DNA from: Atribacterota bacterium
Lineage (GTDB): Bacteria; Atribacterota; Phoenicimicrobiia; Phoenicimicrobiales; Stramentimicrobiaceae
NCBI GenBank assembly: GCA_028717805.1
Contig: JAQUNC010000021.1
Span: 1-40,743 of the forward strand
Length of the DNA: 40,743 nucleotides
Direction: 5' to 3'
A model generated the notes under the pieces. The model had not been told where the DNA came from, did not search any database, and was given only the letters and a program-made list of their open reading frames with translations. This document shows positions 1 to 40,743 of this stretch, piece by piece; positions within the stretch are counted from its first letter, which is position 1; each line of letters opens with the position of its first letter. The translations under genes were made by a program, and so were the position numbers.

Positions 1-229
1 TATCATCATCATTTTATACTGTAAAAAAGAAACAGCAGGTGTAAACAGTGTAACCTATGTCCTGAATCAAAAGTGTAACCTATGTGTTGGTTAAATATCT
101 TTGCATCTTTAACCGAAAACTAAAAACTGTAAACCAAAAACTATATAATAATGATATAATTACATTCAGATTAGTAAACCAGATATATTTGTTTGACTTG
201 CACCTAAAAATGATCGGGGGTGGCGAGTT
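1..229. other. AT-rich upstream region with IS-end-like direct repeats
   Basis: No gene is visible here. A 14-bp sequence, AGTGTAACCTATGT, occurs exactly twice at 47-60 and 72-85, a 25-bp period, with a partial third copy (GTGTAAAC) at 39-46. Tandem subterminal motifs of this kind are typical of the ends of some insertion sequences, where they bind transposase, but no transposase gene is in the window. Two TATAAT hexamers at 144-149 and 155-160 could belong to the promoter of the operon that starts at 230, although no good -35 box is spaced to either. The ribosome binding site of the first gene is the GGGGG stretch at about 216-220. Confidence 0.4.
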
Positions 230-1468
230 ATGGTAACCAGGGTGATTGTCCCACAAAAGGGACTTTCCGATGAAAGCTGTCTAATACAGGAGTGGAAAAA
301 GAAAGAGGGAGAAAGAGTAGAAAAAGGAGAAATTATCTGTGCAGTGGAAACTAATAAAGCAGTTTTCGAAATTGAATCTCCAGTGGCAGGTATTCTGTTA
401 AGGATATTATATAAAGAAGGTAAGGAAGTACCGGTAATGGAGACTATTGCTATTATCGGGGAACTGGGAGAAGAATACCAACATCTCTTAAAAAAAGAAG
501 AGACCAAGAAAGAAGTACCCCTAAAATCTGAGACTGTTGTTGGAAAAACCACTCTAGATCAACTGAAAGGTAAAGGTGATATTGATCAGCGTATGCACAT
601 CAAGATTTCTCCTCGAGCTCATACCTTAGCTATAACTAAGAATTTAGATATCTCTATTCTGAAAGGAAGTGGTCCGGAGGGGAGGATAATTGAGAGAGAT
701 GTGCAAGAGGTAATTCAAACAATAGGGCATCTGGCAATGACCACTTCTGAAAAGAAAATAAAAGCTGAATCATATCAGAAAATTCCTATGAAAGGAATTC
801 GTAAAATTATTGCCGAGAGGATGTTATCTTCCATCCAGAATTCTGCTCAACTAACCTTGCATTCTTCCTTTTCAGCAGAAAGGGTACTGGAATATCGCGC
901 TCAATTAAAAGAAACAAAAGAGACATTATCCTATCCAGATATCAATATTAATCATCTTATTATGTTTGGAATTATTAAAGCATTGAAGAATAATCCTGCT
1001 ATAAATAGTTATGCTCAGGAAAGGATGATAACCCAGTTTAAAGAAGTTCATCTGGGCTTTGCTGTAGATACTGCTGAAGGATTGAAAGTACCCGTTCTTC
1101 ATCAGGCAGAGCAATATTCTCTGTTGCAATTTGCTCGGAAAGTACAGCAATTGACCCAGCAATGTATAGATAGAAATATTCAACCTGAAGACCTGGAAGG
1201 AGGCACATTTACAATTACTAATTTAGGAAATCTGGGAGTCGAGTACTTTACTCCGATTCTTAACGCCCCACAGACAGGAATTATTGGTATCGGCTGTCCC
1301 CAACTACGACCAATTAAGAAAACCAATGTTATTGAATTTTCACCTTATATTGGTCTTTCTCTTACCTTTGACCATAGAGTTATTGATGGAGCACCTGCTG
1401 CCCGTTTCTTGCAACAGGTTATTGCTATTTTAGAAAATTTTTCCTATCAACCTGATGAGAAACCATAA
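230..1468 (+). CDS. Dihydrolipoamide acyltransferase (E2) of a 2-oxoacid/acetoin dehydrogenase complex
   Basis: This is the 412-residue acyltransferase core of a 2-oxoacid dehydrogenase-type complex. It should move an acyl group from E1 to CoA through a swinging lipoyl arm in the cytoplasm. The sequence shows a lipoyl domain at about 1-77 with the lipoyl-lysine motif ETNKA (Lys43), a linker, a peripheral-subunit-binding domain at about 125-162 (SPRAHTLA to EGRIIERDV), and a catalytic domain ending in DHRVIDG (381-387) with His382 and Asp386. All parts are intact and the length is normal. It lies 62 bases ahead of the fused E1 gene and is the first gene of the operon. No E3 (lipoamide dehydrogenase) gene is present, so E3 must be encoded elsewhere. 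The substrate (pyruvate, branched-chain 2-oxoacid, acetoin or a sugar-derived acyloin) cannot be read from the sequence. Confidence 0.93.
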   Translation: MVTRVIVPQKGLSDESCLIQEWKKKEGERVEKGEIICAVETNKAVFEIESPVAGILLRILYKEGKEVPVMETIAIIGELGEEYQHLLKKEETKKEVPLKSETVVGKTTLDQLKGKGDIDQRMHIKISPRAHTLAITKNLDISILKGSGPEGRIIERDVQEVIQTIGHLAMTTSEKKIKAESYQKIPMKGIRKIIAERMLSSIQNSAQLTLHSSFSAERVLEYRAQLKETKETLSYPDININHLIMFGIIKALKNNPAINSYAQERMITQFKEVHLGFAVDTAEGLKVPVLHQAEQYSLLQFARKVQQLTQQCIDRNIQPEDLEGGTFTITNLGNLGVEYFTPILNAPQTGIIGIGCPQLRPIKKTNVIEFSPYIGLSLTFDHRVIDGAPAARFLQQVIAILENFSYQPDEKP

Positions 1469-1530
1469 TTAAAAAAATTATTATGCCATGTTTTTCTTTA
1501 CTGAGATTGCTACAGGAAGGAGTGATGTAA

Positions 1531-3987
1531 ATGCCCAAATCATTATTTGTTGATCCTAAAGAAGTCCGGAAAAAAGGTTATATTCATATCGATAGTATTC
1601 CCCTTAATCAATATCAACCAGATATTAAGAAAGAGTTAAGTCTTTATGGAGAATCAACATTGAAGCAAATATATTACGATATGCTGATTATTCGCGAGTT
1701 TGAAACTATGCTGGATAATATTAAAACTAAAGGTTCCTACCAGGAAATATATTATAAACATGCAGGACCAGCCCATCTTTCTTTAGGACAGGAATCGGCA
1801 ACAGTAGGAATGTGTCTTAACTTAGAACCTGATGATTACATCTTTGGTTCTCACCGTAGCCATGGAGAGATTCTGGCTAAGTGTTTTACTGCTGCAAGAA
1901 AGTTAGAGGAAAAAGAGTTATGGCAAGTTATGCAAGACTATCTGGATGGTTCCTGTTTAAGAGTAGTGGAAAAACACCATCAGGGTGAATTTTCAGATCT
2001 GGTAGAGGATTTTATTCTGTATGGAGTGTTAGCAGAAATATTTGGATGTAAAGATGGTTTTAACAGGGGAATGGGAGGTTCCATGCATGCCTTTTTTGCC
2101 CCATTTGGCAGTATGCCCAATAATGCTATTGTAGGTGGTTCAGCGGATATCAGTGTAGGGGCAGCTTTTTTTAAGAGAATTAACCGAAAACCAGGAATAG
2201 TCATAAGCTGTATAGGTGATGGTGCTATGGGTTGTGGACCAGTATGGGAGGCAATTTCTATTGCTGCTATGGAACAATTTCATACTCTGTGGGATAAAAA
2301 AATCGGAGGAGCTCCTCCCATATTATTTAATTTTTTTAACAATTTTTATGGCATGGGTGGACAAACCTCCGGTGAAACTATGGGCTTTCAGTATCTGGCA
2401 CGAGTGGGAGCAGGAGTGAACCCCCAAAATATACATAGTGAGAGAGTAGATGGATACAATCCTTTAGCAGTCGCTGATACCATTAAACGCAAAAAAAAGT
2501 TATTATTAGCCGGAGAAGGACCTGTATTATTGGATACTATTACTTATCGCTTTTCCGGTCATTCTCCCTCTGATCCTTCTACCTACCGGTCTAGAGAAGA
2601 AATCGAAAGCTGGCAGGCAGTAGATGGTTTGGAAGGTTATCGGAAATATCTGCAAGAACATGGCTTCTTAAATGATGCGGAATGCCAGAAAATAAAGGAA
2701 AGGGTAAGAAAAAAGATAAAACATATTACTCAATTAGCTTCTTCTGAGGAAATATCACCCAGACCGAACGGCAACTTGATTGAGATGTTTATGTTTTCCA
2801 ACCAACTGATGGATAAAATGGATGATCGGGAACCTGAGTTATTAATACCAGAGAATAAAAATTCACGCGTACAGTCTATAGCCCAGAAAGAGCGTTATTA
2901 TCTTGATGAGAAGGGAAAAGAGGTACCCAGAATGCGCCAGTTTACCTATCGGGATGCTCTCTTTGAAGCTATGCTATTTCGTTTTTCTCAGGATCCTACA
3001 ATGGTTGCCTATGGAGAAGAAAACAGGGAATGGGGTGGAGCATTTGGTGTGTATCGCGGATTAAGCGAATCGCTTCCTTATCATCGCTTGTTTAATACCT
3101 CAATTTCAGAAGGAGCAATTGTTGGTTCTGGTGCTGGTTATGCTTTAAGCGGAGGACGGGCAGTAGTGGAATTGATGTACTGTGATTTTATGGGTAGAGC
3201 AGGTGATGAAATTTTTAACCAAATTTCCAAATGGCAGGCTATGTCCGCTGCTGTGTTGAAGATGCCACTAGTAGTTCGGGTTTCGGTAGGTAATAAATAT
3301 GGTGCGCAACATTCTCAAGATTGGACTTCTTTAGTTGCTCATATCCCGGGTTTAAAGGTAATGTTTCCAGCAACTCCCTATGATGCCAAAGGTATGTTAA
3401 ATCTGGCTTTAAGAGGAACCGATCCGGTTATCTTTTTTGAGAGTCAAAGGTTATATGACATTGGAGAACAATTTGTCAAAGAGGGAGTTCCTATCGGTTA
3501 TTATGAAATCAACGAAGGTGAGCCCATAGTTAGAAGAGAAGGAAAAGATGTGACCATAATTACCATTGGTGCTACCCTGTATCGTGCTTTAGAAGCAGCG
3601 CAGTTGTTAGAAGAAAAGTATCATCTTTCTGCTGAAGTTATAGATTTGAGATTCATTAATCCCCTTGATTACCAGCAATTGATTAATTCTGCTCAAAAGA
3701 CCGGAAAAGTATTATTAGCTTCAGATGCCTGTGAAAGAGGGTCTTTTCTCCATACAGTGGCATCTAATCTCCATCAACTGTTATTTGATCTTCTGGATGG
3801 ACCTATTGTGGTATTGGGTTCCAGGAACTGGATTACTCCCCCTGCTGAGCTGGAAGAGGTATTCTTTCCTCAGAAGGAGTGGATTATCGATGCCATCCAT
3901 GAACGAATATGTCCACTTCCAGGACACGAAGTTTCCACCAAGCAGAGTATTAAAGAGATTATTCGGAGAAATAAGCAAGGTGTATAA
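1531..3987 (+). CDS. Fused E1 alpha-beta thiamine-diphosphate dehydrogenase (2-oxoacid/acetoin dehydrogenase E1)
   Basis: This is an 818-residue single-chain E1: an alpha-type half at about 40-400 and a beta-type half at about 465-805. E1 uses thiamine diphosphate to decarboxylate or cleave its substrate and acylate the E2 lipoyl group. The alpha half shows SHRSHGE (107-113) and the ThDP motif GDGAMG (229-234), closing at Asn270-Asn271. The 39-residue spacing is longer than the usual 30 or so. A second insertion lies at about 120-160, between the SHG segment and [15 protein letters not shown]. The beta half shows [16 protein letters not shown] (495-510) and the usual transketolase C-terminal domain. 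Fused alpha-beta chains are known for some branched-chain-type and acetoin-type E1 enzymes. A clear AGGAAGGAG site precedes the ATG. The family is certain, the substrate is not. Confidence 0.92.
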
Positions 3988-4055
3988 ATTTTTACCACTT
4001 CTGAAAATATTTTACACCACAATATTAAATTAAGAACTAATCAAAGTCAGGTTAT

Positions 4056-5387
4056 ATGGATATTTTGATTTATCTCACAGAAAAATTAAATAGTACAACT
4101 AAAGCAGAACGCTTGCAGGCAATTACCGAGATAGGAAAGATGATAAAAAAGGGGAAAATAATTAGAAAGAAAAGCGAAGAGGTTAACAATCATGTTCATA
4201 CCATTTATTCTTTTAGTCCTTATTCTCCTTCCTGCGCCGCTTTTCAAGCCTGGAAAGCTGGACTTCAAACTATTGGTATTATGGATCATGATTCTATCGC
4301 AGGATGTGAAGAATTATTGTTCGCCTGCAAAAGTATAGGAATATCTTCTACAGTAGGTTTTGAAATAAGGGTAAATTTTAATCAGACCAAAGTACAAGGA
4401 AGGCAAATAAATAGTCCTGATTCTAAAAATATTGCCTATATTGCCATACATGGTATAGCACAGAGCCAGTTTACCAGAACAAAAGAATTTCTTAAATCCA
4501 TCAATGAAAGACGTAATGCCAGAAATTATTTAATGGTAGACAGAATGAATCGATTATTATTTGATTTTGGTATTGAAAAAATTGATTATTACCAGAATGT
4601 TTTCCCTCTATCTAAGGCTGATGAGGGAGGCAGTATTACCGAGAGACATCTTCTTCTTGCTCTGGCCAAAAAGTTAGTTCAGCAAATCGGGAAAGGTAAA
4701 AAATTGATTAGTTTTTTGCAAGGAAAATTAAAAATTATCATTCCAGAAAAAATCAAATTATACTTAATTGAATCCAATAATCCCCACTATCTTTATGATT
4801 TATTAGGAATTTTAAAGAGTTCATTCATGGAAAATATTTATATAGAACCTGACTATCAGGAGTGTATTTCAGTTTATGAAGCAATAAATTTTGCTAATTC
4901 TATCTATGGTATTCCAGCCTATGCCTATTTAGGTGATGTATTAGAATCTCCTACTGGCGATAAGAAGAGCCAGAAATTTGAAGATGATTATTTAGAAGAA
5001 TTATTTACTGAGATAAAAAGTGTTGATTTTAAAGCAGTAACCTATATGCCACCTCGCAATACCATCCAGCAATTAAAAAAAGTACAGCAGCTCTGTCAGG
5101 AATATAATTTGATGGAGATAAGTGGAGTGGATATCAATCAGCCCAGACAAAGTTTTAATTGCCCTGAAATACTAAAACCACCATTTCAACATTTAATTGA
5201 TATGACCTGGGCTTTAATTGCTCATGAGAAATTAGCAAATTACAATCTACGCTACGCTCTTTTTAATGAGCAGAATCCTTTGGGAAACCATTCCTTAAGA
5301 TATAAACTAAAAGTTTATGGTGCTATTGGCCGACAAATTGATCCCTATAATCCAGAGAAGGTAGCTCATTTATTACCGGAAGGATAA
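4056..5387 (+). CDS. PHP-domain metal-dependent hydrolase
   Basis: This is a 443-residue protein with a polymerase-and-histidinol-phosphatase (PHP) domain. PHP proteins use a cluster of two or three metal ions to hydrolyse phosphoester bonds. The sequence shows HVH (46-48), the second metal motif MDHDS (76-80) and Glu103 in GFEIR, the expected order of PHP metal ligands. The first 40 residues form a charged helical extension, and about 200 residues after the core match nothing I recognise. The gene sits between E1 and an SDR with spacers of 68 and 38 bases, so it is probably co-transcribed. A sugar-phosphate phosphatase role in the operon's pathway is plausible but inferred only from context. 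The upstream ribosome binding site (AGTCAGG) is weak. Confidence 0.75.
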   Translation: MDILIYLTEKLNSTTKAERLQAITEIGKMIKKGKIIRKKSEEVNNHVHTIYSFSPYSPSCAAFQAWKAGLQTIGIMDHDSIAGCEELLFACKSIGISSTVGFEIRVNFNQTKVQGRQINSPDSKNIAYIAIHGIAQSQFTRTKEFLKSINERRNARNYLMVDRMNRLLFDFGIEKIDYYQNVFPLSKADEGGSITERHLLLALAKKLVQQIGKGKKLISFLQGKLKIIIPEKIKLYLIESNNPHYLYDLLGILKSSFMENIYIEPDYQECISVYEAINFANSIYGIPAYAYLGDVLESPTGDKKSQKFEDDYLEELFTEIKSVDFKAVTYMPPRNTIQQLKKVQQLCQEYNLMEISGVDINQPRQSFNCPEILKPPFQHLIDMTWALIAHEKLANYNLRYALFNEQNPLGNHSLRYKLKVYGAIGRQIDPYNPEKVAHLLPEG

Positions 5388-5425
5388 ATTATTCTCTGGT
5401 TAATCTTTACCACCGGGAGGATTTT

Positions 5426-6676
5426 ATGAAAAATTCATTTCTAAATATGCTTATTCCTCTGATTAGAGGTCTTAGTTTTGATGGTGAAAAGGGTAGGTAT
5501 ATCAAGTATGAGAAGAATCCGGGAAAAATTTTACAGCTCAAGCACAAAATTCATGAACTTTCCAGAACTGGAAAATTGTTAAACCCACCTCTTACTATTG
5601 AACTTTTCATTGATGAAGAGTCCTTCTTAGAAAAGAAAGATGATATCATAAAAAGACTTTCTCAGGATTATCAGCAATATCTGAAGGGACATAAATATCA
5701 TCCCCATATTATTGTATTAGATAGTGATATGATTTTATTTTCAGGTTCTACGTATCAAGAATGTCTGGATACACAGAAAGAGCCTTTAACTGAACTAATA
5801 AATGTGCCTGTTCCTCAGAAAAGTATCGCTAAACTGGAATATGAGATTACCAGCAGTGTAAAAGGAAAGATCATTGTAGTTACCGGAGGTGCCCAGGGAA
5901 TTGGCGCCTGTTTGGTCAGAAACCTGGTTAAAATGGGTGCCTTCTTATTTGTAGCTGATATTAATAGGGAGGGTGCTGCAAAATTGGTGGAGGAATTGAA
6001 TTATCTTTATAATAAAAAGTGTGCTTTCGCAGTAAGCGTTGATGTGACCAATGAGCAATCAGTACAGGAAATGACCGAGGAGATTGTTAGAAATACAGGT
6101 GGAATAGATGTATTTATTAATAATGCAGGTGTACTGAAAGCTGAAAGTGTTAAGGAAATGAATTTTCAGGATTTTGAGTTTGTCAATAAGGTAAATTACT
6201 TTGGTTACTTTTTATGTACCAAATATGCCTCCCGGGTAATGGCTTGGCAGAACAAGGGTCACCCTGATTATATAACTGATATTATTCAAATTAATTCCAA
6301 ATCTGGATTAGAAGGTTCCTATAAGAATTGTGCTTATGCTGGAAGCAAGTTTGCCGGTATAGGATTAACACAAAGCTTTGCTAAGGAATTATTAGAAGAT
6401 AATATTAAGGTAAATGCAATATGTCCCGGTAATTTTTTCGAAGGTCCTCTCTGGTCTGATCCCCAAAATGGTCTTTTTGTACAATATCTAAAAAGTGGCA
6501 AAGTACCAAGGGCTCGTAATATTGATGATGTTAGGCGATTCTATGAATCAAAAATACCTCTGGGCAGGGGTTGTAGTTGTGAAGATATTGTAAAAGCAGT
6601 ATTGTATGTTATCGGACAGAAGTATGAAACGGGTCAGGCGATACCTGTTGCTGGTGGGCAGGTCTTATTAAGATAA
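5426..6676 (+). CDS. Long SDR oxidoreductase, sorbitol-6-phosphate 2-dehydrogenase type
   Basis: This is a short-chain dehydrogenase of 416 residues, far longer than the usual 250. The classical SDR core is residues 147-416, with the nucleotide-binding motif TGGAQGIG (153-160), NNAG (232-235), catalytic-type Ser at 291 or 293, and Tyr304-x3-Lys308. Residues 1-145 form an extra N-terminal domain. Long SDRs with such an N-terminal domain occur in anaerobes and are annotated as sorbitol-6-phosphate 2-dehydrogenases, which convert sorbitol 6-phosphate to fructose 6-phosphate with NAD. The following gene resembles an L-sorbose-1-phosphate reductase and the next a fructokinase, which supports hexitol or ketose metabolism. 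A GGGAGG site precedes the ATG. The SDR assignment is secure, the substrate is inferred. Confidence 0.82.
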   Translation: MKNSFLNMLIPLIRGLSFDGEKGRYIKYEKNPGKILQLKHKIHELSRTGKLLNPPLTIELFIDEESFLEKKDDIIKRLSQDYQQYLKGHKYHPHIIVLDSDMILFSGSTYQECLDTQKEPLTELINVPVPQKSIAKLEYEITSSVKGKIIVVTGGAQGIGACLVRNLVKMGAFLFVADINREGAAKLVEELNYLYNKKCAFAVSVDVTNEQSVQEMTEEIVRNTGGIDVFINNAGVLKAESVKEMNFQDFEFVNKVNYFGYFLCTKYASRVMAWQNKGHPDYITDIIQINSKSGLEGSYKNCAYAGSKFAGIGLTQSFAKELLEDNIKVNAICPGNFFEGPLWSDPQNGLFVQYLKSGKVPRARNIDDVRRFYESKIPLGRGCSCEDIVKAVLYVIGQKYETGQAIPVAGGQVLLR

Positions 6677-6706
6677 TCAATGATATAAATGGAATAGGGT
6701 AATACG

Positions 6707-7969
6707 ATGAAAACAAAAGCAGTTCGAATTTACGGAAAAAATGATTTACGGCTGGAAGAGTTTGAGTTACCTCCTAGGCAGGATGATGAAATATTAGCTC
6801 ATGTTATTTCAGATAGTTTATGTCTTTCATCTTATAAAGCAGCTATTCAGGGTGAAAAACACAAGCGGGTGCCAGAGAATGTTCGTGAGAATCCTACCAT
6901 TATTGGACATGAGTTTTGTGGTGAAATTATTGAAGTAGGGAAAAAATGGCAGCATGAATTTCATAGCGGAGAGAAATTTGCTATTCAACCGGCTTTAAAT
7001 TATCAAGGAACGCTTGATGCTCCTGGCTATTCTTTCCCTTATATTGGCGGTGATGCCACCTATATAATTATCCCCAATCAGGTAATGGAAATGAATTGTT
7101 TACTTCATTATAAAGGTGAAGCTTTTTATAGTGGTTCTTTAGCAGAACCAATGTCCTGTATTATTGGTGCCTTTCATACCAGTTTTCATACTACTCCAGG
7201 AGAATATATTCATTATATGGGAATAAAAGAAAAAGGGAATATGATGATTATAGGAGGAGCTGGACCGATGGGTTTAGGTATGATTGATTATGCACTGCAT
7301 CGGAAAAAGAGGCCAGGATTACTGGTAATAACAGATGTTGACGACCAACGATTGTCTAGAGCAGGAAAGATATTTTCTGTTTCTGAAGCTGAAAAAATGG
7401 GAGTTAAACTTATCTATCTTAATCCTCTAAAAGAAAAAGATATAAGCAAATCATTACTTTGCATAAGCGGAGGGAGAGGGTATGATGACATATTCATTAT
7501 GGCGCCCATAAGGGAAGTTGTTGAGTTAGGGGATTCCTTATTAGCCAGGGATGGATGTTTAAATTTTTTTGCCGGTCCCACAGATACCCATTTTAATGCA
7601 ACTGTGAATCTTTATAATATTCATTATTTATCCACCCATCTGGTGGGAAGCAGTGGCGGAAATATGGAGAATATGATTGAAGCACTGGAAATGATGGGAA
7701 AAAATGTTATTAATCCTGCTGCTATGGTTACTCACATAGGTGGATTAAACTGTGTTGTTGAAACCACTCTTAATTTACCCACGATTCCTGGAGGAAAGAA
7801 ATTAGTATACACCAATATTAAAATGAATCTTACTGCCCTTTCCGAAATACCGCAAAAAGCAAAGGAAGAACCTGTAATGAGAGGACTGGCTAATATTTTG
7901 TCAGCAACTAATGGGTTATGGTCACCACAGGCAGAAAAGTATTTGCTTGCCAATGCTCAACCAATTTAA
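6707..7969 (+). CDS. Zinc-type medium-chain dehydrogenase, L-sorbose-1-phosphate reductase-like
   Basis: This is a 420-residue medium-chain dehydrogenase. Visible motifs are Cys39 and GHE (67-69, His68-Glu69) for the catalytic zinc, EP at 147-148, and a Rossmann motif GGAGPMGLG (183-191). The four-cysteine structural zinc loop of alcohol dehydrogenases is absent. Length and overall layout match the SorE type, which reduces L-sorbose 1-phosphate to D-glucitol 6-phosphate, the substrate of the type of SDR encoded just upstream (30-base spacer). Together these would bring sorbose or a related ketose into glycolysis. No PTS transporter gene is present in the window, so a different uptake route or substrate is possible. 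The exact substrate remains inferred. Confidence 0.8.
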   Translation: MKTKAVRIYGKNDLRLEEFELPPRQDDEILAHVISDSLCLSSYKAAIQGEKHKRVPENVRENPTIIGHEFCGEIIEVGKKWQHEFHSGEKFAIQPALNYQGTLDAPGYSFPYIGGDATYIIIPNQVMEMNCLLHYKGEAFYSGSLAEPMSCIIGAFHTSFHTTPGEYIHYMGIKEKGNMMIIGGAGPMGLGMIDYALHRKKRPGLLVITDVDDQRLSRAGKIFSVSEAEKMGVKLIYLNPLKEKDISKSLLCISGGRGYDDIFIMAPIREVVELGDSLLARDGCLNFFAGPTDTHFNATVNLYNIHYLSTHLVGSSGGNMENMIEALEMMGKNVINPAAMVTHIGGLNCVVETTLNLPTIPGGKKLVYTNIKMNLTALSEIPQKAKEEPVMRGLANILSATNGLWSPQAEKYLLANAQPI

Positions 7970-8005
7970 AAGCTATATATAGATTTGTGAAGAGGAAAAA
8001 GAACA

Positions 8006-8914
8006 ATGAAAGTTTTATCATTTGGTGAATTATTATGGGATATCATTGCAGGAAAGGCGTATATAGGTGGTGCACCATTCAATTTAGCCTGCCATTTAGC
8101 CGGAATGGGTGTTAAGTCAACATTTATTTCTGCGGTAGGAAGAGATAAATTAGGCAGGGAAGCCTTAAGAATTGCCAAAAAGTATGGACTTGATACTCAG
8201 TATATTACCACTAATCTGGATTTGCCAACCGGGAAGGTTGAGGTGTATGTAGACCAGCAGGGATACCCAAAATATAACATACACAAAGGGGTAGCATGGG
8301 ATCAGATTATGTTAAGAAAAGAATCTAAGGATAAATTATTAAAAGAGACCTGGGATGCCTTCTGCTTTGGTACTTTAGCTCAGCGTTCAGAAGTTAATAG
8401 AGATCTTCTTTATGAATTATTGTCAAATTTATCCTGTAGAGAGATGTTTTATGATGTCAATCTTAGACAGAACTTTTATCAGAGAGAATGGATTGAACAA
8501 TCTTTACATTTTAGTACCATTTTAAAACTGAATGAAGAAGAGGCTATTAATATTTCTGAACTATTATTTGGTAAAAACCACTGTAGAGAAGATATCTTTC
8601 AGGCGTTATCTTCAAAATACAAGCTAAAAATCTTATGCCTAACCCTGGGAGAGAAGGGTTCTTTGGTCTATGAAGGAGATAATTGTTATTCTATTCCTGG
8701 TGTTAAAACAAGGGTTCAGGATACGGTGGGGGCAGGTGATAGTTACAGTGCGGCATTTTTGTTTGCTTTTTTATCAGGAGCAGGTGCTGAAAAATCAGCA
8801 ATATTTGCTAATCTGGTAGGAGCATTTGTGGCTAGCCGTTCTGGAGCTGTTCCGGAATATTCTGCACAGCTAAGAAAACAGATTAGAAGTTTTGGCACCA
8901 GCAGGAAAAAATAA
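8006..8914 (+). CDS. PfkB-family carbohydrate kinase (fructokinase-like)
   Basis: This is a 302-residue ribokinase-family (PfkB) sugar kinase that transfers the ATP gamma-phosphate to a sugar hydroxyl. It shows the N-terminal sugar-binding signature with GGAPFN (21-26) and GRDKLG (45-50), and the C-terminal signature DTVGAGDS (239-246) with the catalytic base Asp245 and the GAGD anion hole. The opening MKVLSFGELLWD and the segment around residues 80-100 resemble bacterial fructokinases. It is the last gene of the six-gene operon, 36 bases after the SorE-like dehydrogenase, and a strong hairpin follows at 9021-9056. It probably phosphorylates fructose or the ketose handled by the neighbouring dehydrogenases. 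Confidence 0.87.
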   Translation: MKVLSFGELLWDIIAGKAYIGGAPFNLACHLAGMGVKSTFISAVGRDKLGREALRIAKKYGLDTQYITTNLDLPTGKVEVYVDQQGYPKYNIHKGVAWDQIMLRKESKDKLLKETWDAFCFGTLAQRSEVNRDLLYELLSNLSCREMFYDVNLRQNFYQREWIEQSLHFSTILKLNEEEAINISELLFGKNHCREDIFQALSSKYKLKILCLTLGEKGSLVYEGDNCYSIPGVKTRVQDTVGAGDSYSAAFLFAFLSGAGAEKSAIFANLVGAFVASRSGAVPEYSAQLRKQIRSFGTSRKK

Positions 8915-9020
8915 ACGTTAAAAAATTACTTAATCCCTTGACATATTAAAAATAAGTGCTAAAATTTTTATCAATTAAAAAATATCTTTTTAAATAAACT
9001 TTTTCATTTTTAAACCTCCT

Positions 9021-9056
9021 AAATAAATTACCCGGCTATTGTCGGGTAATTTATTT
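9021..9056 (+). terminator. Intrinsic terminator of the sugar operon
   Basis: A perfect 14-bp inverted repeat (9021-9034 with 9043-9056, core ATTACCCG/CGGGTAAT) has an 8-base loop and runs into T-rich sequence (TTATTTTT). It lies between the end of the operon (8914) and the convergent gene ending at 9123, so it may serve both strands. Confidence 0.8.
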
Positions 9057-9122
9057 TTACCAAAATTAACTATTAATTCCAAAATTAATTCTTAATAGGA
9101 ATAAAAAATATTATTTATAAAG

Positions 9123-11960
9123 CTATGACCTTATAATTTCTAAGAAAATAGTAACCAGGTCTGGATCAAACTGGCTGCCTGCATTTTTCCTTACTTCTTC
9201 CAATGCTTCCTTCTGGTTTAGTGTTTTTTTGTAATTTCTACTGGATTGCATAGTATCATAAGCATCAAAAATAGCAATAATCCTGGAGAGCAAGGGAATT
9301 TCTTTTTCCTTCAAACCCACCGGGTATCCTGTGCCATCCCATCGTTCATGATGGTATAAAATTTCTTTGGCAATAGAAGAGAAATCAGGAATATTTTTGG
9401 CAATACGGTAGCCAATCTGGCAATGATTTTTTAATTTTTCCCATTCCTCATTAGTCAGAGGATCAGCTTTGAATAGAATTTCTTCGGGAATACCAATTTT
9501 ACCAATATCATGTAACAAAGCCAATAAGTGAAGCCTATTTAGTTCATAATGATTTAAGCCAATTTTTTGACCCATTATAGAGGAAATATTTGCCAAACGT
9601 TGGGCGTGACTTTCTGTATGTACATCCCTTTCGGCCAGTATGGTCAGGAAAGCGTTCAGAAGGTGTTTTTCTCTGCTTTTGGCGTTGAATAGTTTATTTT
9701 GATACATTTTATGGTCAGCTTCTTTTATAATTCCTTCACAATTAATTAAGGCACCCTCTTGAGTAGCGAATCCTATAGAAATGTTAGGATTAAGATACGC
9801 TGGTTGGAAATAGTTTTGTTTGCAACTATTATTTATTCTCTGACTGAAGGCTTCCACTTCTGATATTGAGGCATTAGGAAGAATGATAGCAAATTCATCA
9901 CCTCCCAAGCGTGCCAAAACATCAACTTCCCGAGAATTGCTTTTTAGTGTTTTAGCTAAATTTTTTAATAACTCATCTCCCTGGTGATGTCCAAAGGCAT
10001 CATTAACTGCTTTCAATCCATTAACATCAATCATTACTACACTCAGAGGGAAAAACCTGGGATGATTCATTCTTTTTAATTCTTCTTCAAAATAAGCCCT
10101 GTTGTATAGACCAGTGAGAGTATCATGAAAACTGATATAAGTGATCTTCTCTTCACTTTGTTTTCTTACAATAGCGGTGGCAACCTGATCTGCCACTATC
10201 TCCATAAGTTTAATATCCTTTTCCGAATAACTAGCAGGATTGTAATAATTCTGGACAGTCATAGCTCCGATAACCTTGCCTTCTGTTTCCAGAGGGACAC
10301 TTAACCAGCATATGTCCTTAGTAACAGCTCCCGGATCTTGAACCTTGCCTTCCAGCACTAATTCCTGAATCTGATTGTAATTTAATAGGAGAGACTGCTG
10401 ATGTTCAATGAGATAGTCAGTGAGAGTATTTCTTTGGTTTATATTTTTTGCACAGAAATCGGTTTCTTTTTCATCATTATAATAGACAAAGCATAATTCA
10501 TTAGTACTTTCATCTAAAAGGGCAATATAAAAATTATCAGCATTTATGACTTTTTTCAGTTCGATATGAATAATACTATAAAGTTGAACAAGAGTTATCT
10601 TAGAGTTGGCAGCCTGAGAAATATTATAGAGAACTTGCTTCAATTTCTCATTTTGTTTTTGCTCGGTAATATCTTCATAGAGTGCAATAACTCCTCGAAC
10701 CTGGTCTTTAATTTTAACTTGAGATGTTGAAATTTGAACAGGAATATCTCTGCCGTCTTTTGACCTGCGGTAAGTTTCATATTTAATCAAGGTTGAGCGG
10801 GAAGCACTTCTGGTTAACTTCTTACCTTCCTTTGTTTTTTCCGGGGGATAAAAATTGATTTGATCGATATTTTTACCTATTACATCTTCCCGCTTATAAC
10901 CAAATAATTCAGTAAATCTAAGATTAATATCCAATATTGTGCCTTCCTCATCCTGATAAAGGGTAGCAGGAGGATTGCTTCGGAAGAGGGAAACGAATTT
11001 TTCTTCATTTTGACGCAAGGATTCTTCCGATCTCTTTCTTTCAATGGCGGTGGCTGCCTGTTCGGAAACAAATTCCATTAAATTAATATCTTTTTCAGAA
11101 TATCTATCTTGTTTATCATAAGTGACTACTGCCATGGATCCGATAATTTGATTTCCACTTTTAAGCGGTACTCCCAACCAGGAGGTTTCCTCAGTCAATG
11201 TTCCAATATCAGCAATGTTAACTTGCCCTGCTTCAGCAAACTTTAATATCTGGTCATAATTTGCCAGAAGAGATTTGCCATATTTTATATTGTAATTAGC
11301 CAGAGTTTCCAATACTTCCCGTTTATTTGCTTTTTCATCTGAGTTATCTTTTTCGTCAATAAAATAGGTAAAAATAATCTTGTCTTTTTCTTTGTTCCAG
11401 AGGGCAATATGAAAATTTTTAGCATAGATAATATTATTAAGCTCCTGATAAATAGTATCATAAAGTTCTTGCAAAGAGATATTTGAGTTAGCTGCCTTGG
11501 AAATGTTATATAAGACCTTGTTTAGCTTTTCGTTCTCATTTCTCTGGGTGATATCCTTAAAGGTTAATAAAACTCCTTGATGATTCTGCCTAGAGCTATA
11601 AATGTGAGAGGCAGAAATTTCTATTTCCACAATAGAATGGTCTTTCTTGGTTAGTATGGCATCAGAGATGCAAAACTGTTGACCGGGCTTTTCCCAAAAA
11701 TCTACATAACTTTTCTGCTCATTATTTGAAAATAAAATAAAAGTATCGATTTTTTTACCTTGCATGTCTTCCAACTGGTAATCAAAAAGTTGACTGAATC
11801 TGGGATTTATTGCCAGCACCCTTCTGTTTTTATCTACAAAAAGCATAGCTTCTGGATTATATTGGAAGATTGTGCATTCCTGAATCAAACTATCTTTGGA
11901 ACAAAAATATACTTTTTGTTTTTCTATTTTTTTATCTGAATGTAACAAATACTTTTTCAT
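9123..11960 (-). CDS. PAS-GAF-PAS-GAF-GGDEF-HD-GYP cyclic-di-GMP signalling protein
   Basis: This is a 945-residue soluble sensor with no membrane segment visible. Domains in order are PAS 1 (about 25-140), GAF 1 (150-305), PAS 2 (318-435), GAF 2 (445-600), GGDEF (605-765) and HD-GYP (766-940). The two PAS-GAF units look like an internal duplication: the GAF starts YNISKAANSNISLQELY and YNISQAANSKITLVQLY are near copies. The diguanylate cyclase motif GGDEF (686-690) is intact, with the inhibitory I-site RxxD at 677-680 exactly five residues upstream. The phosphodiesterase half has HD at 817-818 and HHERWDGTGYP (870-880). Both opposing activities therefore look functional: making c-di-GMP and degrading it. 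The signals bound by the PAS and GAF domains are unknown. It is monocistronic and the ribosome binding site is weak. Confidence 0.93.
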   Translation of the reverse strand: MKKYLLHSDKKIEKQKVYFCSKDSLIQECTIFQYNPEAMLFVDKNRRVLAINPRFSQLFDYQLEDMQGKKIDTFILFSNNEQKSYVDFWEKPGQQFCISDAILTKKDHSIVEIEISASHIYSSRQNHQGVLLTFKDITQRNENEKLNKVLYNISKAANSNISLQELYDTIYQELNNIIYAKNFHIALWNKEKDKIIFTYFIDEKDNSDEKANKREVLETLANYNIKYGKSLLANYDQILKFAEAGQVNIADIGTLTEETSWLGVPLKSGNQIIGSMAVVTYDKQDRYSEKDINLMEFVSEQAATAIERKRSEESLRQNEEKFVSLFRSNPPATLYQDEEGTILDINLRFTELFGYKREDVIGKNIDQINFYPPEKTKEGKKLTRSASRSTLIKYETYRRSKDGRDIPVQISTSQVKIKDQVRGVIALYEDITEQKQNEKLKQVLYNISQAANSKITLVQLYSIIHIELKKVINADNFYIALLDESTNELCFVYYNDEKETDFCAKNINQRNTLTDYLIEHQQSLLLNYNQIQELVLEGKVQDPGAVTKDICWLSVPLETEGKVIGAMTVQNYYNPASYSEKDIKLMEIVADQVATAIVRKQSEEKITYISFHDTLTGLYNRAYFEEELKRMNHPRFFPLSVVMIDVNGLKAVNDAFGHHQGDELLKNLAKTLKSNSREVDVLARLGGDEFAIILPNASISEVEAFSQRINNSCKQNYFQPAYLNPNISIGFATQEGALINCEGIIKEADHKMYQNKLFNAKSREKHLLNAFLTILAERDVHTESHAQRLANISSIMGQKIGLNHYELNRLHLLALLHDIGKIGIPEEILFKADPLTNEEWEKLKNHCQIGYRIAKNIPDFSSIAKEILYHHERWDGTGYPVGLKEKEIPLLSRIIAIFDAYDTMQSSRNYKKTLNQKEALEEVRKNAGSQFDPDLVTIFLEIIRS

Positions 11961-12282
11961 ACTATTTAGATTTCTTATTATTTGTTTATTAATAATTATA
12001 AGTTAGATTGAGGTCATATGTAAAGGCAATATCTGGAAGTATGTTAAACATGTTATCGTTCGTGGCTCTATTCGTTTTGTTAAAAAGGTTAGAGTGTGAA
12101 AAATCAGTATTATTTGCTTGAAGTTCCGGGAATAAGGAAACGTTGCCAGATGAGGCTTTGTTTTAAATAAGCTATTATTTTTAGTTGATTATATTATAAT
12201 GAAAAATATATGCTATAATCAATCAAATGTTATTAGAATTTAATTAACAGGCAATTATGCAAAAGAAAGAATAGAGAAGCTG
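11961..12282. other. Divergent intergenic region with AT-rich palindrome
   Basis: This 322-base gap lies between two divergent genes and contains no convincing ORF. TTGATTATA (12185-12193) and TATAATCAA (12214-12222) form a perfect 9-bp inverted repeat with a 20-base spacer. It includes TATAAT hexamers that could be -10 boxes (12195-12200 and 12214-12219), but no well-spaced -35 box accompanies them. The repeat could be an operator for the apbE operon or simply AT-rich promoter sequence. Confidence 0.35.
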
Positions 12283-13281
12283 ATGTCTCATATTAATATT
12301 AACCAGGATGACCTGAACTATAAAGCATGTTCTCACTTCAGCTATGCATTGGGTACTTTAATTTATCAGAAGATTAGCTCTTCCAAAGCTAAGACCGTGG
12401 AGATAATTAAAGAAGTAATTAAGTTGATTGATAGATTGGAAAAAATAATGAGTTTTTATAATATAAACAGCCAGATAAGCCAAATAAACCAGCAAGCCGG
12501 AAAAGCATGGACTTCAGTTTCTCCAGAGTCTCTTCTGGTAATCAAAGAAGCAAAGAGATATGCTCGTCTCACTAAGGGGCTATTTGATATCACCATAGCC
12601 GTATTGGTTAATCTCTGGCAACAATATGGTAAAGTAGGACAGCTACCACCCCACCATTTAATAGAAGAGGCATTAACAAAGATAAATTATGAGGATATTC
12701 TGATAGAGGAAGAAAAGGGCAGAGTGAAGTTACAGAAAGAAAAACAGAAAATAGACCTGGGAGGAATAGCAAAGGGTTATATAGCCAATTGTGTGATAGA
12801 ACTTTATCGGGAAAATCGTCTTCATTCCGCAATAGTTAATCTAGGAGGTAACGTAGCTGTACTTGGCAAACGAGAAGATGGTAAATTATGGCAGGTAGGA
12901 ATACAAGATCCTGAACAGAAGAGAGGTAAATGTCTGGCAACTGTTGCGGTTAGTGACACTTCTGTAGTCACCTCCGGGAATTATGAGCGTTTTTATTTAG
13001 AGGGAAATCGGAAATATCATCATATTCTGAATCCATTTACTGGTTACCCGTCCAATAGTGGATTGAATAGTGTTACTATTATTTATCCCGATGCAATGCT
13101 GGCAGATGTACTATCTACTGCTATTTTTATAGCAGGACTGGAAGAAGGGATAAATTTGCTCTGTCATTATGCCGATGTAGAAGCAATTATGGTAAATAAT
13201 CATAGACAAATATATTTTTCTCGCGGTATACTAAGTAAATTTCAATTAATTGAAGAAGGTTATAATTTATATCAATTTTAA
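12283..13281 (+). CDS. apbE: FAD:protein FMN transferase (ApbE)
   Basis: ApbE attaches FMN from FAD covalently to a Thr or Ser of acceptor proteins. This 332-residue protein shows IDLGGIAKGY (157-166), the VNLGGN strand (185-190), the HHILNPFTGYP segment (246-256) and the ADVLST motif with Asp275, all typical of the metal- and FAD-binding site. Many ApbE proteins are exported lipoproteins, but this one starts MSHININQDD and has no signal peptide or lipobox, so it appears cytoplasmic. The next gene, 23 bases downstream, encodes an FMN-binding acceptor domain with the target motif, so the pair is a transferase with its substrate. The ribosome binding site (AGAGAAG) is moderate. Confidence 0.93.
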   Translation: MSHININQDDLNYKACSHFSYALGTLIYQKISSSKAKTVEIIKEVIKLIDRLEKIMSFYNINSQISQINQQAGKAWTSVSPESLLVIKEAKRYARLTKGLFDITIAVLVNLWQQYGKVGQLPPHHLIEEALTKINYEDILIEEEKGRVKLQKEKQKIDLGGIAKGYIANCVIELYRENRLHSAIVNLGGNVAVLGKREDGKLWQVGIQDPEQKRGKCLATVAVSDTSVVTSGNYERFYLEGNRKYHHILNPFTGYPSNSGLNSVTIIYPDAMLADVLSTAIFIAGLEEGINLLCHYADVEAIMVNNHRQIYFSRGILSKFQLIEEGYNLYQF

Positions 13282-13304
13282 TAATACTATTAAGGAGTAA
13301 AAAA

Positions 13305-13721
13305 ATGTTTGGGAGGATCAAAAATAAAATGTTAAGAATTCTCGGTTATATTGTCTTAGCAATTCTAGTAATTGGTTTAGGTGGTTTCATCTATGCCACT
13401 CAGGGTATGAGTAAATATAGGAAGATGGTAATTAATGATATAGATTTGAGTAAGTTAAAAGATGGAGTTTATCAAGGTGCATTTACCGACGGACGCTGGA
13501 AAAATGAGTTAGAAGTGACAGTGAAAGATCATACTATAACTGATATTAAAATGGTTAAAGCTTCTGATTGGTCAGGAATGAATGCTTTTAGCGAAAAGGT
13601 ATTTCAACTGGTAAAAGAAAAGCAGTCACTGCAGATTGATACAGTATCCGGTGCTACCGTTAATACAAAAGCAGTTTTGAAATCTATCGAAAATGCTTTA
13701 ACACCAGAAAGTCAAAGCTAA
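13305..13721 (+). CDS. Membrane-anchored FMN-binding domain protein (flavinylation acceptor)
   Basis: This is a 138-residue protein with one N-terminal membrane helix (about 12-31) after a positively charged start (GRIKNKMLR), then a single FMN-binding domain (about 50-135). The flavinylation motif SGAT lies at 115-118, so Thr118 is the expected FMN attachment site. By the positive-inside rule the domain should face outward. Such domains carry electrons outside the cytoplasmic membrane, for example in RnfG, NqrC and extracellular electron transfer proteins. Here it stands alone with ApbE, without Rnf or Nqr genes, so its redox partner is unknown. A strong AAGGAG site precedes the ATG. A long hairpin follows at 13779-13823. 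Confidence 0.88.
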   Translation: MFGRIKNKMLRILGYIVLAILVIGLGGFIYATQGMSKYRKMVINDIDLSKLKDGVYQGAFTDGRWKNELEVTVKDHTITDIKMVKASDWSGMNAFSEKVFQLVKEKQSLQIDTVSGATVNTKAVLKSIENALTPESQS

Positions 13722-13778
13722 TATTCAAGGGGAATTCCTCTCCTTCAATATCCCTGAATAATTTATTTAGAAAAGATG

Positions 13779-13823
13779 ATTTAATAATATCGGAATTTCT
13801 CTGAAATTCCGATATTATTAAAT
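13779..13823. terminator. 21-bp perfect hairpin between convergent genes
   Basis: A perfect 21-bp inverted repeat (13779-13799 with 13803-13823, core ATATCGGAATTTC) has a 3-base loop, TCT. It lies between the convergent FMN-binding gene and ilvC, the place for a shared terminator. No T-run follows on either strand, so termination is likely but not certain. Confidence 0.55.
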
Positions 13824-13894
13824 ATACCCATATTACTTATAGACCAGTTTGTTTTTTCCATTTATTAATATTATTAATATTAGGTAGATAAATA

Positions 13895-14893
13895 TTATCC
13901 TTCCTTAATCCATGGTATCATTGCACGTATCTTCTCGCCCACTTTTTCAATGAGAAGATTAGACTCTTTATCCCTCATAGCGCTAAAGAATGGTCTCCCT
14001 ACCTGGTTTTCCAGAAGCCATTCTCTAGCAAAAGAGCCATTCTGTATTTCCGCTAATAATTTTTTCATTTCTTTTCTGGTTTCCTCAGTAATAATACGTT
14101 TACCCGATTTTAAGTCACCATATTCTGCAGTATTACTAACATTATCACGCATGTGGGTGATTCCGCCGGCGTAGATAAGATCAACAATTAATTTTAATTC
14201 ATTTAAGCATTCAAAATAGGCTACTTCAGGTTGATAACCTGCTTCTACAAGGGTATCAAAACCGGCTTGAATTAAAGCTACCACACCTCCGCATAAAACA
14301 GCCTGTTCTCCAAATAGATCAGTTTCAGTTTCTTCCTGAAAGGTGGTTTCAATAGCACCAGCACGAGTTCCGCCAATAGCCTGAGAGTAAGCCAAAGCTG
14401 TATCTTTGGCATGACCAGTAAAATCCTGATATATAGCAATCAAGTTGGGCACACCACGCCCTTCAACATACATCTTTCTGACAATGGCACCAGGTCCTTT
14501 AGGGGCAACCATTATAACATCAACATATTCAGGCGGTATAATCTGTTTAAAGTGAATATTAAATCCATGTGAAAACATCAAAGTATTTCCTTCTTTCAGA
14601 TTTTCCAGAATCCTGTTTAAGCAGCAAATCTGTGGTTGGATTTCATCTGGTATTAAAATCTGTACAATATCTGCTTGTTGCACAACCTTCTCAATACTCT
14701 CTACTCTTAAGCCATCATTTTTTGCTTTTGACCATGATTTACCATTTTCTCTTAGTCCCACTACAACATTAATTCCACTGTCCTTAAGATTTAGAGCTTG
14801 ACCCCTTCCCTGGCTTCCATAACCAATGATCGCTACAGTTTTATTCTGTAAATAACTCTTGTCAGCATCCTCATCATAATAAATTTTTGCCAT
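13895..14893 (-). CDS. ilvC: Ketol-acid reductoisomerase
   Basis: IlvC converts acetolactate or acetohydroxybutyrate to the dihydroxy acid with NAD(P)H and Mg2+, the second common step of isoleucine and valine synthesis. The 332-residue class I protein shows the dinucleotide motif [10 protein letters not shown] (24-33), APKGPG (130-135) and the metal-binding segment [11 protein letters not shown] (187-197) with Asp192 and Glu196. The usual His-Ala after YGSQG is Arg-Gly here, a minor deviation in the cofactor loop. It is the last gene of the ilvB-ilvN-ilvC operon, 43 bases after ilvN, with a strong AAGGAGG site. Expression should be controlled by the tandem riboswitch leader ahead of ilvB. 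Confidence 0.96.
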
Positions 14894-14936
14894 ATTACAG
14901 TTCCTCCTTATAATTTTTATTATTAATTGATAACCA

Positions 14937-15431
14937 TTAATTTAAGATTCTTTGTGCTCCTCTGGAAAGAGAGATTTTACCAGTACGGGCAATTTCTAAA
15001 ATACCGAAAGATTCCAGTAATTTTAATTTGGCATTTATTTTTTCCTGTGTTCCAGTTATTTCAATAGTGAGAGCCTGTTTCTCAATATCTACAATATGTC
15101 CCCGGAAAGTATCGACCAGTTGCATGATTTCAGTTCTCTGATCAACCGATTTGGTACTTACTTTAATTAAGGCTAATTCTCTCTCTACTGAAATATCCCT
15201 GGGAAGATCCCTTACTCTTATTACATCAACCAATTTATTGAGCTGCTTGGTAATTTGCTCCAGAATATGCTCATCTCCTTCTGTTACAATGGTAATTCTA
15301 GTGATGCCTTTCTTTTCTGAATGCCCTGCTGCAATACTATCTATATTAAATCTTCTGCGATTAAAGAGACTGGAAACACGTGCCAATACTCCGGGATGAT
15401 CTTTAACTAGAATAGCAATAGTATGTTTCAT
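14937..15431 (-). CDS. ilvN: Acetolactate synthase small (regulatory) subunit
   Basis: This is the 164-residue regulatory subunit of acetohydroxyacid synthase, which binds the large subunit and confers feedback inhibition, usually by valine. The N-terminal ACT domain (about 1-75) begins [26 protein letters not shown], and the C-terminal small-subunit domain spans about 76-160. Length and both domains are normal for the family (also called ilvH). The start codon overlaps the ilvB stop as ATGA, so the two subunits are translationally coupled. Confidence 0.95.
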
Positions 15432-17104
15432 GATTCATTCACTCCTAACATTTTATTAATTGATTCACCGGGTGCCACCATAGGCAATACATTTTCTTCG
15501 GATGGAATGAGGCAATCTATTAAGAAAAAGGTTCTTTCGGACAATGCTTGAGCCAGAGCAGTGTTGAAATCTTCAGTCCTGGAAACCCTTACTCCCTTTC
15601 CACCATAAACCTGAACAACCTGAGCAAAGTTAGGACTACCTTCCAGGCTAGTTGCGGAATATCTTTTTCCGAAGAATAATTCCTGCCATTGGCGGACCAT
15701 ACCCAGATAACCATTATTCATAATCAAAACTACAATGGGTATTTTATTATAAATGGCAGTAGCTAATTCCTGGATATTCATCTGAAATCCGCCATCTCCC
15801 GCTATGCAAAAGACTCTTTTCTCTGGACACCCGATTTGAGCACCTATAGCTGCTGGTAGACCAAATCCCATTGTTCCCAATCCTCCTGAGGTGATGAAGC
15901 TTCGAGGGTAGCTGAATTTATAATATTGAGCAACCCACATCTGGTGTTGACCAACATCAGTGACAATAACAGAATTCTCTTTGGTTGATTCATATAGTTT
16001 TTCAATGATATATTGGGGCCTTAACTGATCATCATGGTGGTATTGCAAAGGATACTTTTGTTTTAAATGAGCTATTCTATTTACCCAATCTTTTTCCGGT
16101 TTGGATTCTGTAAATTGTATTAGTTTAGTCAAAACATATTTCAGGTCTCCCACAATAGGAATATCTACTCTAACATTTTTACTGATTTCAGCTGGATCGA
16201 TATCTACATGAATAAATTTGGCATCAGGACAGAAATCTTTAGCACTCCCGATTACCCGGTCATCAAAACGAGTTCCCAGGGCTATAACTAAATCTGCTTC
16301 ACTCATGGCAGTGTTAGCATAATATGTACCATGCATTCCCAGCATTCCCAGCGCTAAGCAGTGTTCTTCGGGAAAACTTCCTAATCCCATCAGAGTAGTA
16401 GTGATAGGAATATTTGTTTTTTGAACAAAATCTTGTAGTTCTTGGGCAGCATTGGAGTTGATTATTCCTCCACCAGCATAAATAATTGGTCTTTTCGCTT
16501 TCTGAATAGCCAGAGTCGCTTTTTTAATTTGATTTAAATTTCCTTTTAATGTAGGCCGGTAACCAGTGCATTTATCCTTTTCCGGATAAGAAAAATCTGT
16601 TTGGACAAGCTGAACATCTTTGGGTAAGTCAATTAAAATTGGTCCTGGTCTCCCATTTTTTGCCAAATAAAATGCCTCTTTGATAGTAGAAGCAAGATCT
16701 TTAATGTTCATTACTAGATAATTATGCTTGGTGATAGGTAGAGTGATACCGGTAATATCTACCTCCTGGAAAGCATCTGTACCAATAAATGGCGAAATAA
16801 CCTGTCCGGTGAAAGCAACTATTGGTATAGAATCTAAATAAGCATTAGCTAGACCGGTTACCAGGTTAGTAGCTCCCGGACCAGAGGTGGCGAAGCATAC
16901 TCCTACCTTACCAGTTGCTCGGGCATAACCATCAGCGGCATGTGCTGCCCCCTGTTCATGTTTGGTCAAGATATGAGTGAAGGAGGCTTTTTGGTAAATA
17001 GTGTCATAAAGAGGCATAATGGCACCTCCGGGAATCCCGAAAACCACCTCGACTTTCTCTCTTTTTAGACATTCCACAATAATTTCGGTCCCACTTAGTT
17101 TCAC
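15428..17104 (-). CDS. ilvB: Acetolactate synthase large (catalytic) subunit
   Basis: IlvB is the thiamine-diphosphate enzyme that condenses two pyruvates, or pyruvate with 2-oxobutyrate, to start branched-chain amino acid synthesis. The protein of about 558 residues shows FGIPGGAIMPLYD with the catalytic Glu in KHEQGAAHAADGYARA, and the ThDP motif GDGGFQMNIQELATA closing at IMNNGYLG. I place the start at the GTG at 17104, giving MKLSGTE, the usual beginning for the family. The ATG two codons earlier (17110) lies only one base from the AAGGAGGG ribosome site, whereas the GTG is spaced about 7 bases. It overlaps ilvN by 4 bases and is preceded by a leader of over 700 bases that carries two riboswitches. 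Confidence 0.95.
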   Translation of the reverse strand: MKLSGTEIIVECLKREKVEVVFGIPGGAIMPLYDTIYQKASFTHILTKHEQGAAHAADGYARATGKVGVCFATSGPGATNLVTGLANAYLDSIPIVAFTGQVISPFIGTDAFQEVDITGITLPITKHNYLVMNIKDLASTIKEAFYLAKNGRPGPILIDLPKDVQLVQTDFSYPEKDKCTGYRPTLKGNLNQIKKATLAIQKAKRPIIYAGGGIINSNAAQELQDFVQKTNIPITTTLMGLGSFPEEHCLALGMLGMHGTYYANTAMSEADLVIALGTRFDDRVIGSAKDFCPDAKFIHVDIDPAEISKNVRVDIPIVGDLKYVLTKLIQFTESKPEKDWVNRIAHLKQKYPLQYHHDDQLRPQYIIEKLYESTKENSVIVTDVGQHQMWVAQYYKFSYPRSFITSGGLGTMGFGLPAAIGAQIGCPEKRVFCIAGDGGFQMNIQELATAIYNKIPIVVLIMNNGYLGMVRQWQELFFGKRYSATSLEGSPNFAQVVQVYGGKGVRVSRTEDFNTALAQALSERTFFLIDCLIPSEENVLPMVAPGESINKMLGVNES

Positions 17105-17392
17105 AACCATCCCTCCTTATTAAAGATATTTATATTTTTGTTGTTTTTAGTAATTACCATAAATCTCAATCTGTTAGAATATACAAGGGAACTACTTCCT
17201 CTTGAGAACCCCTAAAATTAAGTTCAAGTGTAATATTTATTAATTTCTTCCATATCTTGTTTTTAATATTCTTTTATAATAAATACTATTTAATCTAAGT
17301 TAGTTAAGGCGTAAAAATTTATAGGAATTATATCCCCGTCCATAAAATATAATCGAGCACATTAATTCCTTAATTTAACATAAATAGATATA

Positions 17393-17545
17393 GTTAAACC
17401 CCAGGGATAGTTCCTTAATTGTAAAATTTGGGACCTATCCGCTGGGGTCTTTTTTACCCACGGTGTAATACGTTTTATCCGAAACGCATTTTATGCCACT
17501 TGGTCCAGACTTTTAATAAAAACGGAACCCTAGGCATACTCCCGA
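17393..17545 (-). ncRNA. ykkC subtype-2 riboswitch (ppGpp type) with terminator platform
   Basis: Just after the T-box terminator, the minus strand carries the ykkC hallmark CTAGGGTTCCG (17523-17533), then CTGGACCAAGTGGCA, ACACCG (17461-17466) and GGGTAAAAAAGACCCC followed by AGCGGATAGG (17434-17459). These elements and their order match ykkC subtype 2, whose members sense ppGpp, PRPP or nucleoside diphosphates. The ppGpp class is known to precede branched-chain amino acid genes, which fits ilvBNC. GGATAGG (17434-17440) can pair either with CCTA of the aptamer or with CTATCC (17405-17410) in a long hairpin (17396-17449). This suggests an ON switch in which ligand prevents termination. The U-tract after that hairpin is weak. 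Subtype assignment to ppGpp rests on gene context. Confidence 0.72.
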
Positions 17546-17549
17546 AAAT

Positions 17550-17820
17550 AAAAAAATCCTTCTTCCCATTTTAATCTTACTAATTAAAATAGGGACGAAG
17601 GATTCGTGGTACCACCCTAATTTGATAAAGAAAATAATATTTCTTTATACTACTTAATTGGCATAACGCATTAAAAATGCGACTGGATTCATTTGATGGT
17701 CAGTTTAGATAATAGAAGTGATTTTCAACAAAGTAGAACTACCAGTTCACACCATTTCCTGGCTCTCTTTAGTTCATTGCTTTGCCTAACTGTCTTCTAT
17801 TTTAGGTTATATTAAATTTC
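17550..17820 (-). ncRNA. T-box riboswitch leader of ilvBNC, isoleucine specifier AUC
   Basis: The conserved T-box sequence AGGGTGGTACCACG is exact at 17605-17618 on the minus strand. Stem I begins AATAGAAG and closes with CTTCTATT. The AGAGAGCC and GGTGTGAACTGG elements of the distal stem are visible. On the 3' side of the specifier loop, TTGAAAATCAC contains AUC followed by A (17720-17722), an isoleucine codon, matching the genes controlled. After the T-box a terminator stem pairs AATCCTTC with GAAGGATT (17550-17604) and ends in seven Ts. Known mechanism: uncharged tRNA-Ile stabilises the antiterminator and allows transcription. Confidence 0.93.
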
Positions 17821-17825
17821 TATGG

Positions 17826-17854
17826 ATTGTACTAAAAAACCCAACATATGTCAA
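17826..17854 (-). promoter_or_regulatory. Sigma-70-type promoter of the ilvBNC leader
   Basis: On the minus strand TTGACA (17849-17854) and TACAAT (17826-17831) are separated by exactly 17 bases. Transcription should start near 17819, immediately before stem I of the T-box. Confidence 0.85.
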
Positions 17855-18186
17855 ATAATATTTTTTCTGGTGTGAATTAAAAATTAAAAGTGAACTCTTT
17901 TTAGCTGATTTAAAGTTTAAAGGCGCACCTATATGGAGTATCAAGGGTAATATCAGCTTCATATTATTAGAGAGTAAAATCGAGCTTACTGAGGCGATAT
18001 TTTAATGTATTTTTTAATAATATGGTTTGCAATAAAACGTAAGTAATTATAAAATTAATATTGAGGAGTAGAAATTGGAGCAAGAAAAATAATGGTAAAT
18101 AATTAAAAAAGTAAAAATATTCTTCATTTTTAAATTCTGGTATAAATATAGGAGAGGCATTAAAATAAAATCTTTAGGAGGGGAAA
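17855..18186. other. Intergenic region with no gene
   Basis: This is AT-rich DNA between the ilv promoter and the secreted-protein gene. It holds the 51-bp dispersed repeat at 17871-17921. I see no ORF with a ribosome binding site and no clear plus-strand promoter. Confidence 0.5.
17871..17921 (+). repeat. Dispersed 51-bp repeat, copy 1
   Basis: This 51-bp sequence, beginning TGTGAATTAAAAATT and containing AGTGAACTCTTTTTAGC, recurs exactly in the opposite orientation at 31101-31151. Both copies are intergenic. It may be an insertion-sequence end, a small non-autonomous element or a recombination footprint. Confidence 0.85.
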
Positions 18187-18630
18187 ATGAATAATAAAAA
18201 TATCTTTAACATATACTGGTGTATTTTACTGATAATCTTTTTAGCAGGTACTCTATCCATTCAGGCGGAAGAGGTAGTCCAGGAATCCCAATATCTTGGC
18301 GAGATATCCTTATGTAAAGATGTAAAGGAAAACAATCCAATTTTCGAGACTTCATCTTTCTCAATCTGGGATGAGAAGGTAGTTTGCTGGATAAGATTTA
18401 ATTATTTTTCTTTAGAAGAATTTAACATTATCTGGGAATGGGAAGACCCACAGGGTAATATTTTTCATGTGGGCGAGTTAGGGATGGAACCAGGAAATTA
18501 CCAGAATTATCGTTCCTGGTACTGGATTGGTATTAGGGATCGTTATGCGGTAAACCTGCCCGGTGACTGGAAGGTAAGGATATATATAGATAATGTTTTA
18601 CTAGCAGTTAAAGATTTTACTATTAGCTAA
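18187..18630 (+). CDS. Small secreted protein of unknown function
   Basis: This is a 147-residue protein with a signal peptide (hydrophobic stretch at about 10-26, likely cleavage after the Ala of SIQA near residue 27). I do not recognise the family. The mature part is rich in aromatic residues and predicted beta strands (VVCWIRFNYF, FNIIWEWEDPQGN, WKVRIYIDNVLLAVKDFTI), a pattern typical of an immunoglobulin-like beta sandwich. It has a single cysteine in the mature early region and one in a strand. It stands alone between the divergent ilv promoter and a convergent MATE gene, has a strong AGGAGG site, and ends in a shared hairpin terminator. Confidence 0.7.
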   Translation: MNNKNIFNIYWCILLIIFLAGTLSIQAEEVVQESQYLGEISLCKDVKENNPIFETSSFSIWDEKVVCWIRFNYFSLEEFNIIWEWEDPQGNIFHVGELGMEPGNYQNYRSWYWIGIRDRYAVNLPGDWKVRIYIDNVLLAVKDFTIS

Positions 18631-18746
18631 GAAGAAATATCTTTACTAAAAGTATTATTAATAAAAAAGTAAAATAAATAAGATACCTCGGCAATAAAGT
18701 ACAAAAATATTACTTTTAAGCAAATATAAACAAATAGATATTTTGG

Positions 18747-18802
18747 TAAATAGCGGGGAATTCTCAAACTATTTTTAAAAAATAAGAGTTTCCCGCTATT
18801 TA
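18747..18802. terminator. Bidirectional terminator between convergent genes
   Basis: TAAATAGCGGG (18747-18757) pairs with CCCGCTATTTA (18792-18802), with additional partial pairing inside the loop. It lies between the secreted-protein gene and the convergent MATE gene. Confidence 0.7.
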
Positions 18803-18818
18803 TCTAAAAAAGAGTTAA

Positions 18819-20219
18819 TTAGATTTCTAAATAAGATTCGTCCAGTTTAGTAGCAACTGCCCTTCTTTCTGCTTCTCGATGTTCATTGATAATCTGCCAT
18901 CTAATCCTATTAAACAGAGTGATTGCCAGCAGAAAAGTGAGAATATTGGCAAATGGTTGGGCATAAATAAATCCAGAAAATCCAAAAAATTTGTTCAGGA
19001 TAAAAAGGGCAGGTATATAGAATAAACCCTGTCGAGCTAAGGCTAAAATCAAAGCGGGCTTTCCTTTGCCCAACGCCTGGAAGCTAACTCTTATTAAAAA
19101 CTGAATTCCGGCAAAGGGTAGAGCAATGATGATGGCGCGCATAATCTGAATCCCATAGGTTACGACCTGTTGGTTATTAATAAAGATTTGAATTAGCTTT
19201 CCGGCGAAAAGATAGAAGAATATGACAAAAAAAATAGAGATACTGGTAGCCATAATACCGGCTGTTTTAATAATTTTATTGAGCCGGCTAATTTTTTGGG
19301 CGCCATAGCTATAACCAATTAAAGGTTGTGTACCTTCTGATAGTCCGATTAAAACCATAATGCACATGGAAAAAATACGATGATTAATGCCATAGGCTGC
19401 TACAATCATGTCATTGTAGCTGGCTGCCACGTAATTTCCCATCGTCTGGGCAATACTGATCATTAGAGTGTGTATGGATGCGGGAATCCCAACCCTGAAG
19501 ATTTCCAGAAAAATCTCTTTTTGTAAAGAAAAATATTTCCAATGAATGGATATAATACTCTTCTTTTTTATGTAAAAACTGAAATAATACAGTAAACCGA
19601 TTACTTGTCCTATCAGGGTGGCAACTGCCGCTCCTTTTACACCATATCCCAAGGTGAGGATGAAGATAGGATCGAGAATAATATTGATTCCCGTTCCGAT
19701 AAACATACCAATCATGGCTACCTTTGCTGCTCCCTCTGAGCGAAGTAACTGGGTTAGCATAAATTTGGTTATCATCACGGTACTGCCCAGGAATATGATT
19801 GACAGATATTCATAAGCATATCTTTGGGTTTCCGGGGTAACTCCGATTAATCTCAGGATTGGTGATATAAAAATCAGACTTCCGACAGTAACCAATAGCG
19901 CTGCAATCAGGCAGGCATAAAAAGCAATTGCGCTGGTCTTTTTGGCCATCAGATAATCTTTTTTCCCCAACAATCTGGAGATATAAGATGCCGCTCCAAA
20001 TCCGAATATGCCCGCAACTGACATCAACATCATAAAGATAGGAAAGGCTACCGAAACGGCAGCTACCTGAAAAGGGTCATTTAATTTTCCCACGAAAAAG
20101 GTATCGGTAAGATTATAGAATACCTGAACCAGCATGCCTAAAATTGTGGGAATAGACAAACTCAAAATTGCCTTTAAAGGGGGTTCATCTCTTAGTATTT
20201 TTATTCTTTTTTCATCCAT
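18819..20219 (-). CDS. MATE-family multidrug efflux transporter
   Basis: This is a 466-residue polytopic inner-membrane protein with about 12 hydrophobic segments and the MATE fold. MATE pumps export cationic or other drugs using a Na+ or H+ gradient. Characteristic family segments are FYNLTDTFFVGKL near the N-terminus and RSEGAAKVAMIGMFIGTGINIILDPIFI in the middle, similar to MepA/DinF-type members. The marR gene lies 125 bases upstream on the same strand, so the pump is probably controlled by it. The ribosome site GAGGAT precedes the ATG. Substrate unknown. Confidence 0.92.
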   Translation of the reverse strand: MDEKRIKILRDEPPLKAILSLSIPTILGMLVQVFYNLTDTFFVGKLNDPFQVAAVSVAFPIFMMLMSVAGIFGFGAASYISRLLGKKDYLMAKKTSAIAFYACLIAALLVTVGSLIFISPILRLIGVTPETQRYAYEYLSIIFLGSTVMITKFMLTQLLRSEGAAKVAMIGMFIGTGINIILDPIFILTLGYGVKGAAVATLIGQVIGLLYYFSFYIKKKSIISIHWKYFSLQKEIFLEIFRVGIPASIHTLMISIAQTMGNYVAASYNDMIVAAYGINHRIFSMCIMVLIGLSEGTQPLIGYSYGAQKISRLNKIIKTAGIMATSISIFFVIFFYLFAGKLIQIFINNQQVVTYGIQIMRAIIIALPFAGIQFLIRVSFQALGKGKPALILALARQGLFYIPALFILNKFFGFSGFIYAQPFANILTFLLAITLFNRIRWQIINEHREAERRAVATKLDESYLEI

Positions 20220-20344
20220 TCACTTAAATCCTCACGAATATATTCTATTTTTAAAAATAAATGCTTAGTTAATATTCATATTAATTTCTTTAATAAAGAG
20301 AAAGAAAGGGCCAACTTTACGGTTCATTAAACATAAAGAAGCTA

Positions 20345-20779
20345 TTAATGCTTTATTTTTTCCTTAATCTTGAGCAGGAAATCAGTAAGGGTATTAATTT
20401 CCTGCCGGGTAAAATCTTGCAAGAGATATGCTTCTGAGTCAGCAATATTCTTAAGACATATCCTTTTTATTTCCATTCCTCTTTCAGTAAGTTTGATGAT
20501 TTTGTTTCGGGAATCATTTGGATCAGCCTCTTTGCTAATCAAATCTTTTTGCTGTAATAATCTGATTAATTTAGTCAGGGAAGATGGTTTGATTTCCAAA
20601 AATTCATGAATCATTTTTTGATTAATATTCTGCTTGCCATGTTCCCATAAATAGGCTAATACCCTAAATTGCGATATAGTAAGATTATTCTGGCTTAACT
20701 TTTCATCCATTCGCATCTTCAGATGATGACCGATTCCCATAATAAGCCTGGGAATGCTATATACTTTATTTTGTTCCAT
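20345..20779 (-). CDS. MarR-family transcriptional regulator
   Basis: This is a 144-residue winged-helix regulator of the MarR family. The DNA-binding part spans about 35-105: LTISQFRVLAYLWEHG, the recognition helix around KPSSLTKLIRLLQQKDLI, and the wing DPNDSRNKIIKLTERG with the conserved Asp-x-Arg pattern. MarR proteins bind palindromes as dimers and usually repress a neighbouring efflux gene together with themselves. Here the MATE pump gene follows, and a 20-bp perfect palindrome lies immediately beside the -10 box of its own promoter, supporting autorepression relieved by a drug-like ligand. The ribosome binding site is weak. Confidence 0.92.
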   Translation of the reverse strand: MEQNKVYSIPRLIMGIGHHLKMRMDEKLSQNNLTISQFRVLAYLWEHGKQNINQKMIHEFLEIKPSSLTKLIRLLQQKDLISKEADPNDSRNKIIKLTERGMEIKRICLKNIADSEAYLLQDFTRQEINTLTDFLLKIKEKIKH

Positions 20780-20890
20780 AAAAATAAATACCCAAAATAT
20801 TCAAGGGATCCTTCTCTTGAATACCATGTCTTTAATATTTTGTATCATAAATCTAATTTAACACGTATTGATATCTTATATAAAAAGAAT

Positions 20891-20934
20891 ATTTAATAGT
20901 ATTAAGATTTTAAAAAATTTCTATACTATTAAAT
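20891..20934 (-). repeat. Inverted repeat in the marR 5' region
   Basis: ATTTAATAGTAT (20891-20902) and ATACTATTAAAT (20923-20934) form a perfect 12-bp inverted repeat with a 20-base spacer, downstream of the marR promoter. It could be a second operator or an RNA hairpin. Confidence 0.5.
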
Positions 20935-20952
20935 ATTTAGCTAGCTAAATAT
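20933..20952 (-). promoter_or_regulatory. Candidate MarR operator palindrome
   Basis: This is a 20-bp perfect palindrome (core TTTAGCTAGCTAAA) directly abutting the -10 box at 20953-20958, covering the expected transcription start of marR. Its size, symmetry and position fit a MarR dimer site. Confidence 0.65.
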
Positions 20953-20980
20953 ATTATAAGGGCGATTATTCTTTTGTCAA
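20953..20980 (-). promoter_or_regulatory. Promoter of the marR-MATE operon
   Basis: On the minus strand TTGACA (20975-20980) and TATAAT (20953-20958) match consensus exactly, with a 16-base spacer. Confidence 0.8.
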
Positions 20981-21104
20981 TAAGAAAGAGCAATTTTTAT
21001 AAAAATTTAAGATTTTTTTTAACTCCTTTTTAAAATTACCCTATATAATAACAGAGTAATTGAAAATATGATATTCATCTAAATTTTCAGGAAGGGAGTT
21101 CTCT

Positions 21105-22169
21105 ATGAAGAACAAATGGTTAATAGGCGGTTATATTCTTTTTCTGGCTATAGCTATCTTTTACTGTCCAGTCCTAGCACAGGAGAAGATTGCTCTCGAT
21201 ATTTCTCGAATGATTGATCTGGCAATTTCCAATAACCTTAATTTTAAAAAAGCCAGCTACCAATTGGATAATGTTGAGCTGGATGCCTCTCAGTTAGAAG
21301 CAGAAAATTTATTAGCTCAATCTGGAATGCTCAACAGACAAAAAGAGTTGAATATTTTACAACAACAGAATACCTTCCAGAATCAGAAAGACGAGCTGAT
21401 TATTCAGGTAGTAGATAATTATTTTCAATTAATGTTGGCAGCGAAAGATATTACACGTAAAGAGAAGAATGTCGAATTGGAAAGAGCGGTTTTATCAGAG
21501 GTAGAGGCACAGGTTACTACCGGGTACAGTATTGATCTGGACCTGTTGCAGCAGGGGAATGCCTATTATGATGCTTTATTCTCTTATGAAAAAGCAAAGC
21601 TGGATTACCAACAATTACTGATTGAAGTAAAAAATAATTTAGGCCTAACACAGGAGACCGAAATTTCAGTAAGAGCCATAGAAATACCACAGCTTCCGGA
21701 AATAGATCTGGCTACTGCACTGTCGAAGTCTCGAGAAAATAGTCTTATCCTGAAAAGTAAAGTGATTGAAGTAGAGTTAAATCGGATAAGATTGGAGAAA
21801 GCCAGAATTGATCGGGAACCTCAATTGGAAATAGTAAAACTGGAAAATAACCTGGAGATTGTCAAATTGGAAAAGTCAATATTAGAACAGGAATTAAATT
21901 TTCAGGTATTAACCCGATGGCAGAATTACCAGCAAAGCAAGAATGATATTCTGTTATGTGAGCAGAGTTTAAAGCAGATGAAGGAAAATGAATTAATCAT
22001 TAATAGACAGGTACAGGCTGGTTTACGGACAGTTGATGAATTGCTCTCAGCTGACATTGGAGTTCTGGATGCCGAATATCGTTTAATCTCATCAGTCCGG
22101 CAATACTATCAAACCTATCTGGAATTACAGAGAATAATAGGTATTTTGGATGAAGGAGAGATAAAGTAA
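21105..22169 (+). CDS. Short TolC-family coiled-coil protein lacking obvious beta strands
   Basis: This is a 354-residue exported protein (signal peptide 1-25, cleavage near VLA-QE) with TolC/outer-membrane-factor helical pattern: an opening LDISRMIDLAISNN and long amphipathic helices. TolC family members are usually 400-480 residues and carry two beta-strand segments that form the outer-membrane barrel. Here the first insertion point (about 60-95) is helical and Gln-rich, and the second (about 235-260) holds only a 9-residue tandem repeat, LEIVKLENN then LEIVKLEKS. It may therefore be a periplasmic tunnel or scaffold rather than a pore. Its stop overlaps the start of the next gene (TAATG). 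It is first in a MacAB-like export operon. Confidence 0.78.
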   Translation: MKNKWLIGGYILFLAIAIFYCPVLAQEKIALDISRMIDLAISNNLNFKKASYQLDNVELDASQLEAENLLAQSGMLNRQKELNILQQQNTFQNQKDELIIQVVDNYFQLMLAAKDITRKEKNVELERAVLSEVEAQVTTGYSIDLDLLQQGNAYYDALFSYEKAKLDYQQLLIEVKNNLGLTQETEISVRAIEIPQLPEIDLATALSKSRENSLILKSKVIEVELNRIRLEKARIDREPQLEIVKLENNLEIVKLEKSILEQELNFQVLTRWQNYQQSKNDILLCEQSLKQMKENELIINRQVQAGLRTVDELLSADIGVLDAEYRLISSVRQYYQTYLELQRIIGILDEGEIK

Positions 22170-23623
22170 TGAGATATTCACATTTAATAAGAAATAGATG
22201 TCAGGTTATTTTTATTGTTATACTATATTTACTATTGTTACTTCATTCAGGAACAAATTATGCCAGAGAAATTAGTCCAGAAGAAGCTTTGCAGTGGGGC
22301 GTTGAGTGCAATCATGATTTACAAAGCCTTCGTTATAGCATAGAAGATATAAAACGTAATCTGGAAATACTGGAAGCAGAAAAGTCTTTCCAGGTTGATT
22401 TGAATATAACTCCTATTTGGCGTTTTGGGGGAAAGAGTGATTCTTATCTTATAGAGGCAGAAGAAAATAGATTTGCTCCTGATATTGAGCTTAATTTATC
22501 AGCAAAAAAGTTATTAGCCTATGATTTGAGCCTTACCAGCCAGGTAACCTGGCAGTCGGAAAACTTAACTAACCATCTCCTGGAAGATATGGTTAATGAA
22601 GTAAATGCCAGTATCAGGTTAGATAAAAAACTTTACCCGGAGACCTGGACTGAACAGGAAAGGCAGGTTTATTCTCTGGAGAACAACCTACAGATGAAAT
22701 TAGAAGAGTTAAGGTGGAAAGAAATGGAAAAACAGATTGAATTTATCCAGAAATATTTAAATATAATTCGGTTGCAGGAGCAGGTTAATATAGTTTCCAG
22801 GCAACTGGAACTGGCAGAAGAAGATTTAACCAGGGTAAGAGCGCAAATAGAATTAGGTGAGGGTGGTTATCAACAAGAAACAGAGGCAAGGATAGCCGTT
22901 GAAGAGATAAAAAATAGACACTGGAGTGCAAGCCAAGAGCTTGCACAGGCTCGGAAACAATGGTTTCTTTCGCTTAATTTACCAGAAGAGACCACAGTGA
23001 GGTTTGATGAAGATGCCGATTTTTTAAAGCCTCTTCTCAATCAAATGGAGAATTTCCCCATTACCAGTCATGCTGGTGATGGATTAGTTGAACAAGCTCT
23101 ACGGGAAAATTATCAGGTCAAAAATAGTTTATTGGAAAAGGAAGCACTACTCAAAGAGTTGCAATGGACTAAAGATGCTGATAAGCTGATAATAAATCTT
23201 TCTGGTGGCTATACTTATCCTGATAGTGATTGGTTTGTTATGATTGATTTTGCAGTTAACTTAGCTGATGGAGGTGCGCAGGAGCTTAAAGTAAAACAAA
23301 AAGAAGAAGATATTAAAAGAAAAGATATAAATATAGATTATTTAATAGAAATACTAAAATTAGAAGCCGAACAATTATTAGACCAGGACCAATATAACCA
23401 GCTTGTTTTGCAAACCCAGATGATGTCCTTGGAAAAAGAACAAAATAAAGTTAAAATAATGGAACAACAATACCAACAGGGAGCTATCAGCTTAACTCAA
23501 TGGGAAAATAGCTTGTTAGTACTAAAAGAAAAAGAATTAAGCGTAAAACAGTCTCTTGACCAATGGTTAGTTGATAGGCTGAAATTAGCCCAATTTATTG
23601 GCTACTTACAGAAGGGAGTTTAA
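22169..23623 (+). CDS. TolC-family outer-membrane efflux protein
   Basis: This is a 484-residue outer-membrane-factor protein with an N-terminal signal (about 1-32, ending NYA-RE). TolC-type proteins form a trimeric tunnel across the periplasm and outer membrane. Two helical halves are visible, each with a beta-rich insertion: about 74-150 (VDLNITPIWRFGG and IELNLSAKKLLAYDLSLTSQ) and about 335-365 (LIINLSGGYTYPDSDWFVMIDFAVNLADGG). This places the barrel here rather than in the preceding short paralogue. Its presence implies a second membrane. It is translationally coupled to the upstream gene and followed by the adaptor after 10 bases. Confidence 0.85.
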   Translation: MRYSHLIRNRCQVIFIVILYLLLLLHSGTNYAREISPEEALQWGVECNHDLQSLRYSIEDIKRNLEILEAEKSFQVDLNITPIWRFGGKSDSYLIEAEENRFAPDIELNLSAKKLLAYDLSLTSQVTWQSENLTNHLLEDMVNEVNASIRLDKKLYPETWTEQERQVYSLENNLQMKLEELRWKEMEKQIEFIQKYLNIIRLQEQVNIVSRQLELAEEDLTRVRAQIELGEGGYQQETEARIAVEEIKNRHWSASQELAQARKQWFLSLNLPEETTVRFDEDADFLKPLLNQMENFPITSHAGDGLVEQALRENYQVKNSLLEKEALLKELQWTKDADKLIINLSGGYTYPDSDWFVMIDFAVNLADGGAQELKVKQKEEDIKRKDINIDYLIEILKLEAEQLLDQDQYNQLVLQTQMMSLEKEQNKVKIMEQQYQQGAISLTQWENSLLVLKEKELSVKQSLDQWLVDRLKLAQFIGYLQKGV

Positions 23624-23633
23624 AATATAATAG

Positions 23634-24710
23634 ATGAGAAAGAAAAAATTATTACTTTGGTTTATCATAATTCTGGTGATTAGTAGTGGTTTATATATTT
23701 TCAGGGATAGCTTACCCGTGCCGGTACTTAACTCTTATCGAGTAATAAGTAGTGAAAGTGTTTATTCTGAAGATATTGATTCCAATGCTGTAATTGAAGT
23801 AAAAAGAGGTAATATTAAAAAGACGGTATCGACCAGCGGTTATATCAAACCAGTTAACGAAGTATATTTAAGCTTTGCCACTACTGGAACAGCCGGTGGT
23901 ATGGTGGAAAAAATACTGGTAAAAAGAGGGGAAATAGTTGAACGAGGACAGAAACTGGTAAAATTGGAGGATAAACAGGAACACCTCAATTACCTGAAGG
24001 CTAAGAATGAATATGAACTGGCTAAAATTACTGGTTCTCCTACTCAGATTGAAGAAAAGAAATTAACTATGGAAGTGGCACTGGATCGATATGAATCCAA
24101 AACTTTAGGGGCTCCTTTTTCCGGGAAAGTAGTAGATATCTTTGTAGAGGAAGGAGATTTCATTGAAGGCACGGATGATGTAGTGTATCTGATTGATGAT
24201 TCTTTCTATGAGGTGGCTGCTTCAATTAGTGAAGTAGATTGTTTAGAGGTAACAGTGGGACAAAAGGTAGAGATTGAACTCGATATCCTGAAAGGACAGA
24301 TTTTTCATGGTAAAGTGGCAGAGGTTGCAGAATACGCCATAATGGAAGGTGGTGTAGTTACTGTTCCGGTGACCTTACGTATGGATGAAGTATCACCATA
24401 TTTTAAACCCGGGTTTTCAGCAACTGCTGAGATTATTGTTAATATGATTGAGAATGCCATAATTGTTCCCGTAACCGCTATATCTATAGGTGATCATGGA
24501 AGTGTAGTGTTAAAAGTAGAGGGTGGCAAAGCCATTTCCACTCCTGTTAGAGAAGGTATCACTGATGGATTCTATCAGGAAATAATTGCAGGTTTACAGG
24601 AAGGAGATCGAATAATTATCAATAGTTATCAGATTAACACTGCTTCCCAGGGTGCCAGAGGTGGATTTGGAGTTATTGGGGGACCTGGACCTATTCCTAT
24701 GGTGAGGTAG
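23634..24710 (+). CDS. Periplasmic adaptor (HlyD/MacA-type membrane fusion protein)
   Basis: This is a 358-residue adaptor with one N-terminal membrane helix (about 5-22). A lipoyl-like half begins at about 55 ([39 protein letters not shown]), then comes a short helical hairpin (115-150), the second lipoyl half ([20 protein letters not shown]), a beta-barrel domain and a membrane-proximal domain. Such proteins join an inner-membrane transporter to a TolC tunnel. The C-terminal tail is Gly-rich ([14 protein letters not shown]). The hairpin is short compared with MacA of enterobacteria. It lies 2 bases before the ATPase gene. The nearest purine-rich ribosome site (AGAAGGGAG) is unusually far from the ATG. 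Confidence 0.88.
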
Positions 24711-24712
24711 AG

Positions 24713-25399
24713 ATGAGCATTGTGATGAAAACAGAAAAACTAAAGAAGGTATACCATCTGGGTAAGGTTAAGGTGGAGGCATTAAGAGGAGTCTCCTTTG
24801 AAGTAGAGGAAGGAGAATTTGTTTCTATAATGGGTCCCTCTGGTTCAGGAAAGTCTACCTTAATGCATATTATTGGATGTCTTGATTATCCTAGCGGAGG
24901 AAAATATTTTCTTACCAATCAGGATGTTGCTAAATTGAATGATAATCAACTGGCATTATTTCGTAATAAGAAGATAGGCTTTGTCTTTCAACAGTTTAAT
25001 CTATTGCCCAGAGTCACCAATATTAGAAATGTAGAAATTCCGTTAATCTATGCTGGTGTATCTACTGGAGAAAGACAAAGCCTGGCTTTAAAAGCTCTAC
25101 AGGATGTGGGATTGAGTAACCGAGCACAACATCGTCCTAATGAGATTTCCGGCGGTGAGAGGCAAAGAGTTGCTATAGCAAGGGCTTTAGTTAACAATCC
25201 TTCTATTATCTTAGCGGATGAGCCAACCGGCAACCTTGATTCAAAAACCGGAAAAGAAATTATGAAAATATTTCAAAATTTAAATCAAAGAGGCAATACT
25301 ATTATTCTGGTTACCCATGAACTGGAAATATCCCGTTACGCGAGGAGAATAATACATTTAAGAGATGGATTAATCAATGAAGTTGAGGTAGTAGCATGA
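24713..25399 (+). CDS. MacB/LolD-type ABC transporter ATPase
   Basis: This is a 228-residue ABC ATPase that powers the export permease in the next gene. It shows Walker [10 protein letters not shown] (41-49), Q-loop Gln93, a signature written ISGGERQ (145-151) in place of LSGGQ, Walker B IILADEP (165-171) with the catalytic Glu, and the switch His near VTHE. Length and sequence are typical of the MacB/LolD/FtsE group. Its 3' end overlaps the permease start (ATGA), so the two are co-translated. In this group transport is usually mechanical, coupling ATP hydrolysis to periplasmic movement of the permease. Confidence 0.93.
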
Positions 25400-26616
25400 T
25401 TTTACAAAGCTTGAAAATGGCTCTGGAAAGTCTATGGACAAACAAAATGCGCAGCTTTTTATCTATGCTGGGAATTGTAATTGGCGTTGGCGCAGTTATT
25501 GCTATTGTTTCTGTAGGGACCGGTTCTACCCAGCAAGTTACCTCTCATATCGCTAATTTAGGATCAAATATGATTAGTATCTTTCCAAGGACTCCCAGGG
25601 GTCAATGGGGGAGGATAAGTGGTGTCAGTTCTCAGCAAAAATTTACTCTGGAATTAGCCGAACATCTGGAAGCGTTCTGTCCTTCAGTAAGAAAGGTTAT
25701 TCCGGTAAAACAGGTCAATGGTAGATTGATTGCCGATGAGGTAAATGTAAATACTACTATAGTTGGCACCAGGATTAATTATGCTGAAGTAAATAATTAT
25801 GAGGTTGATAAAGGAATTTTTATCAGTGAAGGAAATGATAGGGAAAGAAGCCAGGTTATTGTCCTTGGTTATCAACTGACAATAGATCTCTTTAATAATG
25901 AGAATCCAGTTGGTAAAACAGTAAGACTTAATTATGATGGGCGGATACTCCAATTTACAGTCATTGGCGTGATGAAGGAAAAGGGTGGCTCCATGGCTGG
26001 TAACTTGGATGAACGAGCTTATATCCCCTTATCGGTAGCTATGGATAGATTAACTACCCATAAATATGCAGATTCTTTTATTGCCCAGGCTTATTCCTCT
26101 GAGCGAGCGATGAGTGCAGTGAAAGAAATAGAATACTTTTTGATAAAATATCTGGAAGATGAAAATAAGGAAAGATTCAGAATTATGAGCCAGGATGAAA
26201 TTCTGGATACAGTAAATTCAGTTACCAATACTATGAGTATGATGTTAGGGGGCATTGCCGCTATCTCACTTTTAGTGGGTGGAATAGGCATTATGAATAT
26301 TATGCTGGTTTCTGTAACCGAACGTACTAGAGAAATTGGTATACGTAAGGCATTAGGTGCCAAGAATAAAAACATCTTATTCCAATTTTTAATGGAATCC
26401 TTAAGCTTAAGTAGTTTAGGTGGGGTAGTGGGGATTGGTTTTGGTTGGATGGGAGCTTATTTTCTATCTCAATATGGAAACTGGCCCTTTGTTATATCGA
26501 GTATCTCTATTATTTTAGCTTTTAGTTTTGCTTTATTTATAGGTATTTTCTTTGGTTTGTATCCTGCTATGAAGGCAGCACAGATGAATCCAGTAGATGC
26601 GTTGCGCTATGAATAG
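25396..26616 (+). CDS. MacB/FtsX-type ABC transporter permease
   Basis: This is a 406-residue permease with the MacB topology: one membrane helix near the N-terminus (about 18-42, after the [22 protein letters not shown] motif), a large periplasmic domain (about 45-270), and three C-terminal helices (about 278-300, 330-355, 368-390). The coupling segment [18 protein letters not shown] is typical of this family. With the adaptor and TolC proteins of the same operon it should form a tripartite pump for a drug, peptide or lipid. The substrate cannot be told. No clear terminator follows; a short 6-bp hairpin lies at 26628-26644. Confidence 0.92.
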
Positions 26617-27130
26617 CACCGTTATAGTTATCAGTAATTGATAAAATCGTAGAGAATTAGTTTTCAGCTTTCAATTTTATTTTATGCGGGTAAAACCAAA
26701 TGAGACTGCTTCTCTCGCTTTATTTACTAGCAGTGACATTAAAGTTTTTATTTTTCTATTTTCAGTTTTTGTAACAAAGATAGGTAGTTTATATTATAGT
26801 GTTGACCCTCTTCCTTTTACAACGATTAGAATTAAATCCCAATCCTTTTTTTAACATTTAATGGTATGAGCTAAACAAAATGTGCATGAAACATTATACA
26901 CAACAAGATTGTCTTGATGAAACATTCTGAAATTAGGTTATGGCAATTTCATACAATTATTCCCATATAAACCTTATAACATATTTGATGTTTGGTAAAT
27001 TGCATGTTCAATACCATTTTAACCACTAAACTGGTGATTTTCTGAACGAATATTTTCTTATGTATTTCAATTCTGCTCCCAGTATTAAAATATCTTCTTT
27101 ATAAAAACTAATTCAAGAATAATATCAGAC
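26617..27130. other. Long intergenic region without a recognisable gene
   Basis: About 510 bases between the export operon and the tetR promoter hold no ORF with a ribosome site on either strand. Apart from the weak hairpin at 26628-26644 I see no strong repeat or RNA motif. It may be decayed DNA. Confidence 0.5.
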
Positions 27131-27187
27131 TTGACAAAATCCATTCTTTATATTATTATGAACATAGATTCAGTGAATATAAGTTCA
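27131..27187 (+). promoter_or_regulatory. tetR promoter with overlapping palindromic operator
   Basis: TTGACA (27131-27136), a 17-base spacer and TATTAT (27154-27159) form a good promoter. From 27159 to 27187 lies a 29-bp near-palindrome centred on G27173: arms TGAACATAGATTCA and TGAATATAAGTTCA match at 12 of 14 positions. It covers the expected start site, as in self-repressed TetR genes. Confidence 0.7.
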
Positions 27188-27209
27188 TTTAAAATCGGTA
27201 GGTACCAAA

Positions 27210-27752
27210 ATGCCAAAATTCATTGATGGAATAATAGAAAAGATTTATCAGGCAGCCTTTTATTTATTTACAGTGAAGGGATACCAACAGGTTACAATGA
27301 AAATGATTGCTCAAGAAGCAGGTTTATCGGTAGGGACATTATATAACTACTTTCTTAACAAACAGGATTTATTCTTAAATGTCTTCCGACAGAGCCTGGA
27401 ACAGACTTATGCTGTTCTGGATAAGATGATAGAAGAGAGCAAAGAAGATAGATATAACTTTATTGCTACCTTATATAATGAGATTGTAAGATTAAAAGAA
27501 CTGGGAAGAGTAATCTTAAGGGAAAAACTTGACCATGAACTTTTTGAACATATGAAGGATTATTTATTGGGGTTAATTAGAAATCTAGTTTACAAGGCGG
27601 AAGAAAAGAAAGACCTGGACATTCCAGATAAAGATAAAGACAGAACAATTCGCTTATTGATAATGGCTATCTATGATTTTGCTCAGGAATTTCCAGATGA
27701 ACAAGAGGATAACATCAACTTTATCTGTCGATTGGTTGATAAGATAAAATAG
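27210..27752 (+). CDS. TetR-family transcriptional regulator
   Basis: This is a 180-residue TetR-type repressor. The helix-turn-helix is at about 10-58: IYQAAFYLFTVKGYQQVTMKMIAQEAG followed by LSVGTLYNYFLNKQDLF, close to the family consensus. The C-terminal helices (60-180) should bind an unknown ligand and form the dimer. A 29-bp palindrome overlaps its promoter, supporting autoregulation. The radical-SAM gene 61 bases downstream on the same strand is probably in the same transcript and may be its regulated partner. Confidence 0.9.
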   Translation: MPKFIDGIIEKIYQAAFYLFTVKGYQQVTMKMIAQEAGLSVGTLYNYFLNKQDLFLNVFRQSLEQTYAVLDKMIEESKEDRYNFIATLYNEIVRLKELGRVILREKLDHELFEHMKDYLLGLIRNLVYKAEEKKDLDIPDKDKDRTIRLLIMAIYDFAQEFPDEQEDNINFICRLVDKIK

Positions 27753-27813
27753 AAGATTAATTTTTTTGGGATTAAGAGTATCTTGGAAAAGCCTTGAAAA
27801 GGAGGGAGTTTAA

Positions 27814-29220
27814 ATGGGTATTAATTTCAACTTTGCCAAGAAATTTGCTGCTGAACAGATTATCAAACAAGCTATACATTATCTGGAGAAAGATCCCGAG
27901 AAAAATCTCATTAAGGTACTTAACTTGGCTGATAAAGTTGCTCGCACAGAAAGACACCATGAAGAAATTGCCGCCATTAAAAAAGCCTATCAGATTAATC
28001 CAGCTCTTCAGCAGTTTGTTCGCAAACTTACCAAAATTGCACCTAGCTATAAGAATGGTATGATTATGAACTTCTTTGTCAATGCGGGATTGATGGGTAT
28101 TCCCAGACAGGATGAGGTAATGAAGGAATTAGGAGTAGGTGTTCCCTGGACTATCTTAATTGATCCTACCAGTGCCTGTAATTTAAGTTGCACAGGTTGC
28201 TGGGCAGGTAAGTATAAGAAGAGTGATAGCCTGGATATAAATACTATTGACCGAATTATCTTAGAAGCTAAGGAAATGGGCATTTATTTTATTGTTCTTT
28301 CTGGTGGTGAGCCTACTCTTTATCCACATCTCTTTGAAATCTTAAAAAAACATCCCGATGTAGGATTTATGATGTACACCAATGGTACCTTAATTGATGA
28401 TGAGATGGCAAACAAGATGGTTGAGGTAGGTAATATCAGCCCGGCTATAAGCCTGGAGGGATTTAAGGAATCTACTGATACCCGTCGAGGAGTAGGCACC
28501 TATGACAAAATCATGGCTGCTATGGATCGGCTTCGGGAAAGAGGAGTTATCTTTGGCATCAGCGTTACTGTAACCAAACAGAATGCGGAAGAACTTTTTG
28601 GTACCGATGACTTTATTGACCATATGGCAGAAAAGGGAGCCATCTATGGTTGGTCTTTCCACTATATTCCCATTGGCAAAGATACTGATTTGGATATGAT
28701 GATTACTCCCGAACAGAGAGCTATGCTGGCATATCGAATTCCTGAATTACGGGTAAAAAAGCCTATCTTTCTGGCAGATTTTTGGAATGATGGTACCTTT
28801 TCTGGTGGTTGCATTGCTGGTGGAAGACGATACTTCCATATCAATGCCAAAGGTGAGGTGGAACCCTGTGCCTTTGTTCACTTTGCAGTAGATAACATCA
28901 AGGGTAAGAACTTGAAAGAAGTATTAGGAAATCCTTTGTTCCAGGTTTACCAGAAACGCCAACCCTTTACTGATAATTTGATGACGCCCTGCCCTATTAT
29001 TGATCATCCTCAAGAACTTAGAGATATTGTTGCAGAGTCGGGCGCACATCCCACTCATGAGGGAGCAGAAACAGTCTTAACCGGTTCTATTGGTAAATTC
29101 TTGGATGAACTATCTGCTGACTGGGATAGGAAATCCAGACCAATCTTTGAGGAGAGAGCAAAAAAAGCAAGAGAAGCACAAGAAAAATACCAGAAAAGTC
29201 AGAAAACAACTCAGCATTGA
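27814..29220 (+). CDS. Radical-SAM enzyme with C-terminal cysteine cluster region
   Basis: This is a 468-residue radical-SAM protein with the cluster motif CNLSCTGC (122-129) and SAM-binding GGEP (164-167). Residues 1-110 form a helical N-terminal extension ending in a hydrophobic turn near 75-95, and Cys333, Cys352 and Cys393 in the C-terminal part may ligate an auxiliary cluster as in SPASM-like enzymes. The tail (440-468) is a charged helix. Its reaction is unknown to me. Related proteins in anaerobes are annotated only as radical SAM. Pairing with a TetR regulator suggests inducible modification of a lipid, peptide or small molecule. A strong AGGAGGG site precedes the ATG. Confidence 0.85.
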   Translation: MGINFNFAKKFAAEQIIKQAIHYLEKDPEKNLIKVLNLADKVARTERHHEEIAAIKKAYQINPALQQFVRKLTKIAPSYKNGMIMNFFVNAGLMGIPRQDEVMKELGVGVPWTILIDPTSACNLSCTGCWAGKYKKSDSLDINTIDRIILEAKEMGIYFIVLSGGEPTLYPHLFEILKKHPDVGFMMYTNGTLIDDEMANKMVEVGNISPAISLEGFKESTDTRRGVGTYDKIMAAMDRLRERGVIFGISVTVTKQNAEELFGTDDFIDHMAEKGAIYGWSFHYIPIGKDTDLDMMITPEQRAMLAYRIPELRVKKPIFLADFWNDGTFSGGCIAGGRRYFHINAKGEVEPCAFVHFAVDNIKGKNLKEVLGNPLFQVYQKRQPFTDNLMTPCPIIDHPQELRDIVAESGAHPTHEGAETVLTGSIGKFLDELSADWDRKSRPIFEERAKKAREAQEKYQKSQKTTQH

Positions 29221-29297
29221 AAAATAAAGACAGAAAGTAACATTAGATGTAGAGATTAACAAAAGTTAAATTATAGAAGAGAGAAAGAAAATATATG

Positions 29298-29320
29298 GGG
29301 GCAGCTTTAAAAAATGCCCC
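29298..29320 (+). terminator. Possible terminator after the radical-SAM gene
   Basis: GGGGCA (29298-29303) pairs with TGCCCC (29315-29320) around an 11-base A/T-rich loop. The downstream sequence is only mildly T-rich (ACTTCTCCTCCATCTTTA), so strength is uncertain. Confidence 0.5.
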
Positions 29321-29554
29321 ACTTCTCCTCCATCTTTATTACGCAAAGGTATTTCAGAATCAGAAAAGTTTTCCTATCAGGAAAATAACTGGTTAACCTT
29401 AAACTGAGATAAAGGTTACCCTGAATAAGGAAACTCGGGATTTTCTAAGAAAGCATCATAAACAGACATTTATCTACTTGGATTAATGGAAAGAATATCA
29501 GGAATACAACTGAATCCTCCAGAAATTAAACAAAGTGATAGAATTGAAAAATAA
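29321..29554. other. Intergenic sequence before the methyltransferase remnant
   Basis: About 230 bases without a supported gene. TAACCTT and AAGGTTA near 29393-29418 form a small inverted repeat. The missing N-terminal half of the methyltransferase cannot be recognised here in any frame. Confidence 0.4.
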
Positions 29555-29914
29555 TTATACCAAGCAGATTTTCTTTCAAGAAGAGAAGATAAGAAAGATA
29601 TATTTTTAAAAATCGGAAGTTATTTTATTTTGAAATACCATAAAATAATTTTCAAAGAAACTGAGCAAGAAATAGATGTTGTAACAAGCGGTGTATTTCA
29701 CATAGTAAGACATCCTATGTATTTTGGTTCTATACTCTTGTTTTTCAGCCTTGTTGTTTTAAGCTCTTCTATTTTAGCCTTCCTAATTTGGCTAGTGATA
29801 TGCTTGTTCTATTTTTTCAGTTCCCGTTATGAAGAGAAATTACTGATTACTAAATTTGGCAATAAATATAAAGAATATCAAAAGAGAGTCCCTATGCTTA
29901 TCCCATTTCTATAA
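29555..29914 (+). pseudogene. C-terminal fragment of an isoprenylcysteine-type (ICMT/PEMT) methyltransferase
   Basis: The translated C-terminal region, KETEQEIDVVTSGVF then HIVRHPMYFGSILLFF, followed by a membrane segment and YEEKLLITKFGNKYKEYQKRV, is the conserved catalytic half of ICMT-like membrane methyltransferases. These are normally 170-220 residues with N-terminal membrane helices, which are absent. The reading frame is open from 29555 but offers no ATG: the only initiator near the motif is a TTG at 29630 without a ribosome site, giving 94 residues. I interpret this as an N-terminally deleted, probably non-functional gene. A short functional version is less likely. Confidence 0.6.
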
Positions 29915-30381
29915 AAAATTCTACTGGTTAACTTGTTGAAAACTGATTCAAAATCACAAAATCAGGTCTTTTCATTTTGTATGGAAAAGTTATAATTTAG
30001 TAAAATTTGATTTTTACCCTTCCTTAATTTCTCTGGGAAGATCCACATTATCTGTAAGGAATAGTGGAATTATGAAAAAAGATTAATTCCTTGAACCAGG
30101 AAAGATTTAATAAGAATAGCAATGCTTACTGCTGGTTGTCATTGTCAGAAGAATAAGTAATAATCGAGAATTACACCTTTATGGAAAATATGCGAAAGAT
30201 AGTGAAACATAGGATGAAGAAAAATGGTGACACAATATTTGAAAAAGTTGGTAGCTGTTTTATTATTTATATAAATATAGTGTTTGAAAAAGCAATCCTG
30301 GAGTAGTTATTAGTTACATAAGGTCAAAATAAAAAATATATTCTTTATAGAAGCCACAAATAAGAAAAGGGGGAATTTAGT
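29915..30381. other. Intergenic region before the nitroreductase
   Basis: About 470 AT-rich bases. A 41-codon ORF (30181-30306, MENMRKIVKHRMKK) has no ribosome binding site and I do not call it. No strong promoter or RNA structure was recognised. Confidence 0.45.
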
Positions 30382-30888
30382 ATGGAATTTAAGGAATTAA
30401 TTAAAAAAAGATATAGTGTAAGAGCCTATAAATCTGATGATATTCCTGCTGAAATTATTGACAAAATCCTGGAAGCGGCTAATCTAGCACCTACTGCATG
30501 CAATAAGCAGAGTTTTCAGCTTTTTGTCATTAAAACCGCACATTTTAAAGATAAATTAATAAAGATATGCTCACAGGAATGGTTTGTTCAAGCTCCCTAT
30601 GTGGTAGGTATTTGTGGTATACCAAAAGATTGTTGGGTGCGCAGAGATGGTAAAAATTATGTAGATGTGGATTCAGCTATAGTTATGGATCATATCATAC
30701 TTGCCGCAACAGATTTGGGAATGGGAACCTGCTGGATTGGTGCTTTTAATCCCGATGCTGCTAGGAAATTTCTTAATCTAACTCTAGATATGGAACCTAT
30801 TGCTTTTACACCTATAGGCTATCCAGCAGATAGCCCTGGAATTAAAAGGCGTAAGCCAATTTCAGAGATAGTTCATTTTATCAAATAA
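30382..30888 (+). CDS. Nitroreductase-family flavoprotein
   Basis: This is a 168-residue NAD(P)H-dependent flavin enzyme of the nitroreductase fold, using FMN to reduce nitro compounds, quinones or flavins. The sequence shows the FMN-binding start KKRYSVRAYKSDDIP (9-23), LAPTACNKQSFQLFV and the GMGTCWIGAFN segment that contacts the flavin. It is among the shorter members of the family and is complete. It is a single gene, with an AGGGGGAA ribosome site. An imperfect long inverted repeat follows at 30929-31001. Physiological substrate unknown. Confidence 0.88.
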   Translation: MEFKELIKKRYSVRAYKSDDIPAEIIDKILEAANLAPTACNKQSFQLFVIKTAHFKDKLIKICSQEWFVQAPYVVGICGIPKDCWVRRDGKNYVDVDSAIVMDHIILAATDLGMGTCWIGAFNPDAARKFLNLTLDMEPIAFTPIGYPADSPGIKRRKPISEIVHFIK

Positions 30889-30928
30889 TTTAGCTTATTT
30901 AGCTTGGGAAAATAGATATTTTGATACC

Positions 30929-31001
30929 TTATCCGGCTAATGTTGACAGAAGTTATGCCTTCCTTCTTTCTATACCTAATCATCTGTTCTTAGCCAGATA
31001 A
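30929..31001. repeat. Imperfect inverted repeat after the nitroreductase gene
   Basis: TTATCCGGCTAA (30929-30940) and TTAGCCAGATAA (30990-31001) pair at 11 of 12 positions, with further pairing of ACAGA with TCTGT inside. It could be a terminator or a degenerate mobile fragment. Confidence 0.45.
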
Positions 31002-31100
31002 CATTTAATATTTTTTAATCTGAATATTATCCCTTTCTTATAACTAAACCATAAACAAAAACCTCTCATCTTTTTAGACTATAGCTTTATTATGTTCACT

Positions 31101-31151
31101 TTTAAACTTTAAATCAGCTAAAAAGAGTTCACTTTTAATTTTTAATTCACA
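31101..31151 (-). repeat. Dispersed 51-bp repeat, copy 2 (inverted)
   Basis: This is the exact reverse complement of 17871-17921. In this copy the motif AAAAGTGAAC is present on both sides of the core, giving a short internal direct repeat. It ends 17 bases before the -35 box of the fur-like gene. Confidence 0.85.
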
Positions 31152-31167
31152 TAAAAGAAAGGGATTG

Positions 31168-31196
31168 TTGACAAGTTAAATGATTTTATGTATCAT
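31168..31196 (+). promoter_or_regulatory. Promoter of the Fur-family gene
   Basis: TTGACA (31168-31173) and TATCAT (31191-31196) are separated by exactly 17 bases, and a Fur-type box follows directly over the expected start site. Confidence 0.8.
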
Positions 31197-31201
31197 ATTA
31201 A

Positions 31202-31216
31202 TGAAAATCATTATCA
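31202..31216 (+). promoter_or_regulatory. Fur-type operator
   Basis: TGAAAATCATTATCA matches the 7-1-7 Fur/PerR-type inverted repeat TGATAATNATTATCA with one mismatch. It sits just downstream of the -10 box, so bound repressor would block initiation (autoregulation). Confidence 0.75.
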
Positions 31217-31232
31217 ATAAGGAATTATCAAT

Positions 31233-31715
31233 ATGCCCAGAAGATGGTGTGGAAGTGGACCTGGAAAATGGTGGCACGGAGAATTTAGAGGTGGTGGTTA
31301 TAGAATAACTGTACCGCGTCAGATTATTTTGCAGGTTTTAGATGAATCAAAAAAACATTTAAGTGCAGAAGAAATTTACTTAAAAGTACATCAAATATAT
31401 CCGACTATAGGTCTTACTACTGTTTACCGAACATTAGAATTATTGGTTAGGATAGGATTAGTTTTCAAGTTTGATTTTGGGGATGGTCGAGCTAGGTATG
31501 AGCTATCCCATGGAGATAAAGATACCTCGCACCACCATCACCTGATATGTACCAATTGCGGAAGAGTAATAGATTATGATGATTTTGTAGAGGAAGAAAT
31601 GGAGTTAATTAGAAAAACTGAGAAAGAATTAGCAAAGAAATATGATTTTGAAATTAAGAATCATACTATCCAATTTTATGGATTATGTAAAAAATGTAGA
31701 ACTATAAAGAATTAA
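31233..31715 (+). CDS. Fur-family metal-dependent regulator with unusual N-terminus
   Basis: This is a 160-residue Fur superfamily repressor. It shows the winged helix (about 22-95, with LSAEEIYLKV and TVYRTLELLVRIGLV), the histidine-rich metal region (SHHHHLICTNCGRV) and two CxxC pairs (CTNC and CKKC) for structural zinc. The first 21 residues, MPRRWCGSGPGKWWHGEFRGG, are an extra Gly/Trp-rich segment with a Cys that common Fur proteins lack. A one-mismatch Fur box overlaps its promoter and another site lies right after the gene, so it probably regulates itself and the metal-cluster genes downstream. The sensed signal (Fe, Zn or peroxide) cannot be assigned. Confidence 0.9.
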   Translation: MPRRWCGSGPGKWWHGEFRGGGYRITVPRQIILQVLDESKKHLSAEEIYLKVHQIYPTIGLTTVYRTLELLVRIGLVFKFDFGDGRARYELSHGDKDTSHHHHLICTNCGRVIDYDDFVEEEMELIRKTEKELAKKYDFEIKNHTIQFYGLCKKCRTIKN

Positions 31716-31736
31716 GATATTTTTTTCATAATTTAT

Positions 31737-31751
31737 TGAAAATGGTTATCA
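31737..31751 (+). promoter_or_regulatory. Second Fur-type box ahead of the NifX/MinD cluster
   Basis: TGAAAATGGTTATCA matches the 7-1-7 Fur repeat with two mismatches. It lies 22 bases after the fur-like stop codon. No clear promoter accompanies it. Confidence 0.5.
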
Positions 31752-31767
31752 TTATATAAAAGATAAA

Positions 31768-31902
31768 TTGAAAGATAGAAAGGAGTATTTACCAATAGCT
31801 AATGAAGCTTTAAAAGGAGATGAGATATTAACAGAAGAAACAAAAATTATAAAGGAACAACTTGAAGCAATTAATAGAATTACGAATGAATTAGAAAAAT
31901 GA
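31768..31902 (+). pseudogene. Small coiled-coil ORF without a normal start, possible DUF5320-type remnant
   Basis: A frame open from 31768 (TTG) to a TGA at 31900 encodes 44 residues ending EQLEAINRITNELEK. It looks coding: a Glu/Lys/Ile-rich coiled coil like the C-terminal tail of small Gly-rich proteins found beside NifX/MinD genes. There is a good ribosome site, AAGGAG (31780-31785), but the in-frame codon at the right distance is ATA (31795), not ATG. It could be a gene with a mutated start, a rare non-ATG start, or a remnant. Confidence 0.35.
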
Positions 31903-31984
31903 GTAAATAAATAAAGGAGTAAGGAATGCATCTAATAGTTTCTTTATTGATAAAAAATTTAATCATTGAAAAGGAAGGTGCAAT

Positions 31985-32359
31985 ATGAAAATAGCAATTA
32001 CCTCTAATGGTCCAGACTTAAAATCGCAGGTAGATCCTCGATTTGGAAGATGTGCTTACTTTATTTTAATAGATACTGATAGTGGAAAATTTGAAGCAGT
32101 AGAAAATAGTGCAGCCCAAGGTATGGGAGGAGTAGGGATACAGTCAGGTCAAATAATGGCTGATAGAGGAGTAAAAGCAGTATTAACCGGAAATTGCGGT
32201 CCCAATGCCTTTCAAACTCTACAAGCTGCTGGCATAGAAGTGATTACTGGTGTAGTGGGTACAGTTCAGGAGGCGTTAGATAAGTTTAAATCAGGTGATT
32301 TCCAAGCAGTTTCTCATCCCAATGTTTCTCCTCATTCTGGCATAAAAAGGGATAGATAA
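31985..32359 (+). CDS. NifX/NafY-family (dinitrogenase Fe-Mo cofactor-type) protein 1
   Basis: This is a 124-residue small alpha/beta protein of the NifX/NafY/ORP superfamily, whose members bind molybdenum- or iron-containing clusters. Family features are the start MKIAITSNG, the DPRFGRCAYFILID segment (with Cys23), and GVKAVLTGNCGPNAFQTLQAAGIEVITG. No nif structural genes occur here, so a role in nitrogen fixation is unlikely. Single-domain members in anaerobes belong to orange-protein-like clusters together with MinD ATPases, as here. A strong AAGGAAGG site precedes the ATG, and a paralogue follows after 52 bases. Confidence 0.88.
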   Translation: MKIAITSNGPDLKSQVDPRFGRCAYFILIDTDSGKFEAVENSAAQGMGGVGIQSGQIMADRGVKAVLTGNCGPNAFQTLQAAGIEVITGVVGTVQEALDKFKSGDFQAVSHPNVSPHSGIKRDR

Positions 32360-32411
32360 GGTTGATAAATTTTCCAAAGGTTAAAAAAAATCAGAAGGAT
32401 AGGAGGATAGA

Positions 32412-32798
32412 ATGAAGATAGTTATTTCTACTGATTCTGGTCTAGTATCAGAACATTTCGGAAGATGTCCCGTCTTTACCATTGCAGAAATTGAAGATGG
32501 AAAGGTTTTAAAGATGGAAGAAATAAATAATCCCGGGCATCAACCAGGATTTTTACCTGCTTTTCTTGCTGAGAAGGGTGTAAAATATATAATTTGTGGA
32601 GGTATGGGGAATAGAGCGCAGGTGCTATTTGCGGAAAAAGGAATTACTCCTGTTATCGGAGTGAGCGGTAAGATAAATAAGGTAGTTAATGAATTTGTAG
32701 AGGGAAGATTACAGGGGGGAGTTTCTTCTTGTAAGCCTGGAGCAGGAAAGGGTTATGGTATAGAAAAAGAAGAATGTACTCATTCTGATAATCATTAA
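32412..32798 (+). CDS. NifX/NafY-family protein 2
   Basis: This is a 128-residue paralogue of the previous protein, with the matching elements SEHFGRCPVFTIAEIEDGK and GVKYIICGGMGNRAQVLFAEKGITPVIGV. The glycine-rich C-terminus (CKPGAGKGYG) ends with a Cys/His tail, ECTHSDNH, that could bind metal. The two paralogues differ in the cofactor-loop region (NCGPNAF against GGMGNRA), so they may carry different clusters or act as a heteropair. A strong TAGGAGG site precedes the ATG. The same transcript probably continues into the zinc-ribbon and MinD genes. Confidence 0.87.
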   Translation: MKIVISTDSGLVSEHFGRCPVFTIAEIEDGKVLKMEEINNPGHQPGFLPAFLAEKGVKYIICGGMGNRAQVLFAEKGITPVIGVSGKINKVVNEFVEGRLQGGVSSCKPGAGKGYGIEKEECTHSDNH

Positions 32799-32831
32799 GA
32801 GTATAATATAAAAAATAGAAAGGAGAGTAAA

Positions 32832-33044
32832 ATGCCAAGAGGAGATGGAACTGGTCCTGCCGGATTAGGTCCGGGAACTGGACGTGGTAGAGGTGCAGGG
32901 CAAGGACGCCGGGGAGGAGGAGGAATGGGATTAGGTGGAAATTGCGTTTGTCCTTCTTGTGGTACGACTGTTCCTCATCAGGTAGGTATAGCTTGCACCA
33001 GTATTAAATGTCCTAAATGTGGTACTATAATGGTAAGACAATGA
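32832..33044 (+). CDS. Small Gly/Arg-rich zinc-ribbon protein (DUF5320-like N-terminus)
   Basis: This is a 70-residue protein. Residues 1-36 are a low-complexity Gly/Arg/Pro segment starting MPRGDGTGPAGLGPGTGRG, a pattern shared with small DUF5320-type proteins encoded next to NifX and MinD genes in anaerobes. Residues 37-70 hold two Cys pairs, CPSC (40-43) and CPKC (60-63), plus Cys38 and Cys55, which suggests a zinc ribbon or metal-cluster site. The role is unknown; it may be a metallochaperone or an adaptor for the neighbouring proteins. A good GGAGAG ribosome site and the tight cluster spacing support it as real. Confidence 0.75.
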   Translation: MPRGDGTGPAGLGPGTGRGRGAGQGRRGGGGMGLGGNCVCPSCGTTVPHQVGIACTSIKCPKCGTIMVRQ

Positions 33045-33068
33045 AATTTTAAAAAAGGATAAAGTTAA

Positions 33069-33965
33069 ATGATTATTTCGGTTGCTAGCGGTAAAGGTGG
33101 TACTGGTAAAACCACTATTGCGGTTAATCTGGCTTTAGCTTTAGCTGGAGATCAAAAGAATAATGTTCATTTTCTAGATTGTGATGTAGAGGAACCCAAT
33201 GCCCATCTTTTTTTAAATCCATTGATAAAGAAAAGAGAGTCAATTAAAATTCCTGTTCCTGAAATTGACAATCAAAAATGTAATTATTGTGGTAAATGTG
33301 CCCAGGTATGTGTTTATAATGCTATCGCGGTGACTAAGGATAAGGTTTTGGTTTTTCCTGAATTGTGCCATGGTTGTGGGGCATGTACTCTATTTTGTCC
33401 CCAAAAGGCAATCAATGAAGAAGGTAGAGAGATAGGAATATTAGAGGAGGGCAAATCAGGTTCTATTAGTTTTATTGGGGGAAGGTTAAATATTGGAGAG
33501 CCGATGGCACCGCCTATAATCAAGAAAATTAAGAAGGTAGGTATAGAAAAATATAAGAATAGGGAAAACGAAGATATAAAGATAAAAAAACAATATATTT
33601 TACTTATTGACGCACCTCCGGGAACTTCCTGTCCGGTTATCGAATCGATAAAAGGTAGTGATTATACTATATTGGTTTCTGAGCCGACTCCTTTTGGATT
33701 GCACGATCTTGTATTAACTGTGGAAGTGCTCCAAAAGTTACAGATTCCTCATGGTGTGGTTTTGAATAAGTGTGATATCGGAAACCATAAAGTAGAGGAT
33801 TATTGTAAGGAAAATGATATTCCTATCTTACTTTTTCTCCCTCTGGATAAAGAGATTGCCATAGCTTATTCCAAAGGTATGCCTATAGTAAATTTGAATC
33901 GTTCTTATAAACAGAATTTTATCCAGCTTTTTCAAAATATTAGCGAACAGTATAAGATTGTTTAG
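33069..33965 (+). CDS. MinD/Mrp-family P-loop ATPase with inserted 2[4Fe-4S] ferredoxin domain, copy 1
   Basis: This is a 298-residue ATPase with the deviant Walker A GKGGTGKT (8-15) and an inserted bacterial ferredoxin domain carrying two CxxCxxCxxxC clusters (Cys71, 74, 77, 81 and Cys100, 103, 106, 110). The P-loop fold resumes after about 175 with LLIDAPPGTSCPVIES and LVSEPTPFGLHDL. Such fused ATPases occur in pairs in orange-protein operons and related anaerobe clusters. They are thought to act in iron-sulfur or mixed-metal cluster assembly, but the reaction is not established. A close paralogue follows after 24 bases, and the two probably form a heterodimer. Confidence 0.92.
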   Translation: MIISVASGKGGTGKTTIAVNLALALAGDQKNNVHFLDCDVEEPNAHLFLNPLIKKRESIKIPVPEIDNQKCNYCGKCAQVCVYNAIAVTKDKVLVFPELCHGCGACTLFCPQKAINEEGREIGILEEGKSGSISFIGGRLNIGEPMAPPIIKKIKKVGIEKYKNRENEDIKIKKQYILLIDAPPGTSCPVIESIKGSDYTILVSEPTPFGLHDLVLTVEVLQKLQIPHGVVLNKCDIGNHKVEDYCKENDIPILLFLPLDKEIAIAYSKGMPIVNLNRSYKQNFIQLFQNISEQYKIV

Positions 33966-33989
33966 GACAGGAATTGAGAGGTTATTTAA

Positions 33990-34847
33990 ATGAAAGAGAT
34001 TGTTATCATTAGTGGCAAGGGTGGGACAGGTAAGACGGTTCTCGCTGCCAGTATTGCAGCTTTAGCAAAAAATAAGGTAATGGGAGATTGTGATGTAGAT
34101 GCCTCTAATCTTTACCTCTTACTTCATCCTGAGGTAACAGAGAAACATGATTTTTATGCCGGACTAATACCAGCTATTGATTTATCGAAATGCAATCAAT
34201 GTGGTCTATGCCAGGAATTATGCCGTTTTGAAGCCATTAAAATATCCCAGGAGCAGACCGTTATTGACTTTGTTTCTTGCGAAGGATGTGGTTTGTGTGC
34301 CCTGGTTTGTCCTCAACAGGCTATTCAAATGAACGAAAATCATTGTGGTGAATGGTATCTTTCTGAAACAAAATATGGTCTTTTGATTTATGCTAGATTA
34401 GGTATAGCAGAAGAAAATTCTGGGAAATTAGTTGCTTTAGTCCGTCAGAATGCTCAAGAAGTTGCCAAGAAAAAGAATCTAGAATTAATTATCATAGATG
34501 GACCTCCAGGAATCGGTTGTCCACTAATAGCTTCTATCAGTGGTGCTAATTTAGCGATAGTGGTTACTGAACCAACCCTTTCGGGGATACATGATCTAGA
34601 AAGAGTGATAAAAGTTACCCAGCATTTTGGAGTGAAGGTAGTAGTAATAATTAATAAATATGATCTTAATTTAGAAAACTCTTCCAGAATAGAAGAGTTT
34701 TGTGCACAAAATAGTATTTCAGTAGGTGGTAAAATACATTTTGATAATGTAATTACCGAAGCACTGGTAAAGGGATTACCAGTAGTAGAGTACAGTGATA
34801 ATAAAGTGACTAAAGAGATAAGGAATATCTGGCGAAAAGTATTTTAG
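33990..34847 (+). CDS. MinD/Mrp-family P-loop ATPase with inserted 2[4Fe-4S] ferredoxin domain, copy 2
   Basis: This is a 285-residue paralogue of the preceding ATPase with Walker A GKGGTGKT (9-16), ferredoxin cysteines 68, 71, 74, 78 and 97, 100, 103, 107, and the later motifs IIDGPPGIGCPLIASIS and VTEPTLSGIHDLERV. Both paralogues keep the full P-loop and all eight cluster cysteines, so neither looks degenerate. The pair is the usual partner of single-domain NifX proteins. A 150-base gap separates it from the radical-SAM gene, so that gene may be in the same transcript or have its own promoter. Confidence 0.92.
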   Translation: MKEIVIISGKGGTGKTVLAASIAALAKNKVMGDCDVDASNLYLLLHPEVTEKHDFYAGLIPAIDLSKCNQCGLCQELCRFEAIKISQEQTVIDFVSCEGCGLCALVCPQQAIQMNENHCGEWYLSETKYGLLIYARLGIAEENSGKLVALVRQNAQEVAKKKNLELIIIDGPPGIGCPLIASISGANLAIVVTEPTLSGIHDLERVIKVTQHFGVKVVVIINKYDLNLENSSRIEEFCAQNSISVGGKIHFDNVITEALVKGLPVVEYSDNKVTKEIRNIWRKVF

Positions 34848-34997
34848 AATTTTGTTAAGCCAAGTTTTTTTCTTAACCCAAAAATCGAAATTATTTATTT
34901 TATAGATAATGTTTAGTATCGGTTAGCAAATAAAAATATTCACTGACCAACTAAATGTTAATAATTATTTAAGATTATTTAAGATGAAGGAGAAATA

Positions 34998-35942
34998 ATG
35001 CTTACCTTTGGTCCAATTCCTTCCCGACGTTTAGGACGTAGTTTAGGAATAAATAATATTCCCCCCAAAATATGTACTTATGCCTGTGTATATTGTCAGA
35101 TAGGAAAAACTTCTCATATGAAGGTGGAGCCACAAACTTTTTATCCTCCTGATCAGATTTTTGCTGAGGTTCAAGAAAAAATAAATAAGAGTAAAGAAAA
35201 AGGAGAAACTATTGATTATCTTACTTTTGTACCAGATGGAGAGCCTACTTTAGATATTAATTTGGGTAAAGAAATTAAATTAATAAAATCTTTAGGTATT
35301 AAAATAGCTGTTATTAGCAATAGTTCACTTATAGATCAGAAACAAGTAAGAGAGAATTTAAAGGAAGTAGATTTGATTTCTTTGAAGGTAGATTCTGTAG
35401 AAGAGGAGATATGGAGAAAGATTAATCGACCGCATAAAAAGTTGCATTTAGATAACATTTTAAATGGTATATTAGAATTTGCCCGAACTTTTGATGGGGA
35501 AATAATAACCGAAACAATGTTAATTCAAAATATTAATGATGATAGCCAACATATAGAGAGAGTAGCTGATTTTTTAGCCCGGCTTAATCCAGGTAGGGCC
35601 TATTTATCAATGCCTATTCGACCACCAGCAAAGAGATGGGTTCTAGCACCATCACAAGAAGTAATTAATCAGAGCTATAATATCTTTAAAAAAAGAATTA
35701 ATCAGGTAGAATATCTTATCGGTTATGAGGGAAATGCTTTTGCCTTTACTGGTGAAGTAGAAGAAGATATTTTAAGTATCACCTCAGTTCATCCTATGAG
35801 AGAAGAGGCACTGAAGGATTTTTTAAAACGGGCTAAATCTGATTGGTCGGTTATCCTTAAATTAATTAATAAAGGTCAATTAGTTGAAATAGAATTTGAA
35901 GGAAACAGATTTTATTTAAGAAAATTAAGTGCTAAAAGCTGA
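34998..35942 (+). CDS. COG0731-type radical-SAM protein
   Basis: This is a 314-residue radical-SAM protein starting GPIPSRRLGRSLGINNIPPKI with the cluster motif CTYACVYC (26-33), the signature of the COG0731 'wyosine-like' Fe-S oxidoreductase group. The core spans about 1-230. The C-terminal 80 residues look like a winged helix (MREEALKDFLKRAKSDWSVILKLI, GQLVEIEFEGNRFYLRKL). The bacterial members are not known to make wyosine; they are commonly encoded next to NifX/MinD genes, which fits here. The reaction is unknown. A strong terminator follows, closing the cluster. Confidence 0.88.
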   Translation: MLTFGPIPSRRLGRSLGINNIPPKICTYACVYCQIGKTSHMKVEPQTFYPPDQIFAEVQEKINKSKEKGETIDYLTFVPDGEPTLDINLGKEIKLIKSLGIKIAVISNSSLIDQKQVRENLKEVDLISLKVDSVEEEIWRKINRPHKKLHLDNILNGILEFARTFDGEIITETMLIQNINDDSQHIERVADFLARLNPGRAYLSMPIRPPAKRWVLAPSQEVINQSYNIFKKRINQVEYLIGYEGNAFAFTGEVEEDILSITSVHPMREEALKDFLKRAKSDWSVILKLINKGQLVEIEFEGNRFYLRKLSAKS

Positions 35943-35978
35943 ATTTTTAATATATTTAAATATATAAAAATAGTAGTT

Positions 35979-36049
35979 AAACAGGATCAGATTTTAAAAC
36001 ATCATTTTTTGTTTTTGTTATGTTTCAAATTCTGATCCTGTTTTTTTTT
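35979..36049 (+). terminator. Strong intrinsic terminator
   Basis: A 24-bp stem (35979-36002 with 36020-36043, 22 of 24 paired, core AAACAGGATCAGA) ends in a run of nine Ts (36041-36049). It ends the metal-cluster gene set. Confidence 0.92.
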
Positions 36050-36068
36050 ACATTATTTTTACTTTGAT

Positions 36069-36097
36069 TTGAATATTGTGGAAATTCAGGGTATTCT
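36069..36097 (+). promoter_or_regulatory. Possible promoter of the aminotransferase gene
   Basis: TTGAAT (36069-36074), a 17-base spacer and TATTCT (36092-36097) make a moderate sigma-70 match downstream of the terminator. Confidence 0.45.
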
Positions 36098-36206
36098 ATT
36101 TATCAAATTAGAAGAAAGTTATATAATTAAAGAACCAGTAGTTCAGTTACCTACGGGGTGTTGTTTGCTGATACAAATAAAATTATAAAATAAAAGGAGT
36201 AGAGTA

Positions 36207-37442
36207 ATGCCATCAGTTAAAAATGAAATATTATTTTCAAAGTTAGCGCAGCAGAGTAAAGCTTCCTCAATTAGAGAGATCTTGAAAATTATTCAGAGTT
36301 CCGATGTAATATCTTTAGCAGGTGGAATGCCTGATCCGGTAACATTTCCGGCAGAGGAAATAAAAGAGATATGCATAAAAATATTGGCTAATAATAGCTC
36401 TCTCGCTTTACAGTATAGCAGTACAGAAGGATTACTGAAATTAAGAGAATTTTTAGCTCAATGGTTAGAAATGGATGCTAAAAAATTTACTACAGATAAT
36501 ATTATTATAACTTCTGGTTCACAACAGGGTTTGGATTTAGTTAGCAAAGCGCTCTTAGATCCCGGCGATATAGTTATGGTAGAATTACCCAGCTATTTAG
36601 CAGCATTAAATGCTTTTCGCAGTTATGGAGCCGAGATAATTGGAATTCCGATGGATGAAGATGGTATGAGTATGGAAATATTTAAAGATAAGCTGGCTAC
36701 AATTAAAAGCAAGGGTAAGAAGGCTAAGTTCGTTTATACAATTTCAAATTTTCAAAATCCTGCTGGTGTTACTATGTCCTTACTTCGCAGGAAAAAACTT
36801 CTGGAAATTGCAAAAAATTATAATCTTATTATTGTAGAAGATAATCCTTATGATAAAATCCGATTTGAAGGGACTCCGCTTCCCTCGATATTTTCTTTAG
36901 ATCATGAAGGTTATGTAATAAATTTAGGTACTTTTTCTAAAATACTATGTCCTGGTTTGAGGTTAGCCTGGGTTTCCGGTCATAAAGAAATAATTGAAAA
37001 GATTATTATTTTAAAACAGGCAACTGACCTATGTACTTCTATTCTTAATCAATTGATTGCTTATGAATATTGCAATGAGGGATTAATTGATAAGAACATA
37101 GAGTCAAATGTCTTAATTTATAAGAAGAAACGAGATGTAATGGTAGAATCTTTAGGAAAATATTTTCCAGCAGAAGCCTCCTGGACTAAACCAGAAGGAG
37201 GATTTTTTGTATTTGTGACTCTTCCTGAATACCTAGATACAGATACCATGCTTTATGAGGCAATAAAAGAGAAAGTAGCCTATGTCAGTGGCTCATCGTT
37301 CTATGCCAATGGAAAAGGAAAAAATACTATGAGGTTATCATTCTGTTATCCTAGTTTAGAAGATATTGAGGAGGGGGTTAAGAGATTAGCCAGAGTTATT
37401 ACTAATTATTCTTCCTCTCCGAAAGGTAGGAATGGTAATTAA
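36207..37442 (+). CDS. Class I/II PLP-dependent aminotransferase (2-aminoadipate/LysN type)
   Basis: This is a 411-residue fold-type I aminotransferase. The sequence shows SLAGGMPDPVTFP (36-48), FQNPAG (182-187), EDNPYD (211-216) with Asp212 for the pyridine nitrogen, the PLP lysine in TFSKIL (Lys245) and PGLRLAW with a phosphate-binding Arg. The pattern matches the MocR-like aminotransferase group annotated as 2-aminoadipate, aromatic or branched-chain transaminase. The gene stands alone between a terminator and a convergent lipoprotein gene, so context does not narrow the substrate. A good AAGGAG site precedes the ATG. Confidence 0.9.
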   Translation: MPSVKNEILFSKLAQQSKASSIREILKIIQSSDVISLAGGMPDPVTFPAEEIKEICIKILANNSSLALQYSSTEGLLKLREFLAQWLEMDAKKFTTDNIIITSGSQQGLDLVSKALLDPGDIVMVELPSYLAALNAFRSYGAEIIGIPMDEDGMSMEIFKDKLATIKSKGKKAKFVYTISNFQNPAGVTMSLLRRKKLLEIAKNYNLIIVEDNPYDKIRFEGTPLPSIFSLDHEGYVINLGTFSKILCPGLRLAWVSGHKEIIEKIIILKQATDLCTSILNQLIAYEYCNEGLIDKNIESNVLIYKKKRDVMVESLGKYFPAEASWTKPEGGFFVFVTLPEYLDTDTMLYEAIKEKVAYVSGSSFYANGKGKNTMRLSFCYPSLEDIEEGVKRLARVITNYSSSPKGRNGN

Positions 37443-37470
37443 AAAAGACTGTACATCAAGAGAATAATAT

Positions 37471-38190
37471 TTAAGACCTAATCCCGCTTATGCGTAAGAA
37501 TACCATTGGATTTTGAGGATCATTGGTCATAATGCGTATTGCTTTACGGAACTTTCCCTCTTTCAACTGGCTGGTAGAGAGGTATACCTCTGCCTGATAA
37601 TGCTTTCCTGGGGACATGGTAAGGGGTAATTTCAGATTATGACTGAATATATCTTCTACAACTATATCTTCAATCACTAGATCGGCGTCGCCGGTATTAG
37701 TAATGGTAAATTGAAGAACAGATTGTTCTTGTCCGCTAATATTTCCTAGAACAAAGGTCTGCTGTGATAGTTTTATATCTGGATTAGGAAGTCTTGCGAC
37801 GGTGATAGTCAAATCAATTTTTTTTTCTGGATGCTCTGGGTCATTGGATTTAATGGTAATATACTTGCTGACATCTCCTTCATAACCATAAGGATCAAAG
37901 GTAGTTTTAAGTTGGGTTTCTCCTCCAGCTGGTATCTCTTTTTCACTCAGCTCCAGGCTGACACAGGCACAGGATGAATAAACCGATTCAATAATTAGTT
38001 TATCTTCCCCCTCATTTTTTAAAGTAAATTGATGAGAGACTATCTGATCAGGCATAACCTCTCCGTAATGCCAGTTTTCTTCTGATAATACCAATTTTGC
38101 CTGTTTAGTCTTACTGCAACCGGCTAAATTTATTAACAGTACACAAATAGCAAATAAAATAATTATTTGTTTTCTACTAATAAAAGACAT
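37471..38190 (-). CDS. DUF1573-family lipoprotein
   Basis: This is a 239-residue exported lipoprotein. The signal sequence ends in the lipobox LAGC (22-25), so Cys25 is lipidated. Two tandem Ig-like beta-sandwich domains follow (about 32-130 and 137-237), each with the DUF1573 pattern (HYGEVMPDQIVSHQFTLKNEGE and VLGNISGQEQSVLQFTITNTGD). The SCAC motif (73-76) in the first domain matches the STCGC-like cysteine pair common in the family. The function of DUF1573 is not established. It follows the redoxin gene by 20 bases on the same strand, so the two are co-transcribed. Confidence 0.88.
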   Translation of the reverse strand: MSFISRKQIIILFAICVLLINLAGCSKTKQAKLVLSEENWHYGEVMPDQIVSHQFTLKNEGEDKLIIESVYSSCACVSLELSEKEIPAGGETQLKTTFDPYGYEGDVSKYITIKSNDPEHPEKKIDLTITVARLPNPDIKLSQQTFVLGNISGQEQSVLQFTITNTGDADLVIEDIVVEDIFSHNLKLPLTMSPGKHYQAEVYLSTSQLKEGKFRKAIRIMTNDPQNPMVFLRISGIRS

Positions 38191-38210
38191 TTATTTACCT
38201 TTCTAGTATA

Positions 38211-38840
38211 TTATTCAAATCCTGGAGGGGGAGGGCAGACTCCGCCATCGCAACCACTGCTTTTATTATTAATTTTTTGAGAGGTAAAGATAAATTTTAG
38301 GTATTGATAGAAGCTAGCTTCCTGCCTGGTTGTAAAGCGGCTATATACCTTTCTGACATATAGGTCTGATCTTAGTAAGAGTATAGTAGGATAGCTTTCA
38401 ATCTCATAGCTGGCATTTACTTTTCCATCTACATCCAACAGGATAATAAGAGGTATTTCTGTTTTTTCTTTCAGGTTAAATAGCCTTTCCTGTATCACTT
38501 CTATAAGCTCATCCTGGCAGATAATGGCAATAATCTGATAACTTTCCCGAGGCTGGTAATCGTTAAAGAAATTTACCATATCCTCTAATTTAGCAATAGA
38601 GGAAGGCTCATTGCTATGTACAAAACAAAGTATAAGATGCTGTTGTTTATTTGAAAATTGGTTAAGCTGATAGACTTCTTCATCCAGTGTCTCCAGGGCA
38701 AAATCTGGTACCGGTGAACCGGTATTGTATTGAGCCAGAACAGGACTGGAAGCAAAAAAGAGAACAGAAACAAAAAGAGTTATCATACATATTCTGAAGA
38801 AATTACTAAAAGTTGTTCTTTTGTTCTTTAATTTTATCAT
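38211..38840 (-). CDS. Exported redoxin (TlpA/AhpC-like) lacking CxxC, with C-terminal Cys tail
   Basis: This is a 209-residue exported thioredoxin-fold protein (signal about 1-36, ending VLA-Q). The TlpA/AhpC start GSPVPDFALETLD and the cis-proline SYPTI (Pro151) are present. At the position of the catalytic cysteine pair it reads FVHSNEPSSIAKL, so both active cysteines are missing. The tail is CDGGVCPPPPGFE with Cys197 and Cys202, a CxxxxC pair followed by a proline run. It may be a non-catalytic binding protein, or the tail may carry the redox centre. It is encoded with a DUF1573 lipoprotein and divergent to a thioredoxin-CcdA fusion. An AAGGAG site is present. Confidence 0.82.
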   Translation of the reverse strand: MIKLKNKRTTFSNFFRICMITLFVSVLFFASSPVLAQYNTGSPVPDFALETLDEEVYQLNQFSNKQQHLILCFVHSNEPSSIAKLEDMVNFFNDYQPRESYQIIAIICQDELIEVIQERLFNLKEKTEIPLIILLDVDGKVNASYEIESYPTILLLRSDLYVRKVYSRFTTRQEASFYQYLKFIFTSQKINNKSSGCDGGVCPPPPGFE

Positions 38841-39068
38841 TTTTTCTCCTTACTATTAGGTTAAAGATTATAGTCTTATCAATATTATATAATATTTCAG
38901 TAAAAATTTCATTAAAATTAAGCTAGTTTATAATAAAATTACTCACTATATTAACTAAATAAGTAAATCTTTAAAATCATTTTAAAAACTAAAAAATTAT
39001 ATTGACAAGGATAATAATAGTATTACTATAGAGCAAGCAAGCTAAAAACTCAGGAGGGATCATTCCTA
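38841..39068. other. Divergent regulatory region upstream of the redoxin gene
   Basis: About 230 AT-rich bases without a gene, containing the plus-strand promoter listed at 39002-39032. Confidence 0.45.
39002..39032 (+). promoter_or_regulatory. Possible promoter ahead of a small ORF
   Basis: TTGACA (39002-39007) and TATAGA (39027-39032) are separated by 19 bases, a slightly long spacer. It precedes a short ORF with a strong ribosome site. Confidence 0.45.
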
Positions 39069-39128
39069 ATGGAGAGATTAGCAAAAATTTATGCTATACT
39101 TTCTGATAAAAACTGCTTAGATTCCTAA
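39069..39128 (+). CDS. Possible small protein or leader peptide (19 aa)
   Basis: ATG at 39069 follows the strong site AGGAGGG (39052-39058) and encodes MERLAKIYAILSDKNCLDS before a TAA at 39126. A promoter-like sequence lies upstream. The peptide resembles the first helix of ArsR-type regulators (a LAKI-x-x-LSD pattern), so it may be the remains of a regulator, or a leader peptide for the thioredoxin-CcdA gene 150 bases on. Evidence is limited to the ribosome site and promoter. Confidence 0.35.
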   Translation: MERLAKIYAILSDKNCLDS

Positions 39129-39208
39129 AATTACCGCAGTATAGCCCCAGGTGTGTTTGTGATATTAAGCCAGAGGTAATGTTGAGATAATTCCTAGACC
39201 AAGTTTTT

Positions 39209-39237
39209 TTGCTATCAAAAAATAAAATATGTATAAT
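39209..39237 (+). promoter_or_regulatory. Promoter of the thioredoxin-CcdA gene
   Basis: TTGCTA (39209-39214), a 17-base spacer and TATAAT (39232-39237) lie 47 bases before the ATG at 39285. Confidence 0.65.
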
Positions 39238-39284
39238 AAAAGTAATATTGCCGTTTATTTTAGAACAATAATGGAGAATTGCAA

Positions 39285-40523
39285 ATGAAGAAAACTTATC
39301 AAGATACAATTTTCACTAATCCTAATAATAGTCGTAATATTACTGTTATTTTCTTGTTGTTACTGTTTTTAGCCATTAATTTAAATATGCTAAATTTCTC
39401 TGCCTGGGGTCAAGAAATCAGTGAGGATATTTCATCCAAAATACCCATTTATATTGCTGATTTTTTTGAGCCTGGCTGCCATGATTGTGAAAGAGCAGCA
39501 AGGTTACTGGAGCAGATTGCCTTTCAATACCCTCAGGTAGAAATCCGAAAATTTGATATCTCTACAACGAAGGGTATAGCACTCGCCGAACAGTTGGGAG
39601 AGATATACGGAGTACCCGAGTATGATCGATTACTGGTCCCTTTAATTTATATTGGTGATAGTTTTCTTTTAAGAGAACAAATTAACTATGATAATATCGT
39701 TAACCAGATAGAACAGATAAAGGTAGAGGAGCCTCCGCCCTGGGAAAAAACAGAAGAAGACCCTACCTCAGTTCAACAGCGCCTTATTGAGCGTTTCCAA
39801 TCATTCGGTATAGGCGCTATTGCCGTTAGTGGGCTCATTGATGGCATTAACCCCTGTGCCTTTGCCACCATCATCTTTTTTATTTCTTACCTAGCTTTAA
39901 TTAAGAGAACCGGGAAGGAATTGCTTTTGGTTGGAAGTATGTTTACGCTGGCTATTTTCTTAACCTATTTTCTGATTGGTGCCGGAGCATTAAGGGTGGT
40001 AACCACCCTTTCCTTTTTACCTTTAGCCAGACAGATATTTATCTTTGTTACTGCCGGTATCGGTATTATTTTGGGGACACTCAGTTTGTTAGATTATCTG
40101 AAATATAAGAGAACCGGACAGACCGGCGATGCTACTCTACAGCTGCCTCCCCGTATTAAGCAGATGATTCATTCCACCATACGAAAAAATGTCAAAACAC
40201 ATAATTTTGTTATCATGGCTGCGATAACTGGTTTTATGGTCTCTATTTTAGAATTAGCCTGTACCGGACAGATTTATTTACCCACTCTCATTTTCATCAG
40301 TAATGTTCCAGAGCTTAGAGCCAATGCTCTAATTTACCTCTTGATTTACAATTTTATGTTTGTAGTACCCTTAATCCTGGTCTTTTTATTTACCTACTGG
40401 GGAACTAGTTCCCAAAAATGGGCAGAGCTAAATAAGAGACACTTTGGTACGATAAAAATAATAATGACTGTTTTATTCTTTGGATTGGCTATCTTATTAA
40501 TTATAACCGGATTACTTTTTTAA
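39285..40523 (+). CDS. Thioredoxin-like/CcdA (DsbD-type) fusion membrane thiol reductase
   Basis: This is a 412-residue protein: an N-terminal signal or anchor (about 20-43), a thioredoxin/glutaredoxin-like domain with active site CHDC (65-68), a linker, then a CcdA/DsbD membrane domain of six or more helices (about 170-412). The two membrane cysteines of DsbD proteins are visible in DGINPCAFAT (Cys191) and ELACTGQIYLP (Cys326). CcdA/DsbD proteins carry reducing electrons from cytoplasmic thioredoxin across the membrane. I use the ATG at 39285, with GGAG eight bases upstream, instead of the TTG two codons earlier. It is divergent from the redoxin/DUF1573 pair, its likely extracytoplasmic partners. 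Confidence 0.9.
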   Translation: MKKTYQDTIFTNPNNSRNITVIFLLLLFLAINLNMLNFSAWGQEISEDISSKIPIYIADFFEPGCHDCERAARLLEQIAFQYPQVEIRKFDISTTKGIALAEQLGEIYGVPEYDRLLVPLIYIGDSFLLREQINYDNIVNQIEQIKVEEPPPWEKTEEDPTSVQQRLIERFQSFGIGAIAVSGLIDGINPCAFATIIFFISYLALIKRTGKELLLVGSMFTLAIFLTYFLIGAGALRVVTTLSFLPLARQIFIFVTAGIGIILGTLSLLDYLKYKRTGQTGDATLQLPPRIKQMIHSTIRKNVKTHNFVIMAAITGFMVSILELACTGQIYLPTLIFISNVPELRANALIYLLIYNFMFVVPLILVFLFTYWGTSSQKWAELNKRHFGTIKIIMTVLFFGLAILLIITGLLF

Positions 40524-40591
40524 TGTAAAATAGTGTTGTTGACCCTATATTATTGTTTCTTTTTTGCCAAAAGCAATAAAATATTGTTTTT

Positions 40592-40620
40592 AAAACAGGC
40601 ATCTAAAACTGTTTTTATTT
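40592..40620 (+). terminator. Probable terminator after the thioredoxin-CcdA gene
   Basis: AAAACAG (40592-40598) pairs with CTGTTTT (40609-40615) around a 10-base loop, followed by T-rich sequence (TATTTTTGG). Confidence 0.6.
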
Positions 40621-40743
40621 TTGGTAATGCATAACCAAAGTTGCACTAAATTTGTTCTTTGACAATGGAAATCTGTTGATTCAGAAACCTCCTTAATAGG
40701 ATAACAAGGTTCTCATTACGGTGGTTAAATCTCCACTCTACTT
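40621..40743. other. Window-edge non-coding sequence
   Basis: About 120 bases with no ORF. It contains TTGACA at 40659-40664 without a matching -10 box. Its nature depends on sequence beyond the window. Confidence 0.3.

Follow-up and report, generated by a model that had tools for sequence, protein, structure and literature searches.

Does the leader of an ilvBNC operon in an Atribacterota bacterium combine two RNA sensors, and if so, which signals would have to coincide before the operon is transcribed? The initial annotation of this locus proposed an isoleucine T-box and a ppGpp-type riboswitch arranged in tandem and acting as an AND gate. As a whole, this interpretation is supported by the analysis described here, with different degrees of certainty for its individual parts.

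Architecture of the ilvBNC leader

The window, i.e. the whole stretch of DNA that was analysed, comprises 40,743 nucleotides. Positions 17854-17399 of its minus strand contain, in the direction of transcription, a promoter, a T-box, a terminator, a complete ykkC-type aptamer and a second hairpin; ilvB, ilvN and ilvC are located downstream. The individual features are:

17826-17854, minus strand: promoter, -35 TTGACA, 17-nt spacer, -10 TACAAT (consensus match only)
17588-17805, minus strand: T-box leader from Stem I to antiterminator (RF00230, 89.4 bits, E 6.8e-20, positions 1-219 of 219)
17720-17722, minus strand: specifier codon AUC (Ile), embedded in GAA-A-AUC-A-CUUC (nucleotides 2-4 counted back from the bulge end, TBDB +0 frame)
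17605-17617, minus strand: T-box motif GGGTGGTACCACG (sequence and RF00230 match)
17550-17602, minus strand: T-box terminator, stem TCCTTCGTCCC.../...GGGAAGAAGGA, then TTTTTTT (dG -19.9 kcal/mol)
17430-17543, minus strand: ykkC subtype 2 aptamer with P0, P1, P1b, P2 and P3 (RF00442 at 53 bits, covariation, class models)
17498, minus strand: equivalent of residue 49 (PRPP aptamer numbering), U (sequence alignment)
17465, minus strand: conserved C ahead of P3, corresponding to C75 in PRPP aptamer numbering (invariant in alignment A4)
17443, minus strand: A in the alignment column of G96 (PRPP aptamer numbering), within CCC-C-A-G-CGG (criterion of PMC6031431)
17399-17447, minus strand: second hairpin CCCCAGCGGATAGGTCC.../...GGAACTATCCCTGGGG (dG -24.3 kcal/mol)
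17384-17398, minus strand: tail of the second hairpin, TTTAACTATATCTAT, with a broken T-tract (sequence)
17175-17308, minus strand: copy of a dispersed repeat between riboswitch and ilvB (repeat search in the genome)
15428-17110, minus strand: ilvB, acetolactate synthase large subunit (NCBIfam TIGR00118, E 1.4e-247)
14937-15431, minus strand: ilvN, acetolactate synthase small subunit (NCBIfam NF008864, E 8.1e-63)
13895-14893, minus strand: ilvC, ketol-acid reductoisomerase (NCBIfam NF004017, E 1.5e-163)

Profile matches for all three genes bear out the ilvBNC operon. Judged by the starts of its relatives, ilvB likely begins at GTG 17104, and a Shine-Dalgarno sequence, AAGGAGG, is found at 17118-17112. 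A promoter pair comparable to that of the window, TTGACA/TAAAAT, occupies the equivalent position in the leader of a relative (L055). Elsewhere in the window, a MarR-type regulator and then a MATE efflux transporter are encoded on the minus strand at 18819-20779.

The T-box motif and the terminator, both recognised initially from sequence, lie on the minus strand within or next to the full-length RF00230 match. Likewise, the isoleucine specifier is supported by the rule used in TBDB (PMC7778990), which takes nucleotides 2-4, counted back from the bulge end, as the codon, and an identical AUC is present in L055, L036 and L031, its three closest relatives. The antiterminator bulge UGGU (17614-17611), kept in three close relatives, is complementary to the ...ACCA 3' end of tRNA, and a CGUCCCU strand is common to antiterminator and terminator. 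No tRNA-Ile(GAU) was found among the tRNAs read from the 92-contig draft genome.

The ykkC aptamer begins within about 10 bases of the run of seven T that ends the T-box terminator. RF00442 (Guanidine-I/ykkC), the only model supplied by Rfam 15 for the ykkC scaffold, matches at 17544-17437 of the minus strand over its full length (53 bits, E 2.3e-8). A default Rfam scan at gathering thresholds was empty, because both elements fall just below their gathering scores, the T-box by 3.6 bits (89.4 versus 93) and the aptamer with 53 versus 63; permissive cmscan recovered both of them. A pyrimidine at residue 49 marks ykkC subtype 2 (PMC6031431), and the U at this position and the presence of P0 uphold the subtype 2 core annotated behind the T-box. 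P0, an add-on helix connecting the two ends of the aptamer, is formed by GGGA (17543-17540) and TCCC (17433-17430), with GC-to-AU covariation in the set. Across 23 RNAs, 16 of the 32 aptamer pairs show two-sided changes, and the bases are paired in 96.9% of cells; with P0 included, this covariation is better than that of all 500 shuffles (0/500 as good) and of every slid version. Chance similarity is excluded, because the pair of elements recurs in relatives, the aptamer helices covary and both CTAGGGTTCCG and GGGTGGNACCNCG have a single occurrence in the 40.7-kb window. The ykkC core, searched as a sequence string in PubMed Central text, gave no relevant match.

Second hairpin and proposed serial operation

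The 3' side of P3 together with P0, CCCCAGCGGAUAGGUCCC, also supplies the second hairpin with its 5' arm. Hairpin and ligand-bound aptamer are therefore mutually exclusive, as they are in a studied ppGpp riboswitch (PMC10687018), and the competition for GGATAGG proposed in the initial annotation is present. Relative L031 carries a compensatory change, in which the conserved GGAUAGG is replaced by GGACAGG and UAUCC in the opposite hairpin arm by UGUC.

The weak U-tract ascribed to this hairpin is genuine. The longest T run in the tail TTTAACTATATC is 3; within GGGG-TTTAACTAT, T runs in the first 10 nt also reach a maximum of 3, and there are 5 T in total. Runs of 4-6 T are found in 13 of the 15 Atribacterota relatives, versus 3 in L039 and 2 in L041. 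With the T-tract broken and the stem intact, we take the second layer of the window copy to be possibly leaky rather than lost.

The distance from the second hairpin to ilvB is also unusual, about 290 nt versus roughly 50-115 nt in relatives, and a part of this length is due to the dispersed repeat copy at 17308-17175. The repeat, with the core GGGGTTCTCAAGAGGAAGTAGTTCCC, occurs about 10 more times in the genome, including a cluster of three copies on contig C23. Destruction of the T-tract by the repeat itself is not supported, as about 90 nt separate the tail from the start of the detectable repeat. A hairpin at 17370-17320 and a small ORF at 17361 (MCSIIFYGRGYNSYKFLRLN), considered as a third attenuator, have no counterpart in the three Ile-type relatives.

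Drift of the leader, insertion of the repeat downstream and a T run shorter than in most relatives would all fit a second layer that is degraded in this species: the aptamer would fold, the hairpin would terminate poorly, the T-box alone would govern the operon and tuning by ppGpp would be modest at most. We regard such degradation as unlikely. The second hairpin retains a strong, intact stem, all conserved aptamer residues are kept, which would be unexpected after loss of function, and the relatives L039 and L041 also have broken tails. Moreover, strong stems may terminate transcription despite poor U-tracts or with the help of NusA/NusG.

Very probably, the ilvBNC leader consists of two transcription attenuators in series, a T-box followed by a ppGpp riboswitch. 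RNA polymerase would meet the T-box first. Uncharged tRNA-Ile, pairing with AUC and UGGU, would stabilise the antiterminator, so that the first terminator is passed and the ykkC subtype 2a aptamer is transcribed. Binding of ppGpp would close P0 and P3 and sequester CCCCAGCGGAUAGGUCCC, the second hairpin would be blocked, and the polymerase would reach ilvB. From this scheme we infer the ON polarity of the second switch, termination at the second hairpin and, since two ON switches in series make an AND output, full expression when shortage of isoleucyl-tRNA coincides with raised ppGpp.

Uncharged tRNA raises ppGpp through Rel, a coupling that is well established, and a RelA_SpoT domain is encoded in the window's genome (E 1.7e-45). 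The leader might hence be a redundant starvation gate instead of a true AND gate, the main effect of the second switch being to sharpen or delay the response of the first. The inputs are separable, since ppGpp rises on shortage of any amino acid and the T-box would answer to isoleucine only; a merely redundant second switch seems to us improbable. The serial AND gate is also the published model for T-box/ppGpp arrangements (PMC5912903, PMC9481103, PMC6031431).

Ligand class of the second element

The ppGpp and PRPP classes of ykkC RNAs are nearly identical, and a G96A mutation switches the ligand preference about 40,000-fold (PMC6031431). Class models were built as covariance models from Bacillota ykkC RNAs labelled by the downstream gene: small multidrug transporters for guanidine (12 SMR-transporter RNAs), purE/purB for PRPP, and ilvE behind a T-box for ppGpp (5 sequences only). 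The window RNA scored 46.7 bits with the guanidine model, 77.6 with the PRPP model and 76.6 with the ppGpp model trained on its five sequences. Because this training set is small, total scores leave ppGpp and PRPP unseparated, and class assignment by model score was replaced by a test of position 96 against the gene-labelled sets.

PRPP aptamers have G96 in more than 97% of cases, whereas ppGpp aptamers either lack this base or carry A, C or U (PMC6031431). In our sets, CCC-N-G-N-CGG is present in 15/15 PRPP-labelled RNAs, and A replaces this G in 23/23 RNAs associated with T-boxes and branched-chain amino acid genes (the window and 22 others). The conserved C75, whose partner in the published structure is the guanine of ppGpp (PMC6031431), is kept in the window. 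Locating residue 96 by counting back from the 3' end of the aptamer is misleading for the single Atribacterota RNAs, which lack the bulge and were kept out of the class assignment. With G96 absent and branched-chain amino acid genes downstream, ppGpp is the best ligand call: by diagnostic nucleotide and gene context, the aptamer is most likely a ppGpp-binding one of subtype 2a. The subclass assigned in the initial annotation is supported by the A at the 96-equivalent and by the ilvBNC context; the whole-model scores for ppGpp and PRPP are equal within 1 bit.

Binding of PRPP (subtype 2b) or of a nucleoside diphosphate (2c) in place of ppGpp appears very unlikely. The PRPP model does score marginally higher, and a single base changes the specificity of otherwise almost identical classes; the PRPP riboswitch shares with the window the P0-P3 scaffold and most core bases. 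It differs by the G at position 96 and by purine genes downstream, and the window has A where all 15 purine-gene RNAs have G. For 11 held-out RNAs located before nucleobase permeases or purine genes, the margin in favour of the PRPP model is 17-42 bits, compared with 1.0 for the window, and an ilvBNC operon behind a T-box leader is the published context of ppGpp riboswitches. A guanidine-I riboswitch, suggested by the sole Rfam match, whose model spans the whole ykkC scaffold, and by speculation on T-box/'Guanidine' ilv tandems (PMC12452182), can be dismissed with near certainty: the guanidine model scores about 30 bits below both subtype 2 models, the window carries U at residue 49 in place of the A or G of the guanidine-labelled RNAs and possesses a P0 helix, and RNAs before branched-chain amino acid genes are reported not to bind guanidine (PMC7266159).

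Tandem leaders in Atribacterota and Bacillota

Fifteen other Atribacterota leaders have the T-box and ykkC pair in identical order, upstream of ilvB or ilvD; in Bacillota, the pair precedes ilvE in 7 leaders. When 84,980 species genomes were scanned for a T-box followed by a ykkC RNA, a scan in which records very close to the window's genome may be missing, the matches came mainly from Atribacterota, with a few from Bacillota. Kitasatospora, Kribbella and an Aurantimonadaceae MAG gave matches without a recognisable T-box Stem I, and these were excluded as tandems. Among 61 genomes sampled around that of the window, all 50 from Atribacterota contain T-boxes. ykkC RNAs are present in 21 of the 24 sampled Atribacterota that belong to the window's order, and in 0/26 elsewhere in the phylum.

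Three kinds of tandem were seen, with the specifiers AUC (Ile) or CUC (Leu), or with a longer bulge, GAARAUCUCRCC, in a second Atribacterota family. All 7 Bacillota tandems before ilvE have AUC. The window's genome itself contains a second tandem (C67:5650-6014; L002/L007) with the same order of T-box, ykkC and ilvB, the latter being another ilvB, and with CUC (Leu) as specifier instead; a tRNA-Leu(GAG) ending in ...ACCA, also encoded in this genome, matches it. The longer bulge, found in the copies read of L021, L029, L040, L041, L042, L045, L050 and L052, offers CUC (Leu) in the usual frame and AUC (Ile) overlapping by one base. These leaders could be two-codon T-boxes, such as the one reported for Asn/Glu in Clostridium acetobutylicum in work cited by PMC4052509.

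Atribacterota also possess single ykkC subtype 2 RNAs (L015, L024, L028, L030, L035, L037 and L043), with a P3 lacking the bulged base at position 96. Inspected by eye, the genes behind them resemble GAF-ANTAR, Glu/Leu dehydrogenase, branched-chain amino acid binding protein and BrnQ-type genes. A complete tRNA-Ala(GGC) gene, its CCA encoded, lies within the leuS T-box leader of the window's genome (C13:19623-19918, L003; CUC specifier), where it caps Stem III, with Stem I before it and the antiterminator behind it. This arrangement is present in seven genomes from two families (L003, L200, L201, L202, L203, L210 and L211), six of the seven having the form GGGUAGAU-tRNA-AUCUACU. Processing by RNase P/Z would sever the sensor from the antiterminator. 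A literature search found no report of a tRNA gene inside a T-box leader. Double T-boxes occur in L204-L209 and in C56 and C20 of the window's genome, some of them before a gene that resembles, by eye, anthranilate synthase component I; according to a 2025 survey, tandem T-boxes at trp genes are found exclusively in Bacillota (PMC12452182).

The device itself is already known, as serial T-box/ppGpp AND gates have been published for Bacillota. T box-Leu/ppGpp tandem riboswitches were reportedly described by Sherlock et al. in PNAS in 2018 (see also PMC5912903, Fig 6C). A tandem table lists 16 cases of T box-Leu followed by ppGpp and 15 in reverse order, all with Leu (PMC9481103, Table 2). Both RNA classes, a terminator for each of them, branched-chain amino acid genes and the predicted AND gate are common to these tandems and the window, whereas the AUC (Ile) specifier, the Atribacterota host and the broken second T-tract set the window apart. 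Contiguous T-box/'Guanidine-I' riboswitches before ilvB/N/C/D/E and leu genes (PMC12452182) resemble the window's arrangement before ilvB, ilvN and ilvC; they were described as enriched exclusively in Bacillota, with the second element taken as a guanidine sensor, which class models reject for the window RNA. Leaders from Desulfotruncus, Desulfoscipio and Carboxydocella (L046, L066, L067 and L064) also have an AUC T-box followed by a ykkC RNA with A at the 96-equivalent; they differ by ilvE in place of ilvB, by high GC content and by their Bacillota hosts. What is added here is the occurrence across an Atribacterota order, the Ile specifier, absent from the table of PMC9481103, and the presence of Ile and Leu tandems in one genome.

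We think it probable that this order of Atribacterota has a ppGpp-riboswitch regulon outside Bacillota, in which two paralogous ilvB operons would be controlled by T-box/ppGpp AND gates, one for tRNA-Ile (window) and one for tRNA-Leu (C67), and T box-Ile/ppGpp would be a specificity missing from the tandem tables examined. Because both elements score below Rfam cut-offs, annotation labels them as guanidine switches or overlooks them. The finding extends a known two-input RNA logic device to Atribacterota, a phylum without a report in the literature examined, and the isoleucine specifier is used with it in both Atribacterota and Bacillota. If the reading is true, starvation for isoleucine and starvation for leucine would summon different acetolactate synthases, each only under stringent response, and since a single genome has an Ile-keyed and a Leu-keyed gate, each before its own ilvB operon, the purpose of the ppGpp input could be tested by leader swaps.

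Follow-up and report, generated by a model that had tools for sequence, protein, structure and literature searches.

A redoxin without CxxC and with a conserved C-terminal cysteine tail in a candidate extracytoplasmic thiol relay locus of Atribacterota

Introduction

The activity of a redoxin is usually read from its CxxC motif. What, then, might be the role of an exported redoxin that lacks this motif, carries two cysteines at its C terminus, and is encoded beside other thiol proteins? We analyzed such a locus in the window, a stretch of 40,743 nucleotides that forms one contig of a 2.27-Mb Atribacterota assembly of 92 contigs, and examined it across 24 genomes of its order and in genomes outside it. 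A preliminary description of this DNA had suggested that the tail acts as a flexible redox or metal-binding arm. In the accessible part of a paper on Atribacterota JS1, thioredoxin is mentioned once, in a gene list (PMC10826368).

Results

The redoxin of the window (Table 1) matched the AhpC-TSA family in Pfam (PF00578; E = 2.4e-9), its 37.6 bits passing the curated cut-off of 26. The site normally occupied by CxxC reads LCFVHSNEPSSIAKL. The earlier claim that the motif had been lost, leaving HSNEPSS, was borne out both by this open reading frame and by the 17 orthologues of the order, none of which has a CxxC anywhere in the protein. A profile built from the 17 orthologues had as its closest solved relatives the thioredoxin-family proteins ResA, 4hqs, and 2yp6, the last two of which we take to be Etrx proteins; the CxxC of these relatives aligned with a redoxin stretch in which no cysteine is conserved. 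Because the active-site motif that TlpA and ResA carry at the start of the first helix is absent from all orthologues, we do not class the redoxin as a TlpA/ResA/Etrx member. Against the NCBIfam ResA model (NF002854) it scored 32 bits, below the cut-off of 170. Nor was a peroxidatic cysteine evident, since the active-site region of the orthologues holds no conserved cysteine, and the redoxins of G002 and G013 contain no cysteines except the two in the tail, leaving the body without any. AlphaFold2 runs on two redoxin sequences gave a mean pLDDT of 46 and no confident model, and this result was set aside.

Table 1. Positions of the locus features within the window
Feature	Position	Strand	Remarks
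DUF1573 / OS_HP2-type lipoprotein	37471..38190	-	20 bases downstream of redoxin, same strand
SCAC, C-x-C of DUF1573	37963..37974	-	Both Cys invariant, 14/14 aligned
Exported redoxin-fold protein without CxxC, 209 aa	38211..38840	-	Signal-like N terminus ending VLAQ before YNTG (by eye)
Tail CDGGVCPPPPGFE (C197, C202, P203-P206)	38214..38252	-	Best-conserved 11-residue window of redoxin
Degenerate active-site position, residues 75-81, HSNEPSS	38598..38618	-	Profile alignment to CxxC region of 4hqs, 2yp6
Thioredoxin-like + CcdA-like membrane protein	39279..40523	+	Divergent from redoxin; likely true start ATG 39285
CHDC (in EPGCHDC), CxxC of N-terminal thioredoxin-like domain	39477..39488	+	Both Cys invariant, 12 aligned
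Membrane Cys in INPCAFA	39855..39857	+	Invariant in 12 aligned; matched with first CcdA cysteine
Membrane Cys in ELACTGQ	40260..40262	+	Invariant in 12 aligned; matched with second CcdA cysteine

The C-terminal end of the redoxin reads SSGCDGGVCPPPPGFE, in agreement with the terminal CDGGVC and four prolines first described. Conservation of both tail cysteines, which the preliminary description had made a test of its proposal, was found in 17/17 orthologues, spaced as C-x4-C in 16 and as C-x3-C in G004 (CDDGCSPPPDW). The common form of the tail is C-[DNEG]-[DGE]-G-[VT]-C-P-P-P-P-G-[FY], from which G004, G008 (PPPPEFE), G015 (CDPPPGH), G022 (PPPAGY), and G021 (PPPED) depart. When the two families of the order, with 8 and 9 genomes, were compared, identity reached 0.77 for the tail, against 0.27 for the body, 0.23 for the linker, and 0.17 for the signal region; among all 11-residue windows (median, 0.25), the tail ranked first. 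Third positions of the tail proline and cysteine codons vary among orthologues; selection therefore acts at the protein level. The strict DNA pattern CxxGxCPPPPG matched in 15 of 386 genomes, 12 of them in the order, where it occurred once per genome and in the redoxin gene every time; the reversed control matched in 0/386. The three matches outside the order (G112, G224, and G256) were rejected as chance, as no open reading frame of ≥60 amino acids reads the motif there. No such tail was named in the literature titles and abstracts searched, which is weak evidence of absence given that most subscription journals lay outside that search.

Redoxin orthologues were present in 17 of the 24 genomes. 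The seven in which none was found (G005, G007, G012, G014, G017, G018, and G023) are 63 to 91% complete, and only two of them carry a CcdA-like gene: in G012 it lies at a contig end, and of the two copies in G007 one has no redoxin in the 12 kb examined and the other is at a contig end. Among named genomes, the one relative detected was a Candidatus Atribacteria metagenome-assembled genome (L002), whose protein is that of G002. G002 belongs to the genus of the window.

We also compared redoxins outside the order. In sister Atribacterota, CxxC was present at 13/13 redoxin loci (L019 to L031), and the tail was found in none of the 12 with a visible end (that of L028 is cut off). These counts make it plausible that the tail was gained, as previously claimed, although orthology of the sister genes is not established. 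Among 26 control redoxin reading frames from outside the order, 20 had CxxC and 6 did not; one of the six, the short second reading frame of L062, has cysteines near its end without a CPPP tail. The profile samples covered 386, 245, and 4 genomes, the last two taking in matches at E ≤ 1e-18 only. The top three matches listed outside the order in the 386 genomes (G310, G135, and G275), together with those matches of the 245-genome sample for which loci were examined, gave 16 rows, and CxxC is lacking in 16/16; the set had been chosen so as to omit loci with CxxC from the first sample. Because such proteins occur outside the order, CxxC loss in redoxins is a wider phenomenon that extends beyond it. 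Like the Atribacterota protein, these redoxins of other phyla combine the fold and a signal-like N terminus with a loss of the active-site cysteines (for example, WSTWSAKS), and most of the 16 have long C-terminal extensions. In contrast, the tail was present in 0/16, and no CcdA-like or DUF1573 match was found in the short flanks examined. Two outside proteins reached the tail columns among the matches listed for the 386-genome sample, G304 (profile to 207) and G341 (to 198). Both were rejected as tail candidates, since the columns were reached only through a stop and both proteins have CxxC and are tail-less; the G127 redoxin likewise has CxxC and no tail. Among the genomes sampled, the conserved cysteine tail is thus seen only in this order.

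The two neighbors of the redoxin are a DUF1573 protein and a CcdA-like membrane protein. The redoxin and DUF1573 genes probably form one operon. The DUF1573 product passed the thresholds of both PF07610 (E = 2e-31; 108.3 bits versus 26.1) and the OS_HP2 model NF041425 (103.8 bits versus 100) and shows by eye an SSCACV motif and a lipobox-like LAGC, so that the lipoprotein with SCAC first described at this place stands. Selenocysteine forms of DUF1573 (UxC and UGC) are listed in the accessible parts of a metagenomic survey and two reviews (PMC2398784, PMC9312934, and PMC13188914). Because some published members carry selenocysteine where the window protein, which keeps its C-x-C, has cysteine, the motif is plausibly redox-active. 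In Pfam, DUF1573 is still a family of unknown function.

For the CcdA-like gene, 438 bases from the redoxin gene, ATG 39285 is the preferred start, with GGAG upstream (by eye). Its assignment to CcdA proved more difficult. Pfam and NCBIfam searches at E ≤ 1 listed no CcdA/DsbD model for the window gene, and a PF02683 search of G000, the genome that holds the window, did not list it at E ≤ 0.01, leaving it short of the family cut-off; a 552-amino-acid homologue in G032 scored 20.7 bits against PF02683 (cut-off, 27.1). A weak NCBIfam match was to ArsG (E = 0.78). When aligned with seven canonical CcdA proteins by hhalign, the protein gave an E value of 0.0021 and a probability of 13.6, with both membrane cysteines aligned. 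The strongest relatives found were proteins of about 550 to 600 amino acids in sister Atribacterota (hhalign E = 8.2e-53). The motif conservation given in Table 1 derives from 12 of the 17 CcdA-like sequences found. Thus, of the divergent thioredoxin-CcdA fusion claimed earlier, the orientation, the CHDC, and the two aligned membrane cysteines hold, and family models miss the gene; the CcdA label is partly supported and better put as divergent CcdA-like. Relative to the CcdA/DsbD membrane domain, the protein lies below family-model detection and has its own N-terminal thioredoxin-like domain. Within the divergent intergenic region, a small open reading frame (39069) with a Shine-Dalgarno-like sequence was dismissed after it was not seen in 5 sister intergenic regions. 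Two Rfam snoRNA matches at the locus fell below the gathering score and were judged to be chance.

Linkage to CcdA-like and DUF1573 genes, the other test named in the preliminary description, holds across the order. A CcdA-like gene adjoins the redoxin in 13/17 genomes, divergent in the family of the window and co-directional in the second family. In G001, G019, and G020, a contig end lies <400 bases from the redoxin and no adjacent CcdA-like gene is visible, and in G006 the redoxin is kept with the CcdA-like gene on a different contig. On the contig of the G001 CcdA-like gene, an IS-like gene was seen upstream by eye. DUF1573 lies ≤1.1 kb from the redoxin in 14/17 genomes. Contig ends fall where it would be sought in G010 and G015, and in G016 the 8.8 kb downstream of the redoxin contain neither DUF1573 nor a thioredoxin-like gene. 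An ArsR-type gene encoding ELCVCEL follows DUF1573 in 3/17 genomes (G019, G020, and G011).

A fourth component of the locus, which the window lacks, is a gene for a CxxC thioredoxin-like protein located ≤50 bp from the redoxin in 8/17 genomes; its CxxC is invariant in 10/10 aligned sequences, and further copies occur away from the locus, in G000 too. All four genes are found together in G011, G013, G021, and G022 (4/9 second-family genomes), co-directionally in the order CcdA-like, redoxin, thioredoxin-like, and DUF1573. No single acceptor candidate is present in all 17 redoxin neighborhoods. DsbA, DsbB, and VKOR were sought in eight genomes of the order (E ≤ 0.001) and found in none; in controls, the VKOR, DsbA, and DsbB searches were positive in 3, 8, and 6 of 14.

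Discussion

We propose that the locus encodes an extracytoplasmic thiol-disulfide relay with a mobile dithiol arm on the redoxin tail, a reading to which we give close to, and slightly under, an even chance. By analogy with the CcdA/DsbD family, the CcdA-like protein would take electrons from cytoplasmic thioredoxin via its two membrane cysteines to the outer CHDC. The CHDC domain would then reduce a putative C197-C202 disulfide on the redoxin tail. The redoxin body, having no conserved active-site cysteine, may serve as a docking platform, and the tail on its variable hydrophilic linker could act as a mobile redox arm, passing electrons to the CxxC of the thioredoxin-like neighbor, where present, and/or to the CxC of DUF1573.

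The relay is supported by the retention of two tail cysteines in every orthologue despite the absence of CxxC. That the tail is the best-conserved window, varies in its codons, and holds the only cysteines of two orthologues points the same way, as do neighbors that are thiol proteins with invariant cysteines, linked to the redoxin in 13, 14, and 8 of 17 genomes. The selenoprotein members of DUF1573, as listed in the parts of the literature cited above, are a further argument. The last comes from the best solved relatives (4hqs, 2yp6, and ResA): in the accessible part of a report on the Etrx pathway of pneumococci, the thioredoxin-fold lipoproteins that reduce MsrAB2 are supplied by CcdA proteins (PMC3914529). 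The layout of that pathway resembles the Atribacterota locus. Like TlpA/ResA/Etrx-type proteins fed by CcdA, the redoxin is an exported redoxin fold beside a CcdA-like gene and thiol proteins; unlike them, it has no CxxC (17/17) and bears cysteines on a C-terminal tail.

Several findings were counted against the relay. These include the low-confidence AlphaFold2 result for the redoxin, the weak CcdA homology of the membrane protein, the separate contigs in G006, the empty downstream region of G016, the two CcdA-like genes of G007 where no redoxin was found, and the lack of an acceptor common to all neighborhoods. With DsbA, DsbB, and VKOR undetected in the eight genomes searched, the relay also has no evident oxidant, and a bare dithiol leaves the conservation of PPPPG and the terminal aromatic residue unaccounted for.

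A broader formulation, which we hold more tentatively and consider somewhat less probable than its opposite, is that the redox center moved from the thioredoxin fold to a C-terminal shuttle arm made of C-x3/4-C and a polyproline rod, the dead fold persisting as a platform for docking within a reducing pathway outside the cytoplasm, in bacteria without detected DsbA, DsbB, or VKOR. In Ero1, a CxxxxC shuttle disulfide on a flexible segment passes electrons between thiol sites. The likeness to the redoxin tail is one of analogy only, as the redoxin is unrelated to Ero1 and has neither an inner CxxC nor a flavin in its chain.

The composition of the tail also admits readings other than electron transfer. 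Two cysteines around a short loop with glycine and acidic residues could bind a metal or metalloid (Zn, Cu, As, or Hg), with the thioredoxin-like partners keeping the thiols reduced for binding. Sco copper proteins have a redoxin fold and C-x3-C spacing, the spacing found in one orthologue, and both the weak ArsG match of the CcdA-like protein and the ArsR-type genes behind DUF1573 would fit such an arm. However, the tail conserves neither a histidine nor a third ligand, the cysteine spacing is not constant, and in the family to which the window belongs no ArsR-type gene was observed next to the locus; we regard metal binding as unlikely. Prolines and glycine that are about as conserved as the cysteines, on a variable linker, suggest instead a recognition or docking peptide, in which a small loop closed by a structural disulfide would combine with a polyproline rod, in most cases bearing an aromatic residue close to the terminus, to position the protein in a complex without passing electrons. 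This too seems rather improbable, given that the neighbors bear reactive-type cysteine motifs and that a structural disulfide would be odd where DsbA, DsbB, and VKOR are undetected.

Sorting signals are normally common to many proteins. The tail, in contrast, is a single copy in each of the 12 order genomes matching the strict pattern, always in the redoxin, with no hydrophobic segment after it and no obvious modifying enzyme noted nearby; that it marks the C terminus for cleavage, lipidation, or other modification is therefore very unlikely, even though the motif is short, strictly terminal, and conserved on a variable linker. Peroxidase or reductase activity through another body cysteine was rejected as scarcely credible: some orthologues have a cysteine within about six residues of the CxxC-aligned columns, but none is conserved and G002 and G013 have no body cysteine at all.

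If the redoxin tail does work as a redox arm, it would be a natural example of active-site relocation from fold to tail. Annotation by CxxC would call this redoxin family inactive, although selection has preserved a dithiol at another place in the protein. The relay reading also names partners (the CcdA-like, CxxC thioredoxin-like, and DUF1573 proteins) with which the role of DUF1573 can be probed, and it raises the question of how extracytoplasmic thiols are handled in these Atribacterota, in which no Dsb/VKOR oxidation system was detected. As to the origin of the arrangement, the CcdA-like relative in G032 has, two genes away, a redoxin that carries CxxC and begins with a lipobox-like sequence, which suggests that the ancestral partner of the CcdA-like protein may have been a CxxC redoxin.

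Other features of the redoxin locus and its relatives

In genome G006 the redoxin is preceded upstream by five ORFs of the CxxC thioredoxin-like family, whose contiguity is incomplete; one encodes only the C-terminal part of the protein and another, at 758 amino acids, carries further sequence. The window genome has a full-length copy on another contig, near genes that by eye resemble those for O-antigen ligase and Wzz-like proteins. CcdA-like proteins are present, yet DsbA, DsbB, and VKOR had no match at E ≤ 0.001 in any of the eight Phoenicimicrobiales genomes searched (G000, G002, G004, G006, G010, G013, G016, and G022).

The 19-codon ORF in the divergent intergenic region is accompanied by a Shine-Dalgarno-like site; no counterpart was seen in five relatives. 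In three genomes (G019, G020, and G011), DUF1573 is followed downstream by an ArsR-type gene.

Locations of these features, by window or sampled-locus (L) coordinates
Feature	Location
19-codon ORF, MERLAKIYAILSDKNCLDS, divergent intergenic region	window 39069-39128
Five CxxC thioredoxin-like ORFs, upstream of redoxin, G006	L038 1956-8608
Full-length CxxC thioredoxin-like gene, window genome	L132 3014-3817 (G000:C46)
ELCVCEL-bearing ArsR-type gene, downstream of DUF1573	L039 3665-4003
ELCVCEL-bearing ArsR-type gene, downstream of DUF1573	L041 7492-7863
ELCVCEL-bearing ArsR-type gene, downstream of DUF1573	L046 965-1306

Redoxins without CxxC were also observed in other phyla (loci L162-L169, L062-L064, L068, and L069), with stretches such as WSTWSAKS; most have long C-terminal extensions, and some are arranged in tandem.
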